From contig CANRFV010000001.1 of NCBI GenBank assembly GCA_947629985.1, positions 113,329 to 177,328 on the forward strand: DNA of 64,000 nucleotides. Reading direction: 5' to 3'. This DNA comes from an uncultured Clostridia bacterium. Its GTDB lineage: Bacteria; Bacillota; Clostridia; Christensenellales; CAG-314. The notes under the pieces were generated by a model. The model was not told the origin of the DNA, did not search any database, and saw only the letters and a list, made by a program, of their open reading frames with translations. The position numbers and the translations under genes are program-made. Positions 1 through 64,000 of the stretch are shown one piece after another; the first letter of the stretch is position 1; each line of letters opens with the position of its first letter.

Positions 1-250
1 ACAACAAATAGGTTATTCCGTTAAGCGTAAATTTGCCGCCCGCAATTCGGTTGGCAACACGCCCGATGACCGCTCCGCTGTAAGTATTGCTTTTGATACG
101 GTTGCTTTGCGACGAAAATCCGAGAGACAGTTCTCTCCCCGAAAACCATATTGAACGAATACTTGCACCGCGATTGGATATTTCCACAGATAGATTATCG
201 CTTTCTATAACGTAAATTTGCTCTGACTGTTTGAATGTTTTCATTGCCAT
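1..250 (-). CDS. galM: Aldose 1-epimerase (mutarotase), 3' part outside window
   Basis: Mutarotase that interconverts the alpha and beta anomers of galactose, supplying GalK. Only the first 83 codons are present; the gene runs off the left edge. The N-terminal beta-sandwich start of the family is visible, with GAVIGRVANRIAGGKF at about residues 59-74, the conserved IGRxANRI loop of GalM proteins. The ATG at 250 is preferred over a second ATG at 244 because AGGAAAG lies about 11 nt upstream. It has its own promoter (295-323) but lies downstream of galT, galK and galE, so it completes a Leloir set. The assignment rests on this N-terminal motif and the neighbours. Confidence 0.85.
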   Translation of the reverse strand, partial: MAMKTFKQSEQIYVIESDNLSVEISNRGASIRSIWFSGRELSLGFSSQSNRIKSNTYSGAVIGRVANRIAGGKFTLNGITYLL

Positions 251-294
251 TTTTCACCAACTTTCCTGCATAACATGTCTACTGTCATTCTAAT

Positions 295-323
295 AGTATA
301 TTACATAAATACACTATACGCAA
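295..323 (-). promoter_or_regulatory. Probable promoter of galM
   Basis: On the minus strand TTGCGT (-35) and TATACT (-10) are separated by 17 nt, placing a start site near 288, about 38 nt before the galM ATG. A degraded relative of the dispersed ATACTAT/ATAGTAT palindrome overlaps the -10 region and start site (about 279-300). The remaining intergenic bases between galM and the next gene show nothing else. Confidence 0.55.
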
Positions 324-384
324 CTCTACAAAACACGCTAAATTTAACTAGATGGAACCGAAACATTGCTTATTAACAATTATT

Positions 385-1995
385 TCATAGAGAATATCCT
401 ATAAAAACTTCCGGCTCAAAACCAAGATGTCGCATCGTGTTTTTCCATTCATTTAGTCTATTTTTCAAAACCAACAATTTTAACGAACTCAAAATAATTT
501 TACCATTAAGTACGGGCAATGGCTTTGCGCGCTCCAAAACAAATATAATCGCCACCCTGTTTATGCGCTTATCAAAAGACAATTCTTTTTTTCTTATACC
601 TTTTGCAGAAGCCTCAATTTGATCGACCGCATAACAAAGTTTGCTAGATGAATTACCAATTTTTACAGCATAAAGACATTCATCTTTATACAAATCAGCC
701 ACTTCTATTTTATGTCCATTTATAATTTCTAATTTTCTGTCCATTAGCGTATAGCCTAATGAATTCGCCAAGTATTCGTTATAAGCCCTCTCCGAATAAT
801 ATTTTTTTTGTAACAATCCAAGTACTTCTTCTTTTGATTTGCCAACATAGTCGGAAAAATCTTTTTCTTCATCATATTTTTTATCCAATATTTGATTATA
901 ACGTTCATTTGTCCAATTAAAATTGGGATTTTCGTCAATATCAAATTCGTCCATTGACGCATCCAATTCAGCCAAATAATCATCATTATATTGATACCAT
1001 TCGCCTTTTACAAGGACACATTTTTTATCTTCATTTGTGTAATCAATTAACTGTTTAATCGTATATTCGTGCGAAGAATCCTCCGTTTGAACTTCAATGT
1101 TTAGAGAAAGTATTATTTCATTATATTGTAGTCCTTTTTCTTTACAAAAAAGTTCAATTTCATCTTTGCTTAGTGTATCAATTATTTTAGAACGACGATT
1201 TGATTTTATTGTAAATTTCTGCGCTGCGCTGTAAAATACCTCTTGTGTACCAATCACATCGAAATCAGAAAAACAAATATCCAAATTATCATTAACCAAA
1301 TCTCTTTCTAATTGCCTATCCAACTCTTCCAACAACTGCGCATTTTTCACTTTAACAAAAATCGGAATTTTGGTAACATCAGCTTGCTTTGATAAATCAT
1401 TTAGATAAAATAAAATATTTATACACTGATCTATTGTAGGTGTGCCAATGTTAAGTTTAATAGACGTGCCAATTTCGATATCTTCGCCGAATAGCTTAAA
1501 ATCTTCATCCAATTTAATTTTACCTTTTATTTTTATAAAAGACTCACCACTATCATATTCAAATCTCTCGTTTCTCAAATATGATACGACAGTTTTGTTT
1601 CTATTCGAATTCGGATTAGTCTGCGCTGTCGATTTAATTTTTTTATAATCAAATTTTCTACCCAAAGAAAATGCAAAATCTTTATCAGCAAATTTATCAA
1701 CACGATAGAAGGCGTTGCCAAACGTTAGAGCATAATAACACTCATTTACATTTACAAGCATTACCGCCCATGCTTGTTTTTCTTTTTGAATATTTTGTTC
1801 ACCAAATTCTGATAGAACCCAGTTCCACGAAAGACTATTTTTTATATATGGGTCATTTTTTACATACAAAATCGAGTTAATTTCTTGTTCGTTTATTGAG
1901 CTTACCTTATTGATAGTTTTACAAATTTTGCCTAAATTTTCCTTGAAATCATTAATTCTGTCTTTGTCAATTCTGAAAATGTTTATTGAACTCAT
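385..1995 (-). CDS. DUF6119 / TIGR04141-family sporadically distributed protein
   Basis: Protein of 536 residues matching, by eye, the DUF6119 family (TIGR04141, named sporadically distributed protein), whose usual length is about 550. Visible hallmarks are an N-terminal segment of the YVKNDP type (about 45-50), the core stretch YYALTFGNAFYRVD (about 87-100) followed by DFAFSLGR, and near the C-terminus a YNEYLANSLGY motif with the following KIGNSSSKL segment. No signal peptide or membrane segment is seen. The molecular function is unknown; the scattered distribution is typical of accessory genes. Its DNA is visibly more AT-rich than galE-galK-galT and it splits galM from galE, which suggests acquisition by transfer (inference). 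The start at 1995 is supported by GGAGGAG five bases upstream. Confidence 0.8.
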   Translation of the reverse strand: MSSINIFRIDKDRINDFKENLGKICKTINKVSSINEQEINSILYVKNDPYIKNSLSWNWVLSEFGEQNIQKEKQAWAVMLVNVNECYYALTFGNAFYRVDKFADKDFAFSLGRKFDYKKIKSTAQTNPNSNRNKTVVSYLRNERFEYDSGESFIKIKGKIKLDEDFKLFGEDIEIGTSIKLNIGTPTIDQCINILFYLNDLSKQADVTKIPIFVKVKNAQLLEELDRQLERDLVNDNLDICFSDFDVIGTQEVFYSAAQKFTIKSNRRSKIIDTLSKDEIELFCKEKGLQYNEIILSLNIEVQTEDSSHEYTIKQLIDYTNEDKKCVLVKGEWYQYNDDYLAELDASMDEFDIDENPNFNWTNERYNQILDKKYDEEKDFSDYVGKSKEEVLGLLQKKYYSERAYNEYLANSLGYTLMDRKLEIINGHKIEVADLYKDECLYAVKIGNSSSKLCYAVDQIEASAKGIRKKELSFDKRINRVAIIFVLERAKPLPVLNGKIILSSLKLLVLKNRLNEWKNTMRHLGFEPEVFIGYSL

Positions 1996-2059
1996 AACTC
2001 CTCCGTGTTAAACTTATGTATCTGCTAAATTTATCCTTTTCTAATTTTTTAGTTTGCAA

Positions 2060-2085
2060 TCGCTTGCAGAAAAATCTGCAAGCGA
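2060..2085. terminator. Perfect 11-bp hairpin between galE and the DUF6119 gene
   Basis: Inverted repeat TCGCTTGCAGA / TCTGCAAGCGA with a 4-nt loop, about 45 nt after the galE stop codon. No proper U-tract follows directly on the minus strand, so it may be a weak terminator or an mRNA-stabilising stem rather than a strong intrinsic terminator. Confidence 0.4.
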
Positions 2086-2130
2086 CGCAACGAAGAGAAA
2101 AATAATATGAAAAACCATAAGACATAAGTC

Positions 2131-3144
2131 TTAGGAATGGTATCCATTGGGATTTTTTGTTTGCCAATTCCACAACGAGGAACACATCTCGTCAATGCCG
2201 AGCGTAGCTTGCCAACCAAGTTCACGCTTGGCTTTGTCGCTCGACGCATAACAGGCTGCGATGTCGCCTGCGCGGCGCGGCTTAATTTTATAGGGCAACT
2301 TGTGTCCGCAAGCCTTTTCAAAGGCGTGTATAACGTCCAACACGCTGTAACCGACGCCTGTGCCGAGATTGTAAACATATACTCCCGACTGCGTAAGTTT
2401 ATCTATCGCCGCCAAATGCCCCTTGGCAAGGTCCACAACGTGAATATAATCTCTTACGCCTGTGCCGTCCGGCGTGTCGTAATCGTTGCCGAATACGCCT
2501 ATCTCCGGTAATTGCCCTATTGCCACCTTGGCAATAAAGGGAGTAAGATTATTGGGTATACCTGCGGGATCTTCGCCTATAAGTCCGCTTTCGTGCGCGC
2601 CTACGGGGTTGAAGTACCTGAGCAATGCTACCGTCCAACCGTTATCCGAGTTGTAAACGTCCTGCAAAATGCGCTCCTGAAAATACTTGCTTGTACCGTA
2701 CGGATTGGTTGTGCCGCCTACTGCGCATAGTTCGTCTATGGGCAGACGTTCGGGATCGCCGTACACCGTTGCCGACGAGCTGAACACAATGCGTTTGCAA
2801 TTGTGAGACTTCATTGCTTCAAGCAGTTTCAACGTGCCGCCGATATTGTTGTCGTAATACTCCAACGGCTTTTCTACCGATTCGCCCACCGCTTTGAGTC
2901 CCGCAAAGTGAATTACCCAATCTACTTTGTGTTCGTCAAATATCCTGTTGAGCAACTCTGTGTTTCGCACATCGCCCTCGTAAAAGGGAACGGCTTTACC
3001 CGTTATCTGCTCTATACGTTGCAAACAAACGGGCGACGAATTGGAAAAGTTGTCTATAACAACTACATCGTGCCCTGCCTGTTGCAGTTCCACCACCGTA
3101 TGCGAGCCGATATAGCCCGCTCCGCCCGTTACAAGTACCTTCAT
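2131..3144 (-). CDS. galE: UDP-glucose 4-epimerase
   Basis: Interconverts UDP-galactose and UDP-glucose with bound NAD, the last step of the Leloir pathway; cytosolic. The 337-residue length is standard for GalE. The Rossmann nucleotide motif TGGAGYIGS is at residues 6-14, the SSSATVYG segment at about 122-129 carries the catalytic serine/threonine, and the short-chain dehydrogenase/epimerase couple is Y149-G-T-S-K153. The segment [18 protein letters not shown] after it is typical of GalE. The gene follows galK by 15 nt and is third in the galT-galK-galE transcript. Confidence 0.97.
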
Positions 3145-3159
3145 AACTTTTAACTCCTT

Positions 3160-4278
3160 TTACAATTTTTGTATTATTATACCATCGGATATATCCGTTT
3201 CGTACACTTTTGCGTCGTAGCCTATCTGACTTTTGTATCCTTCAAGCACGCGCGCTTTGAAATCCGCCACGCTGTCTGTTTTTACCAACGAAACCGTACA
3301 GCCGCCAAAACCCGCGCCCGTCATGCGCGAGCCCAAGCAAGCGGGATGATTTTGTGCAAAACGAGCCAATGTGTCCAACTCGACGCCCGCCACTTCGTAA
3401 TCTTCTGAAAGGGATTTATGCGAAGCATTAAGCACCGCGCCTACTGCCGCTAAATAACCGTTTTTTAACGCCGTTGCGGTAAAACTAACCCTTTCACATT
3501 CGGTTATAACATGTTTTGCGCGCTTGTATATTACGGGCGGAAGTAAATCCCTGCAACTTTCGAGTTGTTCCGAACTTACGTCCGCAAGACAATTTACGTC
3601 AAGTTTATTTTGCAGCAATCGCAACGCCTCTTCCGTTTCCTGTCTGCGTTCGTTGTATTTGCTCACAACCAAGTCATGCGGTTTGCAACTGTCGATGATT
3701 ACAAGAGAATAATCGCGGAGTTTAATGGGGATATACTCGAATTCCAACGTTTTGCAATCCAACAACAGCGCATTGTCCTTTTTGCCGTTGGCGGACACGA
3801 ACTGATCCATTATTCCGCACATCACGCCGGCAAATTTATGCTCTGCCTGTTGCGCTATCTGTGCTATTTCTTTGTTAATTATCAACTCACCGCCAACGGT
3901 CGCCAATGCCGCAAGTACCGACACTTCTATTGCCGCAGAACTTGACAAGCCGCTGCCAAAAGGCACGGTGCAATCCAATTTTAGGTCGCAACCTACAAGG
4001 CGATGCCCATGTTCACGCCACAAATAAGCGCAACCGACAATGTACTTGGCGTATTTGTGAAAAGAAAAGTCCAATAATCTTTCGAGCGGAATGCTCACTT
4101 TCTCATCCAACGTAGTCCATTCGATGTTAATGCAATCACTATTGTTACGACGTATGTATACGGTATTGTTAAGCGACAGCGCACAAGGAAGAACCTTGCC
4201 GCCGCAATAATCGACATGTTCTCCAATAATATTTACGCGCCCCGCAGCGGTAACTTTGTATTCGTAATTTTCGTTCAT
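3160..4278 (-). CDS. galK: Galactokinase
   Basis: Phosphorylates alpha-D-galactose to galactose 1-phosphate using ATP (GHMP kinase family). The GalK signature GRVNIIGEHVDYCGG occupies residues 13-27, the GHMP ATP loop VPFGSGLSSSAAIE is near residue 105, the catalytic aspartate lies in CGIMDQF, and the C-terminal glycine-rich MTGAGFGGC is present. A longer reading from a TTG at 4287 is possible, but the ATG at 4278 overlaps the galT stop as ATGA, the usual coupling in this operon, and puts the signature at the normal distance from the N-terminus. The resulting protein is 372 residues, close to the family norm. Confidence 0.96.
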   Translation of the reverse strand: MNENYEYKVTAAGRVNIIGEHVDYCGGKVLPCALSLNNTVYIRRNNSDCINIEWTTLDEKVSIPLERLLDFSFHKYAKYIVGCAYLWREHGHRLVGCDLKLDCTVPFGSGLSSSAAIEVSVLAALATVGGELIINKEIAQIAQQAEHKFAGVMCGIMDQFVSANGKKDNALLLDCKTLEFEYIPIKLRDYSLVIIDSCKPHDLVVSKYNERRQETEEALRLLQNKLDVNCLADVSSEQLESCRDLLPPVIYKRAKHVITECERVSFTATALKNGYLAAVGAVLNASHKSLSEDYEVAGVELDTLARFAQNHPACLGSRMTGAGFGGCTVSLVKTDSVADFKARVLEGYKSQIGYDAKVYETDISDGIIIQKL

Positions 4279-5741
4279 AGCGCCCAACCCAAATCCTGCA
4301 TAAATGCCACAGTTTGCAACTTGTCTTTGAACACTGCCGTATTTTCGAGAATTCGATTACAAATAGAACCGAGTTCCAAACGCATGGCAGCTTGCACTTT
4401 GTCGAAATCACGCTCGCCGTTCAAACCGTCAACAACTTCGTTATATACCAACTCAAAATCTTTCAGTTCTTCCGTTAAAGGTTTGCCATCTGATATAAGT
4501 TTTTCCACCCCATATAACTGTTTTTCCAATCTGCCGGGAAGAATGAATAAGCCCTGCGCCTCGATAAGCCCGATAGATTCTTTCTTTATAATATGAAATT
4601 CGGGATGTGCGTGGAACACGCCGTCGGGATATTCATCCGAAGTTATATTGCTCCTGAGAATAATACTCATTTCGTATCCGCGCTTTGTTTTGACTACCGT
4701 AGGACTTATGGCGTTGTGTATTCCTTTTTCATCCTCTGGTACAATGCCGAGTGAATGATTTTCGTAAGACACCCATTTGGCGCGGATGCTCTCGCCTATT
4801 TCTTCTATATCCGCGCGAGCCGACGAAACAATACGGACAACCGTCCCCGCCCAATCGACTACTTCAACCGTCGCGTTCGGATAGCGACCGTTTTTCAACG
4901 CATAAACCGCCCCTGCCTTGTGCATAGGCAATATTTCGCCGCCGCCCTGATAATGGTCGTGCGCAAGCACGCTACCGCCTATCCGTTCAAGTGGCGCATT
5001 ACATCCAATGAAATAACACGGAAATTGATCAACAAAATCCATAAGCCGCGTAAAAGTGCCTCGATCTATGTACATCGGCGTATGTTTGTAATTTACGGCA
5101 ATTCCGTGCTGATTAAAATATCCGTAGGGCGAATACTGCCAAAACCACCTCTGTCCGCCAAGCGTTATATCAATTGTGCGCAGCGTGCGTTTACTTCTGC
5201 CCGCAAAACCTTCGTTTTCGTGGCAAATATTGCATTTGGGGTAGCCGCTTTTAGTAGAATTGCCGCTGACGGCTTTCTTGGGATCGCGGAACTCAGGCTT
5301 TGCTTTGTTGATAGTTACAACCAAACCCTGCGAATCGAACCGCGGATTTTTGTCCAACGCAGCTTTTTTGACATAATCGCTCTTGACACAATAATTGTAG
5401 AACCAATGCAATGCGGCTTCGCTTCCAACGTCATCAAGTTTTGCATTAAATATTGCCTGTACATCTTTCGGAGAAAGCATCAACTGCGCCATTATGCCGT
5501 CGCGATAATATTCCGCCTGTTCGGGTTGAAACAGTCCCTTCGAAACACATTCGGCAGTCAATTCGTCAAGCAAGCGTTCGGGCGTTTGATCGTCCACATT
5601 GGGGATAGACATTTTAGACAAATATGCGTCCAAACCGAGCAATTCCAAAATGCCGTTGCGAGCATAGTCAACATCCTTTTGCGACAAATATAAGTTTTTT
5701 TCGGCATAACGCAGCAGTGCGTCGATAGCAGAATAAATCAT
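4275..5741 (-). CDS. galT: UTP/UDP-glucose--hexose-1-phosphate uridylyltransferase, class II
   Basis: Transfers UMP from UDP-glucose to galactose 1-phosphate, linking GalK and GalE. At 488 residues it belongs to the long class II GalT family of Bacillota and bifidobacteria, not the ~350-residue E. coli type. Visible: a Cys pair at C170-x2-C173 (CNICHENEGF), the SVLAHDHYQGG motif with H261/H263, and AHPEFHIIKKE further on. It is the first gene of the minus-strand gal transcript, with AAGG about eight bases before the ATG at 5741. The divergent regulator starts 140 bp away, which points to local control by that regulator. Confidence 0.95.
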   Translation of the reverse strand: MIYSAIDALLRYAEKNLYLSQKDVDYARNGILELLGLDAYLSKMSIPNVDDQTPERLLDELTAECVSKGLFQPEQAEYYRDGIMAQLMLSPKDVQAIFNAKLDDVGSEAALHWFYNYCVKSDYVKKAALDKNPRFDSQGLVVTINKAKPEFRDPKKAVSGNSTKSGYPKCNICHENEGFAGRSKRTLRTIDITLGGQRWFWQYSPYGYFNQHGIAVNYKHTPMYIDRGTFTRLMDFVDQFPCYFIGCNAPLERIGGSVLAHDHYQGGGEILPMHKAGAVYALKNGRYPNATVEVVDWAGTVVRIVSSARADIEEIGESIRAKWVSYENHSLGIVPEDEKGIHNAISPTVVKTKRGYEMSIILRSNITSDEYPDGVFHAHPEFHIIKKESIGLIEAQGLFILPGRLEKQLYGVEKLISDGKPLTEELKDFELVYNEVVDGLNGERDFDKVQAAMRLELGSICNRILENTAVFKDKLQTVAFMQDLGWAL

Positions 5742-5773
5742 ATTTTGAGACCTTGTAGCGCAATTTTTGTCTT

Positions 5774-5779
5774 ATTATA
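5774..5779 (-). promoter_or_regulatory. -10 box of the galT-galK-galE promoter
   Basis: TATAAT on the minus strand, 33 bp before the galT start codon. No good -35 hexamer is found 16-18 nt upstream (the region is TA-rich), the pattern expected of an activator-dependent promoter. Activation by the divergent AraC-type proteins is an inference. Confidence 0.5.
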
Positions 5780-5846
5780 TCATAGTACTTTTTAACTTTC
5801 TACCTTAAATCGCTACAAAAATATCGCTTTTCTAAATATTTTTTTC

Positions 5847-5875
5847 TTGCTTTTTGTGTAGCCATATACTATAAT
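5847..5875 (+). promoter_or_regulatory. Promoter of the AraC-type regulator operon
   Basis: TTGCTT and TATAAT with a 17-nt spacer on the plus strand. The predicted start site (about 5881-5883) coincides with the ATG at 5882, so the transcript may be leaderless or the real start codon may lie further in. Confidence 0.65.
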
Positions 5876-5881
5876 AGAAAC

Positions 5882-6718
5882 ATGACTACGCACGAAATGG
5901 AAAAAATTAAAGAAGTGATGACTTTGTTCTACAAAATAACTCACGTCGTCATCACACTATTCGACACAAACTTGCAACCCGTTCTCGATGTCGGAGAGTG
6001 GGAAGATTATTGCCTTGCGATAGGAAAAGATGAAGGGCGACTTTCCAAATGTATGGAGTGCGATAGAAAACACGCAAAAGATTCGGAAAAATATCCTGAA
6101 CCTTATATTTATTGTTGCCATGCAGGAATAGCCGAAGCTGTTACTCCGATTTATGTCGATAATGCGCCTGTCGGCTACATAATGATTGGAAAATTCCGCG
6201 ATGTAAACGGCGAATATTCATCCGAAGAAACGGTCGCAAAAACTGCCGAACAATATGGTCTTGACAAAAATGAGTTGCTCAAACAGTGGAATAAACTTGA
6301 ACTTCTCGATAAGGAACAACTTACATCTACAATTCTTTTATTAAAAATGTTTGTAGGTTACATCAGAGACGAAAAAATATTTCACTCTATATCTAACTCA
6401 TTTACCAAACAAATTGAACAATATATCAACGACCATTTAATGGAAAAAATAACAGTAGAAAATATTTGTACGGATTTGCACATCGCTTATCACGAATTAT
6501 ATGCTTTGTTTAAGAAGTATTACAAAAGTTCTCCGCACGACTATATCGACAGAGTACGCTTTCAACGTGCGCAAGATATGCTTATAAATACAAAAATGTC
6601 TATTTCGGATATATCAAACGCTCTTGGTTTTAACAAGCCCAGCGTTTTCTCGCAATTTTTCAGAGTCAAAATGAAAGCAGGAATTACGCCATCGCAATAC
6701 AGAAAACAACACAAATAA
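5882..6718 (+). CDS. PocR-domain AraC-family transcriptional regulator
   Basis: Predicted ligand-responsive DNA-binding regulator of 278 residues. Residues 1 to about 165 resemble the PocR sensory domain (a PAS-like fold), with a Cys-rich stretch CMECDRKHAKD at about 60-70 and YCCHAGIAEAVTPI following it; these cysteines are typical of the domain. Residues about 180-278 form two AraC helix-turn-helix units (VENICTDLHIAYHELYALFK and ISDISNALGFNKPSVFSQFF). Divergence from galT suggests control of galactose use (inference). No ribosome-binding site precedes the ATG at 5882, which sits about seven bases after the -10 box; ATGs at 5897 and 5918 also lack a clear one. The next gene follows after 15 nt. 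Confidence 0.85.
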   Translation: MTTHEMEKIKEVMTLFYKITHVVITLFDTNLQPVLDVGEWEDYCLAIGKDEGRLSKCMECDRKHAKDSEKYPEPYIYCCHAGIAEAVTPIYVDNAPVGYIMIGKFRDVNGEYSSEETVAKTAEQYGLDKNELLKQWNKLELLDKEQLTSTILLLKMFVGYIRDEKIFHSISNSFTKQIEQYINDHLMEKITVENICTDLHIAYHELYALFKKYYKSSPHDYIDRVRFQRAQDMLINTKMSISDISNALGFNKPSVFSQFFRVKMKAGITPSQYRKQHK

Positions 6719-6733
6719 GGACGATTTAACAAT

Positions 6734-7489
6734 ATGATTTACGTTAAATTTGATACGCAAAGTCAAACGGGTTTGCAAACTTGGATTGACACGATCAGTG
6801 ATATTATTCAAGTGAACATATCTGTTTTTGACCCTCAATTTAAGTTGATTGTAGCAACAGACACAACATACGCAGACGTCCAAGCAAAAGAATGGAGTGA
6901 AAGACAGCTCCGTTTAACATCGCACTACCCAAACATTCGCTTGCTCGCCGATAAAACAGCAGAAGTAATCGGAGAAGTTGTATCTGAATTATACTCTTCT
7001 ACAATTGCATATATAGTTGTATCTCGATTTTATTTCGACGCCAATGCCAACCCGCATATCAAACAATTTCGAGACGGATTACCTGTTTATGATGAAATAC
7101 TCGCCAAAGATACGCTATCTTTAATCTCTTTTGGGGTTCAGGCTTGTTTGCGTGAATTTGTCATGGTAGACGCCGAATTTCCCAAACAACTTGACGATTT
7201 TATATATTCTAATTTGAACAAAAAAATAACGCTGACATCAGTAAGCAACGCGCTTCATATCACGACCAATTCTTTGCGAGTATATTTAGAGCAAGAGTTT
7301 CATTGTAATCTGCCCGCATATGTGAGAATGAAAAAAATTGAAGAAGCAAAAAATCTTCTTGCAACAACAAATTTGTCTTGTTATGAAATCGCCGAAAGAA
7401 TTGGTCTTGATGAAGAATGTTGGGTAGGTTTATTTAAGAAACAGTTTTCTATGTCTCCCGCGGCGTACCGTCTAAAAGCGAACAAGTAA
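6734..7489 (+). CDS. AraC-family transcriptional regulator, second copy
   Basis: Protein of 251 residues with an N-terminal sensor-like region (about 1-145; it begins with WIDTISDIIQVNISVFDP, reminiscent of the first regulator but lacking its cysteines) and a C-terminal AraC-type double helix-turn-helix (LTSVSNALHITTNSLRVYLE at about 170-190 and CYEIAERIGLDEECWVGLFK at about 214-233). It probably arose from, or partners with, the preceding gene, with which it forms an operon. AAGGA lies about 12 nt before the ATG. The ligand is unknown; a hexose or related signal is an inference from the neighbouring gal genes. Confidence 0.78.
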   Translation: MIYVKFDTQSQTGLQTWIDTISDIIQVNISVFDPQFKLIVATDTTYADVQAKEWSERQLRLTSHYPNIRLLADKTAEVIGEVVSELYSSTIAYIVVSRFYFDANANPHIKQFRDGLPVYDEILAKDTLSLISFGVQACLREFVMVDAEFPKQLDDFIYSNLNKKITLTSVSNALHITTNSLRVYLEQEFHCNLPAYVRMKKIEEAKNLLATTNLSCYEIAERIGLDEECWVGLFKKQFSMSPAAYRLKANK

Positions 7490-7506
7490 ACAACCATACA
7501 TAAACT

Positions 7507-8340
7507 ATGAATAACACCATTACTGTGGCTTGCGTAACAAACGATGGATACGCGCCCTATCTCTCCACCGCTATTTATTCCATAATAACAAACAGCAACT
7601 CAAACAAGCATTATGACTTGTTTGTGTTTTTTTCATCTTTAAGCAAAGACAATATCGACTTACTATCAACTCTGCAAACCGAGAACGTTACGATCCATTT
7701 CGAGAATTTCGATAACTTCACAAAAGAATATGACTCCTTGTTTTACACTTGGGCGCACTATACCAAAGAGTCATATTATCGTCTGTTTCTGCCTAAATAC
7801 TTTGAAGAAATAGGCATTGACAAGTTTATTTATCTTGATGTCGATCTCGTAGTGAACTGCGACATCGGTGAACTTCTTAATGAAGTCGATAGTTCTTACT
7901 CGGTTTATGGCGCGCTAAATTACTCCACTGCCGAAGATGCTGAATACATACAGTCACTTGGGCTGTCCTATCTTAACTATATTAACGCCGGTGTTATGGT
8001 GGTTGACAGCAAACAATTCAATCAAAGGCACTATCTTAACAAGGCAATAGAAATCATAAGGCAACGGCGCAAATTCATCTACATAGATCAGGACATACTC
8101 AACCTTGTTTGCAGTGGCGACATCGGTCTTGTTTCTCCGTCGTGGAATATGCAATGGAATAATTTAGATTGCCCCGAAAAGTTTATGCCAGAAGTTCGTG
8201 ACGCTGTAATGCAAATCACCCAACCTCGCATCGTCCACTATACGATTGACAAGCCGTGGAATTGTATGCTCAACCACTACGGCGAGTTTTACCATAAATA
8301 CGCCGCAATGAATCCCGTTTACAAATTTTTCACCAAATAA
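7507..8340 (+). CDS. Family 8 glycosyltransferase
   Basis: Predicted retaining nucleotide-sugar glycosyltransferase (GT8, the LgtC/glycogenin/GspA group) of 277 residues. Visible: the beta1 start TVACVTNDGYAPYLSTAIYS at about 6-24, the metal-binding D-V-D at residues 111-113 within FIYLDVDLVV, and the ALNYSTAEDAEYIQSLGL and NAGVMVVD segments usual in the family; HYTIDKPWN near the C-terminus supplies the second metal ligand histidine. It probably uses UDP-galactose or UDP-glucose, which fits its place beside the Leloir genes, but donor and acceptor cannot be told from sequence. It follows the second regulator by 17 nt and is last in the plus-strand operon. Confidence 0.85.
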   Translation: MNNTITVACVTNDGYAPYLSTAIYSIITNSNSNKHYDLFVFFSSLSKDNIDLLSTLQTENVTIHFENFDNFTKEYDSLFYTWAHYTKESYYRLFLPKYFEEIGIDKFIYLDVDLVVNCDIGELLNEVDSSYSVYGALNYSTAEDAEYIQSLGLSYLNYINAGVMVVDSKQFNQRHYLNKAIEIIRQRRKFIYIDQDILNLVCSGDIGLVSPSWNMQWNNLDCPEKFMPEVRDAVMQITQPRIVHYTIDKPWNCMLNHYGEFYHKYAAMNPVYKFFTK

Positions 8341-8387
8341 AAATGCATATAATTGATTTTAACGTAACTAATATGTGGAACCCCAAA

Positions 8388-8417
8388 AAAGGAAACCGCG
8401 TTTGAACAGGTTTCCTT
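8388..8417. terminator. Bidirectional terminator between convergent genes
   Basis: AAAGGAAACC / GGTTTCCTTT with an 11-nt loop, located between the 3' ends of the GT8 gene (plus) and spoIVB (minus). A-rich and T-rich flanks suit both directions. Confidence 0.7.
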
Positions 8418-8510
8418 TCCGACGAAAGAAATTTACTTTAATTTCACTCCTTTATAAATTTATTTTGTTAAATGCGTCTTAATTGCTATCGCCGGTATCC
8501 TTATTATATA

Positions 8511-9569
8511 TTAAACATGAGTAACCGCGCCGACTAACTTGCCGTTTTGCACTATCGGGCTACCGCTCATCCCTTGCACAATTCCGCCTGTTTTTTCCAA
8601 CAAATCGCTGTCTGTTACGTGTATAACCATACCTTTGTCATCACGCGAAGTTTGAGCAACGGTTTTAACTATTTCTATATCGTAAGCGCAACGGTGATTA
8701 TCGTCTAACGTGCAATAAATTTGCGCTTTGCCGGGCTTAATTTCGCCTATGTCTGCCACGTCTATCAGATCTGCACAAAAATTCGGCAAAGTGTTGAAAG
8801 TTCCGTATGCGCCGAATTTGTTATTGGCATAAATATTGCCAATGCGCTTGTCAAAGCAAAAACTGCCCTTAAGTTCACCCGCGGCGCCTTTTTTGCCCTT
8901 TTCTATGCCGTCTATCGAACAATCGAACACGCCGCCATTGCAACAATTTATAATATTACCTTTGGAGTCGCAAATAGGATGTCCGAGACTGCCGAATTTC
9001 AAATTTTTGCGTACGTACGTAAGCGTACCGATACCGCTGGACGAGTCGCGCGTCCATAGCCCCAATCTGTACAGCCCCGACACCAAGTCTTTACAAGGTT
9101 TTATAGTTGATTCCACAAGTTGCCCGTCGCGCAAAAATTTGACGGACAATTCGCACCCTTGCGAATTTGCCGCAATCTCGGACAATTTGGCAGATCCGTA
9201 AATTTTTTTGCCGTCAAGTTCCACAACCACATCGTTTATCTGAATGCCGGCTTCCAGCGCGGGGCAGCGTAACTTGCCGTCGAACGCTACGAATTCATTA
9301 AGCCCAATTACCGTTACGCCGTCGCCGTCAATGGTAATTCCAAGCGGATAACCGCCCAAATATACCTGCTCGTCAATGCGCGAAGTTTGGTTGCCCGTAA
9401 ACAAGTTACCTAAACTATCCAAAAAATCGGTTTCGCCACCATTATCAACATCGATATTTGCAACAGAAAAAATTTTGTGCGGCGCACAAACTACACAATT
9501 AACGGTTAAACCCAGCGCCATTTGCAATAGCAACAGCGAAACGGCAAAAATCAGCAAAAATTTTTTCAT
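8511..9569 (-). CDS. spoIVB: SpoIVB, sporulation serine peptidase (S55), apparently truncated at the C-terminus
   Basis: Forespore-secreted protease that triggers pro-sigma-K processing by cleaving SpoIVFA. The 352 residues show a signal/anchor helix (about 3-20), a PDZ domain (about 85-155) and the S55 peptidase domain. The catalytic triad can be placed at H197 (SLGHP), D320 (HVTDSD) and S335 (GMSGSPI); the 15-residue D-to-S spacing equals that of B. subtilis. The reading frame stops right after GAVTHV, where relatives carry on for roughly 15-20 residues. Adding one T in GTTTAA would restore a reading to a TAA at 8479 and give LIYNKDTGDSN. The catalytic core is intact. spo0A, usually next, is absent. 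A vegetative-type promoter lies at 9612-9640. Confidence 0.93.
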   Translation of the reverse strand: MKKFLLIFAVSLLLLQMALGLTVNCVVCAPHKIFSVANIDVDNGGETDFLDSLGNLFTGNQTSRIDEQVYLGGYPLGITIDGDGVTVIGLNEFVAFDGKLRCPALEAGIQINDVVVELDGKKIYGSAKLSEIAANSQGCELSVKFLRDGQLVESTIKPCKDLVSGLYRLGLWTRDSSSGIGTLTYVRKNLKFGSLGHPICDSKGNIINCCNGGVFDCSIDGIEKGKKGAAGELKGSFCFDKRIGNIYANNKFGAYGTFNTLPNFCADLIDVADIGEIKPGKAQIYCTLDDNHRCAYDIEIVKTVAQTSRDDKGMVIHVTDSDLLEKTGGIVQGMSGSPIVQNGKLVGAVTHV

Positions 9570-9611
9570 ACTTACCTCAAAATGCTACAAATAGTTTGTG
9601 AAACGAACCTT

Positions 9612-9640
9612 ATAATATACGTCGGCGCAAATAACGTCAA
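9612..9640 (-). promoter_or_regulatory. Promoter of spoIVB, sigma-A-like
   Basis: TTGACG and TATTAT with a 17-nt spacer on the minus strand, start site near 9605. A weaker sigma-G-like pair (GTATA with CAAACTA further down) can be read in the same region, as expected for a forespore gene; which is used cannot be decided here. Confidence 0.55.
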
Positions 9641-9644
9641 ACAT

Positions 9645-9671
9645 AAAAGGACTCGCATATATTGCGAGCCT
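9645..9671 (-). terminator. Intrinsic terminator after recN
   Basis: Stem CTCGCA / TGCGAG with flanking G-C pairs, a 5-nt loop and TTTT on the minus strand, about 65 nt after the recN stop. It separates the OLE-dxs-argR-recN transcript from spoIVB. Confidence 0.75.
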
Positions 9672-9678
9672 CTTTCAT

Positions 9679-9727
9679 TACTATGTCTAAAATAGTACTA
9701 TGTATAATTGCAAATATTAAAGTAGTA
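9679..9727. repeat. Dispersed palindromic repeat, copy 1
   Basis: TACTAT-N7-ATAGTA core at 9679-9697, followed by a tail (TATGTATAATTGCAAAT, then AAAGTAGTAA) that is shared with copy 3 at 46654-46703. It lies in the 3' untranslated region of recN, before the terminator. Confidence 0.6.
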
Positions 9728-9735
9728 AATACGGT

Positions 9736-11457
9736 TTAAGAGCGTTTTGTAAGAGTATTTTTGTATTTTACGGACCAATCAAGCAGTTCGCGCGCGTTAG
9801 CCAACGCATGATTACCGATCGCACCCATCAACCGCGCCACTTCTTCGGCGCGCCGCTGCTCATCAGACAAACAAGTTACAACAGTGTTAGTTTTACCGTT
9901 ATTCAGACGCTTTTCAATCAAAAAATTGTCGTCCGCCATCGCCGCAATTTGCGGTAAGTGAGTAATAACAATGCATTGATAGCCGTCTTGTTCCGCGTTT
10001 GACACATTAGCAAGTTTAGTTGCGACCATTTGCGCCATATTACCGGAAATTCCCGCGTCTATTTCGTCGAACACCATTGTGGGTATTTTTTCCGCAAGGG
10101 CAGTTATATTTTTAACCGCCAACATAAAACGGGACATTTCGCCGCCGGATATTACTTTTGCCAAAGGTTTTAACGGTTCGCCGACATTTGCCGACATCAA
10201 AAATTCCACACTGTCAAAACCGTTGGCAGCAGGAGAACGGCAGTAATCTTCGAAGGACGGAACGTCGCAAAATTCAACTTCGAATTGCGTACCTTTCATT
10301 CCCAAATCATCAAGTTCGCGTTTGATGTTTTGCGACAATTTCAAAGCCGCCGCCTTGCGTAGTTCGGACTTTTCCAATGCCAATTTGTACATTTGCCGCA
10401 AAACATTGTTTTTGTCGGCATTAAGTTGTTCAATACGTTCGGTTGCATTTACCAAATTGTCGTACTGAATTTGCGCTTGACGCAAAAACGCGCGGACATC
10501 TTCCATAGTGCCGCCATACTTGCGCTTGATCTGACGTATTTTTTCCAAGCGTTCTTCCATACGATCGACGTCGTATTCGCTGAAATCCGTTGCCTGCAAG
10601 ATATTTTCCAAACTTGCAGATACATCTTCAAGATCGAGACGCGCCGTTTGCAATTGATTTGCCAACGACTCCGCTTCGTTTTCCAACGGCGAAATATTTT
10701 TAAGCAAATTTACAGCCTGAAAAGTTTGGCTTATCGCACCGCTTTCGGTGCTGAGCAAATTATTTGCCTGACCAATGGCGGACGTTATCTTTTCGATGTT
10801 AACCATACGTTTGTGCATGGCAAGCAATTCGTCTTCTTCGTTTTCGCCTATATCCGCGGCTTCGATCTCGTCAATTTGAAATTTCAGTATGTCAATCAAA
10901 CGTTCACGTTCGGCGTCGCTGCCGCCAAACGATTTAAGTTCGCGGTTGATCTTGGCAAGTTGCGGAGCGAGATCATCTTCCAACTGCGTACATATTGTGC
11001 CGAAATTACAAAATGCGTCCAAAACCGACAATTGATTTTTGGGATTCAACAGCGCCAAATGTTGTCCCTGTCCGAAAATATCCACCAATTCCGCGCAAAT
11101 ATCTTTAAGAATTGCCAACGTGGCGGTTTTACCCTGAATTCTGATTTCGTTTTTGCCCGCCAACGACATTTTGCGATTAAGCAAAATCTCAGCGTCATCC
11201 GAGTAGCCGTATTCTTTAAGTTTGCCTATTACGGGACTGTCGGGTTTAACTTCAAACAGTGCGGAAACTTCGGCGTAATCGGTTCCGTACTTTATCAGCG
11301 TTTTGTCCGCTCTGTCGCCCAAAACAAACGCAAGCGAATCGATAATAATCGATTTACCGCTGCCCGTTTCACCCGTAACGGCAGTTAATCCATCGGAAAA
11401 ATCGATATCCAGATGATCGATCAGCGCAATATTGTCAATGACTAAATTTTTAATCAT
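9736..11457 (-). CDS. recN: DNA repair protein RecN
   Basis: SMC-like ATPase that acts in recombinational repair of double-strand breaks. The 573 residues begin with MIKNLVIDNIALID and the Walker A GETGSGKSIIID at about 31-42; a long coiled-coil middle follows, and the C-terminal half carries the ABC-type signature ISGGEMSRFMLA and Walker B TMVFDEIDAGISG. An upstream in-frame reading exists that overlaps argR, but the ATG at 11457 has AAGGT at a suitable distance and matches the family N-terminus. It sits after argR (32-nt gap), the classic argR-recN-spoIVB order of Bacillota. Confidence 0.96.
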   Translation of the reverse strand: MIKNLVIDNIALIDHLDIDFSDGLTAVTGETGSGKSIIIDSLAFVLGDRADKTLIKYGTDYAEVSALFEVKPDSPVIGKLKEYGYSDDAEILLNRKMSLAGKNEIRIQGKTATLAILKDICAELVDIFGQGQHLALLNPKNQLSVLDAFCNFGTICTQLEDDLAPQLAKINRELKSFGGSDAERERLIDILKFQIDEIEAADIGENEEDELLAMHKRMVNIEKITSAIGQANNLLSTESGAISQTFQAVNLLKNISPLENEAESLANQLQTARLDLEDVSASLENILQATDFSEYDVDRMEERLEKIRQIKRKYGGTMEDVRAFLRQAQIQYDNLVNATERIEQLNADKNNVLRQMYKLALEKSELRKAAALKLSQNIKRELDDLGMKGTQFEVEFCDVPSFEDYCRSPAANGFDSVEFLMSANVGEPLKPLAKVISGGEMSRFMLAVKNITALAEKIPTMVFDEIDAGISGNMAQMVATKLANVSNAEQDGYQCIVITHLPQIAAMADDNFLIEKRLNNGKTNTVVTCLSDEQRRAEEVARLMGAIGNHALANARELLDWSVKYKNTLTKRS

Positions 11458-11489
11458 AATGTACCTTTTTTGAGAAAACCTTTTGTGCC

Positions 11490-11942
11490 TTACAATAACT
11501 GTTTTATTTGAAGTTGCACTTCGGCAGCGTCCGCAACGCTTGCGCAAACGGCAAGGACCGTGCTTCTGTCGGCAAGCAAGCCCACGCAATTTTGCAACGG
11601 CAACTGTTCCAAGGCGCTTGAAACTGCGGCGGCACCGTCGTTGATTGTCTTTACCACAACGAGATTTTCGGCGATAACTACCGAAATTACCGCTTCGCGC
11701 ACCACGTTTTTGAGTTTCAACGACAATTGTCCCGCGTCAACTTTTTGCTTGGTAACATATTTATACTTGTTGTCGGGCGTAAGCGTTTTTATAAGACCCA
11801 ATTCCTTGATGTCGCGAGAAATTGTCGCCTGCGTAATATCGAAGCCGGCATAGCGCAATTCGGAAACCAATTCGTCCTGAGTTTCTATATCTTTGTTGGA
11901 AATTATATTAAGTATTGTTGATTGCCTTGATGCTCTGGACAT
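11490..11942 (-). CDS. argR: Arginine repressor ArgR/AhrC
   Basis: Arginine-dependent hexameric regulator of arginine metabolism; 150 residues. The N-terminal winged helix contains TQDELVSELRYAGFDITQAT (about 21-40) and the recognition-helix segment ATISRDIKELGLIK; the C-terminal half is the oligomerisation and arginine-binding domain. GGAGG precedes the ATG by four bases. No arginine genes are in the window; the position between dxs and recN is conserved in Bacillota and says little about regulation. A perfect 23-bp palindrome lies 60 bp upstream. Confidence 0.95.
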   Translation of the reverse strand: MSRASRQSTILNIISNKDIETQDELVSELRYAGFDITQATISRDIKELGLIKTLTPDNKYKYVTKQKVDAGQLSLKLKNVVREAVISVVIAENLVVVKTINDGAAAVSSALEQLPLQNCVGLLADRSTVLAVCASVADAAEVQLQIKQLL

Positions 11943-12001
11943 TTCGCCTCCGATTTAATGCTGTTTTGCGCTTAACTATGCCGATTTTAGCAATTTTACA
12001 G

Positions 12002-12024
12002 AATACTATGTGTGATATAGTATT
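12002..12024. repeat. Dispersed palindromic repeat, copy 2
   Basis: Perfect palindrome AATACTAT-N7-ATAGTATT in the dxs-argR gap, 60 bp upstream of the argR start. On the minus strand it lies between possible -35 (TTGAAT) and -10 (TATTCT) hexamers 16 nt apart, an operator-like position. It does not resemble known ARG boxes. Confidence 0.65.
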
Positions 12025-12087
12025 CAACTCGCCACTTTCGAGATTTTTTTTCTATTATACAATAATTTGCGTTTCGGTTCAACAAAA

Positions 12088-13881
12088 TTACAACATTTTT
12101 TCGATAACTGCCCGTACACTATCGACGTCAAGTCCGCTTTGATGTATTTGCTCGTCTACGGTTGCGTGCTTAATGTATGTATCGTCCACGCCCAAATTGC
12201 GCACCGTTATGCCGCGGTTTTGCGCAAAATGCATTGTCAACAGACTTCCGAACCCGCCGTAAACTACGTTCTCTTCCAATGTGATAACGTTGCAATCTAC
12301 GCCGTTCAAATATTCTTCGTCCAACGGTTTTACTGTCGTAACGCCCACTACTTCAACACTGTCAATATTCTCCGACGCGGACAAGCCTATATTTAACATT
12401 TTGGCGCCCACGCACAATACACAAAGTCTGCGAGCCGATCCGCCCTGTTTTACTATATCCCAATGCATAGTGAAATCGCGGCTTTCGCTATCGAGCGTTC
12501 TGCCGTATCTGATAGCAACCGGTCCGTCAACAGATACGCTCCGACAAATCATTTGCGAAAGTTGGTTGTAACTTGACGGTGTCCAAATTTGCAAATTGGG
12601 AATATGCGACAAATACGACAAATCAAACAGCCCCTGATGTGTTTGACCGTCTTCGCCCACAAACCCCGCTCTGTCTATTAGCAATGTAACGGGCAAATTT
12701 TGCAATGCCACATCGTGCAAAATACAATCGTAACTGCGCTGCAAAAAAGTAGAATATATTGCAACAAACGGACGCATACCACCCTTTGCCAAGCCTGCAG
12801 CAAATGTTACGGCATGCTCTTCGGCTATGCCAACATCGTAGCAACGTTGGGGAAAACGCTCCTTGAACGTACCCAATCCCGTTGCGGTTGTCATAGCGGC
12901 GCTTATCGCCACAATGTCAGAACGCTCTTGCGCCAAGCGACAAAGCGTGTCTCCCACCACGGCGGCGCTTTCCAATTTGTCCGATTGAACGCCCCCGCGC
13001 GGTACCGAATGGTAATATTCAGGATCTTTTTCCGCAGGCAAATACCCTTTGCCTTTTTTTGTTGCAATATGTAATACGGTAGGTTTGCTTACGTTGTTTT
13101 TTATTTTATTCAGGTAGTAAACCAAATCTTTTACTTCGTTGCCGTCTACAATGCCGATATATTTTACGTCGAAGTTATCGAAGTAACTGTTGCGCACAAA
13201 ATGCGATTTTAATCGACGTTTACACCAACGCAAAAATTTGTACGACGGCTTGCCCACAAGTGGAATTTTAAGCAAAAATTTTTTAAGCCGCTCTTTGTTT
13301 CGGTCGTACTTACCAACGCGCAATTTGGAAAGGTTAAGCGTTGCCGTTCCGACGTTATCCCCGATAGACATATTGTTGTCGTTTAGCACGATTAACATTT
13401 TGGTATCTTTTACGTTGTTAAGCGCCTCGTACGTCAAACCGCAAGTCATACTACCGTCGCCAACAACCGCCACAACGTTGTAATCAAGCCCCAAAGCGTC
13501 GCGTGCCGAAGCAATGCCCAATGCCGCGGATATTGCCGTGCCCGCATGCCCTGTGTTGAAGGCGTCCGATTCGCTCTCTTCGCAATCGGGAAAACCGCTC
13601 AAACCGCCCTTTTGACGTAACGAAGAAAAATTCTCACCCCGTTGGGTAAGAATTTTGTGTACGTAACTTTGATGACCGACGTCCCAAACTATTTTGTCGC
13701 GTTCGTCAAATACGTAATGCAACGCCACCGTAAGTTCCACAACGCCTAAATTGCTTGCCAAATGTCCGCCGCTTTGCATAACGTCGTCAATCAACTTTTG
13801 CCGCAATTCTGCGCACAATTGGGGAAGTTGCTTTACTTCCAATTGTTTAAGATCGGATACGGTCTTTATCTTTTCAAGCAA
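12088..13881 (-). CDS. dxs: 1-deoxy-D-xylulose-5-phosphate synthase
   Basis: Thiamine-diphosphate enzyme that condenses pyruvate and glyceraldehyde 3-phosphate, the entry step of the MEP isoprenoid pathway. The 597 residues include HLASNLGVVELT (about 40-51), the ThDP motif GDGSMTCGLTYEALNN and NDNNMSIGDN in domain I, and the transketolase-type DRAGFVGEDGQTHQG in domain II, which marks Dxs. The start is TTG at 13881, only two bases after the oapA stop, with AGAAGG as ribosome-binding site inside the end of oapA, so translation is coupled to OapA. Other MEP genes here are dxr and ispG; ispA lies on the other side of the OLE RNA. Confidence 0.97.
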   Translation of the reverse strand: MLEKIKTVSDLKQLEVKQLPQLCAELRQKLIDDVMQSGGHLASNLGVVELTVALHYVFDERDKIVWDVGHQSYVHKILTQRGENFSSLRQKGGLSGFPDCEESESDAFNTGHAGTAISAALGIASARDALGLDYNVVAVVGDGSMTCGLTYEALNNVKDTKMLIVLNDNNMSIGDNVGTATLNLSKLRVGKYDRNKERLKKFLLKIPLVGKPSYKFLRWCKRRLKSHFVRNSYFDNFDVKYIGIVDGNEVKDLVYYLNKIKNNVSKPTVLHIATKKGKGYLPAEKDPEYYHSVPRGGVQSDKLESAAVVGDTLCRLAQERSDIVAISAAMTTATGLGTFKERFPQRCYDVGIAEEHAVTFAAGLAKGGMRPFVAIYSTFLQRSYDCILHDVALQNLPVTLLIDRAGFVGEDGQTHQGLFDLSYLSHIPNLQIWTPSSYNQLSQMICRSVSVDGPVAIRYGRTLDSESRDFTMHWDIVKQGGSARRLCVLCVGAKMLNIGLSASENIDSVEVVGVTTVKPLDEEYLNGVDCNVITLEENVVYGGFGSLLTMHFAQNRGITVRNLGVDDTYIKHATVDEQIHQSGLDVDSVRAVIEKML

Positions 13882-13883
13882 TT

Positions 13884-14549
13884 TTAACCTTCTTTACGGA
13901 AAATACTCAATATTTTGGCAACGCCGAAAATAATGTTGTTGGCTTTGTTTACGGCAATTCTTTTTCCCACCGCTTTCAAGGTTATCGTAAGGGTGGATAT
14001 CACCGCATATATCACTACGGAAATAACAAAATTCCACACGGGTTGCAACTGCGTCATTCTTACGGCTTGGGCGGCTATTGCAGCGGCGCACACACCGGAG
14101 ACTATTCCGCATACGTCGCCGACGATATCGTTGCAAACCGACGATACAACGTCGCTTTTTTGCGCAAATTTTACGGCGAGTTTGGCTCCTTTTACCTTAC
14201 GCGAAGCCATAGACAAAAACGGTCCCACATCGCACGACGTAGCCGCCGTTCCGATAACGTCGAAAATTACGCCCAACAACAATATAACAACCGTCAGTAT
14301 CGACGCCCACCACAGTTGCGAGTCTTCCAACACCACTTCGGACGCAGCGTTTACCGCCGCCGCCAAAAAGAATGTTATAATACACGCCTTTAATGGCCAC
14401 AAATTGTGTTTTTTGCGCTTTTTGTCTGCCTTATTGTCGTGTTTTTTGTCCGCAGCACTGTTACTGCCGTTTTGTGTTGATAGCGTTTGTTCCGTTTCTG
14501 TATCGCCACGACTGTCGTCCGATCGCGGAACCGAATCCGAATTTTTCAT
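13884..14549 (-). CDS. oapA: OapA, OLE RNA-associated membrane protein
   Basis: Predicted membrane partner of OLE RNA. The 221 residues begin with a hydrophilic, Lys/Asp-rich tail of about 48 residues, then four hydrophobic segments at about 52-72, 80-104, 144-164 and 171-192. Conserved-looking features are FDVIGTA (about 96-102) and D107, the basic SRKVKGAK (about 116-123), and the D141-I-V-G-D145 motif, the DxxxD signature described for OapA; the accompanying RxxxD motif is not obvious here. The ATG at 14549 is preferred to a TTG at 14561 because GGAG falls within the latter's codons. Gene order ispA-OLE-oapA-dxs equals that known for OLE loci. Identification is from motif, topology and context. 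Confidence 0.85.
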   Translation of the reverse strand: MKNSDSVPRSDDSRGDTETEQTLSTQNGSNSAADKKHDNKADKKRKKHNLWPLKACIITFFLAAAVNAASEVVLEDSQLWWASILTVVILLLGVIFDVIGTAATSCDVGPFLSMASRKVKGAKLAVKFAQKSDVVSSVCNDIVGDVCGIVSGVCAAAIAAQAVRMTQLQPVWNFVISVVIYAVISTLTITLKAVGKRIAVNKANNIIFGVAKILSIFRKEG

Positions 14550-14620
14550 ACTACTCCGCAATAATTTATTTTATACCGACAAGCATATCTGCCGCTCATC
14601 GGTAATTTGTGTATAAAAAA

Positions 14621-15217
14621 GGTGGTGGCTTGTCAGATAAACCTTACGGCATAGGTTCAGTAGGATTTCCCAAGCAAAAACTTCCCGTCGCCGAAGAAGC
14701 AGTTTCCTTTTACTTTTGCTCATGCGGCGTTACCGCTCGCACAACTGAATCGCCACTAAGTCCGTACTATAATCTCCAACAAGTCTGGTTTGCAGTCTAG
14801 AAGATTTCCTTTACAGATACCAACCTATTTTAGTTTCTTTTGCAAAGTTCATTTCGTAAAGCCATCGGTTTGTGTCGTAGGCCAACAAGCACAAGCCGTT
14901 CAATACTCCCAAAACTTCACTCAAAACAGGCTACACTGTACACAGCTTTTTATTCACCGCATAGCAGGTTTAACCTCAGAGAGTAATTGCTTGTCAATCA
15001 GACAACTACCCTGTAGAGTCTCCACGACCGGTGGGAGTATAACGTATGCCATTACGTCTTACCCGCCGATCTTAACTTCCAGCACAAGCCCCCGTTTGGG
15101 CAACGAAAGCCAGCACAAGAAACTTCATCGATATGCCCGTCGGCGGTCTTTTAGGCCCGCCTTCAATACGTCAGTTTCTGACTAGAATACTGCACCACCT
15201 AAATTTATTAAGTTGTA
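14621..15217 (-). ncRNA. ole: OLE RNA (ornate, large, extremophilic RNA)
   Basis: About 597 nt of noncoding DNA between ispA and oapA with every hallmark of an OLE RNA gene: the family is about 600 nt, lies in the ispA-dxs region of anaerobic or extremophilic Bacillota, and is followed by oapA. A promoter (15224-15252) sets the 5' end near 15217. AGGTGGTG at 15200-15193 can pair with CCACCACC at 14628-14621, which is followed by six U, closing the RNA end to end and defining the 3' end. Internal stems include GGCGG/CCGCC (15161-15157 with 15146-15142) and TTGTC/GACAA (15005-14991). The RNA binds OapA at the membrane in the characterised system. RNase P RNA, tmRNA, SRP RNA and group II intron motifs are absent. 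No covariance search could be run. Confidence 0.85.
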
Positions 15218-15223
15218 TTTTGT

Positions 15224-15252
15224 ATTATACCACATATTAACGCAATTTGCAA
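15224..15252 (-). promoter_or_regulatory. Strong promoter of OLE RNA
   Basis: TTGCAA (15252-15247) and consensus TATAAT (15229-15224) on the minus strand with a 17-nt spacer. It lies directly after the ispA terminator, so OLE, oapA and dxs form a separately started transcript. Confidence 0.8.
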
Positions 15253-15260
15253 CAAGTTGC

Positions 15261-15283
15261 AAAAAACGTGTTCAAATCACGTT
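15261..15283 (-). terminator. Intrinsic terminator after ispA
   Basis: AACGTG / CACGTT stem, 7-nt loop and a U-run on the minus strand, 39 nt after the ispA stop and nine bases before the -35 box of the OLE promoter. Confidence 0.7.
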
Positions 15284-15321
15284 ATTATTGATATTATAGG
15301 TTGCATTTCAACCCAATATGA

Positions 15322-16131
15322 CTACTTTGTACGCGAAAGATTTTGATCGCAAAAATCTTTTATAAATTGAAGATCGTATTGTAACGAATCGCAAGATGCT
15401 TTTATTTCGTTACTCAATTTTTCGGCATACTCTATCAAATCGCGCTCGCTGAACATATCCAAAAAGGATTTTTCGCATTTTTTCGAGTCGATTATATCGT
15501 CAATTATTTGATAGCAAATGCCCAATTTTTGCGCAATGTCGTCAAAAACGGTAATCTCGCTGTCGTTTGCACCGCCGCAAATCGCGCCGCAAACCAATGC
15601 CGCGCGCAACAAATCGCCCGTTTTGTGCAAAGCGACGTCATTCGCTTGCTCTACCGTCGTGGTTTCGGTAAATAGATCCAGCGACTGACCGTGGATCAGT
15701 CCGCCTATTCCGCTCTTGCCGAACAGGAAAATACATGCGGCTTGGTATTTTTTGGAGGACAGCGGTCCGCTCAACGCCGTTTCCACGGCAAGATTCAACA
15801 GCGCGTCTCCTGCCAAAACGGCGGTCGCTTCGCCGAACTGCATATGGCACGCACGCTTGCCGCGACGAAAATCGTCGTTATCCATGCACGGCAAATCGTC
15901 GTGGATCAACGAATAGGTATGCACAAACTCTATCGCCGCCGCCAATTCTTTGGCGCCGCCGTTTACGCTGTTGCCGACGGCTTTGCACGTTTGCAACAAC
16001 AGCAACGGTCTGAAACGTTTACCGCCGGTAAACAAACTATATTCCATCGCTTGCAATACCTTGTCGTTGCCTTTGGGAAGGTAGCCTTTCAATATTTCAT
16101 CAATAAATTCTACGTTGATTTTAGTTTTCAT
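15322..16131 (-). CDS. ispA: Polyprenyl (farnesyl-type) diphosphate synthase
   Basis: Chain-elongating prenyltransferase that makes farnesyl or geranylgeranyl diphosphate from IPP and DMAPP. The 269 residues show GGKRFRPLLL (about 32-41), the first Asp-rich motif HDDLPCMDNDDFRRG with the four-residue insertion of bacterial type II enzymes, and the second YQIIDDIID. The product length cannot be fixed from sequence. Its start overlaps the 3' end of xseB by 11 nt, so xseA-xseB-ispA are coupled. It supplies substrate to UppS elsewhere in the window. Confidence 0.92.
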   Translation of the reverse strand: MKTKINVEFIDEILKGYLPKGNDKVLQAMEYSLFTGGKRFRPLLLLQTCKAVGNSVNGGAKELAAAIEFVHTYSLIHDDLPCMDNDDFRRGKRACHMQFGEATAVLAGDALLNLAVETALSGPLSSKKYQAACIFLFGKSGIGGLIHGQSLDLFTETTTVEQANDVALHKTGDLLRAALVCGAICGGANDSEITVFDDIAQKLGICYQIIDDIIDSKKCEKSFLDMFSERDLIEYAEKLSNEIKASCDSLQYDLQFIKDFCDQNLSRTK

Positions 16132-16321
16132 CGGTTATCCTCTTTGCTTTTTCCTGCAAAATTTCAAGTTTGCCCTTGCAGTCGTTTAATATTTCCATAC
16201 ATTCGCTTGCCAATTTGACGCTTTCTTCAAATATTTCCAAAGATTTTTCCAGTGAAACCTGCTCGTTTTCCATTTGCTCTGTCAAACTGTCGAGTTTGTC
16301 CAATTTTTCTTCAAGACTCAA
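16121..16321 (-). CDS. xseB: Exodeoxyribonuclease VII small subunit
   Basis: Small helical subunit of exonuclease VII, which degrades single-stranded DNA to oligonucleotides with XseA. The TTG at 16321 is preferred over one at 16345: AGGAGG lies nine bases upstream of it and the protein then starts SLEEKLDKLDSLTEQMENEQ, like other XseB proteins, with the family pattern LEKSLEIFEESVKL following. Length 66 residues, normal for the family. It overlaps xseA by 11 nt and ispA by 11 nt. Confidence 0.9.
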   Translation of the reverse strand: MSLEEKLDKLDSLTEQMENEQVSLEKSLEIFEESVKLASECMEILNDCKGKLEILQEKAKRITDEN

Positions 16322-17495
16322 TGTTGTTTTCCTCCTTGCCGACAACTGTTGCGGTTATTGTGCCGTCGCTTACGCGTGCGCGCAATTCATCGCCTACTTT
16401 TACTTTGCTTACGGAATCGATTACCGTATTGCCGTTATACAGCCACCCGAAGCCCCTTTTAAGCACCGCGGCGGGATTCAGTGCGTCCAATTTGGCAAGC
16501 CTGTTTGTCAAATTGAGTTGCGCCTTGTCCAACTTGCCTGCGGCATTGCCGTCAACGCTGCGTAACGACGACCTTATTCTGCCAAAACAGCCGTCGATAC
16601 GACGTTCAGTCAAATACCGTAAAATTTTAATATCGGATACAATATTTTCAGAATGACTGCGTAACGCCGCGCCGATATGCTCGTAAATCTGTTCCAAATC
16701 GTGTTTTATACGGGTGCGTTCACGCGCGACGTCCAGCGTAACAAATTCCGCCGCTTCGCTGGGCGTAACCGCACGCTTGTCCGCAACAAAATCGCACAGA
16801 GTAAAATCTATTCCGTGTCCAACTGCGGACACTACGGGCTTGCCGCACGCGGCTATACTGCGCACCACCGTTTCGGAATTGAAAACAGACAGATCTTCGT
16901 TGGAACCGCCGCCGCGCCCCACAATAACGACATCGACGTCGCTTGTACCGAAATAATTTATTCCGTCGGCTATTTCCGACTCCGCACCCGCGCCTTGTAC
17001 CTTTACGGGATACAAATAAATTTTCGCAAACGGTTGCCGCCGCAATGCGACGTTGACAATATCGTGTATGACCGCGCCCGTTTCGCTTGTTACAACGCCG
17101 ATTTTGGCACAGCAATGCGGCACAGGCTGTTTACGTTCTTCGTCAAACAGTCCTTCTTTTTGCAACTTGTCTCGTAACAACACAAATTGCAAATATGCGG
17201 CGCCCGTATTGCTGGTAGCGGTAAGTCTGCGAACGAACAAAGACAACGTTCCCGATTTTACCCAATATCTCAGTTGCCCTTCAGCCACAGCCACGTTACC
17301 CGCAACAGGCTGAACTTGACTGTCGTAACAAAAACAGTTGATTGCGCCGCCTTCGTCTTTAAGCGAAAAATACCAGCCGTCGCGCGCCTTTTTTACATTG
17401 GTTATTTCACCGCAGACGAACAAATCGCTCAGAACAGTATCCAAATCCAACACGCCGCGGATATAGTTGTTTAGTTGTGTAACAGTTATTGTCAT
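16311..17495 (-). CDS. xseA: Exodeoxyribonuclease VII large subunit
   Basis: Catalytic subunit of exonuclease VII (mismatch repair and recombination). The 394 residues have an N-terminal OB fold starting MTITVTQLNNYIRGVLD, with the substrate-binding stretch FVCGEITNVKKARDGWYFSL at about 25-44, then the XseA nuclease domain with the conserved VGRGGGSNEDL and VSAVGHGIDFTLCDFVADKRA segments, and a helical C-terminus. The ATG at 17495 lies one base after the folD stop; a longer in-frame reading overlaps folD and lacks family similarity. Confidence 0.95.
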   Translation of the reverse strand: MTITVTQLNNYIRGVLDLDTVLSDLFVCGEITNVKKARDGWYFSLKDEGGAINCFCYDSQVQPVAGNVAVAEGQLRYWVKSGTLSLFVRRLTATSNTGAAYLQFVLLRDKLQKEGLFDEERKQPVPHCCAKIGVVTSETGAVIHDIVNVALRRQPFAKIYLYPVKVQGAGAESEIADGINYFGTSDVDVVIVGRGGGSNEDLSVFNSETVVRSIAACGKPVVSAVGHGIDFTLCDFVADKRAVTPSEAAEFVTLDVARERTRIKHDLEQIYEHIGAALRSHSENIVSDIKILRYLTERRIDGCFGRIRSSLRSVDGNAAGKLDKAQLNLTNRLAKLDALNPAAVLKRGFGWLYNGNTVIDSVSKVKVGDELRARVSDGTITATVVGKEENNIES

Positions 17496-17496
17496 T

Positions 17497-18309
17497 TCAA
17501 TTGCCAATTGCCCGCAACAAGTTTTCGAACAGCATAATGCGCGTAACGGGCCCGACGCCGCCCGGAACGGGAGTAACGGCTTTGCATACGCCGTAAACTT
17601 CGTCCGCAACGTCGCCGTGCGTTTGTCCGTTTACAAAACCGAGCCCCACGTCTACAACAATACTGCTTGACGTAACAAAGTCTGCGGTTATCAAGTCGGG
17701 TTTACCGCACGCCGTTATCAGAATATCGGCGCCGCGACAAATGCGAGCCAATTGTTTCGTGTGCGTGTGGCACACCGTAACGGTTGCGTTACAGCCCAGC
17801 GCCATTAACATCAGCGGTTTGCCCACAGCATTGCCTCTGCCTACTATTACTACATTTTTGCCGTCGAGATCTATTGCGTAAAAGCGCAGCAACTCCAATA
17901 CGGCAAGAGGCGTTGCAGGTCGCACACCTGCCCTGCCGTAATACATATCAGCCACCGACGCCGGGTTGAGACAGTCCAAATCTTTGTAGGGCGAAATGCA
18001 GGACAACACCGATTTGTATTCGTCGGGCAACGGTTGTTGCACCACGATCCCGTTTACGGTAACGTCGTCCGAAAGCGCCGAAACAATAGCGCATACGTCG
18101 TCCGCAGACGCGCGTCGATCCAAAATCACATTTTCGCACTGTACGCCCAAATCGCGCGCGGTTACACACAGCGACTTGCAATATTGTTGCCAATCGGCGT
18201 TATCGAAGCCAACGGTAACGATTTTTGCCGAACGTTGAGACAAAAGGCTACGCAATTTTTGCTTTGCGCTGTCGACAAACGACTTGCCGTACAGTATTTG
18301 CGCGCTCAC
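17497..18309 (-). CDS. folD: FolD-family methylenetetrahydrofolate dehydrogenase/cyclohydrolase, catalytic Lys replaced
   Basis: Normally oxidises 5,10-methylene-THF and hydrolyses methenyl-THF in one-carbon metabolism. The 270-residue protein (family about 285) has DVTVNGIVVQQPLPDE, the NADP site VGRGNAVGKPL and the C-terminal PGGVGPVTRIMLFENL, so the fold and folate/NADP sites are recognisable. In the N-terminal motif YxxxK, Tyr is present (Y43) but the position of the catalytic lysine is Leu47 (sequence Y-C-K-S-L), and spacing to the downstream glycine shows no shift. Cyclohydrolase activity may be lost or altered. The GTG start overlaps the nusB stop (GTGA) and AAAGGAG precedes it. Confidence 0.9.
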   Translation of the reverse strand: MSAQILYGKSFVDSAKQKLRSLLSQRSAKIVTVGFDNADWQQYCKSLCVTARDLGVQCENVILDRRASADDVCAIVSALSDDVTVNGIVVQQPLPDEYKSVLSCISPYKDLDCLNPASVADMYYGRAGVRPATPLAVLELLRFYAIDLDGKNVVIVGRGNAVGKPLMLMALGCNATVTVCHTHTKQLARICRGADILITACGKPDLITADFVTSSSIVVDVGLGFVNGQTHGDVADEVYGVCKAVTPVPGGVGPVTRIMLFENLLRAIGN

Positions 18310-18695
18310 GACAAACTCCTTTGATATGCGGCAAGAATCCCGTTTACAAACGACACGCTCTTTTCCGTGGAATATTTTTTTGCCAAGCCTGTGGCTTCGT
18401 TTATTGCAACGGGGGCGGGCGTTATGCCGCGGGAAATTTCGTACATTGCCAATTCGATGGCGGCAAGATCGAGACGATATATACGCGACAATTTGTACGA
18501 CTTGGACAGTTCGGCAACCACAACGTCAAATGCGGGCTTACCGTCAATAACGCCGTGCAACAAATCAAGGGCAAAACGCTTGTCCTCATCCGTCAATTTG
18601 TCCGCTTCAAATTGCGACAAATCGTCGTCTGTATTGCCGCTTATCAAATATGAATACAACTTACAGTAAGCCACTTCCCGTGCGTAACTTCTCAT
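18306..18695 (-). CDS. nusB: Transcription antitermination factor NusB
   Basis: All-helical RNA-binding factor that, with S10 (NusE) and NusA, supports antitermination on rRNA operons. The reading from ATG 18695 gives 129 residues starting MRSYAREVAYCKLYSYLI, as in NusB; the C-terminal half contains ELSKSYKLSRIYRLDLAAIE and the family ending VAINEATGLAKKYSTEKSVS. An upstream ATG at 18734 would run through the terminator-like hairpin and is rejected. It overlaps folD by four bases and follows asp23, as in many Clostridia. Confidence 0.94.
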   Translation of the reverse strand: MRSYAREVAYCKLYSYLISGNTDDDLSQFEADKLTDEDKRFALDLLHGVIDGKPAFDVVVAELSKSYKLSRIYRLDLAAIELAMYEISRGITPAPVAINEATGLAKKYSTEKSVSFVNGILAAYQRSLS

Positions 18696-18713
18696 CTTTA
18701 CCCCGCAAAACGC

Positions 18714-18740
18714 TAAAAACCCTTTGATAGCCAAAGGGTT
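18714..18740 (-). terminator. Terminator/attenuator between asp23 and nusB
   Basis: AACCCTTTG / CAAAGGGTT stem with a short loop and TTTT on the minus strand, starting seven bases after the asp23 stop. No new promoter is visible before nusB, so partial read-through must supply nusB-folD-xseAB-ispA, or this is a regulated attenuator. Confidence 0.65.
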
Positions 18741-18746
18741 GTTGCG

Positions 18747-19076
18747 TTAGTTTTCCTGAAATTCCAAATCGATCACATGAACATTTACGTCTTTTACCTT
18801 GAACTCGGTCATGTTTTCGATAGTATTTTTAACATTGTTTTGTATGCTGCTGGCAACGTCTATTACTTCGGTGTCGGCGGCAAGTTTTACGTAAACGTCA
18901 ATTAAAACATCTTCTCCGACATTGTTTACTTTGATGGAATCTCGCGCTTGCCTTGTTTTGTCCGAAAACTTTACAACGCCGTCTATCTCTCCCAAAGCGC
19001 AATCGACAATATCGCGTATAATATCGATGTTGTACACAAGTTTGCCGGATTCGTCGAACTTATTTACCAATTTCAT
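18747..19076 (-). CDS. Asp23/Gls24-family envelope stress protein
   Basis: Small Asp23-family protein (109 residues; B. subtilis YqhY type) at its usual place before nusB. The family pattern is seen in the N-terminal VYNIDIIRDIVDCALGEIDG (about 14-33), VLIDVYVKLAADTEV (about 57-71) and the C-terminal KVKDVNVHVIDLEF. Family members associate with the envelope and have been linked to regulation of fatty-acid synthesis (YqhY), but no exact activity is known. It has a strong own promoter (19103-19131), which separates it from the sporulation operon upstream, and ends in a terminator. Confidence 0.9.
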   Translation of the reverse strand: MKLVNKFDESGKLVYNIDIIRDIVDCALGEIDGVVKFSDKTRQARDSIKVNNVGEDVLIDVYVKLAADTEVIDVASSIQNNVKNTIENMTEFKVKDVNVHVIDLEFQEN

Positions 19077-19102
19077 TGTTCGCTCCTGATTTCTTTTGTG
19101 TA

Positions 19103-19131
19103 ATTATATCACATATTTGTAAAAAATACAA
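19103..19131 (-). promoter_or_regulatory. Promoter of asp23
   Basis: TTGTAT and TATAAT with a 17-nt spacer on the minus strand, immediately after the spoIIIAH stop. Allows vegetative expression of asp23 apart from the sporulation-specific spoIIIA genes. Confidence 0.7.
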
Positions 19132-19134
19132 TTA

Positions 19135-19614
19135 TTATACGGACAGTATTTTTACATAATCGGGATCGACCGCCGCCTCGGTAGCGATAATGTTGTATAT
19201 GCGCACCGTATCTTCACGAGTAAGTTCGTCTTTGTCTACAATAACGCTTACGTTATCCAGGGTGGCGTTTACCGTAACCAGAACGTCGTCAAACCCCTGC
19301 GCGCGCAGATACGTTTCCAACAACAACTCCGTTTCCATGGCGTCGATAATTTGCTGTTTTCTCGTAAGGGCGTTTTGACGGGCTTCGGCGTATTCTTCTC
19401 CCTCCATTTGCAAAATTTCGTTCAATTCCGAAATTTCGTAATCACGCGTCGACTGTCTGTTCAAGCGCGAAGTTTCAAAGAAACTTGTTTGAATGGGCGT
19501 GTTGCCGTCGGCAGTACCATTGTTTTTGGCAAGCAACGTTACGTTTAGTACAGCTGCCACGGCCAAAACCACCACCATAGATACAATCAGAGCAATTTTT
19601 TTACCTTTTGACAT
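19135..19614 (-). CDS. spoIIIAH: Stage III sporulation protein AH
   Basis: Mother-cell component of the SpoIIIA-SpoIIQ channel; its extracellular ring domain binds SpoIIQ across the septum. The 159 residues have one N-terminal membrane helix (about 6-28), a linker rich in E, Q and R (about 45-95, a likely helix), and a C-terminal YscJ/FliF-like ring-building fold with VTVNATLDNVSVIVDKDELT and VDPDYVKILSV at the end. It is the last gene of the spoIIIA operon, 11 nt after spoIIIAG. Confidence 0.92.
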   Translation of the reverse strand: MSKGKKIALIVSMVVVLAVAAVLNVTLLAKNNGTADGNTPIQTSFFETSRLNRQSTRDYEISELNEILQMEGEEYAEARQNALTRKQQIIDAMETELLLETYLRAQGFDDVLVTVNATLDNVSVIVDKDELTREDTVRIYNIIATEAAVDPDYVKILSV

Positions 19615-19625
19615 AAATGTTCCTC

Positions 19626-20111
19626 CTAACTTTTATATGTAAACACCTGTACGTCATTTGTACTGACGCCAAGCAGCGTTACAACAACATCGACGATCTT
19701 CATGCGCACTATCGGGTTGTCCGCTCCCTGAGCCACAACCACCACTCCCAAAATTTTAGGCGGCAACACTTTGGTAACAAGCGGCTCGCCTTTTACAGAA
19801 ACAAGACTGTCGGTCTGCTTTACCACACCGCCCGAAGTGCTGATCTCCGTTTCGTACGCATATTGCTTTTCTTCGTTACTGCTGTAAGAGATTGCAACCG
19901 TAGCCTTACCGCAACCGGCAATCTTTTCTACTACGTTACAAATCTTATGCTCCATCTGACTTATATATGAATTGTCGTCGGCATTTTGAAGGGATTTTTT
20001 TTCGGTGCCGCCAATCAAAACTATTGCCAAAACCGCCAATGCCACAAATACGGCAACATACAACTCTATATTTTTGATAGATTTCAGTTTTAGATAAATC
20101 CGCTTTAACAT
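19626..20111 (-). CDS. spoIIIAG: Stage III sporulation protein AG
   Basis: Ring-forming component of the SpoIIIA feeding-tube complex in the mother cell membrane. The 161 residues contain one N-terminal membrane helix (about 17-36) and an extracellular domain with EHKICNVVEKIAGCGKATVA and the C-terminal ILGVVVVAQGADNPIV, typical of SpoIIIAG; the long beta-triangle insertion here is short. It lies between spoIIIAF (3-nt gap) and spoIIIAH. Confidence 0.9.
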   Translation of the reverse strand: MLKRIYLKLKSIKNIELYVAVFVALAVLAIVLIGGTEKKSLQNADDNSYISQMEHKICNVVEKIAGCGKATVAISYSSNEEKQYAYETEISTSGGVVKQTDSLVSVKGEPLVTKVLPPKILGVVVVAQGADNPIVRMKIVDVVVTLLGVSTNDVQVFTYKS

Positions 20112-20114
20112 TGT

Positions 20115-20552
20115 TCACTTCCACACTATGTTTATATTGTAATCGGGCAGGATTTTTGACGCTATTTGACGTATAAGTTTGTCGTGTACAAGATTGTAAT
20201 TTTCGTGTACCGTAACAAACAGCGTGCCGCTCGATTTGTCCGCGCTTATGTCGGTTACGTCTATACCGTTGGCTTGCATAATTTGCGCCAGATTGGATAT
20301 TTCGTAAGTTTCTTTGCGCTTGTCGGAACTTTGCAAATACTGCTGTTGTATTTCGATATCCGTGCCGCCGCCTGCCTGCGGTGCACTTGCCCCACGCGAG
20401 ACAAACATAACTATCGGTTGAATTATTACCAATGTAACAACTATGCCGAATACCGTCTTTATATACTTGCGCATTTCGCCTTCGGGCAAAATCACGTCGC
20501 ACAATACCGACAAAATTGCAATACCCGACACTGAAATAACCCAATATGCCAT
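20115..20552 (-). CDS. spoIIIAF: Stage III sporulation protein AF
   Basis: Membrane component of the SpoIIIA complex. The 145 residues have two N-terminal membrane helices (about 5-22 and 31-51) joined by EGEMRKYIK, and a soluble C-terminal ring-building domain whose VTDISADKSSGTLFVTV segment is visible. It starts one base after the spoIIIAE stop, a tight operon arrangement. B. subtilis SpoIIIAF is of similar size. Confidence 0.9.
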   Translation of the reverse strand: MAYWVISVSGIAILSVLCDVILPEGEMRKYIKTVFGIVVTLVIIQPIVMFVSRGASAPQAGGGTDIEIQQQYLQSSDKRKETYEISNLAQIMQANGIDVTDISADKSSGTLFVTVHENYNLVHDKLIRQIASKILPDYNINIVWK

Positions 20553-20553
20553 A

Positions 20554-21690
20554 TCACACTCCGTTTGCGCAACTTATGGCAATTATCGTCAGCACGCAAA
20601 ACATAAACGCAACTGCCAAAATCAACACTATCAAAAAAGTCAACGTTTTGCCTATTCCGCCGAGCATTTTGATATATTTGCCGTCGACAATAGGTTCGCA
20701 AACCGCCGAAACCGCTTGTAACCCCAAATTAAGGCACAGCAGCGATATTATCGGACGTATTATCAAAAACAACAGCAACAACAATGCCACCAAGCCGAAA
20801 GCGTTTTTTATCAGCGACGTACTCGCCGCAACAAAATCGAAACCGTCGGCAAGATATCCGCCCAAAATGGGAATATAACTTTTTGTGGCAAATTTTGCCG
20901 CTCGGTACGACACGCCGTCAATAGACGCGGCGGAAATTCCCTGAACCGTAGTAAACGCCGAAAACAACATAAACAGCGTACCGATAAGCCAATTGGCGGA
21001 AGATGTCAAAAATTCCGACGCCTTTTCCACTTTGACGTTTGACGAAATGTTGCTTACAACGGTAAATATCAAGGCAAATACCGACATTGGTAAAACAATG
21101 TTTTTTACCGTCTGAATTACAACGGAAGAAAACATTGCCATGGACGGCTGACATACCGCAGACAAAGCGTTACCGCCGTTTGCCACCAACAACGTGAGTA
21201 AAATGGGCATAGTCGCTTCGGACAAGGCGGCAATTCGGGAAACAAGACCGTAAACCTGCTTGTATAAATTTACGATCATTGCAAGCAAAATACTTAAAAT
21301 TACCGTTACGCCGACAAAATTTATTACGCCGTCTGTGCCGGACGAAAGCAAACCGCCCGACGAATTGCGTAAAAGTCCTACAATTACCAGCACGGCAAAA
21401 ACCGACAGCAACTGCGGAAATATGCTTTTGAGCCCGTCGAAAGTAAGCGAAACCGCAACATTCCAAAAGTCTCCTACGGAATCGAACTCGCCGTCGAGTA
21501 TGCTGCGAATTTTGTCCGCTACGCTACCGAAAAAATCTTGCGACAACTCGTCCGCTTGCGAAAAATCGATATTATCCAATCCTTCGGACACATTTTCTTC
21601 CAGATCGGACACTGTGTCGGCGTAGGCGCAGTCGGGTAGCCAAAGCGCGAAAATCGCAAGCAACACAAGGCATAACAAACGGTACTTCAT
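20554..21690 (-). CDS. spoIIIAE: Stage III sporulation protein AE
   Basis: Polytopic membrane protein, probably the conducting or scaffold core of the SpoIIIA complex. The 378 residues start with a signal peptide (about 1-24, cleavage probably after AYA), then a soluble acidic region and about eight hydrophobic segments from residue 95 onward. The ATG at 21690 overlaps the spoIIIAD stop (ATGA); a longer in-frame reading overlaps spoIIIAD and is rejected. Length agrees with B. subtilis SpoIIIAE (about 400). Confidence 0.93.
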   Translation of the reverse strand: MKYRLLCLVLLAIFALWLPDCAYADTVSDLEENVSEGLDNIDFSQADELSQDFFGSVADKIRSILDGEFDSVGDFWNVAVSLTFDGLKSIFPQLLSVFAVLVIVGLLRNSSGGLLSSGTDGVINFVGVTVILSILLAMIVNLYKQVYGLVSRIAALSEATMPILLTLLVANGGNALSAVCQPSMAMFSSVVIQTVKNIVLPMSVFALIFTVVSNISSNVKVEKASEFLTSSANWLIGTLFMLFSAFTTVQGISAASIDGVSYRAAKFATKSYIPILGGYLADGFDFVAASTSLIKNAFGLVALLLLLFLIIRPIISLLCLNLGLQAVSAVCEPIVDGKYIKMLGGIGKTLTFLIVLILAVAFMFCVLTIIAISCANGV

Positions 21691-22073
21691 AACACCAAGT
21701 CCTTTATTAACCCGAACAGTTTGTCCACAATCGGCAATGCGCAAAACAAGATTGATATTTTGGAAGCCAACAAAACCTTGTCGCCTATGCTTTTGCAATT
21801 TGCGTCCAAACAAATGTTGTTGGAAAACTCCGCCAAATACCCAATTCCCACTACTTTTATTACGCACGATATCGCGTCGTTATCTATTGACGTTTGCTCG
21901 GCAAATTCGTAAAAAGTATAAACCGCTTCGTACAGTTTGTCGCACAGCAAGCACAATATAACTACCGACGCGCCAACCGTAAGCGGCACTGCAAACTCTG
22001 GTTTGAGTTGTTTGACCACGGCAACAGACGCAACGGACAGCAACGCCAAAATAATAATTTTGTAGAAATCCAT
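21687..22073 (-). CDS. spoIIIAD: Stage III sporulation protein AD
   Basis: Small integral membrane subunit of the SpoIIIA complex, 128 residues, about 130 being usual. Hydrophobic segments lie at about 5-20, 27-46, 66-85 and 104-124, and the family motif VVGIGYLAEFSNNICLD is visible at about 74-90. It begins two bases after spoIIIAC and overlaps spoIIIAE by four bases. Confidence 0.92.
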   Translation of the reverse strand: MDFYKIIILALLSVASVAVVKQLKPEFAVPLTVGASVVILCLLCDKLYEAVYTFYEFAEQTSIDNDAISCVIKVVGIGYLAEFSNNICLDANCKSIGDKVLLASKISILFCALPIVDKLFGLIKDLVL

Positions 22074-22075
22074 AG

Positions 22076-22270
22076 TTACAGATCGAACAACGCTTGAAGC
22101 GTATCGTACAGTTGGGAAATCACATCCAACATCATTACAAGCGCGACTACAAGTCCCACAACAGATACGACCGTAGAAATTTCATCTTTACCGGCACGTT
22201 TGAGCAGCATGCTCGCTATTGCGGTAACAATACCGACAGCCGCTATTTTCAAAATTATCATTACATCCAT
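22076..22270 (-). CDS. spoIIIAC: Stage III sporulation protein AC
   Basis: Two-helix membrane protein of 64 residues; the family is 64-68. Helices are at about 4-22 and 33-54, separated by the basic loop KRAGKDE, the conserved SpoIIIAC turn. It is paralogous to the N-terminal part of SpoIIIAD. Gap to spoIIIAB is 12 nt. Confidence 0.92.
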   Translation of the reverse strand: MDVMIILKIAAVGIVTAIASMLLKRAGKDEISTVVSVVGLVVALVMMLDVISQLYDTLQALFDL

Positions 22271-22282
22271 ACTTACACCGAG

Positions 22283-22732
22283 TTAAATCAAAACTATACC
22301 AAGCATTACACCCAACAAAACGGCAAGTTTAACATATATACCCGCTTTGCTGACTTCGTTTTCGTACTGACGACGTTTCAGTTCGGTAAAAATTGCCGAA
22401 TAAGTGTTGATATGATTTGCAAGCAATTGCGAACCGGAATTGCCGAGACTGGCAAAAAAATTTTCGATTTCCTTGCGTGATTGCTCGGGCAGACGCAATT
22501 TTAACGAGCCAGTTTGCAAATACTCTGCAAATGCGCTACCGCAACCTGACGCAAAATTTTCGTTAAATTGCGGTAATTCCACTTGTTTTTCTTCGATATT
22601 GATTTTTAATGCGGCGGTATAGGCGACTAAATCGCTGTAAAATTCACCCTTGCGTCTAATACGCTTTTCTATATACTTTCCACACGCAAAGCCGCACAAA
22701 GCGCACGCAAAAACAATTATTATGTCTATCAT
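22283..22732 (-). CDS. spoIIIAB: Stage III sporulation protein AB
   Basis: Component of the SpoIIIA complex with a GspF-like cytoplasmic helical domain. The 149 residues have an N-terminal helix (about 3-18), a basic stretch YIEKRIRRK, a helical domain with LPEQSRKEIENFFASLGNSG (about 80-99), and a C-terminal membrane helix (about 131-148). Slightly shorter than the B. subtilis protein (171). Start ATG at 22732, 38 bases after the spoIIIAA stop. Confidence 0.9.
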   Translation of the reverse strand: MIDIIIVFACALCGFACGKYIEKRIRRKGEFYSDLVAYTAALKINIEEKQVELPQFNENFASGCGSAFAEYLQTGSLKLRLPEQSRKEIENFFASLGNSGSQLLANHINTYSAIFTELKRRQYENEVSKAGIYVKLAVLLGVMLGIVLI

Positions 22733-22770
22733 AGTAGTATATATTTTGCCGTTTCAGAGAATAGTTGGCT

Positions 22771-23595
22771 TTAATTCAGCGCTATATACTGCGGAACATT
22801 GCCTATTTGCGACAACAAAACGGCACCGGCAAGGTACTTTTCCAAAGCAAATTTACGTTTGAACCCATTCATATCTCTGCCATGTACACTACACGCTATA
22901 TTTACACCGCTGTCGGCACATGTTCGTACGCAGTCGATATCGTCAACGGACAACTCGTCGCAAACCAACCATTGCGGGGACATCGCTCTGATCCCAACTT
23001 CGAATGCGTACTTTTTACTTGCCCACTTCAATACATCACAATCGCAATTACGCGCAAGCGATTCTCCGAAAAACAGTTCTCCGCGTTCATCCGCCACCAG
23101 CACATTAAATGAGTGTGATATTTTTACCGAAAAATCGCGCAAAAAGGTCGTTTTGCCACTGCAAGGCGGTCCGATAACAGCGAAACTACCACGCTTGCAA
23201 TTGTCCAGCATTGCGCCGTCTACACAATTTACATAATGCGGAATACGCAAACACAAAGACTTGTATTGCTGAAATACGGGCTCTTTGCTTCCCATCACAC
23301 TACCGCAAACGCCTATTCGCACGCCGTCGCTCAACGTAAAAAAGCCTTGCGCAAGCATTTTTTCGTAGGCGTAAACCGAATTATTACACGCCTTGGCAAC
23401 GATATCGTCGCACACGTCGCCCATTACGATGGCACGATTTATTTGCTGCGTCATACCAGACGCCGATACGTAGTACCAATGTCCGCCAATATTTACCTTT
23501 ACGGGGCGCTTGTTGCGTATTCGTATTTCTCTGAGATTACCTACGTTGCGTAACCGATCGGCTATTTCGCGCGGAATGCAATCGATAAACTCCAT
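22771..23595 (-). CDS. spoIIIAA: Stage III sporulation protein AA, ATPase
   Basis: Secretion-type ATPase of the mother-cell SpoIIIA channel. The 274-residue reading has Walker A IGPPCSGKTTFLRD at about 143-156, Walker B-like VLVADERGELF, and the downstream GIRAMSPQWLVCDEL and ACSVHG segments of the family. The start is taken at ATG 23595 (MEFIDCIPREIADRL resembles family N-termini); a longer reading from 23805 enters the repeat-rich noncoding region. No clear ribosome-binding site precedes 23595 and no convincing sigma-E promoter could be fixed. Confidence 0.92.
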   Translation of the reverse strand: MEFIDCIPREIADRLRNVGNLREIRIRNKRPVKVNIGGHWYYVSASGMTQQINRAIVMGDVCDDIVAKACNNSVYAYEKMLAQGFFTLSDGVRIGVCGSVMGSKEPVFQQYKSLCLRIPHYVNCVDGAMLDNCKRGSFAVIGPPCSGKTTFLRDFSVKISHSFNVLVADERGELFFGESLARNCDCDVLKWASKKYAFEVGIRAMSPQWLVCDELSVDDIDCVRTCADSGVNIACSVHGRDMNGFKRKFALEKYLAGAVLLSQIGNVPQYIALN

Positions 23596-23629
23596 ACAAC
23601 ATAATATTGGACAAGCGTACAATTTATGC

Positions 23630-24185
23630 CCTGACAGTAAAATTTTTAGAATTGAAACAATAATACTAACAAACAATTTGTGTAAACAAAAAAAATCGTA
23701 GCGTTCCGCCGATATTTTGCCCTGAACATTTACGATAAACAATTTGCAAAGTTGTACTCTGCTGCCGCATGTTATAGTTATTGTATGAATTGCTGACGAC
23801 TGCATATATAATGCAATGTTATTTAATTAGTGGAAACAAGCAATTTTGTGCAATCGTATAAGCGTATGTTACCACCTATGTGTTTAGTTAAATTTGCTCC
23901 AACAAAATTGCAAAGTTATACTCTGCTTTCACTTGTTAAAATTAACTTATAAATTGTTAATGACGGCATAATTTAAGTAATATAATTTAATTTCTGTCAA
24001 CAAGCAATTTTGCGTAATTAAAAAGCGCAAATTTTCGTCGGTATCTTTTTAAGGCAATTCGCGCCTGATAAAATCAACAAAATACTCTACTGCCGTTGTT
24101 AAAATTTACGTATAGTTTTTTATTGACTGTTTTATTACAAGTAATATCAATATAATTTGTGTCCACAAAAATAACTTAGAACTAC
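23630..24185. repeat. Degenerate AT-rich tandem repeat, period about 164 bp
   Basis: Noncoding stretch between efp and spoIIIAA. Three units can be aligned by start anchors near 23737, 23900 and 24075 (AACAAAATTGCAAAGTTATA type, then CTCTGCT, then GTTAAAATTA) and by end anchors near 23832, 23996 and 24161 (TCAACAAGCAATTTTGCG type), giving spacings of 163-175 and 164-165 bp. A fourth, partial unit may end near 23700 (CAATTTGTGTAAACAAA compared with CAATATAATTTGTGTCCACAA). Units have diverged by point changes and small indels. No coding potential is seen. Confidence 0.6.
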
Positions 24186-24252
24186 ATATAAAATTGTTAT
24201 AGCCTAACCGCAACCAATTTCTTGCGCCCATTAAAGTCGAACAAAATACATC

Positions 24253-24283
24253 AAAAAAAAACGGATACACAAATGTATCCGTT
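24253..24283 (-). terminator. Intrinsic terminator after efp
   Basis: AACGGATACA / TGTATCCGTT perfect 10-bp stem with a 4-nt loop and a run of T on the minus strand, about 20 nt after the efp stop codon. It ends the rimP-efp transcript. Confidence 0.88.
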
Positions 24284-24304
24284 AGCAAATTTGAAATAAT
24301 TAAA

Positions 24305-24865
24305 TTATTTTGCTCTTTCCATATATTCGCCCGTGCGAGTATCGATACGAACCATATCGCCTTCGTTTACGAACATGGGAACCATCAACGTATAACCTGT
24401 TTCAAGCGTTGCTGGTTTATTGGCGTTAGTTGCTGTGTTGCCTGCAACGGCTGGTTCGCATTTAACAACTTGCAATACTACAAAGTTGGGGGGCTCTACC
24501 GAAAACGCTTCGCCTTTGTAAAACTTGATCGTTGCAACCATGTTCTCTTTCAAAAATTGCAAAGCATCTTCTACCTGACCCTTGTTAAGAGGCACTTGTT
24601 CGTACGTTTCGCTGTCCATAAAGTAGTACAAATCGCCGTCGGAATACAAATACTCCATTTCTTTGTTTTCGATGTGCGCCAACTCAAACTTTTCGGACGG
24701 GTTGAAAGTTTCTTCTCTTACGGCGCCTGTAATAACATTCTTAATCTTGGTTCTTACAAATGCAGCGCCTTTGCCGGGTTTAACGTGTTGAAAGTCGACA
24801 ATAACGTATATACCGCCATTGTACACAAACGTTACGCCTTTTCTAAAATCGCCTGCTAAAATCAT
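24305..24865 (-). CDS. efp: Translation elongation factor P
   Basis: Relieves ribosome stalling at polyproline stretches by binding between the P and E sites. The 186 residues show the KOW-like domain I with the exposed loop [10 protein letters not shown], whose lysine (about K32) is the usual modification site, and two OB domains; [20 protein letters not shown] near the C-terminus is the EF-P signature. Start 25 nt after the pepP stop, same transcript. No modification enzyme gene is nearby. Confidence 0.97.
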
Positions 24866-24889
24866 AAATAAATTGCCTCCGTATGTTAT

Positions 24890-25957
24890 CTATAAAATTA
24901 TAATATTTTTGTCCGAAGTTGTCAAATCAATAACGCCATCTTCCTGAATTAACAACAAATCTTCGATACGAACTCCGCCAACGCCCGGAATGTATATGCC
25001 AGGTTCGCACGTAATCAACTGATTTGCTTGCAAAACATCGGTAGAACGCATAGAAGCCGACGGCATTTCGTGAATATCAATCCCCAAACTATGCCCCGTG
25101 CTGTGCGTAAAGTAGTTTTCGTAACCGTTGGATTTAATAACTTCGCGGCAAAAAGAATCCAATTCCTTGCCGCCGATGCCGCAATAGGCATTGTTTATTC
25201 CCATTTTTTGCGCCAATAAAACCACATTGTAAATTTTATGTAATTCGTCGGACGGATCGCCAACAAAAACAGTTCGGGTCATATCCGAACAATAACCGTG
25301 GTATCTTGCGCCGAAATCCATTGTTACAGGATCGCCGTTTTCGACGATTTTGTCGGTTGGATGGGCGTGCGGTTTGCTGGAATTTACACCCGACGCGATT
25401 ATCGTTTCAAACGCTAAGCCTTCTGCTCCGTTTTTTGCCATAAGATATTCCAACTCTACTGCAATATCCTTTTCGGTTATTCCGGGCTTGATTACTTTGA
25501 GAATGTCGGTAAATGCCGCGTCGGTAATGGCTTGCGCGCGTTTGATATAAGATATTTCCGTTTCGTCCTTAAAACTGCGCACAAAATTGATGTGTTTGCC
25601 GATGGGAACCAACTTGTATTCGGACAACTCGCTCTTTATTGCGTGAAATTCGCTTACGGTAAGTTCGGTATCTTCGTATCCTACCGACTTTACCGAGTAT
25701 TCTTCAAACAAGCCCTTTACCGTATCGATTGCGCTTGTCCCGTTGGCAATTTGCACAACTTCTATACCGTCGTCCTGTAAACTTTGCGCCATTTCGTAAT
25801 ATCTCGGATCGGTAATAAACACATTTTTGCCGTTGCCGAACAACACAAGATAACCGAATGTCGACGCGAAACCCGTAAAATACATACGATTTTTTTCGCT
25901 GACGATCAGCGCCGCGTCGGTTTGTGCCAATTCGAATAATTTATCGGTTTGTTTCAT
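24890..25957 (-). CDS. Xaa-Pro aminopeptidase (M24B)
   Basis: Dimetal peptidase that releases the residue before a proline. The 355 residues have an N-terminal creatinase domain (about 1-125) and a C-terminal pita-bread domain with the metal ligands visible as TMDFGARYHGYCSDMTRT (two Asp), HSTGHSLGIDIHE (His), TCEPGIY (Glu) and RIEDLLL (Glu). The ATG at 25957 with GGGAGG just upstream is preferred to a TTG at 25969. It often precedes efp in Bacillota, as here. Confidence 0.93.
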   Translation of the reverse strand: MKQTDKLFELAQTDAALIVSEKNRMYFTGFASTFGYLVLFGNGKNVFITDPRYYEMAQSLQDDGIEVVQIANGTSAIDTVKGLFEEYSVKSVGYEDTELTVSEFHAIKSELSEYKLVPIGKHINFVRSFKDETEISYIKRAQAITDAAFTDILKVIKPGITEKDIAVELEYLMAKNGAEGLAFETIIASGVNSSKPHAHPTDKIVENGDPVTMDFGARYHGYCSDMTRTVFVGDPSDELHKIYNVVLLAQKMGINNAYCGIGGKELDSFCREVIKSNGYENYFTHSTGHSLGIDIHEMPSASMRSTDVLQANQLITCEPGIYIPGVGGVRIEDLLLIQEDGVIDLTTSDKNIIIL

Positions 25958-25969
25958 ATAGCCTCCCAA

Positions 25970-26815
25970 TTACAAATTTTCATATATCTGTTTCATTTCC
26001 AATGCATCGTCGGCTTGCGTTCCGTCGGATTCGCATATAACCACCGGCGATAAATTGTATTTGCGGATAACTTGCGCCAAAGGTCCAAACTCGGGACCGA
26101 AAATATTGTCTGCAAACGTCAAATGCTTTACTTCTCCGCCGTTACTGTATTCTATTTTGGAAAAGTGTATATGTATATTGCGCGCACGTTCCGTTCCCAA
26201 GTTGTTTATTATGTGTACAATAATTTGTTCGTAATCTTCCGCTGTTTTCAAACTGCCGTATGTGCGGGCGTTTATGTGTCCGAAATCTATTGTAGGCAAG
26301 TAAAAGTCCGCTATTTTGCACAACTCCACAACTTCTTCCGCATCCCCTATCTGGTTGATCTTACCCATAGTTTCAGGGCAAAACAAGTAATCGTCCAAAC
26401 GATTTTCCGAAATTATGCTTGCCAAAATTTCAAAACGCTTTTTTGTAAGCGCAACCGCTTCCGCACGAGACATTTTGCCTACCGACGCGGGATGAAAAAC
26501 AACTCGTTTGCCGCCGAATTCGCGTACCTTTTCGCAACTGCGCAGTACGTATGAATACGATTTGGCAGCCATATCGTCGGAAGGATTGGCAAAATTGATA
26601 TAGTACGGCGCATGCACGGAAATCTCAACGCCGTATTTTTTACCGTTTTCGCCTATCTCTCGCGCTTTGTCGCTGCCGATAGTAATACCCCTTCCGAAAG
26701 AATATTCGTAGGCAGTAAGTCCCTGTTCCGCCAACCACTTTGGCGCGTCGACCGAAGAAAAATAACCTTCCTGATAAAAACGCGCGCAATTCCCGCTTGG
26801 ACCGAATTTAATCAT
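25970..26815 (-). CDS. Endonuclease IV-like TIM-barrel protein
   Basis: Protein of 281 residues of the AP endonuclease family 2/sugar isomerase superfamily. Most of the endonuclease IV zinc ligands can be matched: H in SVHAPY, H in VFHPAS, E in CPETMG, D and H in TIDFGH, H in IHIHFSK and E in ICESDG. The DxH pair of true Nfo is replaced around GGEVKHL. It is probably an AP endonuclease-like repair enzyme, though a sugar-phosphate isomerase cannot be excluded. It overlaps the end of ribF by eight bases and precedes pepP by 12 nt. Confidence 0.8.
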   Translation of the reverse strand: MIKFGPSGNCARFYQEGYFSSVDAPKWLAEQGLTAYEYSFGRGITIGSDKAREIGENGKKYGVEISVHAPYYINFANPSDDMAAKSYSYVLRSCEKVREFGGKRVVFHPASVGKMSRAEAVALTKKRFEILASIISENRLDDYLFCPETMGKINQIGDAEEVVELCKIADFYLPTIDFGHINARTYGSLKTAEDYEQIIVHIINNLGTERARNIHIHFSKIEYSNGGEVKHLTFADNIFGPEFGPLAQVIRKYNLSPVVICESDGTQADDALEMKQIYENL

Positions 26816-27695
26816 CGACTACCTCATTTTTGTCGTTAAGTAACTGTTTAGACAAACTTTCCGCGTCGGCAAATTTGCATATTGGTCGCAAATATTTGGT
26901 CAACGCTATTTTAAGACGGCTGCCGTACAAGTCGCCGACAAAATCAATAATATGCACTTCTACCGTAACTGCGTCTACATCGAATGTAGGACAATTGCCG
27001 ATATTTACAATGCATTTGTATGTGGTGCCGCCGACATCGACGCGTCCGCCGTACACGCCCTGCGGTAAAAATTTTTCCGAGTCTACACGTACGTTTGCCG
27101 TGGGAAAGCCCAATGCGCTGCCTACGTGCCTACCGTGCGCAACTGTTCCGCATACAAAATACGGTTGCGAAAGCAATGCGTTCGCTTGTAAGAGCATATT
27201 TTGCCCCAAAAGGTTGCGGACCAATGTCGTGCTTATTTTGCTTCCGTTCCACAATACGGCGGAAACAATATCCACGGGGCAAACGTCCTGCATAATTTTA
27301 CGCAATCCGTCCGCGTCCAATCGGTCGCTGCCGCACGAGTAATCAAACCCACATACGATACCTTTCAAATCGTATATGCGCAACATATCTGCAAAATCCG
27401 CACCGCAAGTCGCCGCAAAACGTGCGTCAAAATGCTGCGCAAGCACGTAATCTATGTGTAATTGTTCGTAAATTTCCAACCGTTCCTCAAACGTATAAAT
27501 TACCTTGGCGTCTTTGCCGAGAACTTTGAGATGATTGTTATCGAACGTAAACAAGGCAATTTGTGCGCCGCACTGCGCCGCGCGGCGTTTGGCGGCATTG
27601 AGCAAATCGACATGTCCATTGTGCATACAGCCGAAGTAGCCCAAACACAAAACGATAGGTTGGTTAAGTTTTTGACCGAATTGCACTACTTGCAC
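26808..27695 (-). CDS. ribF: Bifunctional riboflavin kinase/FAD synthetase
   Basis: Makes FMN and FAD from riboflavin. The 295 residues have an N-terminal nucleotidyltransferase domain and a C-terminal kinase domain with GRHVGSALGFPTANV (about 194-208) and the kinase barrel ending VEVHIIDFVGDLYG. In the N-terminal HxGH region the usual FDGVHxGH is FGCMHNGH: the two histidines remain but the Asp-Gly pair is Gly-Cys, which may alter adenylylation. The gene follows truB by seven bases, the conserved truB-ribF order. Confidence 0.9.
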   Translation of the reverse strand: MQVVQFGQKLNQPIVLCLGYFGCMHNGHVDLLNAAKRRAAQCGAQIALFTFDNNHLKVLGKDAKVIYTFEERLEIYEQLHIDYVLAQHFDARFAATCGADFADMLRIYDLKGIVCGFDYSCGSDRLDADGLRKIMQDVCPVDIVSAVLWNGSKISTTLVRNLLGQNMLLQANALLSQPYFVCGTVAHGRHVGSALGFPTANVRVDSEKFLPQGVYGGRVDVGGTTYKCIVNIGNCPTFDVDAVTVEVHIIDFVGDLYGSRLKIALTKYLRPICKFADAESLSKQLLNDKNEVVDD

Positions 27696-27702
27696 AGTTC
27701 AC

Positions 27703-28566
27703 CTACAAATCACTTTTCAAATAATATCGCAACTTTAACGCGCCGTTATTAAATTCGCCCAATCCCCAAAAGGCGCCGTTGCAATAAACCTTTTTGTATC
27801 CGTTAAAATGCGCGCATTTTATCGCTTTGCCGTTAGCCAGATCTTTGGCATACTTATCGTCCAAAATAAGCGACGGCACGTCAACAAGCGGGTAATCTAC
27901 GGGCAAAACATATTCGGTCGGCATAGAACTGTTACGTATTTCATCAAGCGTATGCGCGTTGCCGATGTAGAAACACCCCGATTGCAACCGTACAAGGGCG
28001 CTCATATAACCGACAGTGTTGCATGCAATGGCTATATCGCGCGCAAGCGAGCGGATATAAGTACCGCCGCTGCACTTGATATCTATCACGTACGTATCGG
28101 CAGACATTCTGCGCACCAACATACATTCGTAAATTTCTATTTCGCGCGCTTGCAAAGACACTTCGGCACCGCTACGCGCCAACTTATATGCGCGTACGCC
28201 GTCAACCGATATTGCCGAATACGCGGGCGGTATTTGTTGCTGTTTTCCCACAAAATCGCACAAAACGCTTTGTAACTGTTCAGGCGTGGGAACGCAATCG
28301 CATTGCGCCGTCAAACTACCGTATGAATCTAACGTATCGGTAGTTTTGCCGAAGGTAAAAAAGGCTCGGTAAAACTTTGTTTTTGCCGTTAGATAATCGA
28401 ACAACTTTGTGCCTTGCCCTACGGCAACGGGCAATACGCCGCTTGCCCCTGGATCCAGCGTGCCTAAATGTCCGACGCGTTTTTCCTTTAATACGTGCCG
28501 CAAACAAACAACTATGTCGCTGGCGGTTGCGCCAACGGGTTTTAGAACATTTACAAATCCGTTCAT
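27703..28566 (-). CDS. truB: tRNA pseudouridine(55) synthase
   Basis: Forms pseudouridine 55 in the T loop of tRNAs. From ATG 28566 the 287-residue protein starts MNGFVNVLKPVGATASDIV, with the catalytic aspartate in GHLGTLDPGASGVLPVAVG (about 37-55), KFYRAFFTFGKTTDT after it and the SGGTYIRSLARDI motif of the TruB family. The start overlaps the nrnA stop as ATGA. A longer in-frame reading overlaps nrnA and is rejected. Confidence 0.96.
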   Translation of the reverse strand: MNGFVNVLKPVGATASDIVVCLRHVLKEKRVGHLGTLDPGASGVLPVAVGQGTKLFDYLTAKTKFYRAFFTFGKTTDTLDSYGSLTAQCDCVPTPEQLQSVLCDFVGKQQQIPPAYSAISVDGVRAYKLARSGAEVSLQAREIEIYECMLVRRMSADTYVIDIKCSGGTYIRSLARDIAIACNTVGYMSALVRLQSGCFYIGNAHTLDEIRNSSMPTEYVLPVDYPLVDVPSLILDDKYAKDLANGKAIKCAHFNGYKKVYCNGAFWGLGEFNNGALKLRYYLKSDL

Positions 28567-29525
28567 AATTGAAAGCCCACAACGCGCACTATTTTGTCGA
28601 TAACTTCTTCGAGCATACCGTTGATCATGCAACCGGCTGCAAGTTTGTGCCCACCGCCGCCGAAATAACCGCAAATTTCTCTAACGGAAAAATTTTTGCC
28701 GCGCATACTTACTTTGTACACGTCGCGCGCATATTCGGAAATACAAACACCCACTTTTGCCGTGTCGATATTGATTGCATAGGGCACAATAAAAGATGTA
28801 TCGTTTATTGTAAGCCCAAATTCAGCAAAATCGGATTGAGTTACATACAAAATTACCAAACGGTCGTCGTAATATGTGCGCATACGCGAAAGCGTGCGGG
28901 CAAGAAGTTTTGTTTTGGCAAGAGAAGTATCTTTGAACAACAGTTGCGCCACTTCCGTGTTATTTGCACCCAGTGCGCACAACTTTGACGCGATTTCGAA
29001 ACCGTAACTGTCTGCGTTTGCATTAAGAAAGTTTGCAGTATCCGTACACAACCCCACGTATAGCGCAGTGGCTATGTTCGCAGTTATATTCACTTTGGCA
29101 GCCAGCAAAATTTCGTAAACTATCTGACAAGTGCTGGCATATTCGATAACGCAATTGAAATCCGAATAATACTCGCCGCCGTGATGATCGATTGTCAAAG
29201 TACGCTTGTGCGCGCCATATAATTTGGCAAACTCGCCCAATCTGAATATATCGCCGCAATCTACTGCCACAAACAAATCGTAATTGCCGTCAAAGGTTTT
29301 GTTTACTGGCGGATTGTCTGTAAGTTGCAATATTTTAGCGTCAATTGCACAGTCGCAATAAATATCCGCATGTTTACCCAATTGCAACATTCCCATGCGC
29401 AAAGCGGACGTCGCCCCTACGGTATCGCCGTCGGGGTTTGTGTGCGCGAAAAACGCTATTTTGTCTGCATTAAGCAACAGCGACGCAACATCGTTAACGG
29501 TCGCCGTTTTCTTTATTGATTTCAT
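28563..29525 (-). CDS. nrnA: NrnA-type DHH phosphoesterase (oligoribonuclease/pAp phosphatase)
   Basis: Degrades short RNAs and dephosphorylates 3',5'-pAp. The 320 residues show the DHH domain with FFAHTNPDGDTVGA (about 24-37), VAVDCGD, the family DHH in LTIDHHGGEYYSDFN and GLCTDTANF, and a C-terminal DHHA1 domain with GGGHKLAAGC. Its 5' end overlaps rbfA by 32 nt. The position between rbfA and truB is the standard one in Bacillota. Confidence 0.95.
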   Translation of the reverse strand: MKSIKKTATVNDVASLLLNADKIAFFAHTNPDGDTVGATSALRMGMLQLGKHADIYCDCAIDAKILQLTDNPPVNKTFDGNYDLFVAVDCGDIFRLGEFAKLYGAHKRTLTIDHHGGEYYSDFNCVIEYASTCQIVYEILLAAKVNITANIATALYVGLCTDTANFLNANADSYGFEIASKLCALGANNTEVAQLLFKDTSLAKTKLLARTLSRMRTYYDDRLVILYVTQSDFAEFGLTINDTSFIVPYAINIDTAKVGVCISEYARDVYKVSMRGKNFSVREICGYFGGGGHKLAAGCMINGMLEEVIDKIVRVVGFQL

Positions 29526-29853
29526 TTAACAACTCGTCGATTTTCTGTCCGTACGCCATAGACGTGTCCAAAATAAATTCAAACTCGGGTACTTTGCGAA
29601 TGTGCATATTTTTGGAAATTTCACGGCGAATAAACGCGGCATTGTCCTTGATAGCATTAAACGTCTCCGCCGCTTTGTAAACGTCGGTAGAAAATACGCT
29701 AACGTATACTTTGGCGGTGCTTAGTTCCCTGTCGCAATTGACGTCTATTATAGTGTACAACTCGGATATGCGCGGATCTTTTACTCTTTTTGCCAATATC
29801 TCGGCAATATAGCGCTTAAATTCCGAATTTAGTTTGTCTACGCGTGAATTCAT
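29494..29853 (-). CDS. rbfA: Ribosome-binding factor A
   Basis: Cold-shock and 16S rRNA maturation factor binding the 30S subunit. The 119 residues carry the KH-like fold with [19 protein letters not shown] at the start, the RVKDPRI segment and [11 protein letters not shown], typical of RbfA. Starts with ATG at 29853 overlapping the infB stop (ATGA), so the two are translationally coupled. Confidence 0.95.
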
Positions 29854-32453
29854 TGCTCTATTTCTTCCATTTGATAAACTTCAAATACGTCGCCGACCTT
29901 TATATCGTTGTAATTTTCGACGGAAATACCACATTCGTATCCTGCTGCCACTTCCTTTACGTCGTCTTTGAAACGTTTGAGCGCCAATATCGTTCCGTCG
30001 TAAATACTTACGTCGTTGCGATAAATGCGAACTTTGCCGCTACGAACCACTTTGCCGTTGGTAACATAACAACCGGCGACGGTTCCGACGCCCGTAATTT
30101 TGAATATCTCGCGAACTTCGGCGCTACCCATAATGTTTTCACGGAATTTAGGCGCTAACAGACCTTTCATCGCCGCGGTTACGTCGTCTACTGCGTCGTA
30201 AATAACGTTGTACAACCTGATGTCTACGCCTTCTTTTTCCGCCAATGCCTTTGCGTTGGAATCTGCGCGGACGTTAAAGCCGATTACGATCGCTTCGGAC
30301 GCCTTGGCAAGCATTATATCCGTCTCGTTTATTCCGCCGACGCCGCCGTGAATGGCGCTTACTTTTACTTCGTCGTTGGAAATTTTTTCAAGACTGCCGC
30401 GCAACGCTTCGAGACTGCCCTGCACGTCGGTTTTAATAATCAAATTGAGATTTTTAAGTTGTCCTTCGGAAATACGTCCGAACAAATCGCCCAAATTGAG
30501 CGCGGGAGTTTGACGAGCATTTTCGATTTTGATCTTGTTTTTGCGCTCTTCCGCAGCTTTCTTGACCAACTTTTCGTCAGCGGCGTAAACATAATCGCCC
30601 GCTTGCGGAACTTCGGAAAATCCCAAAACTTCCACGGGCACAGACGGTCCCGCCGACTTGACTTTTTTGCCCTTGTCGTCGAACATGGCGCGTATTTTAC
30701 CCGTTGCGGAACCGGCAATTACGCTGTCGCCCACGTACAATGTACCGTTGCTTACCAAAATAGTTGCAACAGGACCCCTGCCTTTGTCCAACTTGGCTTC
30801 CAACACGGTGCCTGTGGCGCGCTTTTGCGGGTTGGCTTTGAGTTCCTTTATTTCCGTTACAAGCAACAAACTTTCCAACAATTTGTCAAGCCCCATACCT
30901 GTTTTGGCGGAGACGGGCACCATAATGGTATCGCCGCCCCATTCTTCGGCAACCAAATCGTACTCTGTAAGTTGTTGTTTTACGCGGTCGGGATCGACGT
31001 GCGGCTTGTCCATTTTGTTTATGGCAACAACAATTGATACGCCTGCTGCTTTGGCGTGGTTTATCGCTTCGATGGTTTGCGGCATAACGCCGTCATCGGC
31101 GGCAACAACGATTATTGCCACGTCGGTTATTTTGGCTCCGCGCGCACGCATTGCCGTAAACGCGGCATGTCCGGGAGTATCGATGAAGGTTATCGGCTCG
31201 CCGTTTGCCGTTACCGTATATGCGCCGATATGTTGAGTGATACCGCCCGCTTCGCCGCTTGTTACGTTGGTGTTACGAATTGCGTCCAACAACGAAGTTT
31301 TACCGTGGTCTACGTGTCCCATAACAGTTACTATGGGCGGACGTTTTACATTGTTTTCCAATCCGTCGTCGGCGTCGGCGTCATAAATTATTTCTTCTGC
31401 CGTTTTTTCCGCTTTCAATTCCAAGGTAACGTCGTGCATACTTGCAATGTACGCGGCGTAATCGAAATCGACCGTGTCGTTGATCGTTTTCATTATGCCT
31501 TCTTTGAACAACTGCTTGATTATTTCGGAGGCGGAAACGCCTATTTTTTCACTGAGAACCTTAATGGGTACTTCCTGCGTTGTAACAACGGCATGAGTTA
31601 TCTTAGGCGCAACAACCGTGTGTGTGCTTTCGCTCTTTTTGCTACGCGCACGACGTACAACTCGGTCTTCGTCGTAATCGGCGGTAAAGTCTTTTGTAAG
31701 CAAATTGCGTTTAAGGCTGGGAGTATGCTTTTCTTCGGAATGTTCCTTGGTTTTGTTTTTGTTTCCGTGAGATTTTTGCGATTCGTTCTTGGGCAGATCG
31801 ACCATCGGCGCAAATTTGTGTCCGGTTTGTCCCGTCTGGCGCGAACCTTGTCCGCGTTTGCCGGAAGCGTCGTCTTTATTAGGCGTTGTTCCGCCGCTTT
31901 TGCCGCTTTTGCCGCTGGCAGTACGCGCGTCGCGCTGAGTTTTGCTTGCAGAAGGCGTATTTTTGTTGACCGTAGACAAATCGAGAAATTTTCTTACCTT
32001 TACATTGCCTTTTTCATCTGTGTATGTTTTTACTTCGCGACCGTTTTCGATTGTGGTAACAACTTTGGTTTTGGGTTTTTCCGCCACGACGGGTTTTTCG
32101 ATTGGTTTGTCGGCAACGTTACCGGGTTCGGGCTGTGCCTGCTCGGATTTTTCCGAAACATTTTCGGCAACTTCTTCAACGGTTTGTGCAGCAACTTCCG
32201 CTTGTTTGGCGTTTTCAACAACATCCGAAACAACATTTTCTTCCGTTACGGGCGCGTTTTCCGCCGCGATAGCCTCTTCCAACTGTTTGAACTCGTTTTT
32301 GCGTGCTTGAATATAGTCTGACAGTTCTGTCGCGCGCACTTTAAGCGCGGCAAGAGTTTGCTGTAAACTGCGCGCAACGCTCAGAACGTTGGCTTTTACC
32401 GCTTTGACGTTTTCAAAACTTTTATTTTTTTGAGTATTGCTTGTATTTGCCAT
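29850..32453 (-). CDS. infB: Translation initiation factor IF-2
   Basis: GTPase that places initiator tRNA on the 30S subunit. The 867 residues comprise a long, low-complexity Lys/Glu/Ala-rich N-terminal region (about 1-270), the IF2-N domain, the G domain with G1 [15 protein letters not shown]3 DTPGHAAF, G4 NKMD and G5 SAK, and the EF-Tu-like and C-terminal domains. The ATG at 32453 follows GGGAGGAAATA; an in-frame TTG at 32471 contains that site and is rejected. It follows ylxQ by 19 bases. Confidence 0.97.
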
Positions 32454-32472
32454 TATTTCCTCCCACAGCAAT

Positions 32473-32754
32473 CTACATCAAATTATCCGCAATGGCATCG
32501 GCAAGAGATTTGTCGCATATTGCCAATGCCTTACATCTTTTTTCGGTCATTACCGCAATATCGTTAAGCGTAACAATTTTGCAACCCAAGCGCGCGGCGT
32601 CCTTGACCAGTTGCGCCGCGGAATTGTCGGAAAGCGAATCGGTCCGCACGATCAAAAACGCTTTTTTGCGATATTTCGCTATTGCGTCGCAACCCCACAC
32701 TACCGAGCCCTTTTTTATTGCAAAACCTATGTACGTTTCAATTTTGTTGCTCAA
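32473..32754 (-). CDS. ylxQ: L7Ae-family putative RNA-binding protein YlxQ
   Basis: Small (93-residue) ribosomal L7Ae/L30e-like protein, a family that binds kink-turn RNA. Visible: [15 protein letters not shown] (about 11-25), the [16 protein letters not shown] strand-helix region, and [12 protein letters not shown] with the second half of the fold. It overlaps the end of the ylxR gene by 17 bases, as in the usual nusA-ylxR-ylxQ-infB order. Its natural RNA target is not known. The OLE RNA in this window contains kink-turn-type structure in known relatives, whose OapC partner is also an L7Ae-family protein, so it may be worth testing (inference). Confidence 0.88.
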
Positions 32755-33004
32755 AAATATTCTCCAATTGAGATTTTACACAGTCCAATTCAAAACCGTG
32801 CTGTTTGCAAAAGTTTTTGTTTTTAAGCGCTTTTGCAATACATTCTCCGTGCTTGCAAATATATACGCCTCTGCCGTTTACTTTGCCGACGGTATCCACA
32901 ACAACGCCCCGCTCGGTGTTTACAATTCGCACGAGTTCGGTCTTGGGCTTCATTTGACGGCATACAACGCACATTCTTTCGGGAATTTTGTATGTTTTGC
33001 TCAC
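32738..33004 (-). CDS. rnpM: RNase P modulator RnpM (YlxR, DUF448)
   Basis: RNA-binding YlxR-family protein, reported to modulate RNase P RNA. The 88 residues show the family core RMCVVCRQMKPKTELVRIV (about 10-28) with its CxxC, and the GRGVYIC segment. It lies between nusA (2-nt gap) and ylxQ (17-nt overlap). Confidence 0.92.
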   Translation of the reverse strand: MSKTYKIPERMCVVCRQMKPKTELVRIVNTERGVVVDTVGKVNGRGVYICKHGECIAKALKNKNFCKQHGFELDCVKSQLENIFEQQN

Positions 33005-33006
33005 TT

Positions 33007-34095
33007 TTAATCCTCATCGGTGGTTTTTATGTCGTCAAACATACCGCTTTGCATTGCCGCGGTGTAAGATTTAACGTCGATTTTCCACCCTGTAAGTCTT
33101 GCGGCAAGACGAGCGTTTTGTCCTTCCTTGCCTATTGCCAACGAAAGTTTTTCGTCGGGAACAACAACCTTCGCTTCCTTGGTTTCTTCGTCCGCCTGCA
33201 CTATCAAAACTTTTGCGGGCGACAAGGCGCGCGCGATGTAATCGAGAACGTCACTACTCCAAGGAATAATATCTATTTTTTCTCCGCCGATTTCGGATAC
33301 GATCGCGTTTACGCGAACGCCCTTGTTGCCTACGCATGCACCTACGGCGTCAATGTCGGGATCGGTGGAATATACCGCCATTTTGGTACGGAAGCCCGCT
33401 TCGCGCACGATACTCTTTATTTGTACGATATCCGCGCGTATTTCGGGAACTTCGTTTTCAAACAGACGCTTAATAAACATAAAACTTGCGCGGGACAGTA
33501 TTACCTGAGTGCCGCCAACGCCGTCGCGAACGCGCTTTACCAATACTTTGAGACGGTCGCCCACATGATACCGTTCGCCGGGTATCTGCTCCTGAACGGA
33601 CAAAATACCTTCCATTTGGTTTTTGCCTATTTCCACAAATACGGTGCCGTCGTCTTTGATACGAGTTACAACGCCAATGATCAATTCGTTTTCTTTGTCC
33701 ATATATTGGCTGTAAGTAATATCTTTTTCCGCTTGGTGCAAACTGTTCATAATAACCTGACGAGCATTTTGCGCGGCAATTCTGCCGAAAGTGCGCGGAT
33801 CGATCTCGGTAAGCACTTCGTCGCCGATTTTGTAGGATTTTTTTACAAGTTGAGCGTCTTCCAGCGAAATTTCCTTTTCGGGGGTTTCGACTGTTTCCAC
33901 TACGGTTTTGCAAATATATGCCCTGATTGAAAACTTTTCGGGGTTGGTTTTAACAACAACATTGGACGCTTCGCCGTAATTTTTTTTGCAGGCGATTGCC
34001 AACGCCGTTTCCAAAGATTCGATAACTTTTTCTTTACTTATGCCTTTTTCTTCTTCCAAAGCATCGAGCGCAAGAAAAAATTCTTTGCTGGTCAT
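33007..34095 (-). CDS. nusA: Transcription termination/antitermination factor NusA
   Basis: Binds RNA polymerase and RNA to control pausing, termination and antitermination. The 362 residues contain the N-terminal polymerase-binding domain, the S1 domain (about 135-200, with [18 protein letters not shown]), and two KH domains with [16 protein letters not shown] and [20 protein letters not shown]. No C-terminal acidic repeats, as usual in Gram-positives. Start 12 nt after rimP. Confidence 0.97.
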
Positions 34096-34107
34096 TATTG
34101 TGTCCTC

Positions 34108-34566
34108 CTAAAACTCTATAATAGGCTCTACCTTAGCCGTATCTTTTTTATTGAATTTGATCAACGTTTTGTCCGCTGTTTGCAAAGTAAAAGTTTCGTC
34201 GTCGTATTCGGTCAAAATTCCGTCGAAAGATTTTTTGCCGTTTAACGGTTTGTACAATTTTACCGAAATTTTTTTGCCGAGATTACGTTTGTAATCCCGT
34301 TCCGATTTTAACGGACGGTCGATGCCCGGCGACGAAACGTTAAGTATATATGCCGTATCGATGGGATCCAACTCGTCCAAAGGAGCGTCGATCGCCCGAT
34401 GCAATTTTTCGCAATCGTCTATTGTAACGCCGCCGTCCTTGTCTATAACGACGGTCAAGTTCATTCCGTCGAACTTTTTTTCGTACAGCACTTCCACAAC
34501 TTCCAACCCGAAAGACTGCGCAATCGGTTGCACAAGTTGAAATACCTGATCGGATATTTTGCCCAT
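34108..34566 (-). CDS. rimP: Ribosome maturation factor RimP
   Basis: Assists 30S subunit assembly. The 152 residues show the N-terminal domain with GLEVVEVLYEKKFDGMNLTV (about 19-38), DDCEKLHRAID, and YILNVSSPGIDRPLKSERDY, the RimP signature. First gene of the rimP-nusA-rnpM-ylxQ-infB-rbfA-nrnA-truB-ribF transcript, with a strong promoter upstream. AAGGAG precedes the ATG. Confidence 0.95.
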   Translation of the reverse strand: MGKISDQVFQLVQPIAQSFGLEVVEVLYEKKFDGMNLTVVIDKDGGVTIDDCEKLHRAIDAPLDELDPIDTAYILNVSSPGIDRPLKSERDYKRNLGKKISVKLYKPLNGKKSFDGILTEYDDETFTLQTADKTLIKFNKKDTAKVEPIIEF

Positions 34567-34586
34567 AAATTCTCCTTACATAAAGT

Positions 34587-34612
34587 TGAGAGTGGAGAAA
34601 ACTCCACCCTCA
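34587..34612 (-). promoter_or_regulatory. Hairpin in the rimP leader
   Basis: TGAGGGTGGAG / CTCCACTCTCA stem (one G-U pair) with a UUUU loop, about 20 nt upstream of the rimP start and within the transcript starting near 34691. No U-tract follows, so it is more likely a leader structure than a terminator. Confidence 0.45.
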
Positions 34613-34697
34613 CCACAGTAATAATTAACTTTGGCGAAAAGTCTGTCGATATGCAACGCGCTTGATACCGACAAGCAAAACCCCGTTTTGCGTATAT

Positions 34698-34726
34698 AGT
34701 ATACCACATTGCTACGGGTTTGACAA
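34698..34726 (-). promoter_or_regulatory. Strong promoter of the rimP-nusA-infB operon
   Basis: TTGTCA and TATACT with a 17-nt spacer on the minus strand, start site near 34691, leader about 125 nt. Confidence 0.82.
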
Positions 34727-34743
34727 CTGTTTACATAAAAAAA

Positions 34744-36390
34744 TCACTTTTGGCGCAGTTTGTCCGTCAAAACGCAAATACACTGCGCTACTGTCAAGGC
34801 GATCTCTCCGCAAAAACTTGCGCTATCAAACGGCACTTTGCACTTTTTGGCAATTGAACCAATGTTATTCGGATTTATTTTGACATTGGCGGAAGTAAGC
34901 AAATTTGTCATATAATAATGCTGCGACACAACTTCGTTGTCAAACACATATCCCAACGGCTGCGCATAGTAATTCAACATTGCCAATACCGTTTCTGCCG
35001 CAGGTCCGATTACAGTACTTCCATGCAAAAATTTGTACAAGTCCGCAATTATTTCCGTAAGGGTCGGGTAAAAAATGAGTTTGCTTTGCACTATTTTGCA
35101 ATCTTCAAGCAATTTGTCGTCCACTGTCCGTTCGGGATTGATATATGTAAACAATTTTTCCGTTACGTTGCCGTTGACTATTTTTACCGCGCAAATTGCC
35201 AATAATTTGTCGTCAACAACGCTGTCGCCTGTTGAATTTGCATACAAAATAGTATATATTTTATCGTCCGTAAGCGTGTGCTGCGCTTGCGATTCGGCAT
35301 CGTCCAAATTTAATTGGCGGAATTTAGAATAACTCTGCGGAAAAACGACCGAATACTCCGACGGAACGGCAATTTCGGAACTGCGTAATGCCGCCAAAGG
35401 CCGGATTCGGCATTTACTCACATCGTACACAATCAATTCCAACCTGTTGGAAAAGCCGCTGTACCCCGCCTTGCCGCGCACCGCCACCGTAGTTCCGTTG
35501 GCAAGAAGAGTCAATTTTTTCATCTTGGCGTCGTTGCTTGCCGCGCGCGTTTCGGACAATGTTTTGGCTTCCGCTTCGCCCTTGCCCAGCGTATCCATAA
35601 TTGCCCCCACGTCCGTTATTTGCAAACGTTCAAACAACACGCAGTTTACGGAGTGTCCCGTTTCGTCTTCCAGCACAAATTTACATACTTGTGTGCCCGG
35701 GTTGTTTTTGGCGGGATTTACCTTTTTGTCCCGTATGGTACCGCACACAACGCACAATCCCGTATCGCTTTTTAGATCGGAAATGTACATAGGTTGAGCG
35801 GAGATCTTTTTGCCTATATACGTCTGTACGTCGCTGATGTTAAAATAACGCGACGGTTTGAGCAGTTCTCGCTTTAATGCAAGGTGTACCAATTTTTCCT
35901 GTTCTTTTATGCTCTGTTCGGAAACGGTAGATCTGACTTCGTTTAGCCTTACGTCAATATTGTAACAGGTAAATTTTGCAAAATCCGCCTGCACTTCCGT
36001 CAAAAAATCTATCGAATCCATGCTTTTTTTGACGGAAGAACCGACGTTTATTACCAACGTGATAGTTCTGCCGACTATCGTTACATCAAGTTTATCCTTG
36101 CCGATATCGGAAAAAACAGGGTATTTTTCGCGCAGAAGATCCGAAAAATATGTTTGAAAACTCGCAACGGAAAAGGCGTCGTTTACAAACGACACATATC
36201 CCGTATATCCTTGCGGCAAGTTTTGTTTAACAAAATCTATTACTCGTCGTTGCACAGACTTGTCCATATCGGGCGCGTCGGGATAGGACAATTCGCAATT
36301 GACTTTGCGGCGATATTTTTCCACCGTTATGCGCCGCATGCGCAGGTCGGATAACTCCGGAAAATTTTGATAAATTTGATCAATCAGCAT
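34744..36390 (-). CDS. PolC N-terminal-like protein with inactivated exonuclease domain
   Basis: Protein of 548 residues in the exact place of polC (between ispG and rimP). Order of parts: PolC N-terminal-like domain (about 1-155), a helical linker (about 160-185), an OB fold (about 195-328; GTTVAVRGKAGYSGF followed by a hydrophobic VYD strand resembles the PolC OB end), then, without the PHP insert, a DnaQ-like exonuclease fold (about 378-548). Exonuclease motifs have lost their catalytic residues: motif I reads LYANSTG where D-x-E is expected, motif II IGPAAET in place of H-N-x-x-F-D, motif III DSASFCGEI. Polymerase, PHP and C-terminal parts are absent. It may be an architectural or regulatory replication protein, or a decayed paralogue kept for another role. 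Confidence 0.78.
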   Translation of the reverse strand: MLIDQIYQNFPELSDLRMRRITVEKYRRKVNCELSYPDAPDMDKSVQRRVIDFVKQNLPQGYTGYVSFVNDAFSVASFQTYFSDLLREKYPVFSDIGKDKLDVTIVGRTITLVINVGSSVKKSMDSIDFLTEVQADFAKFTCYNIDVRLNEVRSTVSEQSIKEQEKLVHLALKRELLKPSRYFNISDVQTYIGKKISAQPMYISDLKSDTGLCVVCGTIRDKKVNPAKNNPGTQVCKFVLEDETGHSVNCVLFERLQITDVGAIMDTLGKGEAEAKTLSETRAASNDAKMKKLTLLANGTTVAVRGKAGYSGFSNRLELIVYDVSKCRIRPLAALRSSEIAVPSEYSVVFPQSYSKFRQLNLDDAESQAQHTLTDDKIYTILYANSTGDSVVDDKLLAICAVKIVNGNVTEKLFTYINPERTVDDKLLEDCKIVQSKLIFYPTLTEIIADLYKFLHGSTVIGPAAETVLAMLNYYAQPLGYVFDNEVVSQHYYMTNLLTSANVKINPNNIGSIAKKCKVPFDSASFCGEIALTVAQCICVLTDKLRQK

Positions 36391-37429
36391 TTGTAAGTTT
36401 GTCTATTTCCTTTTTGAATTCTTCCACGGCATATTGGGAATCGACCGTTTTGTAGCGTTGCCCCTTCTTAAAAAACACAAATTTGCCGTTTGCGCCCGCC
36501 ATACCGAGATCGGCGTCGCTGCACTCGCCCGGGCCGTTTACTTCGCACCCCATGACGGCAATTTTGTAATTTACATTCATATCTTTTACGTAATCGTATA
36601 TTTGTTGCGCCGCCGCAGGCAAGTTTACGCTACATCTTCCGCACGTGGGACAAGAAACGAACGTTATGCCGTTGCGCAAGCCCAATGCAACTAACATGTC
36701 TTTTGCGGCGTACACTTCTTCGGTAGGATCGGCGGTAAGCGAAACGCGAACCGTATCGCCTATACCGTCCAAAAGCAAACTGCCGATACCGATCGAGTTT
36801 TTTACAAGACCCTGATTAAGCAAACCCGCTTCGGTTATGCCCAAATGCAGCGGATAGCCCCAATCGGCAATAATACGGTTTATGCTTACGCACTCGCGCA
36901 CGTTTGTACTTTTTACCGACAATACCAAGTCGGTAAAATTGCGGGTTTCAAAATGCCGCAAATACTGTTTGAGACTGTAAGCCAACGCTTCGCATCTGTC
37001 TCCGCCGCAAGCGTGCAACGCATCCTTGTTTACGGAGCCGCTGTTTACGCCGATTCTTATGGGCACGGCGTTAGCTTTGGCACAATCGATGATTTTGTCG
37101 AGATGCGCTTCGGACACGTTGCCGGGGTTTATGCGGATTTTGTCGGCACCCGCTTCGATGGCGGCAATTGCCAAGCGGTAATCGAAGTGAATATCGGCAA
37201 CTAACGGAACGCGAGTTTGTGCACGAACTGCCCTAAAAGCCGCAACGGACGGCATATCGGGCACTGCAATGCGCATAATATCGCCGCCTGCCCGCTCAAA
37301 ACGCTCAATTTGTTCCATTGTCGCGTCCTTATCAAGCACGCTTACGCTCGTCATCGATTGAATGGCAACGGGACAATTTGCGCCTATTGTTATATTGCCT
37401 ATTTTTACTTGTATTTTGCTTTTGCTCAT
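36380..37429 (-). CDS. ispG: (E)-4-hydroxy-3-methylbut-2-enyl-diphosphate synthase
   Basis: Iron-sulfur enzyme of the MEP pathway that makes HMBPP from MEcPP. The 349 residues have an N-terminal TIM barrel (VGNITIGANCPVAIQSMT type start) and the [4Fe-4S] cysteines in SCPTCGRCSVNL and the downstream MGCEVNGPGECSDAD. It overlaps rseP by four bases and the PolC-like gene by 11. The iscR-nifS-nifU operon in the window may supply the cluster. Confidence 0.96.
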   Translation of the reverse strand: MSKSKIQVKIGNITIGANCPVAIQSMTSVSVLDKDATMEQIERFERAGGDIMRIAVPDMPSVAAFRAVRAQTRVPLVADIHFDYRLAIAAIEAGADKIRINPGNVSEAHLDKIIDCAKANAVPIRIGVNSGSVNKDALHACGGDRCEALAYSLKQYLRHFETRNFTDLVLSVKSTNVRECVSINRIIADWGYPLHLGITEAGLLNQGLVKNSIGIGSLLLDGIGDTVRVSLTADPTEEVYAAKDMLVALGLRNGITFVSCPTCGRCSVNLPAAAQQIYDYVKDMNVNYKIAVMGCEVNGPGECSDADLGMAGANGKFVFFKKGQRYKTVDSQYAVEEFKKEIDKLTNAD

Positions 37430-38736
37430 AGTTTAAGTATGTCTATCAACACCATAAGGGCGATAAGTACGATCAGCCCTATTCCGTTAATGTATGCTTC
37501 TACCTTGCGGTTGACGGGTTTGCCGCGGATCCACTCTATAATTACGAAAATTATCCGACAGCCGTCCAATGCCGGTACGGGCAACAAATTGAACACCGCC
37601 AAGTTTACAGATATCAAAACGATCAAGCGCAAAACATTTCCAAAGCCCGTTGCGACGATTTGACTTGTTAAACTTATTGTGGTTATAGGTCCGCCTACCT
37701 GGTCTATGCCCACTACTCCCGTTATCAATCCGCCCAATGTGCGCAACACCAGCATTGCCACTTCGCCGCAATACGGAATCACTCTCAGCAGACACTCGCC
37801 AAACCCGAAACGATACGTTTGATACGTTATCGCCATACCGACGCCGCTGTACGAAACGGATCGTAGAACAAAGTTCTCGCTTTCGATATAACTCTTGTCC
37901 AATGTGTAATTGTATAATTGACCGCCGGATACAACCGTAAGCACAACTTCGTTTTCGGATACATTCAGATATTTATTAAAGTCATCCGCTTGGTACAATA
38001 AATTACCGTTAATTTTGTAGATCATATCATCAACTTGAAGTTTGCGGTCGCCTTCCTGCGACAAAAACTCTCCGTCGCACTTTGATACGGTAAACGAATA
38101 AAAAGTACCCTTTGTTATACCTTCGATTATATGTTCTTCGTATTGTCCCGCGGAATTTTTGCGTAATACGGTAAAAGTCATCGGTCCGTCGGACATATAT
38201 CTGCCGATGTCGTCCAAAACAAACACGCGCCTGCCGTTGATTTTATAGATAATATCGCCTTCGCCGTCATCGGCGTAACCGTGCAACAATTCCTGCGCTT
38301 GCGGACAGGCATATTCGTATACGGTATTGACTGTTGCAACCGTGTCGCCGTAACAGGCAAAAACAATTATGCCTATTAATATAGCCGACAAAAAGTTGAA
38401 CAGCGCGCCCGAAATCAATACGATAATACGTTTCCAAGGCTTTTGTTGATTGAAAGATTTGGGATTTTCGTTATTTTCGTCTTCGCCTTCGAACGCGCAA
38501 TATCCGCCTAACGGTAACAGGCGCAGCGAGAACACTTCGCCGTTTTTTTTCTTTTTGGAAAAAATTTTAGGTCCCATCCCTATGGCAAATTCATTTATTT
38601 GAAATCCCAAAATTTTACCGGCGGTGTAATGTCCCGTTTCGTGGATCATTACCATAAAAAGCAACACGACAAAAGCCAACAGCACATAGCCTATCGTTTT
38701 CATTACCGACGTAAAATCGCACAACAAATTTAACAT
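37426..38736 (-). CDS. rseP: RIP site-2 metalloprotease RseP/RasP
   Basis: Intramembrane zinc protease that cleaves anti-sigma factors and signal-peptide remnants. The 436 residues show H-E-x-x-H in MVMIHETGHYTAG (about 29-41), FAIGMGPKIFS, LLPLGGYCAFEGEDE, one or two PDZ-like regions (about 150-320) and the third motif LLPVPALDGCRI near the C-terminus, with membrane helices at both ends. The ATG at 38736 lies over the dxr stop and is preceded by CGGAG. Confidence 0.94.
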   Translation of the reverse strand: MLNLLCDFTSVMKTIGYVLLAFVVLLFMVMIHETGHYTAGKILGFQINEFAIGMGPKIFSKKKKNGEVFSLRLLPLGGYCAFEGEDENNENPKSFNQQKPWKRIIVLISGALFNFLSAILIGIIVFACYGDTVATVNTVYEYACPQAQELLHGYADDGEGDIIYKINGRRVFVLDDIGRYMSDGPMTFTVLRKNSAGQYEEHIIEGITKGTFYSFTVSKCDGEFLSQEGDRKLQVDDMIYKINGNLLYQADDFNKYLNVSENEVVLTVVSGGQLYNYTLDKSYIESENFVLRSVSYSGVGMAITYQTYRFGFGECLLRVIPYCGEVAMLVLRTLGGLITGVVGIDQVGGPITTISLTSQIVATGFGNVLRLIVLISVNLAVFNLLPVPALDGCRIIFVIIEWIRGKPVNRKVEAYINGIGLIVLIALMVLIDILKL

Positions 38737-39830
38737 ATTACTCCGTCTGCTAATCGGGCGGCGTACTCTTTGGCACGCTTGTCATAAAGCCCGATATTCT
38801 GCACAGTAAAATCATCCCGAGCCGCTTGCTCGGCAAAATGTTTTACAGTCGTAATTATTATATTGTATATTTGTCCGAAAGACAACTTTTCTTGCAAATA
38901 TCTGTCAACGCAAATATCGTTTGCGGCATTCATTACCGTTGTGCAAAGCACGGGATAATTTTGCATTTCGTAAGCCAATTTTGCGCAAGGAAACTTGTCG
39001 AAATTGCAAGGCTCGAATGTCAGCGACAACGACGAAGCCCAATCGATCGACGGGGCTTGCCAATTACCGCCATTCCCCAACAAAGCGCACTGAATAGGCA
39101 AACGCATATCGGGAACAGCCAATTGAGCAATAACGCTGCCGTCGGTAAACTCAACCATAGAATGAACCACGCTTTGTCTGTGAACGACGATACGTATGTT
39201 GTTTACGGGCACGCCGAACAACCAACTCGCTTCGATTACTTCCAACGATTTGTTCATCATCGTGGCGCTGTCAATGGTAATTTTGGACCCCATGTTCCAA
39301 TTTGGATGCTTTAACGCTTGTCTGACGGGGGCGGTGCCGATGGAAGAAATGTCCGTATTCCAAAAAGGACCGCCGCTTGCGGTAAGCAGTATTTCCGAAA
39401 CGTTTTGCCCGCCGTGTACGGACAAACATTGCTTTATTGCGCAATGCTCGCTGTCGATGGGGTACAAATTTGCCTTGGCTGCCAACGGCATTATCAATCC
39501 GCCGCCGCACACCAACGCTTCTTTGTTGGCAAGCGCTACATCAATACCGTTTTGCAAACAGTATATTATACATTCCAGGGCGGTAATGCCGCGCGTGGCT
39601 ACAACGGCAATGTCGCAACGCTTTACCGCTTCTATCAAACAATCAGCGCCCCGCTTGCTTATCAACGCGCAGTATTCGGGATGGAATTCGGCAGCCTGCC
39701 GTTGCAACTTGACATCATCGGAAAAAGCGACAAGCGAAACAACTTTTAACTTGTCGCCGTTGTGCCTTATAATATCCAAAGTTTGCGTGCCGATAGAGCC
39801 GGTACTGCCCAAAATTGCAACTCTTTTCAT
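38730..39830 (-). CDS. dxr: 1-deoxy-D-xylulose 5-phosphate reductoisomerase
   Basis: Converts DXP to MEP with NADPH, second step of the MEP pathway. The 366 residues start MKRVAILGSTGSIGTQTLDI (NADPH loop at about 7-14), and carry the substrate loop TASGGPF and HPNWNMGSKITIDSATMMNK, the Dxr signature, plus DSEHCAIKQCL. The ATG at 39830 overlaps the cdsA stop (TGATG); a TTG one codon upstream is less likely. Confidence 0.97.
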   Translation of the reverse strand: MKRVAILGSTGSIGTQTLDIIRHNGDKLKVVSLVAFSDDVKLQRQAAEFHPEYCALISKRGADCLIEAVKRCDIAVVATRGITALECIIYCLQNGIDVALANKEALVCGGGLIMPLAAKANLYPIDSEHCAIKQCLSVHGGQNVSEILLTASGGPFWNTDISSIGTAPVRQALKHPNWNMGSKITIDSATMMNKSLEVIEASWLFGVPVNNIRIVVHRQSVVHSMVEFTDGSVIAQLAVPDMRLPIQCALLGNGGNWQAPSIDWASSLSLTFEPCNFDKFPCAKLAYEMQNYPVLCTTVMNAANDICVDRYLQEKLSFGQIYNIIITTVKHFAEQAARDDFTVQNIGLYDKRAKEYAARLADGVIC

Positions 39831-40831
39831 CAATATATAAACATAAACACAAACGATACAAGTACGGAATTGAGCATAATTCCGTCAAATCTATCGATAA
39901 TACCGCCGTGTTCTCCCAATATTTTACTGTAATCTTTTATGCCGCAGTAACGCTTTACCATGCTTGCAAGCAGGTCTCCGATTTGTGTGGCAATCGAGCC
40001 GAGCAAGCCTATTACCGTATATGTAAGCACAATTTGATATGTAGGTAAGCCCAAACCATCGAACGTCAAGCCGAACTCCGCGCCGAATATACGAAAAACA
40101 TCGAACAACAAGTATACTACCACTGCGCCCAATGCGCCGCCCACAACGCCGCCGATAGCGCCTTCGACAGACTTTTTAGGGCTGATTTCGGGACACAATT
40201 TATGTTTGCCGAACAAACTGCCTACAAAATATGCAAAAGTATCGGTAAATGTGGAAACGGCAAATATCAACGCCAAACCTATGGCATTTAACGGCAACAA
40301 TTTAGTCGGAACGCGCGTGGCGCTTAGGTAAGACCAAATATCTTGCTCGTAAAAGTTATTCATTGCTGCGCCGAAACTGTGTGTGGCGGCGGAGCGGTTA
40401 ATGTAAAGCATCGTTGCCATAAACAACCCCGGATACACCAACATAAAGGCGACGTAAATCAAACTATCAACGCGGTTTTTGAACAGCGCGGTAAGAACTG
40501 CCGACACAAAAACCAGCAAAGAAAAGAAAATTATTCCTATGTATCCGAACAGACTGTAAACAGGACCGATCCCTATGCCGTACAGCCACAACAGCCAACT
40601 GAAACAGTCTGGAATACGCTCCCTGCCGAGCGCGCGGCGCATTTCAACTACCGACAACAATATCAATAACGATATTATTACCGCGTTTATCGCGCGCCCG
40701 CTTATAAACAGATTTTGCTCGTTGTTTACGTAATTGGGAAAATAGATATTCAGCAAAATCATGCCTATCATTACTATGAATATACCTATTCCCACCAAAA
40801 CCCGATTAAGCAATGACTTTTTGTCAAGCAT
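39830..40831 (-). CDS. cdsA: Phosphatidate cytidylyltransferase
   Basis: Makes CDP-diacylglycerol for phospholipid synthesis in the membrane. The 333 residues have about eight hydrophobic segments and end with the CDP-DAG synthase signature KDYSKILGEHGGIIDRFDG (about 301-319), in which the usual final Ser is Gly and the G-H-G is G-E-H-G. Starts with ATG inside the uppS end (8-bp overlap). Confidence 0.93.
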   Translation of the reverse strand: MLDKKSLLNRVLVGIGIFIVMIGMILLNIYFPNYVNNEQNLFISGRAINAVIISLLILLSVVEMRRALGRERIPDCFSWLLWLYGIGIGPVYSLFGYIGIIFFSLLVFVSAVLTALFKNRVDSLIYVAFMLVYPGLFMATMLYINRSAATHSFGAAMNNFYEQDIWSYLSATRVPTKLLPLNAIGLALIFAVSTFTDTFAYFVGSLFGKHKLCPEISPKKSVEGAIGGVVGGALGAVVVYLLFDVFRIFGAEFGLTFDGLGLPTYQIVLTYTVIGLLGSIATQIGDLLASMVKRYCGIKDYSKILGEHGGIIDRFDGIMLNSVLVSFVFMFIY

Positions 40832-41504
40832 CGGCTATTCCTCCAAAATTTCTTTTGCGACGACCGTACTCTTCGATAATCTCGTCGAATTCCGAACAAG
40901 TAAATTCCGGCCAAAGAGTATCGGAAAAATACAGTTCCGAGTAGGCGCTTTGAAAAAGTAAAAAGTTAGACAATCGCTTTTGTCCGCCGGTGCGTATTAT
41001 CAAATCCGGATCGGGCAAATTGTTGTACAAATTTGCCTTTATCGATTGCACCGTTATTTCCGCGCCCGTTTTATTGAGTTTTTTCACGGCGTCCGCAATT
41101 TCGTTTTGACCGCCGTAATTTATGCATAAATTTACGCAAATTTTGTCATACTGAGCGGTTTTTTGCGTAACGTCAACTATTTTTTGCGCCAATCCCGCAG
41201 GCAAACCGTCAACGTTGCCCGAAACCACTACTTTTACACGATTGGCGGCAAAATTTTCAAACCTGCCCAAATACTTATCCGCCAAGCCGAACAATGAAGC
41301 GACTTCCGCTTGCGGACGTTTCCAATTTTCCGTGGAAAACACGTACAAAGACAAATATTTTATACCCACCTGCATTGCGTGATCTATTATGCGTTCGGCA
41401 ACGTCAAGCCCGCGACGATGTCCGCGCATACGCGGATAACCTTTGCTTTGCGCCCAACGGCCGTTTCCGTCCATAATTATTGCTACATGCAGCGGAATGT
41501 TCAT
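40824..41504 (-). CDS. uppS: Undecaprenyl diphosphate synthase (cis-prenyltransferase)
   Basis: Extends farnesyl diphosphate to the C55 lipid carrier of cell-wall synthesis. The 226 residues show the catalytic MDGNGRWAQSKGYPRMRGHRRG (about 10-31, with the catalytic Asp), YLSLYVFSTENWKRP, and LIIRTGGQKRLSNFLLFQ near the C-terminus. It overlaps the upstream small gene by four bases and cdsA by eight. Product of ispA feeds it. Confidence 0.97.
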   Translation of the reverse strand: MNIPLHVAIIMDGNGRWAQSKGYPRMRGHRRGLDVAERIIDHAMQVGIKYLSLYVFSTENWKRPQAEVASLFGLADKYLGRFENFAANRVKVVVSGNVDGLPAGLAQKIVDVTQKTAQYDKICVNLCINYGGQNEIADAVKKLNKTGAEITVQSIKANLYNNLPDPDLIIRTGGQKRLSNFLLFQSAYSELYFSDTLWPEFTCSEFDEIIEEYGRRKRNFGGIADA

Positions 41505-41701
41505 ACTACTTCAATTTGATAACGGCAAACAATCAACTGCAATTCGTCCTGCAATTGCCGTACCGCCGTTACTATCTCCTTGTCGAATTGTTGTTGCTTT
41601 CTGTCTACATAATAAACAAACTTGAAGTTTGTTATACCTGCTTGCAGCAATTTGCTTTCGGCATCGCAAACTTCAAGTCCTATCAAACCGGTTATATCCA
41701 T
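41501..41701 (-). CDS. Small conserved-looking protein between frr and uppS, function unknown
   Basis: I do not recognise this 66-residue protein. It lies between frr (12-nt gap) and uppS (4-nt ATGA overlap) in a tight operon, which argues that it is real. The first 20 residues, DITGLIGLEVCDAESKLLQA, resemble the start of a PASTA domain (pattern G-x2-x2-A-x3-L-x2-A-G), followed by the charged VDRKQQQFDKE and a hydrophobic C-terminal strand. There is no signal peptide or membrane segment. It could be a cytosolic, half-PASTA-like binding module or an unrelated fold. Confidence 0.65.
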   Translation of the reverse strand: MDITGLIGLEVCDAESKLLQAGITNFKFVYYVDRKQQQFDKEIVTAVRQLQDELQLIVCRYQIEVV

Positions 41702-41713
41702 AATCGTTGCATA

Positions 41714-42289
41714 TCAGACGGACATAACGTCGGTTTCCTTGTCTTTTGCAAGTTTGTCAACAGACTCTATCAATTTGGCAAGAGACTTGTCTATTTGGTC
41801 CTCGTAATCGGCAATCAAATCTTCCGACACCGTCTTGGCATTTTTTTCTTTTTTCAATCCGTCCATCGCGTCTCTGCGCGCGTTGCGTAACACAACCTTG
41901 GTATCCTCAGCCAATTTTTTGACCTGTTTTACCAACTCTTTACGGCGTTCTTCGGTAAGAATAGGAAATGTCAAACGAATGACCGTACCGTCGTTTTGCG
42001 GAGTTACTCCGATATTGGCGGCAAGAATTGCCTTTTCAACATCTTTAAGAGCCGATTTGTCCCACAAAGTGATTACCAAGCAACGCGGTTCGGGTATCGA
42101 TATGTTGCCCATCTGATTTATCGGCGTCATTGCGCCGTAATAATCGACTTTTATCGACTCGACCAACTTGGGGTTGGCACGACCTGCGCGCATAAGATTA
42201 AATTCGTTCTTCATATAATCTATCGCTCTGTCGCAGTCGAATTCGAAATTAACAAAAAGTTCTTCTATTTGTGGCGTAGCGTAAGTCAT
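41714..42289 (-). CDS. frr: Ribosome recycling factor
   Basis: Splits post-termination ribosomes with EF-G. The 191 residues show NLMRAGRANPKLVESIKVDYYGAM split as NLMRAGRANPKLVESI and VDYYGAMTPINQMGNI, and the C-terminal LTEERRKELVKQVKKLAEDT, with VVLRNARRDAMDGLKKE after it; an almost canonical RRF, slightly longer at both ends. It follows pyrH by 57 nt. Confidence 0.97.
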   Translation of the reverse strand: MTYATPQIEELFVNFEFDCDRAIDYMKNEFNLMRAGRANPKLVESIKVDYYGAMTPINQMGNISIPEPRCLVITLWDKSALKDVEKAILAANIGVTPQNDGTVIRLTFPILTEERRKELVKQVKKLAEDTKVVLRNARRDAMDGLKKEKNAKTVSEDLIADYEDQIDKSLAKLIESVDKLAKDKETDVMSV

Positions 42290-42346
42290 AACTGCCTCCG
42301 TTATTATTAGATATATTTTACACTAAAATTAAATAAATATCAACAT

Positions 42347-43045
42347 TTAATTGATAATTGTGCCCAATTTTTCACCTTTTAGCAGGCGCAGTATCGCATC
42401 GGGTTGATCTTTGCCGAGCACTACGGTTACAATACCGTATTCGCGGCACATTGCCACCGCTGTCAAATCCATTGCCTGCAAGTTGTCAACTATTACCTTG
42501 TCGTACGTGATATTGTCGTATTTGCGTGCGGCGGCGTTAACGTGCGGATCGCTGTCGTATATGCCGTCCACTGCCTTTAAGCAAATAAGCGCGTCGGCGT
42601 GTATCTCGCATGCGCGCAATGACGCAGCCGTATCTGTCGAAAAATACGGAGATCCGGTGCCGCCCACGAAAATTACCACATTGCCGCCGTTAAGATACTG
42701 CATTACAGACGGCAAAAATGCGGTTTCCGCAACTTTGTCAATGGCAAATGACGACACGACCTTGTTGGCTACTCCGCACGCGGTAAGGGCTTCGCCGAGA
42801 GCCAATCCGTTCATAACCGTTGCAAGCATACCTATGTAGTCTGCGGTCGCTCTGTCCATTTCGGCGCCGTTACGACCGCGCCAAATATTGCCGCCGCCCA
42901 CTACAACGCCCAACTGCACGCCGCTTGACGTAATTTTTTTGATTTGCTGAGCGATGTTTTCCACGCTTTTTGCGTTTATGCCGAAATTTCCGTCCGAAAG
43001 CGCTTCTCCGCTGATTTTTAACAAAATACGTTTGTATTTACTCAT
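42347..43045 (-). CDS. pyrH: UMP kinase
   Basis: Phosphorylates UMP to UDP. From ATG 43045 (GGGGAG upstream) the 232 residues begin MSKYKRILLKISGEAL, with the VVVGGGNIWRGR loop at about 49-60, FVGGTGSPYFSTDTAA and ICLKAVDGIYDSDP, all of the amino-acid kinase family UMP kinase. A longer reading to 43099 passes through a terminator hairpin and is rejected. Confidence 0.96.
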   Translation of the reverse strand: MSKYKRILLKISGEALSDGNFGINAKSVENIAQQIKKITSSGVQLGVVVGGGNIWRGRNGAEMDRATADYIGMLATVMNGLALGEALTACGVANKVVSSFAIDKVAETAFLPSVMQYLNGGNVVIFVGGTGSPYFSTDTAASLRACEIHADALICLKAVDGIYDSDPHVNAAARKYDNITYDKVIVDNLQAMDLTAVAMCREYGIVTVVLGKDQPDAILRLLKGEKLGTIIN

Positions 43046-43066
43046 ATTGTCTCCCCGATTGTTTTG

Positions 43067-43096
43067 CAAAAAGGGAACAATTGAAAAATTGTTCCC
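43067..43096 (-). terminator. Terminator between tsf and pyrH
   Basis: GGGAACAATT / AATTGTTCCC perfect stem with a 4-nt loop and TTTTT on the minus strand, just after tsf. No promoter is visible before pyrH, so it probably lowers rather than stops downstream transcription. Confidence 0.75.
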
Positions 43097-43111
43097 CATT
43101 AAATTTGTTGA

Positions 43112-44044
43112 TTATTTAATATTTTTAAGTTGTTCGGCAATTTCGTCGGCAAAGTTATCAACGCGTTTTTCAATGCCTTCGCCCATTTCGTAACGAACAA
43201 ATCTTGTAACGACAATGCTCTTGCCAAGTTGTTTTTCAACATCGGCAATAACTTGTTTTACCGAAAGGGACGGTTCGCGTACATATTCCTGTTCAAGCAA
43301 ACAAACTTCTTTGTAATACTTGTGGATACGACCTTCCACCATTTTGCCGATAACCGCTTCGGGCTTGCCTTCGTTTCTTGCCTGAACGGTAAGGATCTCT
43401 CTTTCGGATTCCAATTGAGACGCGTCTACGTCGGCGATATTTACAACCTGCGGTTTGCTTGCTGCGATCTGCATGCAAAGATTAAACGCAAGTTCTTGCA
43501 GATCCGCCTGCTCGGCGTCGCTGACAAGTTCTGCCAACACACCGATTTTTCCGCCCATATGAATATAACTGGAAATAACGCCGTTTTGTGCAAGTTGGAA
43601 CTTGGTAAATCTGCGCAAAGAAATTTTTTCGCCTATTGCGGCGGTCGCTTCGGCGATCAAAACGTTTACGGTCTTGCTTGCGTCGGCATAATACGGCTCT
43701 TCAAGTACCGCTTCGACGGAAGAAGCGTCGGAGTGCAGCAAATGATTGGCAATATTGTCTACCAATGCGATAAATTGATCGCTGCGAGCAACAAAGTCGG
43801 TTTCGCAGTTGATTTCTACGGCAACGGCTGTGCGCTTGTCCGAAGAAACAACGCACTTTACCAAACCTTCGGCAGCAACGCGGCTTGCCTTTTTGGCAGC
43901 GGAAGCCATACCTTTTTCGCGAAGATATTTTATCGCTTCTTCAAAGTTACCGTCGGTTTCCACAAGCGCTTTTTTGCAATCCATCATTCCTACGCCCGTT
44001 TGTTCGCGCAGTTTCATTACGTCCTGATTTGTAAAATTAGCCAT
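43112..44044 (-). CDS. tsf: Elongation factor Ts
   Basis: Guanine nucleotide exchange factor for EF-Tu. From ATG 44044 (GAGGAG upstream) the 310 residues begin [20 protein letters not shown], with [20 protein letters not shown] and the [16 protein letters not shown] dimerisation/core motif; the remainder holds the two core subdomains. The start overlaps the end of rpsB by eight bases; a longer reading over rpsB is rejected. Confidence 0.97.
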
Positions 44045-44801
44045 TTTCTGTCTCCTCTTCCACTTCTGCGGTTTCTTCTTCGGGCTTAATGTCGTCATCT
44101 TCGGGAGCGGTAAGTACAATACCTTCTTTCGCTTCGATAACAGCACCGGAGATAATAGACGCGATAACCTTGATAGCGCCGATAGCGTCGTCGTTTGCGG
44201 GAATTACAACGTCAACCTGATCGGGGTCGCAGTTTGTATCTACAATTGCAACAATGGGAATATTAAGCGCATGCGCTTCGGCAACGGCTATCGCTTCCTT
44301 TTTGGGGTCTACGATAAAAATGCAACCGGGCATTCCCTTCATATCCTTTATGCCGCCGAGATTGGCTTCCAACTTGTCGCGTTCTTCCAAAAGTTTTGCA
44401 ACTTCTTTTTTGGGCAAAACGTCAAGTTCGCCGAGTTTTTCCATTTGATTGATGTGATTAAGGCGTTCGATACGAGACTTTATTGTCTTGTAGTTTGTAA
44501 GCGTGCCGCCCAACCAACGATTGTTTACATAATACATTCCGCAACGTTCCGCTTCGGTCTTGATAGCGTCTTGCGCCTGTTTTTTGGTACCTACAAACAA
44601 GATGGGTTTGCCCGCGGCGGCGATATCGCGTACAAACGTATATGCGATTTCTGCCTGAGTAACCGTTTGTTGAAGGTCTATGATGTGTATATCGTTGCGT
44701 TCCGCATAGATATACTTCTTCATTTTGGGGTTCCATCTTCTGGTTTGGTGTCCGAAATGAACGCCGCTTTCCAAAAGTTGTTTCATTGATACAACTGCCA
44801 T
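44037..44801 (-). CDS. rpsB: 30S ribosomal protein S2
   Basis: Structural protein of the small ribosomal subunit. From ATG 44801 (GGAGAAT upstream) the 254 residues start [20 protein letters not shown] and include [24 protein letters not shown] and [11 protein letters not shown], all canonical, followed by an acidic tail. An in-frame upstream reading to 44903 lies in the 5' leader and is rejected. Confidence 0.97.
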
Positions 44802-44923
44802 TTTAATATTCTCCTTATTTTTTATTGTTTTTAACCTCTTTGCGCCGTCAACTCTACACGCAACCGAGCGGCAAACTCGGCACAACGGGTAAATCTTGCG
44901 CAAATGCGAATTAAACCTTGTAG

Positions 44924-44952
44924 ATTATAGCACAATAGTTTGTTTTTTGCAA
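44924..44952 (-). promoter_or_regulatory. Strong promoter of rpsB-tsf
   Basis: TTGCAA and consensus TATAAT with a 17-nt spacer on the minus strand, start near 44917 and a leader of about 115 nt to the rpsB ATG. The leader contains the stem CCGAG / CTCGG (44864-44880), a possible site of autogenous control. Confidence 0.82.
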
Positions 44953-45329
44953 TCGAATAATGCTATTTAATATAAATATAATCGGCATAAATTACGCTAA
45001 ATTTGTTCGCGGATGTTTTTTACGCAACGCAACGCCTGATTTGACAGGGGACTTGCGTGAAACGCTTTGTGCAAAGCGGCGTATAACAATTATCATTGCG
45101 AACATATTGTGTGCAAGCACACATTATCGAAACAAATCATTCAAAACGAAAACACACAAAAAGAAAGCGGTCAAGATACTGCCGATTTGCATTGCAACAC
45201 ACTCTCACACAAAATCGATTATGCGCAAAGTTCGATTATATCGGTATCTGTCGGCAAGGACTAAATATAAATAATATTGGTTTCCGCGCGGCATGCCGTG
45301 TTACCTATTGAGTCGCACAACGCCGAGTA
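44953..45329. other. Noncoding stretch of about 380 bp, nothing identified
   Basis: Lies between the rpsB promoter and the bidirectional terminator after the DUF1292 gene. A short inverted repeat GCTTTG / CAAAGC is visible near 45065. A 104-codon plus-strand reading exists but has a composition unlike real genes and no ribosome-binding site. Confidence 0.5.
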
Positions 45330-45360
45330 TAAAAATATCCCCTTGAAACCCAAGGAGATA
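45330..45360. terminator. Bidirectional terminator after the DUF1292 gene
   Basis: TATCCCCTTG / CAAGGAGATA stem of 10 bp (one G-U pair) with a 5-nt loop; T-runs follow in both directions (TTTTTAT on the minus strand, CTTTTTT on the plus). Confidence 0.8.
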
Positions 45361-45385
45361 CTTTTTTAACTTACGGAATTACGTT

Positions 45386-45787
45386 TTAATTTTTGTGGCA
45401 ATCGCAATTCGGGTCGTGGCAATCGTCGTCGCCTTCGTCCAACTCGGCAACTTCTTTTTCGAGTTGGTTGTAAAGAGAATCGTACAAGTCGTCTTCTATC
45501 GGAAGAAAATTGTAATAGACTTCGCCGTCCTCTTCTACTTCTTGCAATTCGAAAATTTCCACAATGGGATCTTCGTCGTCGGCTTGTTGCAAACAAGCGT
45601 ACTCTTTGCCGTCGCGGTCGAGCGTTGCAATGTGATAAAACGGAATTTGGTTGCCGTCTTCGTCCTCCAACATTACAACATCTTCATCAACGCTTTCGCA
45701 ACCGCAATCGCAAGTTTCATCATGTTGATGTTCGCTATGATCGCAACCGCAATCGCAACACTGTTCGTTCTTTTTGTTTTCTGCCAT
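45386..45787 (-). CDS. DUF1292 (YrzB-like) protein with Cys/His-rich tails
   Basis: The middle of this 133-residue protein is a DUF1292 domain (about 33-115: DEDGNQIPFYHIATLD, YACLQQADDEDPIVEIFEL, then YNFLPIEDDLYDSLYNQLEK). It usually stands near ruvX and alaS in Bacillota and its function is unknown. Unlike B. subtilis YrzB (about 93 residues), it has Cys/His-rich ends: C10, C11, C13, C15, H17, H20, H22, C26, C28 and C30 at the front, and C123, H124, C128, C130 and H131 at the back. This suggests metal binding, for example zinc or nickel (inference). It lies directly after ruvX. Confidence 0.85.
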   Translation of the reverse strand: MAENKKNEQCCDCGCDHSEHQHDETCDCGCESVDEDVVMLEDEDGNQIPFYHIATLDRDGKEYACLQQADDEDPIVEIFELQEVEEDGEVYYNFLPIEDDLYDSLYNQLEKEVAELDEGDDDCHDPNCDCHKN

Positions 45788-45803
45788 ATTTTACCTCCGA
45801 AAT

Positions 45804-46220
45804 TTATCTTTTTCTATCTAAATAATTTTGCAAAATTATTGTTGCGGCAACTTTATCTATTACCTTTTTTCTGTTTTCTCTGCGCACGTTGCCTTCTATT
45901 AACACACGCTCGGCGGACAAAGTGGTAAAGCGCTCGTCCAAAAATTCAATCGGTATGTCGCACAAGCGCGACAATTCGTCGGTAAATTCGCGCGTTTTGG
46001 CGGTTTGCACATTTTCGGAGCCGTCAAGACTTAAAGGCAACCCCGAAACAAACAAAGTTACTTCTTTGCCCTTTGCCAAATCGGCAATATATCGCGCGTC
46101 ATTGGTAAGATTACCTTTGCGCGTGAACGTTTCCAGCGGATTGGCGATTATACCCATTAAATCCGAAATTGCAATGCCAATGCGAACGTCGCCGACATCT
46201 AATGCCATAATTCTGCCCAT
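45804..46220 (-). CDS. ruvX: Holliday junction resolvase-like protein RuvX/YqgF
   Basis: RNase H-fold nuclease family, involved in 16S rRNA maturation (YqgF) or branched DNA. From ATG 46220 the 138 residues show MALDVGDVRIGIAISD (about 5-20) with the first catalytic Asp, LFVSGLPLSLDGSEN, and FLDERFTTLSAERVL with E and R, and the C-terminal DKVAATIILQNYL Asp. Starts at 46208 or 46253 are possible; a -10 like TACAAT at 46230-46235 puts the start site close to the ATG. Confidence 0.92.
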   Translation of the reverse strand: MGRIMALDVGDVRIGIAISDLMGIIANPLETFTRKGNLTNDARYIADLAKGKEVTLFVSGLPLSLDGSENVQTAKTREFTDELSRLCDIPIEFLDERFTTLSAERVLIEGNVRRENRKKVIDKVAATIILQNYLDRKR

Positions 46221-46428
46221 AGCAACAGTATTGTAACACAAATGCTCGCACATTAACAGCGTTTTTTGTATTTTTACAAAATATTTTCACAACATACCGT
46301 AAATAGAGACGTTGCTTGTGCGCTACAAATAAACATTCGGTTGAAAATAAAGCGTGTGCGCTATGCGAAGCGACTACAACGTCAATAGTAAAAAGCCGCC
46401 AAGAAAATATATCAGACTGCCAAAAAGC

Positions 46429-46450
46429 AAAAAACCGCCAGAAAGGCGGC
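46429..46450 (-). terminator. Terminator after the 40-residue peptide gene
   Basis: GCCGCC / GGCGGT stem, 5-nt loop and TTTTT on the minus strand, 15 nt after the small gene's stop. Confidence 0.7.
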
Positions 46451-46465
46451 TATGCTGCAAGATGT

Positions 46466-46588
46466 TTAGTCAACCATATTTTTAACTTTTTTCTTGCCTT
46501 TGTTGAGTAATTTTTGTACGGAAGGTATTTCGCTTACGATCATTCCTACCGCCGCGCCCAACGCCATGCCTATCAAAAGTTTTTTCAT
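46466..46588 (-). CDS. Small membrane-associated peptide, 40 residues
   Basis: Reading from ATG 46588 to TAA 46466 that starts MKKLLIGMALGAAVGMIVSE, a glycine-rich hydrophobic helix with an N-terminal Lys pair, followed by a basic tail (KLLNKGKKKVKNM). It is preceded by a perfect AGGAGG nine bases upstream and followed by a terminator, so it is a small gene of its own. It resembles YtxH-type small proteins loosely, but no assignment is possible. A copy of the dispersed palindrome lies 66 bp upstream. Confidence 0.7.
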   Translation of the reverse strand: MKKLLIGMALGAAVGMIVSEIPSVQKLLNKGKKKVKNMVD

Positions 46589-46653
46589 ACTTTCCTCCTA
46601 AACGTTGCTGCATTTAGTGTGTTACAGTGCAAGAAAAATATACTTGCCGCTAT

Positions 46654-46703
46654 ATACTATGCGTAAAATAGTATTATGCATAATGGCAAATCGTAAAGTA
46701 GTA
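46654..46703. repeat. Dispersed palindromic repeat, copy 3
   Basis: ATACTAT-N7-ATAGTAT palindrome at 46654-46674, with a tail (TATGCATAATGGCAAAT, then AAAGTAGTAA) shared with copy 1. It lies between nifU and the small peptide gene, upstream of the latter. Confidence 0.65.
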
Positions 46704-46811
46704 ACGGCTGTTTTGCGATTAAAATATAGTTTTGGGCGGTTATAAGCAACAGGCGCAAGTGTAAAATGCCGCACCGCTATGCCAAATAACGATAGAAATC
46801 AGACTTTATAG

Positions 46812-46843
46812 ACAAAACAAAGCGCGGCAGATTTGCTGCCGCG
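46812..46843 (-). terminator. Terminator after nifU
   Basis: CGCGGCAG / CTGCCGCG perfect 8-bp stem, 5-nt loop and a T-rich run on the minus strand, 16 nt after the nifU stop. It ends the iscR-nifS-nifU transcript. Confidence 0.82.
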
Positions 46844-46858
46844 TGTAATACAACAATA

Positions 46859-47263
46859 TTATACGTAGTCTATCTTCGTTTTGTCCAATTGGATATTTTG
46901 CTGTTTTGCGCGGTAATCTTCTATTGCTTTTTTTATCGCTTCTTCCGCCAATACCGAGCAATGGATCTTTTGCGGGGGCAAACCTTCCAATTCTTCAACC
47001 ACGCGAGCGTTGGTCAGTTTGAGCGCTTCGTCAACAGTCATACCTATAACCATTTGCGTTGCGGTAGAACTTGTTGCAATTGCCGCTGCGCAACCAAACG
47101 TTTGAAACTTGGCGTCCACTATCACATCGTTTTCGATACGCAACGTAATGCGCATTATGTCTCCGCAAGTTGCGTTGCCGACCGTTCCTTCGCCGTCGGG
47201 ATTTTCAATTTCGCCCACATTTTGCGGGTGTGCAAAGGCGTCCAAAACTTTTTGATTATACAT
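46859..47263 (-). CDS. nifU: Iron-sulfur cluster scaffold IscU/NifU
   Basis: Scaffold on which IscS/NifS builds Fe-S clusters. The 134 residues show VGNATCGDIMRITL with the first Cys (about 33), KFQTFGCAAAIATSSTATQM with the second (about 58), and IHCSVLAEEAIKKAI with the third. It overlaps nifS by eight bases. The C-terminal NifU-type Fe-S domain is absent; it is a single-domain IscU. Confidence 0.95.
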   Translation of the reverse strand: MYNQKVLDAFAHPQNVGEIENPDGEGTVGNATCGDIMRITLRIENDVIVDAKFQTFGCAAAIATSSTATQMVIGMTVDEALKLTNARVVEELEGLPPQKIHCSVLAEEAIKKAIEDYRAKQQNIQLDKTKIDYV

Positions 47264-48437
47264 TATAAGTTCCTCCTGTTTTTACGTTAAATAGCGGCGA
47301 CATTTCGCGCAATTTACTTATTGTGTCTTTTAACTTTTCCACAGTGTAATCCACTTCTTCCATCGTGTTGTCTTTACCGAAGGAAAATCTTATCGACCCG
47401 TGCGAAATTTCGATAGGCACGCCCATCGCCAACAGCACGTGCGAAGGATCGAGACTTCCGCTGCTGCATGCGGAACCGCTTGATACAGCGATCCCGTTGA
47501 AATCCATCAACATCAGTATTCCTTCGCCTTCGACAAACTCAAAACTGAAATTAGCCACGCTGGGTATGCGATGTTCGTAATTTCCGTTAAAGCGCACATA
47601 AGGAATCTCTTTCAACACTCTATCTACAAAATGATCGCGCAACGCCGCTATATGCGCGTTGTTCTTGTCCATTTCGCCGCGTGAAAGTTCCAAAGCTTTT
47701 GCCATGCCCACCACCGCGGGAGTGTTTGTCGTGCCGCCGCGTTGCGAGCGTTCCTGTCCGCCGCCGCAAATAAGTTTGTCGAGTTTGACGCCGTTTCGGA
47801 TATACAATGCGCCTACGCCCTTCGGTCCGTAAAATTTGTGCGCCGACATCGACAGCAGATCAACGCCGAGTTGTCCCACGTTTACGTCGAGATACGGCAT
47901 TGCCTGCACGCAATCGCTGTGGAACAATGCACCGTACCTATGGGCAACATCGGCAAGTTGTTTTATCGGCTGTATAGTGCCCACTTCATTATTCACATAC
48001 ATTACGGACACCAATGTGGTTTGGTCGTCGATGACCTTTTCCAAATCGGAAACGCTTACCAACCCCGTACTGTCAACGGGTAAACGCGTAACGACGAAAC
48101 CGTTGTTTTCCAGCCAATCGGCGGCGGTAAGCACCGCATGATGCTCTATTGCGGAAATTATTATATGATTTCCCTTGTCTTTTCTGTGCAGAGCAACGCC
48201 TTTTACCGCCCAATTGTCCGCCTCGGTGCCGCTACCCGTAAAATACAGTTCGTTGGGCTTACAGCCTATCAGTTGCGATATTGTCTCGCGCGCGTCCGCC
48301 ACGGCTTTGGCTGTATCGCGCCCGAAAAAGTGCTGACTGTCGGCATTGCCGAATTCGTCGCTGAAATACGGCAACATCGCTTCGACGACACGTTTGTCGC
48401 ACGGAGTTGTAGCCGCATGATCCAGATATACTTTCAT
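47256..48437 (-). CDS. nifS: Cysteine desulfurase
   Basis: PLP enzyme that provides sulfur to the scaffold. The 393 residues start MKVYLDHAATTPCD and show the PLP lysine in SMSAHKFYGPKGVGALYIRN (about 198-217), and the catalytic loop SSGSACSSGSLDPSHVLLA, which is of the IscS/NifS group I type. Overlaps the 3' end of iscR by four bases. Confidence 0.96.
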   Translation of the reverse strand: MKVYLDHAATTPCDKRVVEAMLPYFSDEFGNADSQHFFGRDTAKAVADARETISQLIGCKPNELYFTGSGTEADNWAVKGVALHRKDKGNHIIISAIEHHAVLTAADWLENNGFVVTRLPVDSTGLVSVSDLEKVIDDQTTLVSVMYVNNEVGTIQPIKQLADVAHRYGALFHSDCVQAMPYLDVNVGQLGVDLLSMSAHKFYGPKGVGALYIRNGVKLDKLICGGGQERSQRGGTTNTPAVVGMAKALELSRGEMDKNNAHIAALRDHFVDRVLKEIPYVRFNGNYEHRIPSVANFSFEFVEGEGILMLMDFNGIAVSSGSACSSGSLDPSHVLLAMGVPIEISHGSIRFSFGKDNTMEEVDYTVEKLKDTISKLREMSPLFNVKTGGTYNV

Positions 48438-48838
48438 ATTTTGTCCTCCGCAAGTTGTCTTAGCGATATCGTATCAAGGTAACCGTTTATGTTGTCGTAA
48501 AGTTTGCTCCAAAGATTGCGCGCCACGCACTCGCGGCGGTTGACACACTCTCCGTGCAAGCAATCGACGATTTCCAAATTATCTTCCACCGCGCGCAACA
48601 CTTGCCCCACGCTGATATTATCCGGCGAATCGGCAAGTTTGTAACCGCCGTTTACTCCGCGAGACGCCACAACAATGCGCGCATGCTTCATCAACGCAAC
48701 TATTTGCTCCAAATATTTTTCGGTTACGCCGGTAGTTTGCGAAAGCGCTGTTACGTTTACAACGTCGCTGCCGTTATATTGCTTTGCAAGTTCCACGGCT
48801 ATATACAAACCGTATCTTGCCTTAGACGACATTTTCAT
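48434..48838 (-). CDS. iscR: Rrf2-family regulator IscR
   Basis: Transcriptional regulator sensing Fe-S status. The 134 residues begin MKMSSKARYGLYIAVELAKQ, with winged helix VVNVTALSQTTGVTEKYLEQ and the Cys cluster ligands in DCLHGECVNRRECVARNLW (three Cys at spacing typical of IscR). Probable autoregulator: its promoter overlaps direct and inverted ATAGTA/TACTA elements. The ATG at 48838 is chosen over a TTG two codons upstream, AGGA is eight bases before it. Confidence 0.93.
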   Translation of the reverse strand: MKMSSKARYGLYIAVELAKQYNGSDVVNVTALSQTTGVTEKYLEQIVALMKHARIVVASRGVNGGYKLADSPDNISVGQVLRAVEDNLEIVDCLHGECVNRRECVARNLWSKLYDNINGYLDTISLRQLAEDKI

Positions 48839-48866
48839 AAACAATTCCTACCAATTTACTATGATT

Positions 48867-48895
48867 AGTTTACTACTATAATGCACATAAGTCAA
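48867..48895 (-). promoter_or_regulatory. Promoter of iscR-nifS-nifU
   Basis: TTGACT and TAAACT with a 17-nt spacer on the minus strand. Two ATAGTA elements and a TTTACTA between them overlap the -10 and spacer, a plausible operator for IscR (inference). Confidence 0.6.
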
Positions 48896-49134
48896 ATGTT
48901 TTAACACATCTAAACAAATATATTACAAAAATTGCCGCAAACCGAAACTAAAATACTTTTTAGGGCGAGACATAGGTAAAGCGATTGCATTTCGCGCCAT
49001 CACATAATACCGACAGAAAAAATTATCGCCCACGCGGTGCCAATAAAAGTTTATATAATCAGGCTTGCTTTTGCAAAATGCGTCAGATAGTCGCAGATTT
49101 TATTTCAAAACTTAACTGTGCCGAATCCCATTGA
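48896..49134. other. Noncoding stretch, nothing identified
   Basis: About 240 bp between the iscR promoter and the terminators after trxA. No coding signature, RNA motif or repeat was recognised. Confidence 0.5.
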
Positions 49135-49146
49135 CAGCAAAAAACA

Positions 49147-49165
49147 AAGCGGCAACTTGCCGCTT
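49147..49165. terminator. Second terminator after trxA
   Basis: AAGCGGCAA / TTGCCGCTT perfect stem with a 1-nt apex in the DNA (a 3-7 nt loop in RNA) followed by TTTGTTTTTTG on the minus strand. Confidence 0.7.
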
Positions 49166-49192
49166 GCAAACATAATGTTGATTTGAAAAAAC

Positions 49193-49226
49193 ATTACAAA
49201 ACGGCAAATATTTGCCGTTTTGTAAT
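49193..49226. terminator. First terminator after trxA: 34-bp perfect palindrome
   Basis: Palindrome with arms ATTACAAAACGGCAAAT / ATTTGCCGTTTTGTAAT that overlaps the trxA stop codon and is followed by TGTTTTTTC on the minus strand. Works with the next hairpin as a tandem terminator. Confidence 0.8.
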
Positions 49227-49543
49227 TAACAGATATGTTTGGATATGGTTGCCGACAGTTCGTCCGCGTCGCACAACCCGATTATTCTGTCCACCAAAAC
49301 GCCGTCCTTAAAGACGCAAACGTTGGGAATAGAACGAATTTCGAATCTCTTTGCCAAATCGGGCGCGTTGTCAACGTCAACTTTGCCGAACTTGGCCTGC
49401 GCAGACAATTTGTCCGCCACTTCGTCGAGTATCGGCGCCAACATACGGCACGGACCGCACCAAGTTGCCCAAAAGTCCACAACCACCAAGCCTTCCGATA
49501 TAAATTTATCAAAAGTTGTTGCAACATCCGTTAAATTACTCAT
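49226..49543 (-). CDS. trxA: Thioredoxin
   Basis: Cytosolic thiol-disulfide oxidoreductase, 105 residues. The active site is WATWCGPCRM with the CGPC pair, followed by LAPILDEVADK, the conserved cis-Pro in IRSIPNVCVFKDG, and the family C-terminus. It follows rseC (15-nt gap) and ends the aspS-rseC-trxA transcript. AGGAG precedes the ATG. Confidence 0.96.
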   Translation of the reverse strand: MSNLTDVATTFDKFISEGLVVVDFWATWCGPCRMLAPILDEVADKLSAQAKFGKVDVDNAPDLAKRFEIRSIPNVCVFKDGVLVDRIIGLCDADELSATISKHIC

Positions 49544-49558
49544 AATATATATCTCCTT

Positions 49559-49996
49559 TTATTGTTTTTCTTCCTTAATGGGCACTGCCGCTTTGCGTAT
49601 TATTTCCTTTATTACGGGCGTTTGCATCCATTTGTGCTTGCGCGCTTTGTCAATAACGGCAACTATCGCAAAACCTACTGCAAGACCGCCGAAAAACATC
49701 AATATGGCGATCCACTCTTCAAGTTGTACCGCAAGAGCGGTAAACAACAAAGCCAACGCGGGAATAAGCGGCAAAACATAGCCTATCAATGCAAATTTTG
49801 CGCTGTTTCCTTCGGCAATTTCCAACGTAACCGTATCTCCCGATTGTGCGCCGATACTGTTGTCGGCATAAAAGTCCACATAACGTTGTTGTTCGGTCAT
49901 GCCGCATTTTCCGCAGGACGCGCAGGCGGAATTGCGCTCAACGCGCACCTTGGCAAATTTGTCTTCGCAATCGATCACAATGCCTTGCTCAGTCAT
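49559..49996 (-). CDS. rseC: RseC/MucC-like SoxR-reducing system protein
   Basis: Membrane protein of the RseC family, 145 residues, implicated in redox control (SoxR reduction, Rnf-linked). An N-terminal soluble part contains the Cys cluster ACASCGKCGM (about 24-33, three Cys at two-residue spacings), and two membrane helices follow at about 70-87 and 93-112, with a basic C-terminal tail. It overlaps aspS by eight bases and precedes trxA, suggesting a thiol-based redox role. No Rnf genes are in the window. Confidence 0.88.
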   Translation of the reverse strand: MTEQGIVIDCEDKFAKVRVERNSACASCGKCGMTEQQRYVDFYADNSIGAQSGDTVTLEIAEGNSAKFALIGYVLPLIPALALLFTALAVQLEEWIAILMFFGGLAVGFAIVAVIDKARKHKWMQTPVIKEIIRKAAVPIKEEKQ

Positions 49997-51785
49997 TTTT
50001 TTCCTCGCAAACTATACTCAACTCCTGCAACTGTTTGTCGTCAACGGGAGACGGCGCCTCTGTCATCATGCAACTTGCATTTTGCATTTTGGGAAAAGCG
50101 ATGACGTCTTTGATATTATTGGTATCGGTAAGCACCATCACCAACCTGTCCAAACCCAAAGCCAATCCGCCATGCGGAGGAGTACCGTATTTGAAAGCGT
50201 CCACAAAGAACCCAAACCGCTCGGCAATCTGTTCATCGGTAAAGCCCAATGTTTCAAACATAAGTTTTTGCACTTCGCGATTGTATATACGCATACTGCC
50301 GCCGCCCATTTCGTCGCCGTTTATTACAACGTCATACGCTTTCGCCCTTACACGCGCGGGGTCGATTTTCATATATTGCAGATCTTCGTTTTTGGGGCTG
50401 GTAAACGGGTGATGCATAGCAACAAAACGACCTTCTTCTTCGGAATACTCAAACAGCGGAAAATCCACCACCCACAAACAAGCAAATGTGTCGGGCTTTA
50501 TCAACCCGAACTTTGCCGCAAGATGGCAACGCAGCGCACCCAAAGACACAACCGCAGTTTGCCAATCGGCATCGGCAACTATCAAGGCGATGTCGCCCGC
50601 CTGCATACGCAATGCCGACGCAATGCCGTCAAGTTCGCTTTCGCTTACAGCCTTGGCAAAACTGCATTTTACGCCGTCCTTTCCCAAGCCGTACCAAGCA
50701 AGCCCTTTGGCGCGATACGTTTTGACAAATTCGACAAGCCTGTCGAGATCTTTACGCGAAAGTTGATCCGCGCCGCCCTTCAAAACGATTGCCCTTACGG
50801 TACCGCCTGCGTTTATTGCGTTGGCAAATACCGCAAATTGCGACTGTTTTGCTACGCTGTCCAAACATTGAATTTCCATTTCAAACCGCAAATCGGGTTT
50901 GTCCGAACCGTAACGGTTCATACATTCCGTCCAAGGCATACGCACAAAGTGTTCGGGTAAATCAACGTTGCGGATTTCCTTAAACATTTTTACAAGTAGA
51001 CCTTCCGTCAAAGTCATTACTTCTTCTTCACAGTCCACAAAACTCATTTCAAGGTCGATTTGCGTAAATTCGGGCTGACGGTTTGCGCGCAAGTCTTCGT
51101 CGCGAAAACACTTTGCTATTTGAAAATATCTGTCCATACCGCCAATCATAAGCAACTGCTTGTAAATTTGCGGAGACTGCGGCAAGGCATAAAAACTTCC
51201 CGGATGGATACGACTCGGCACCAGATAGTCGCGTGCGCCTTCGGGCGTGGATTTGCCCAACATCGGCGTTTCGACTTCGATAAAACCGTGATCGGCAAGA
51301 TAATTACGCGTTATTTGATAAATTTTGCTACGCGTAACAAGGTTTTTTTGCAACGATTCGCGACGCAAATCGAGATAACGGTATTTCAGACGCAACGTTT
51401 CGTTGGCATTTTCGTCGCCGATAGAAAACGGAGTAACGTCCGCTTCGGACAAAATTTTAAGTTGCTCGGCAACCAATTCGACTTCGCCCGTTTTCATATT
51501 GGGGTTTATGTTGTTGCCCACGCGCCTGCGCACCTTGCCCACTACCGAAATTACATATTCGAGTTTGAGCGTGGACGCCTTGTCCAACAAATCTTGCGAA
51601 CAAATATCCGTATCGAAAACAATTTGCACTATGCCCGATCTGTCGCGCAGTTGCAAAAATATAAGTCCGCCCAAATCGCGCCTGCGATGCACCCAACCCA
51701 TCAGGGTTATTTCTTTGCCGATATATTCGCAGGTTACATCACCGCACATTACCGTGCGCTGTTGCCCGTTAAGTAGTTCTGCCAT
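49989..51785 (-). CDS. aspS: Aspartyl-tRNA synthetase
   Basis: Class II synthetase that charges tRNA-Asp. The 598 residues include the N-terminal OB anticodon domain (about 1-110, GWVHRRRDLGGLIFLQLRDR), class II motif 2 FRDEDLRANRQPEFTQID, the bacterial GAD insertion in the middle, and motif 3 GLALGLDRLVMVL at the C-terminus. Length agrees with bacterial AspRS. Whether it also charges tRNA-Asn cannot be told. Follows hslU by 13 bases. Confidence 0.97.
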   Translation of the reverse strand: MAELLNGQQRTVMCGDVTCEYIGKEITLMGWVHRRRDLGGLIFLQLRDRSGIVQIVFDTDICSQDLLDKASTLKLEYVISVVGKVRRRVGNNINPNMKTGEVELVAEQLKILSEADVTPFSIGDENANETLRLKYRYLDLRRESLQKNLVTRSKIYQITRNYLADHGFIEVETPMLGKSTPEGARDYLVPSRIHPGSFYALPQSPQIYKQLLMIGGMDRYFQIAKCFRDEDLRANRQPEFTQIDLEMSFVDCEEEVMTLTEGLLVKMFKEIRNVDLPEHFVRMPWTECMNRYGSDKPDLRFEMEIQCLDSVAKQSQFAVFANAINAGGTVRAIVLKGGADQLSRKDLDRLVEFVKTYRAKGLAWYGLGKDGVKCSFAKAVSESELDGIASALRMQAGDIALIVADADWQTAVVSLGALRCHLAAKFGLIKPDTFACLWVVDFPLFEYSEEEGRFVAMHHPFTSPKNEDLQYMKIDPARVRAKAYDVVINGDEMGGGSMRIYNREVQKLMFETLGFTDEQIAERFGFFVDAFKYGTPPHGGLALGLDRLVMVLTDTNNIKDVIAFPKMQNASCMMTEAPSPVDDKQLQELSIVCEEKND

Positions 51786-51798
51786 ATTTTCTCCTGTG

Positions 51799-53082
51799 TT
51801 ATAAAACGTATTTTTTAAGATTTCTTGATTCCGTACGGAAGTTGTTTTCGACGTAGGTTTTGTCTATTACAACCGTTTTGAGCGCGCCTTCTTCAACATC
51901 GTAAGATATATCTTCCACGATATGCTCCATTATGCTTTGCAGTCTGCGCGCACCTATGTCTTCAAGAGTGTTGTTTTGATCGTATGCGACATTGGCAATT
52001 TCGGCAATACCGTCCGAAGTAAATTGCAAGTCGATATTATCTACGGCAAGCAATTTTTTGTATTGCTCCGTAATGGAATTCTCCGGAACGGTAAGTATTT
52101 TTATAAAATCTTCCACGCCCAAACTGTCCAATTCCACCAAAACGGGAAAACGTCCTTGCAATTCGGGAATAAGATCGGACACTTTGCTTACATGAAAAGC
52201 GCCGCTTGCGATAAACAATATATAGTCTGTTTTGATATTGCCGTATTTCGTGCTTACCGTGCAACCTTCAACAATGGGCAATATGTCGCGCTGTACGCCT
52301 TCACGCGATACGTCGGGACCGTTTTGCGAAGATTTGCCGGCTATTTTGTCCATTTCGTCGATAAAAATTACGCCGTCGTTTTCCGCGCGCTTTAATGCTT
52401 CGCTTTCGACGCTGTCAAGGTCGATCAACTTTTCGCTTTCTTCCGAAGAATAAATGCGTAGCGCTTCTTCTACCGTTACGGTACGTTTTTTCATCTTTTT
52501 GGGCAGCATATCGCCGAAAATACTGCCGATATTTATTTCTCCGCCGCCGGCTTGAAGTTCGACGGGTTTGGGAATGTCCGCTACGGATATTTCAACTTGC
52601 AGTTGGTCGAGATTGTGTTTGGACAATTCGTCCATCAACGCCACTTTGGTAAGTCCTTCGGGCAGTTCGGTATTGGGCTGTTTAAGCAACAAATCCGCAA
52701 TACGTTCCACCGCACGCTCGAAAGCGCGCGCTTCTACTTCCTTGTAACGTTCGTCCTTAACAAGCCTGATGGCAACTTCCACAAGATCGCGCACCATGCT
52801 TTCCACATCGCGGCCTACATAACCCACTTCCGTGTATTTTGTCGCTTCTACTTTCAAAAACGGCGCTTTTACAAGTTTGGCAAGACGGCGGGCTATTTCG
52901 GTTTTGCCTACGCCCGTAGGCCCCTTCATAATAATGTTTTTGGGAGTAATTTCTTCCCTGTCCGCCAACGAAAGTTTACTGCGGCGGTATCTGTTCCGCA
53001 AAGCGATAGCCACCGCCTTTTTGGCGTTAAACTGACCTACAATATGACGGTCCAATTCGTAAACGATTTGTTTGGGTGTCAT
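51799..53082 (-). CDS. hslU: HslU/ClpY, ATPase subunit of the HslUV protease
   Basis: AAA+ unfoldase for the HslV peptidase. From ATG 53082 (AGGAGG upstream) the 427 residues begin MTPKQIVYELDRHIVGQFNA and show Walker A GPTGVGKTEIARR (about 55-67), Walker B VIFIDEMDKIA, the I-domain between, and IGARRLQSIMEHIVEDISYD near the C-terminus. It lies one base after the hslV stop. A TTG upstream is rejected because it contains the ribosome-binding site. Confidence 0.96.
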   Translation of the reverse strand: MTPKQIVYELDRHIVGQFNAKKAVAIALRNRYRRSKLSLADREEITPKNIIMKGPTGVGKTEIARRLAKLVKAPFLKVEATKYTEVGYVGRDVESMVRDLVEVAIRLVKDERYKEVEARAFERAVERIADLLLKQPNTELPEGLTKVALMDELSKHNLDQLQVEISVADIPKPVELQAGGGEINIGSIFGDMLPKKMKKRTVTVEEALRIYSSEESEKLIDLDSVESEALKRAENDGVIFIDEMDKIAGKSSQNGPDVSREGVQRDILPIVEGCTVSTKYGNIKTDYILFIASGAFHVSKVSDLIPELQGRFPVLVELDSLGVEDFIKILTVPENSITEQYKKLLAVDNIDLQFTSDGIAEIANVAYDQNNTLEDIGARRLQSIMEHIVEDISYDVEEGALKTVVIDKTYVENNFRTESRNLKKYVL

Positions 53083-53083
53083 T

Positions 53084-53635
53084 TCAAGCCTCCTCGACAA
53101 TAATATTGCCGTTAGTAAATACGCATATTTCGCTTGCGATTTCCAGCGAACGGCGCGCTATTTCCGCTGCGGACAAGTTTGTATTGCGCAGCAACGCTTT
53201 GGCTGCGGCAAGCGCGTAGTTTCCGCCGCTTCCTATTGCGCAAACGCCGTCGTCGGGTTCGATAACGTCGCCCGTGCCCGACAACAGAAATATATTTTGC
53301 TTGTCGGCAACGATCATCATCGCTTCCAACTTGCGCATTACGTTATCGCGGCGCCACAGTTGCGCGACTTCGACCGCCGAGCGAAGCAAATTGCCGCTGA
53401 ATTTTTGCAACATTTCTTCGAACTTTTCGGACAATACAAATGCGTCCGCAACAGTGCCGGCAAATCCCGTTATTATTTTGCCGTCGTAAATTCGACGGAC
53501 TTTTACGGCGTTACCTTTCATAATAACGCTTTGTCCCGCAGTAACCTGTCCGTCTCCCGCCATAGCAATTTGCCCGTCGCGTTTGACCGCGCATATTGTA
53601 GTGCCTTTAAGCGAGTCGGAAAAAACTTCTGACAT
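53084..53635 (-). CDS. hslV: HslV/ClpQ, peptidase subunit of the HslUV protease
   Basis: Proteasome-like threonine peptidase. The 183 residues have the catalytic Thr at residue 12 ([20 protein letters not shown]), preceded by an 11-residue propeptide-like leader, and the family segments [10 protein letters not shown] and [15 protein letters not shown]. It is neither the E. coli form starting with Met-Thr nor the B. subtilis Ser variant. The xerC (codV) gene that sits before hslV in Bacillus is absent. Confidence 0.95.
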
Positions 53636-53644
53636 ATTATCCTC

Positions 53645-54952
53645 CTAAATTTTGTTAAAACTTACTGTATTTTTCATTACTTGCAACGCACGTTGTGCAT
53701 ATTCGATTTTTCGTTGAGTTTTATCGCGAATATTAACCGACAGCGGATCGAGAATTCCGAAATTGCTGTTCATAGGCGAATATTCGCCGAAATCGGTGCA
53801 AACATGCGCGCACAGTGCGCCCGTTATGGTTTGTTTGGTAAAGTCCAACGGGGCTTGTCCGCTGAAAATTCTAAATCCTTGCAACGCTGCCACCAAGCCG
53901 CTTACCGCCGACTCCATATAGCCTTCCACGCCCGTCAACTGCCCCGCAAAAAACAATTTTGGGTCGCTCTTCAATTGAAAACATCCGTTAAGGAACTTGG
54001 GCGCGTTGATATATGTATTGCGATGCATTACGCCATATCTTACAAACTCGGCGTTTTTTAACGCGGGGATCATTCCGAACACGCGCTTTTGCTCGCCGTA
54101 TTTGAGATTGGTCTGAAATCCTACCAGATTGTACAAAGTACCGGACTCGTTTTCCTTGCGCAATTGCAACACTGCGTAAGGTTTTGTGCCCGTTCGTTCA
54201 TCGCGCAAGCCGACAGGTCTTAACGGACCGAAACGCATGGTATCCGCGCCGCGCTTTGCCATAACTTCTATCGGCATACAACCTTCGAACACGTTGTTTT
54301 CAAAGTCCTTCAATTGCACGGTTTCGGCGTTTACAAGCGCGTTGTAAAATTCGTCGTATTCCCGCCTGTCCATAGGACAGTTGAGATAATCGGCGTTGCC
54401 CTTACCATAACGGCTTGCGGCAAACGCGCTGTCGTAATCGATACTGTCCGCAGTAACTATCGGCGCCACAGCGTCGAAAAAGTACAAAAATTGATCTCCG
54501 AAAATATTGCGAAACGCGCCTATCAACGCGTCGTCCGTAAGCGGTCCCGTTGCCACTATTACAAAGTCGTAACCGTCGGTACTAAGCGAGTTTTCAACGC
54601 GTGTTACGCGCGTAAAATTGCCAAAACCGTTTAACGTATCGGTAATTCTTTGCGAAAAAGCATATCTGTCAACGGCAAGAGCGTTGCCCGCCGGAACGCG
54701 CGTTTGTTGCGCTACATTTACGACAAGGCTGTCCAACAGTCTCATTTCCGCTTTAAGCACGCCGCCGGAAGTGCCGATATCGTCGCTTTTGAACGAGTTG
54801 GAACATACAACTTCGCACAGCGTTTCGATGTGATGCGCAGGCGACATTTTAAGCGGTTTCATCTCTACTAAAGTTACTTCGACGCCGCGTTTAAGCAATT
54901 GATAACACGCTTCGCAACCGGCAAAGCCGCCGCCGATCACTTTAACTTTCAC
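53645..54952 (-). CDS. trmFO: TrmFO, folate-dependent tRNA uridine-54 methyltransferase
   Basis: FAD and methylene-THF-dependent enzyme that makes ribothymidine 54 in tRNA. The 435 residues show the FAD motif VIGGGFAGCEACYQLLKRGV (about 5-24), the characteristic SPAHHIETLCEVVCSNSFKSD segment split as PAHHIETLCEVVCSNSFKSD, and NANFG type end FGEYSPMNSNFGILDPL. It overlaps topA by 11 bases, the conserved dprA-topA-trmFO order. Confidence 0.96.
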   Translation of the reverse strand: MKVKVIGGGFAGCEACYQLLKRGVEVTLVEMKPLKMSPAHHIETLCEVVCSNSFKSDDIGTSGGVLKAEMRLLDSLVVNVAQQTRVPAGNALAVDRYAFSQRITDTLNGFGNFTRVTRVENSLSTDGYDFVIVATGPLTDDALIGAFRNIFGDQFLYFFDAVAPIVTADSIDYDSAFAASRYGKGNADYLNCPMDRREYDEFYNALVNAETVQLKDFENNVFEGCMPIEVMAKRGADTMRFGPLRPVGLRDERTGTKPYAVLQLRKENESGTLYNLVGFQTNLKYGEQKRVFGMIPALKNAEFVRYGVMHRNTYINAPKFLNGCFQLKSDPKLFFAGQLTGVEGYMESAVSGLVAALQGFRIFSGQAPLDFTKQTITGALCAHVCTDFGEYSPMNSNFGILDPLSVNIRDKTQRKIEYAQRALQVMKNTVSFNKI

Positions 54953-57167
54953 TTACTTCACCGCCGTCGTATTTGCAATCCTTGTTGGAACAGCGAATTA
55001 CCTTTTTGTTGCGCAGAGTTTTGTACACCAAGTGAGCGCCGCATTGCGGGCACAATTGTCCCGTGGGAATATCCCAAGAAACGAAATCGCAATCGGGATA
55101 GCCGGTACAGCCGTAAAATACAACGCCGCGCTTGGACACACGCTTGATTACGTTTTTGCCGCATTTAGGACATTTGGCAACCGTTTCGGTAATCGGTTTG
55201 GTATTTTTGCACTGCGGATAGTTGCTGCAAGCAAGATATTTGCCGTAACGCCCTTGACGTTCGAGCATTTTGCCGCCGCAAATTTCGCAGATAATGCCCG
55301 TCTCTTTGGGCGGAACTTTCTCTTTCAAACTTCTTATGTTGGAACACGCGGGATAATTACTGCAAGCAAGATACTTGCCGTAACGTCCTACGCGTATTAC
55401 CATGGGAGAACCGCACTTATCGCACTTAACGTCGGAAACTTCTTCGGGAACGCTTACTTTGTCGCTATGCAACGCCTTGCGCACTTCCTGTTCCATCGGT
55501 TTGTAAAAACTGTCCACAACCTTGTACCAATGCTCACCGTTGTCCTCTATGGCGTCCAACTTGTCTTCCATCTCGGCGGTAAACTTGATATCCACCACTT
55601 CGCCGAAATACTGCTGCAAATATTCGGTAACTTGTATACCCAAATTGCTGGGAACAAGGGCTTTGCCGTCCTTGTTGACATACTCGCGCTTGTACAATGT
55701 TTGCATAATTGTTGCATACGTGCTGGGTCTGCCAATGCCTTTTTCTTCCATTGCCTTTATTATGCTGGCTTCGGTATAGCGCGCGGGCGGCTTGGTAAAG
55801 CGCTGTTCGTGATTGATTTGGTCAACGTGTAACACATCGCCTTCGCATAGCGGGGGCAGCAATGCGTTTTCTTCGTCGGCAACGTCTTTTTCCTTTGTTT
55901 TGACTTCGCCGTAAATGGCAAGATAACCGTCGAAAACCAAAGTTTTGCCCGTGGCAGTCAAGCCGTATTCGCCGCAATTTACGGTAACGCTTACGCTGTT
56001 ATAACTTGCGTTTACCGCCTGGCTTGCCAAAAAGCGTTCGTAAATCAACTTGTATAACAAGTATTGATTGCGCTGGACCTTGTCCTTGATCGATTCGGGA
56101 GTAAGGTCGAGATTTATCGGACGTATCGCTTCGTGCGCGTCCTGCGCTTGTTTTTTTGTGGCGTAAATGTTCGGCTTGGCAGGCACATACTTGTCGCCGT
56201 AAACGGTAGCAATGCGTTGGCGAGCGGCGGTAATTGCGTCGGAAGATACGCGGACCGAGTCGGTACGTATATACGTTACAAGCGCAACGTGCCCCATTCC
56301 CGGAATATCGAAACCTTCGTACAATTGCTGCGCAACGGACATCGCCGCCGAACTTGACATACGCAATTTATTTACGGCGTCTTGCTGCATTGTGCTTGTT
56401 GTAAACGGCGGCAAAGGTTTGGATTGCGTAACGCTTTTTTTGACGTTGCCCACAACAAACGGATTGCTTTCCAACGTCCGCAACACGCGGTTGCACTGCT
56501 CTTCATTAATAATTTTAAATTTTTTACCGTTTTGCTCGGAAACCACCGCCTTAAACTGCGGTTTTGCTGTCGGTTTGTCGAGCAATGCGGATACATGCCA
56601 AAATTCTTCGGGCTTAAACGCCTTAATTTCTTTTTCTCTGTCCACCAATATGCGCAGCGCGGCAGATTGAACGCGCCCTGCGGACAATTTGTTGCGAATT
56701 TTTTTGCACAACACGGGCGAGAGCGTGTAGCCCACAAGCCTGTCCAATACACGGCGCGCCTGTTGAGCGTCTACCAATCCCTTGTTTATATAATCGGGAT
56801 GCTCTATTGCCGCATTTACGGCTTTTTTCGAAATTTCGTTGAACATAATGCGGTTTTTCTCATTGGGATCGAGATTTAACGCGCATTGCAAGTGATAAGA
56901 TATTGCTTCGCCTTCGCGATCGGGGTCGGTTGCCAAATATACCTTTTCGGCTTTTGCGACTTCCCGTCTCAGTCTCAAAATAGTCTCGCGCTGTTCGGGT
57001 TTGCGCGCTTCCAGCGAAGGTTCGTAATTATTGTTGAAATCGATGCCCATTTCCTTGTCGGGCAAATCCCATATATGTCCCTTGGACGCGTCAACTTTGT
57101 AATCTGCGCCCAGATATTTGCCGATTGTTTTAGCTTTTGCCGGAGATTCGACAATTACAAGTTTCAT
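54942..57167 (-). CDS. topA: DNA topoisomerase I
   Basis: Type IA topoisomerase that relaxes negative supercoils. The 741 residues have the Toprim domain (VIVESPAKAKTIGKYLGADY at about 4-23), the catalytic Tyr in TYIRTDSVRVS, and four C-terminal zinc ribbons (CDKCGS, CEICGG, CPKCGK, CPQCGA). It starts with ATGA overlapping dprA. No deviations were noted in the core. Confidence 0.97.
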   Translation of the reverse strand: MKLVIVESPAKAKTIGKYLGADYKVDASKGHIWDLPDKEMGIDFNNNYEPSLEARKPEQRETILRLRREVAKAEKVYLATDPDREGEAISYHLQCALNLDPNEKNRIMFNEISKKAVNAAIEHPDYINKGLVDAQQARRVLDRLVGYTLSPVLCKKIRNKLSAGRVQSAALRILVDREKEIKAFKPEEFWHVSALLDKPTAKPQFKAVVSEQNGKKFKIINEEQCNRVLRTLESNPFVVGNVKKSVTQSKPLPPFTTSTMQQDAVNKLRMSSSAAMSVAQQLYEGFDIPGMGHVALVTYIRTDSVRVSSDAITAARQRIATVYGDKYVPAKPNIYATKKQAQDAHEAIRPINLDLTPESIKDKVQRNQYLLYKLIYERFLASQAVNASYNSVSVTVNCGEYGLTATGKTLVFDGYLAIYGEVKTKEKDVADEENALLPPLCEGDVLHVDQINHEQRFTKPPARYTEASIIKAMEEKGIGRPSTYATIMQTLYKREYVNKDGKALVPSNLGIQVTEYLQQYFGEVVDIKFTAEMEDKLDAIEDNGEHWYKVVDSFYKPMEQEVRKALHSDKVSVPEEVSDVKCDKCGSPMVIRVGRYGKYLACSNYPACSNIRSLKEKVPPKETGIICEICGGKMLERQGRYGKYLACSNYPQCKNTKPITETVAKCPKCGKNVIKRVSKRGVVFYGCTGYPDCDFVSWDIPTGQLCPQCGAHLVYKTLRNKKVIRCSNKDCKYDGGEVSES

Positions 57168-58252
57168 TCAAGTCCTCCATACAACCGATATAAATTACCC
57201 GGTAGTCTAACAATTATACTCCTTATTTCCAAATTTGCCAACAGAAAATTCAAATCGGCGGCGCCCATACCCGATTGCGCTACAAGTTGATCGAAAGTAA
57301 GCGGCTCAACCGTAAGCAAATCGACGATTTTTTGTTCGTCGAAACTTATTTGATATGTTTGCTGCGGCTTGTCGTTTTGCGCAAGGTTGTAAAAATCGAT
57401 TATGTCGCGCGGAGTTGTTACGCACGCCGCCTGAATACTTTTTATCAATTTGTTGCTTCCGCCAAAACCCAAGTCGTAAATTTCGCCCGGAACGGCAAAA
57501 ATATCTTTGCCCTGTTCCAAAGCCAACTCAACCGTGGAATTTGTGCCGCTTTTGGCAGGTGCCTGACACACCAATACTCCGCTTGACAACCCCGCAACAA
57601 TGCGGTTGCGATGCGGAAAACGGTATGCCAACGGCTGTGCGTACATTCCGTATTCGCTTACGAGCAAGCCGCCGTTTGCCACAATTCTGTCTGCCAACGA
57701 CTGATTGCCTGACGGATAAACGTCTATTACGCCGCCGCCCAATACGGCGATGGTTTTGCCCTGTTCGTCCAATGTCGATTCGTGCGCGATGCAGTCTACG
57801 CCGTACGCCAAACCGCTGACTATCGTAAAATATTCGCTTAGCACCGCAGTAAAGTCCTTGGCAACGCGTCTGCCGTATGCCGACGCCTTGCGTGTGCCTA
57901 TTACCGCCAAACAACGCGTGTTAAGCAACGAAACGTCTCCCTTGCAAAACAAAATGTACGGCGGATCGTCTATACAACGCAAACTGTCGGGAAATTGCTG
58001 CGAACAATATGTAACAGCGCGCACGCCGTTTTTGTCCAACGCCGAAATTATAACGTCGTACTCGCATTTTTTCAGCGCCTTTTTTATTGCGGAATAACCT
58101 GCGCCGAGTATTTTTTCGGCGGATTTGTCCGCAATAATTCCGTCCGCAATGCCTTTGCAGTCGCCGTATATATCCAACAATTGGTAAAACTTGGCGGACT
58201 TTACTTCATAGTGCCCTAACAATATGCAAATTTGTTCTTCTGTCGTATACAT
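57164..58252 (-). CDS. dprA: DNA-processing protein DprA/Smf
   Basis: Loads RecA on incoming single-stranded DNA; also carried by non-competent species. From ATG 58252 (AGGG upstream) the 362 residues show an N-terminal SAM-like domain, a Rossmann domain with AVIGTRKASAYGRRVA, IVSGLAYGVDCIAH and GGGVIDVYP, and FPHRNRIVAGLSSGVLVCQA, and a C-terminal winged helix. It starts two bases after the comM stop. An upstream in-frame reading over comM is rejected. Confidence 0.95.
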   Translation of the reverse strand: MYTTEEQICILLGHYEVKSAKFYQLLDIYGDCKGIADGIIADKSAEKILGAGYSAIKKALKKCEYDVIISALDKNGVRAVTYCSQQFPDSLRCIDDPPYILFCKGDVSLLNTRCLAVIGTRKASAYGRRVAKDFTAVLSEYFTIVSGLAYGVDCIAHESTLDEQGKTIAVLGGGVIDVYPSGNQSLADRIVANGGLLVSEYGMYAQPLAYRFPHRNRIVAGLSSGVLVCQAPAKSGTNSTVELALEQGKDIFAVPGEIYDLGFGGSNKLIKSIQAACVTTPRDIIDFYNLAQNDKPQQTYQISFDEQKIVDLLTVEPLTFDQLVAQSGMGAADLNFLLANLEIRSIIVRLPGNLYRLYGGLE

Positions 58253-58253
58253 A

Positions 58254-59777
58254 TTATACCCTGTATTTTCTGTCCAATGTACGGTATTGCAACGATTCGG
58301 CAATATGTTTGAATGTTATTTCCTGCGACCCGTCCAAATCGGCAATTGTGCGTGCAACTTTAAGTATGCGGTTGTAGGCGCGCGCGGTAAGATTAAGTTT
58401 GTCGAACGATTCTCTTAGCAAAGCCGCGCTTTGTCTGTCCAATTTGCAGTATTTTTTAATATCGGCGGGCGTCATTTGTGCATTGCACCGCTTTCCGCTT
58501 GCGCCGAGACGTTGCAACTGAATGTCTCTTGCGCGGTTTACGCGCTCTCTTACTGCCGACGACGGTTCCGCAAGGTCGTCGCCCTGCAACTGTTCGTACG
58601 ACACATTGTCAACTTCGATATGAATATCTATTCTGTCAAGTAACGGACCCGACAGTTTGTTGAGATATCTGTGTATTTGCGACGCGGTACACTTGCACTC
58701 TGCCGTGGCGCTGCCGTAATTGCCGCACGGGCAAGGGTTCATGCTTGCAATAAGCATAAAATCCGCAGGATATGTTACGGAAATCGCATTGCGCGAAACC
58801 GTTATTACGCCGTCTTCCAACGGTTGGCGCAGCGTTTCCAACGTTTGACGGCTGTATTCGGGCAACTCGTCCAAAAACAACACGCCGTTGTGCGCAAGGC
58901 TTATTTCCCCGGGACGCGCTTTGTTTCCGCCGCCCGTCAACGCCACCATTGTGGACGAATGATGCGGCGTGCGGAACGGACGTTCGTAAATAAAGCCGTC
59001 AAGTTGCCCCGAAATGCTGTGGATCTTGGCAACTTCGAGCGCTTCGTCGAAAGTCATATTGGGCATAATAGACGGTACTGCGCGCGCAAGCATAGTTTTA
59101 CCTGCGCCCGGCGGACCGATCATAAGGATGTTATGCCCACCCGCAACGGCGACTTCCATTGCCCGTTTGGCGGCAAATTGCCCCTTGATATACTTAAAAT
59201 CGTTGTCGCTGTGGTTGAATTGCAAGTCGTTCTTCCAACTGCGTATTGCCAGCGGCTCTATTTCGGTTTGATTTGTCAAAAATTCCACCGCTTGCCGCAA
59301 TGTTTCCACGCAATAAATTGTAGCCCCTTCCACAAAACTTGCTTCCGCCATATTGGATTTGGGTATGACAAATGTTTTTTCGCCTTGTTGCACGGCGGAA
59401 ATTATCATTGGAAGCAAACCGTTTACCTTGCGCACTTCGCCGTTTAGCGACAGTTCGCCGAGTATTACCGCCTGTCTTAACGTTTGGTAGGCTACCTGCT
59501 TGCTTGCAGCCAACATACCTATTGCAATGGGCAAATCGTAAATACTGCCTTCCTTTTTGATATCTGCAGGCGCAAGGTTTACCACAACGGCGGCAACGGG
59601 ATACTGAAACCCGCTGTTTTTCATTGCCGAACGCACGCGCTCCTTCGATTCCTTTACGGCTGTGTCCGCCAAACCGACGATATCGTAAGTGGGCACGCCC
59701 GAATGCATATCGATTTCTGCCTGTACGGGAAAGCCTTCCAAACCTTTCAGTCCGAAACTTTTTATTAAAGCAAGCAT
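58254..59777 (-). CDS. comM: YifB/ComM-type Mg-chelatase-like AAA+ ATPase
   Basis: AAA+ helicase family; ComM drives branch migration in natural transformation. The 507 residues have an N-terminal Lon-like domain (MLALIKSFGLKGLEG start), Walker A IGPPGAGKTMLARAVPSIMP at about 219-238, sensor and Walker B GVLFLDELPEY, and the C-terminal Mg-chelatase part with AYNRILKVARTIADL. Own promoter upstream. It is followed by dprA and topA. Confidence 0.95.
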   Translation of the reverse strand: MLALIKSFGLKGLEGFPVQAEIDMHSGVPTYDIVGLADTAVKESKERVRSAMKNSGFQYPVAAVVVNLAPADIKKEGSIYDLPIAIGMLAASKQVAYQTLRQAVILGELSLNGEVRKVNGLLPMIISAVQQGEKTFVIPKSNMAEASFVEGATIYCVETLRQAVEFLTNQTEIEPLAIRSWKNDLQFNHSDNDFKYIKGQFAAKRAMEVAVAGGHNILMIGPPGAGKTMLARAVPSIMPNMTFDEALEVAKIHSISGQLDGFIYERPFRTPHHSSTMVALTGGGNKARPGEISLAHNGVLFLDELPEYSRQTLETLRQPLEDGVITVSRNAISVTYPADFMLIASMNPCPCGNYGSATAECKCTASQIHRYLNKLSGPLLDRIDIHIEVDNVSYEQLQGDDLAEPSSAVRERVNRARDIQLQRLGASGKRCNAQMTPADIKKYCKLDRQSAALLRESFDKLNLTARAYNRILKVARTIADLDGSQEITFKHIAESLQYRTLDRKYRV

Positions 59778-59804
59778 GGTTTACTCCTTGGTATTATTTA
59801 TTAC

Positions 59805-59833
59805 AGTATAACTATATATAGCAAAATAATCAA
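59805..59833 (-). promoter_or_regulatory. Promoter of the comM-dprA-topA operon
   Basis: TTGATT and TATACT with a 17-nt spacer on the minus strand, start near 59798, 21 nt before the ATG. The remaining bases to the rplS terminator contain only a short ATAGCACTAC stretch resembling the palindrome family (about 59899-59925). Confidence 0.65.
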
Positions 59834-59979
59834 ATATTTTTGCGCAAAAACATAAAATAAAAATTTGTTGAACGCCGCCGACAACTGCGGCGATCGATAA
59901 AATAGCACTACGGCAATGCTAAAACGTGGAAAATTCGCATTCCTTCGGGTGTTGCACTTGAAAGTATAATTCACCGTAT

Positions 59980-60009
59980 AAAAAAACGCAACCGCCGTAA
60001 CGGTTGCGT
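59980..60009 (-). terminator. Terminator after rplS
   Basis: ACGCAACCG / CGGTTGCGT perfect 9-bp stem, 6-nt loop and TTTTTTT on the minus strand, 15 nt after the rplS stop. Confidence 0.9.
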
Positions 60010-60024
60010 CAGAATTGACAAACG

Positions 60025-60363
60025 TTATTTAGAAGATTTAACTTTGGCTGCCTTACCTGTACGTTCACGCAGATAATACAATTTGGCGCGTCTTACATCG
60101 CCTTGACGAACAACGATAATACTTTCGATCTTGGGACTGTGAATGGGGAACGTTCTTTCTACGCCGATACCGGAAGAAATACGTCTAACCGTAAATGTTT
60201 CGCGCAGACCGCCGTGCTTACGGGCAATAACGGTACCTTCGTACGCCTGAATTCTTTCCTTGTTGCCTTCGATAACTTTGAAGTTTACGCGAACGGTATC
60301 GCCGACGTTAAAATCGGCAACTTCTCTTAATGCTTGATTTTCGATTTGTTTAATGATGTCCAT
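60025..60363 (-). CDS. rplS: 50S ribosomal protein L19
   Basis: Large-subunit protein at the 30S interface. From ATG 60363 (GGAGG 11 bases upstream) the 112 residues begin [20 protein letters not shown], and show the canonical [20 protein letters not shown] and [16 protein letters not shown]. It has its own promoter and leader. It stands after yraN here, not directly after trmD as in Bacillus. Confidence 0.96.
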
Positions 60364-60440
60364 GATTGACTTTTCCTCCAAAAATTTTGTTAACTAAGCG
60401 TTCATACACCATTAAAGCCAGAGGACCGCCCGAAGCCACT
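60364..60440 (-). promoter_or_regulatory. Leader of rplS, possible L19 leader
   Basis: Transcribed leader of about 75 nt containing the G-rich GGGCGGTCCTCTGG stretch; Bacillota often have an L19 autoregulatory leader before rplS, but the structure could not be verified here. Confidence 0.4.
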
Positions 60441-60445
60441 TGTAT

Positions 60446-60474
60446 ATTTTAGCATAACAGCGGCTGTTTGGCAA
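60446..60474 (-). promoter_or_regulatory. Promoter of rplS
   Basis: TTGCCA and TAAAAT with a 17-nt spacer on the minus strand, start near 60440. Confidence 0.7.
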
Positions 60475-60575
60475 CTATTTGCACCAATTTATTTTTTTAC
60501 TTTTTACAGCCGAATTTTGCAGTAAATTCGCTATTTCTTTCCACACGATTTAACTATAAATTTCAGCACGATTAC

Positions 60576-60598
60576 AATACTATGCGTGAAATAGTATT
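60576..60598. repeat. Dispersed palindromic repeat, copy 4
   Basis: Perfect AATACTAT-N7-ATAGTATT in the yraN-rplS gap, 46 bp after the yraN stop and about 100 bp upstream of the rplS promoter. Followed by TATGCGAT, which resembles the TATGCAT of copy 3. Confidence 0.65.
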
Positions 60599-60644
60599 AT
60601 GCGATACGTTGATTTCTGTTGTAGTGCCGAGGCAAAATTTGCAA

Positions 60645-60989
60645 TTATGGGCGAAAAGCGTCTGTTATGTGGGTTATTTCGCCTTGTAAAATGTCCACCA
60701 CGTCAAACCTGACGGGCACTCCCGTACATTTGTGTACATACAGCCAACGATTGGCGCACTTGACAATTGTTTGTCTTTTGTAATAATTTACCGCTTCGAT
60801 AGGCTGACCGAAAGCGTCGGTAGCACGACTTTTTACTTCAACAAATACGATCATACCGTTTTTTTGCGCAATTATATCGATTTCGCCGAAATGACAAGTA
60901 AAATTGCGTTCGAGTATTTTGTATCCGTGTTTTTTAAGATATTGCACGGCAAGATTTTCGCCGTCTGTTCCTATTTTGCGCGTGTTCAT
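60645..60989 (-). CDS. yraN: YraN family (UPF0102) endonuclease-like protein
   Basis: Restriction endonuclease-like fold protein of unknown function, often near rnhB. From ATG 60989 the 114 residues contain the family core NTRKIGTDGENLAVQYLKKH, FGEIDIIAQKNGMIVFVEVK (about 34-53) with the D...E-x-K nuclease pattern, and KRQTIVKCANRWL. It overlaps the rnhB stop (ATGA). A longer reading over rnhB is rejected. Confidence 0.93.
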   Translation of the reverse strand: MNTRKIGTDGENLAVQYLKKHGYKILERNFTCHFGEIDIIAQKNGMIVFVEVKSRATDAFGQPIEAVNYYKRQTIVKCANRWLYVHKCTGVPVRFDVVDILQGEITHITDAFRP

Positions 60990-61606
60990 ACTTCCACAAA
61001 ATGCGTAATAAACGTACGTCTGTGTATAGGACACGGACCGTATTGTTTAAGCAATGCGATATGTTCCGCCGTGCCGTACCCTTTGTGGCGTGCAAAACCG
61101 TACTGCGGATATTGCGCGTCGTACTGCACCATCAACCTGTCTCGCGTAACCTTAGCGACAATACTTGCCGCGGCAATGCTGTAACTGAGCGCGTCCCCGT
61201 GTATAATGGAAAGAGTCTGTACGGGGGCGTTGACTTTTACTGCGTCGATAAGCACGCAGTCTACATCGGTAAAGCCGTTGATACATTGCAGCATACCGCT
61301 TTTGGTTGCGTTTAATATATTGTCGCGGTCGATAATATCGTGATCCACAATCGCAACTTGCACTTGCAACGCTTTGCTTACGATCAAATCGTACAATTTG
61401 TCGCGTTTGGCGGCGGAAAGTTTTTTGCTGTCGTTTACGCCCGCAATAGGATCGTCCAACGGCATAACTACGCCCGCCACAACAACGGGACCCGCCAACG
61501 GTCCCCTTCCCGCTTCGTCTATACCGGCAATTAAACGCACACCATTACTTGCAAGCGTGCGTTCGTAATAAAACATATCCGTTTGATTATCTGTTGATTT
61601 TTTCAT
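60986..61606 (-). CDS. rnhB: Ribonuclease HII
   Basis: Removes RNA from RNA-DNA hybrids and single ribonucleotides from DNA. The 206 residues show the RNase HII core GIDEAGRGPLAGPVVVAGVV (about 28-47) with Asp-Glu, SKKLSAAKRD, and IAAASIVAKVTRDRLM with HKGYGTAEH after it. It follows rbgA by 12 nt. AGGA lies about 12 nt before the ATG at 61606. Confidence 0.95.
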   Translation of the reverse strand: MKKSTDNQTDMFYYERTLASNGVRLIAGIDEAGRGPLAGPVVVAGVVMPLDDPIAGVNDSKKLSAAKRDKLYDLIVSKALQVQVAIVDHDIIDRDNILNATKSGMLQCINGFTDVDCVLIDAVKVNAPVQTLSIIHGDALSYSIAAASIVAKVTRDRLMVQYDAQYPQYGFARHKGYGTAEHIALLKQYGPCPIHRRTFITHFVEV

Positions 61607-61618
61607 TTGACTAAATTC

Positions 61619-62470
61619 CTACTGTTGCGACGGAAGATCGAACGTTATCTTGCCCAATTTTCCTTTGCGGAAATCGTCCAATATCGCCTTGGAGCAACGC
61701 CCCGTATCTATTTCGCCTCCGCGCATAATAAAACCGCGCCGTTTGGCAATAACGTTAAAAATATCTTCCGACGTTTCGCTCGGCAAACATTCTATATTAT
61801 ACCGCTCCGAAATGCACTTGGGATAAAGTTGTCGCAACTGCGCGATCAATTCAAGCGCCAACTCGTACAAATCTACAACTTCGTCCTTAATACTGCCGAT
61901 AAAACACAAGCGCGCAGCGACGATATCGTCGTCGAACTTGGGCCACAGCGTACCGGGAGTATCCAACAGTTCCAATCCAGATTGCAAACGCACCCATTGT
62001 TTACCCTTTGTTACGCCGGGCTTGTCGCCCGTAATGACGGCTTTTTTGCCGGACAAACAGTTGATTATCGTAGACTTGCCGCAATTAGGCACCCCGATGA
62101 TAATACAACGAACAGGCTTAAATATGCCTTTTTGAGCGTTTTTTGCGCGCAAATTTGCGGTAATTGCCGCAAAAGCGTCGGATATTTTGGACGCTTGCGC
62201 CGAAGCGGTTGCGGTAACCTTTACGTACGGCGCGCCCGTTTGCTCAAAGTAAGCGCACCACTTGTCCAATTTGGACATATCCGCCAAATCGCACTTATTC
62301 AAAATAAATACGCATGGCTTGTTGCCCACCACCGACTCAAAACTCGGGTTGAAACAAGCGCCGGGTGCGCGCGCGTCGAGAACGTACCCGACGGCGTCAA
62401 CTGTTTTTACGCTGTCCTGCATCATGCGCAGCGCCTTTGTCATGTGCCCGGGAAACCACTGTATTTTCAT
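61619..62470 (-). CDS. rbgA: Ribosome biogenesis GTPase RbgA/YlqF
   Basis: Circularly permuted GTPase needed for 50S assembly. From ATG 62470 the 283 residues begin MKIQWFPGHMTKALRMM, with G4 NKCDLAD before G1 GVPNCGKSTIINCL and G3 DTPGT, the permuted order of YlqF. It starts as ATGA on the trmD stop. Confidence 0.95.
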   Translation of the reverse strand: MKIQWFPGHMTKALRMMQDSVKTVDAVGYVLDARAPGACFNPSFESVVGNKPCVFILNKCDLADMSKLDKWCAYFEQTGAPYVKVTATASAQASKISDAFAAITANLRAKNAQKGIFKPVRCIIIGVPNCGKSTIINCLSGKKAVITGDKPGVTKGKQWVRLQSGLELLDTPGTLWPKFDDDIVAARLCFIGSIKDEVVDLYELALELIAQLRQLYPKCISERYNIECLPSETSEDIFNVIAKRRGFIMRGGEIDTGRCSKAILDDFRKGKLGKITFDLPSQQ

Positions 62471-63141
62471 TTGTCCTCCAACAAGTCGGGACGCATTTTG
62501 CGCGTAATAAGCAACGCTTGCTCTTGTCGCCACTTGTCCACCATAGCGTGATTGCCGCTTACAAGCACCTCGGGGACGGACATTCCCATAAATTCCTGCG
62601 GGCGCGTATATTGCGGATATTCCAACATCGCTTGCGAAAAAGATTCGTCCACGGTAGATTGGCTGTTGCCCAAAACGTCTGGAACGTACCGCAAAATGCT
62701 GTCGATTAGCACCATCGCGGGGATCTCTCCGCCCGACAACACATAGTCGCCAATTGAAATTTCTTCGTCGATATCGATGTCCAACACTCGCTGGTCAACG
62801 CCTTCGTAATGGCCGCACAATATCAGCAGACGGTCGCATTGCGACAGTTGACGTACGCGCGCCTGTGTAAGCGTTGCGCCGCGCGGAGACATATAAATAC
62901 GCCGCGCAGTATGCTCCGGATCCACTGCCGATATGCAATCATGAATTGGTTGCGGCAACATTACCATACCTGCGCCGCCGCCGAAAGGCGCGTCATCGCA
63001 ACGCTTGTGCTTGTCTTGCGAATAATCGCGAATGTTATGGCAAACAAGCGTGTACAACCCTTTTTCGCGCGCTTTGCCCGTAAGAGAACTGTTTAGCGCG
63101 TCGAACATTTCGGGAAATAACGTAAGGACGTCAATCTTCAT
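62467..63141 (-). CDS. trmD: tRNA (guanine-N1)-methyltransferase TrmD
   Basis: Methylates G37 of tRNAs using SAM (SPOUT/knot fold). From ATG 63141 the 224 residues begin MKIDVLTLFPEMF and show CDDAPFGGGAGMVM (about 46-59), LILCGHYEGVDQRV and DEEISIGDYVLSGGEIPAM, the knot region. It overlaps the end of rimM by 11 bases. Confidence 0.96.
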   Translation of the reverse strand: MKIDVLTLFPEMFDALNSSLTGKAREKGLYTLVCHNIRDYSQDKHKRCDDAPFGGGAGMVMLPQPIHDCISAVDPEHTARRIYMSPRGATLTQARVRQLSQCDRLLILCGHYEGVDQRVLDIDIDEEISIGDYVLSGGEIPAMVLIDSILRYVPDVLGNSQSTVDESFSQAMLEYPQYTRPQEFMGMSVPEVLVSGNHAMVDKWRQEQALLITRKMRPDLLEDK

Positions 63142-63628
63142 ACACTGCCACCTCCGCAAACGCTTTGCCGTTTACCGTTACCGTTTTGCTTAACAGATTT
63201 ACATCGGCGCACAAACTTTTTACAAAAGGAAAAGACACCGCCGCCTTGCCGCCGCAAACAATTACGTCGGCTGCGCCGTACTGCAAAATATCCGTTATCG
63301 TGCCCACTTCGGTAAAGTCGTCCAATAGCACTTTGCACCCCAACAAATCTTGTACAAAATAGCGGTCGGACGACAGAACGATGCTGTCCTTGTCGGCAAA
63401 TACCGTCCAATTGCGCAATTGCTCCGCGGCATTTCTGTCGTTTATTCCGTCAAGCAAAAAATAGCCGAAAGCGCCGTCTGTGCGAAAATTTCGCACGGCG
63501 TAACTATTAGACCCGATATACAACTGTTTTAAGTTTTTTAGCATTTCGGGCGAATCGAGATAACACGATGTTTTTATTTCGCCCTTTATGCCCTGTGCTT
63601 TGAGCACTTCGCCTATTTCCAATTTCAT
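63131..63628 (-). CDS. rimM: Ribosome maturation factor RimM
   Basis: 16S rRNA processing factor that binds S19. From ATG 63628 the 165 residues begin MKLEIGEVLKAQGIKGEIKT and contain the N-terminal RimM barrel and the PRC-like C-terminal barrel (VQDLLGCKVLLDDFTEVGTI). No ribosome-binding site is visible before the ATG. A longer reading upstream runs through a hairpin and is rejected. Normal khpA-rimM-trmD order. Confidence 0.92.
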   Translation of the reverse strand: MKLEIGEVLKAQGIKGEIKTSCYLDSPEMLKNLKQLYIGSNSYAVRNFRTDGAFGYFLLDGINDRNAAEQLRNWTVFADKDSIVLSSDRYFVQDLLGCKVLLDDFTEVGTITDILQYGAADVIVCGGKAAVSFPFVKSLCADVNLLSKTVTVNGKAFAEVAVYED

Positions 63629-63694
63629 AATGTACGATTTTGCGCAACGCGCCGCATATAAACGCAAGCAAAAGAACACACCGATACAAACAAA

Positions 63695-63722
63695 TTGCCA
63701 CAAGACGATGTTCTTGTGGCAA
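63695..63722. terminator. Hairpin between khpA and rimM
   Basis: TTGCCACAAGA / TCTTGTGGCAA perfect 11-bp stem with a 6-nt loop followed by TTTGTTTG on the minus strand, six bases after the khpA stop. A likely terminator or attenuator that lowers rimM-trmD expression relative to rpsP-khpA. Confidence 0.65.
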
Positions 63723-63727
63723 AGTAA

Positions 63728-63958
63728 TCAGTCCTCTATCTCGATGTTGTATCTTTTTCCCTGTTTGATACCGATAGCCTTTGCAAGAGAACGTATAGCC
63801 ATAGCTATTTTTCCCTGCTTGCCTATAACTTTACCGATGTCGTTTTCGGCTACACGTATGGTTATAGTTTCAACGCCGTCCTTCTGTTCAGACGTAATGT
63901 TGACGGCGCTCTTGTCCTCAACAAGTTGTTCAACTATATACGTTACAAGTTCTAACAT
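63728..63958 (-). CDS. khpA: KH-domain RNA-binding protein KhpA (YlqC)
   Basis: Small KH protein that pairs with KhpB and binds RNA in many Gram-positives. From ATG 63958 the 76 residues begin MLELVTYIVEQLVED and contain the GxxG KH loop in GKVIGKQGKIAMAIRSL (about 43-59). The start has GAGG seven bases upstream; a TTG four codons earlier is less likely. Confidence 0.94.
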   Translation of the reverse strand: MLELVTYIVEQLVEDKSAVNITSEQKDGVETITIRVAENDIGKVIGKQGKIAMAIRSLAKAIGIKQGKRYNIEIED

Positions 63959-63970
63959 AATTTGCCTCAA

Positions 63971-64000
63971 TTACGCCTTGTGGACTTTCTTGGGCTCGAT
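63971..64000 (-). CDS. rpsP: Probable 30S ribosomal protein S16, last nine codons
   Basis: An open frame entering from the right edge ends with IEPKKVHKA and a TAA at 63973-63971, 12 bp before the khpA ATG. The basic C-terminus and the conserved rpsP-khpA-rimM-trmD order suggest rpsP; the remainder is outside the window. Confidence 0.5.
   Translation of the reverse strand: MEPKKVHKA

Follow-up and report, generated by a model that had tools for sequence, protein, structure and literature searches.

A full-length OLE RNA with its OapA partner, and OapA genes that occur without OLE in the same order

Background

OLE is a known class of large structured bacterial RNA, and its hosts have been called anaerobic or extremophilic in the literature. 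In PMC11332333, 2,822 OLE matches in Bacillota are reported, OLE and the membrane protein OapA are suggested possibly never to occur apart, and a DxxxD motif is described as a hallmark of OapA that CNNM domains do not have. A GGCC loop makes the dimer contact in the published OLE structure, according to PMC12286853, and PMC12265935 gives ArgR as a candidate OLE partner, from unpublished data.

The window, by which we mean the whole 64 kb stretch of DNA analysed, holds an OLE and an OapA that are ordinary members of this described system; because the class has already been published, the OLE is one more member of it, and the window contributes one additional locus. The interest lies in the OapAs that have no OLE. 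Where an OLE-free genome has oapA next to ispA, it becomes possible to separate OapA's own role from the contribution of the RNA, and such genomes point to a short loop of the protein as a possible RNA contact.

The OLE locus

The Rfam OLE model RF01071 was covered end to end (positions 1-616 of 616) by the match given in Table 1, the score of which exceeds the gathering score of 50 by about 397 bits. Nothing else in the window reached an Rfam gathering score, and a search of the genome to which the window belongs returned a single OLE match. OLE had been proposed here in the preliminary description, and the full-length match to the covariance model bears this out; the ~597-nt noncoding, structured stretch drawn there is real and non-coding, but its length by the model is 609 nt. 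A reading frame conserved across relatives had been named there as an observation that would speak against the call, and across 30 OLE loci there was none: with three frames read on each strand, the longest open stretch had a median of 40-46 aa in the sense direction and of 52-66 aa in the antisense direction. That this is an OLE RNA gene accompanied by its oapA gene is practically certain.

Table 1. Features of the OLE locus in the window
Feature	Position	Strand	Details
argR, arginine repressor	11490..11942	minus	NF001680, 130.9 bits, below its cut-off of 184
dxs	12088..13881	minus	TTG start; TIGR00204, 607.6 bits
oapA	13884..14549	minus	ATG at 14549; 221 aa; four membrane helices predicted
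Codons of DxxxD motif (D141-D145)	14115..14129	minus	Invariant in alignments A1 and A2
Candidate OLE-recognition loop of OapA, codons for residues 110-123 (PFLSMASRKVKGAK)	14181..14222	minus	Between helices 79-105 and 132-165
OLE RNA (RF01071), full length	14606..15214	minus	609 nt; cmscan 447.1 bits, E 5.3e-128
GGCC palindrome, apical loop, corresponding to the dimer kissing loop (L9.3) of the published OLE structure	14880..14883	minus	Model alignment; role from PMC12286853
Promoter-like TTGCAA-17-TATAAT, TG before second hexamer	15224..15252	minus	9 nt upstream of OLE match start
ispA, polyprenyl synthetase	15322..16131	minus	PF00348, 148.9 bits
xseB and xseA, usual upstream neighbours	16121..17609	minus	TIGR01280 and TIGR00237, both over cut-off

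The string TTGGCC, which includes the dimer-loop palindrome, was present in 24 of the 30 OLE loci. The promoter-like element scored 10 of 12, and the mean promoter score over the 30 loci was 9.8 of 12 versus 8.25 in shuffles; the whole region has three such sites where 2.0 ± 1.5 were expected, which is no clear excess. The element is a promoter candidate and suggestive only. The two ends of the OLE RNA are complementary (GGTGGTG and CACCACC, in the window at 15193-15199 and at the 3' end before the T run near 14620), although these segments are unpaired in the Rfam structure. In locus L008 the ends read GGTGGCA and TGCCACC, both sides having changed relative to the window.

The cluster order, ispA-OLE-oapA-dxs, is the classical OLE arrangement, with oapA starting 56 nt after OLE and dxs beginning two bases past the oapA stop; ispA, the membrane-protein gene and dxs lie where they had been placed before. 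The wider order is spoIIIAG, spoIIIAH, asp23, nusB, folD, xseA, xseB, ispA, OLE, oapA, dxs, argR, recN, spoIVB, in which the SpoIVB, SpoIIIAG, ArgR and FolD assignments score under their NCBIfam cut-offs. A sporulating genome, as originally suggested, fits the flanking genes: SpoIIIAH (PF12685, 81.4 bits) is over its cut-off, SpoIVB (TIGR02860, 299.4 bits) is just below its cut-off of 305.25, and SpoIIIAG (TIGR02830, 57.2 bits) is below its cut-off of 147.7.

Further partners of the OLE RNP were sought in the same genome, which is 93% complete. An L7Ae-family protein was found in an 84-aa frame (27.5 bits) and confirmed by Pfam; its gene sits between what look by eye like rpoC and rpsL, and from synteny we take it to be YbxF/OapC. 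The KOW matches were NusG-like, L24-like and one weak, with no further small KOW protein; OapB was thus not seen with this profile, which may be too weak for it.

The OapA protein

The DxxxD and FDVIGTA motifs (the latter at residues 96-102) had been read correctly for the 221-aa protein. The preliminary description had proposed a profile search against OapA; the protein had no match over cut-off in Pfam or NCBIfam, CNNM reaching 15.6 bits versus 28.4. No OapA model was met in these collections. The identity was therefore judged from gene position, from residues that do not vary, from co-occurrence and from the predicted fold, and each of these agrees with the original identification. DxxxD was invariant in alignment A1 (14 sequences from 14 genomes) and in alignment A2 (54 sequences), and it was also present in 44 OLE-linked OapAs and in the OLE-free OapAs of families f6 (17) and f26 (17). 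The predicted fold is CNNM-like, residues 77-217 aligning to 7m1t and the first helix (51-74) lying outside the alignment. The N-terminal tail is long and charged, with residues 13-34 below a pLDDT of 50 in the model; N-terminal charge showed no clear difference as an OLE-linked feature (means 5.4, 6.3 and 5.5). Judged by its position, D141xxxD145, its CNNM/CorB-like predicted fold, its invariant residues and its co-occurrence with OLE, the 221-aa protein is OapA.

OapA genes without OLE

Of 61 genomes, that of the window included, 47 gave an OLE match and 50 a match to the OapA model, one of the latter weak; oapA lay directly after OLE in 29 of 30 fetched OLE loci, the contig ending in the remaining one. 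Two of the genomes, G041 and G043, had an OapA match and no OLE match, and the gene order there is xseB-ispA-oapA-dxs, ispA being separated from oapA by 33 nt in the first and 91 nt in the second. The survey of the order took in 395 genomes, drawn evenly, for which a completeness of 90% or more was asked. OapA was found in 216 of them, or 208 after eight weak matches were set aside, and OLE in 153, a count that rises to 154 when one case at a contig edge is included. Both were present in 152 genomes, OLE only in two, and OapA only in 56; these 56 orphans comprise 30 from f6, 23 from f26, two from f24 and one from f8. OLE-free OapAs are the less expected result, one paper having thought them possibly nonexistent. 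Descriptions of them were not found in the accessible parts of the literature searched, and a published tree figure in supplements may already show some.

Some candidates were rejected during counting. The eight weak OapA-model matches (E 1.8e-7 to 6.7e-4, in G053, G071, G083, G156, G165, G248, G331 and G404) were dropped beforehand and are taken for MpfA-type proteins, because all eight genomes have a PF03471 match and the one that was fetched (G053) lies in a 452-aa frame. G261 was removed because it carries a partial OLE (146.6 bits) at a contig edge, bringing the orphans from 57 to 56, and a split or duplicated OLE in G014 and G019 was discounted because contigs end inside the gene. The two genomes with OLE and no detected OapA are G072 (C47:57735-58358) and G367, the latter with four OLE matches; either contig breaks or a real loss may lie behind this.

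The ispA-dxs site was kept by oapA, without room for OLE, in 13 of 13 f6 loci examined. Only 51-204 nt lie between the ispA stop and the OapA core in all 16 ispA-linked orphan loci, so that there is no room for OLE between the two genes. The OLE-free oapA of f26 is mostly elsewhere: eight of nine orphan loci had no ispA, dxs or xseB match, and the ninth, from G307, reads xseB-oapA-argR-recN. Four f26 genomes examined (G081, G284, G340 and G353; loci L090-L093) carry a second, OLE-free OapA copy beside the OLE-linked one. The orphan loci include L058 (G041), L038 (G043), L039 (G142), L040 (G188) and L045-L066; four from f26 (L047, L048, L050 and L053) lie near sub-threshold matches to the ribosomal L20 leader (27.3-49.2 bits, gathering score 58.7).

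A quick maximum-likelihood tree of 86 rows was built, leaving out the same-genus near-copies L017, L019, L021-L023, L025-L028, L030, L033 and L036 and the duplicates L031 and L032; the MpfA fetches L103, L104 and L108 were unused. On this tree, a single group (support 94, not starred) takes in the 17 f6 orphans and lies close to f24, f3 and f8. G188, which has no OLE, pairs with the OLE-bearing G096 at support 98, and G142, also without OLE, falls outside the pair; no OLE relics were seen between ispA and oapA of G142 and G188 by blastn against an OLE-bearing sister. The presence of OLE requires at least six changes over the 81 OapA rows. OLE may have been lost several times in the order while OapA was kept, which is part of the tentative regulatory reading given below.

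MpfA was judged by PF03471. A match to it was seen in 21 of the 154 genomes that have OLE, in 35 of the 56 orphans, and in 160 of the 185 that lack OLE and OapA alike (OLE versus PF03471, Fisher p 6e-42, kinship uncorrected). Among the orphans, the match was present in 29 of 30 from f6, three of 23 from f26, and all three others (both orphans of genus g61 and the f8 orphan). By these counts, a takeover by MpfA fits f6, f8 and f24 but not f26, where 20 of the 23 OLE-free genomes with OapA also lack a PF03471 match. The swap between OLE and MpfA is visible among close relatives in g61: five of its seven sampled genomes have OLE without PF03471, and two have the reverse, both keeping oapA after ispA.

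A loop of OapA as candidate OLE contact

In the predicted model, residues 110-123 lie between membrane helices two and three and contribute to two short helices; the loop would face the cytoplasm, since the lysine-rich N-terminus would be inside under the positive-inside rule. The motif [AS]Mx[AST]x[KRHNQ], worded after the alignment had been seen, corresponds to residues 113-118 of the window OapA and was present in 43 of 44 OLE-linked OapAs (the exception is L018), 0 of 33 orphans, 0 of four second copies and 0 of five MpfA proteins; M114 alone persists in two of the 33 orphans. Residues D97, D141, G144, D145, G152, K192 and K196 were present in every OLE-free row of f6 (17) and f26 (17), and at a frequency of 1.00 in the 44 OLE-linked rows, rounding of the kind seen at G152 aside.

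The motif columns also fit 80 of 80 named OapA loci, a set picked for similarity to the window OapA and so biased toward OLE-linked ones, and OLE was seen in 77 of these, 68 by a fuzzy 5' motif and nine by cmscan. One OapA from a Bacilli MAG (L121) has the OLE-type loop and no OLE found in the 2.5 kb upstream, making it a possible counterexample to the link between motif and OLE, unless its OLE is elsewhere; the sequences of L151 and L186 begin close to oapA. We regard the loop as a candidate OLE-recognition element of OapA on the strength of a post hoc correlation with few independent losses: the three well-supported independent pairs all agreed in a sign test (p 0.25), which cannot reach 0.05 with such pairs, and relaxed constraint after loss of OLE could hit the loop for other reasons.

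Mechanism and alternatives

As a whole, the locus is best explained as a full-length OLE and its OapA, in which the RNA tunes a membrane protein, and we put the probability of this at about three in four. The mechanism is drawn from the literature and from the anatomy described here, from which we infer the membrane tethering, the dimer, the cation handling and the loop contact; in these particulars it is reasonably, though less firmly, favoured. OLE would fold, probably as a dimer, and OapA would tether it to the membrane. In this CNNM/CorB-like protein with its four helices, the conserved acidic residues D97, D141 and D145 and the lysines K192 and K196 may serve divalent cation handling. Contacting OapA via loop 110-123, OLE would be a regulatory part in place of the CBS and HlyC/CorC domains of MpfA and would tune OapA under stress. 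The fullest form, in which OapA is an autonomous CNNM-like cation-handling protein, its loop reads OLE as an RNA regulatory subunit, and OLE has been lost with OapA kept, is tentative, and we stop just short of favouring it.

In the strongest alternative, OLE works chiefly as a stress-response scaffold or ribozyme, and OapA has no role beyond anchoring it to the membrane. The ribozyme and bTOR proposals in print, together with the partner list (PMC11332333 and PMC12265935), argue for it, but 56 OapA-bearing genomes lack a detected OLE, and the f6 and f26 rows keep D97, D141, D145, K192 and K196. Because OLE-free genomes retain these core residues, OapA seems to have a job without the RNA, and we consider a mere anchor unlikely. 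Another possibility is that the orphans do carry an OLE, but one that has diverged or shrunk so far that the Rfam model misses it. A permissive re-search of 42 of the 56 orphan genomes gave nothing over cut-off (best 11.7 bits), and no OLE came up when 20 distinct orphan loci, L032 among them and L031 repeating one of the others, were scanned with cmscan at E ≤ 1; the permissive search starts from a loose first look, which in one run gave no signal at all, and the remaining 14 genomes were covered by the strict-filter search with two candidates per genome. However, the same kind of search recovered the window's own OLE, OLE in f24 and f26 themselves was found at 344 bits and more, and the short ispA-oapA spacing of the ispA-linked orphans also tells against a hidden RNA, which we judge improbable. 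Least credible of all is that the orphan genes are distant CNNM proteins at that site by chance. For it, the bit scores of the fetched f6 orphans run from 144 to 172, compared with 172 to 254 for OLE-linked OapAs, and G041, the orphan tested, is over the Pfam CNNM cut-off at 35.2 bits, which the window OapA is not. Against it, the orphans keep the DxxxD described in PMC11332333 as a mark of OapA, and at every f6 locus examined they have ispA on one side and dxs on the other; the tree separates them from MpfA (support 99) and puts them among OLE-linked OapAs from f24, f3 and elsewhere. If OLE does act as a regulatory subunit of a cation-handling OapA, the OLE-free OapAs would be control proteins for the added effect of the RNA.

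Comparison with known systems

With the OLE of Halalkalibacterium halodurans and Clostridium acetobutylicum, the window shares the full-length model match, the length, the ispA, oapA and dxs neighbours, and the GGCC dimer-loop palindrome; it differs in that the nearest named relatives here are gut-type MAGs and not cultured extremophiles. The window protein resembles known OapA in position, in its four predicted membrane helices, in DxxxD and in the CNNM-like predicted fold, but its N-terminal tail is long, charged and modelled with low confidence. The CNNM-CBS-CorC transporters MpfA, CorC and CorB have in common with OapA the predicted transmembrane fold of residues 77-217, whereas OapA is without a CBS or CorC part and has the extra first helix (51-74).
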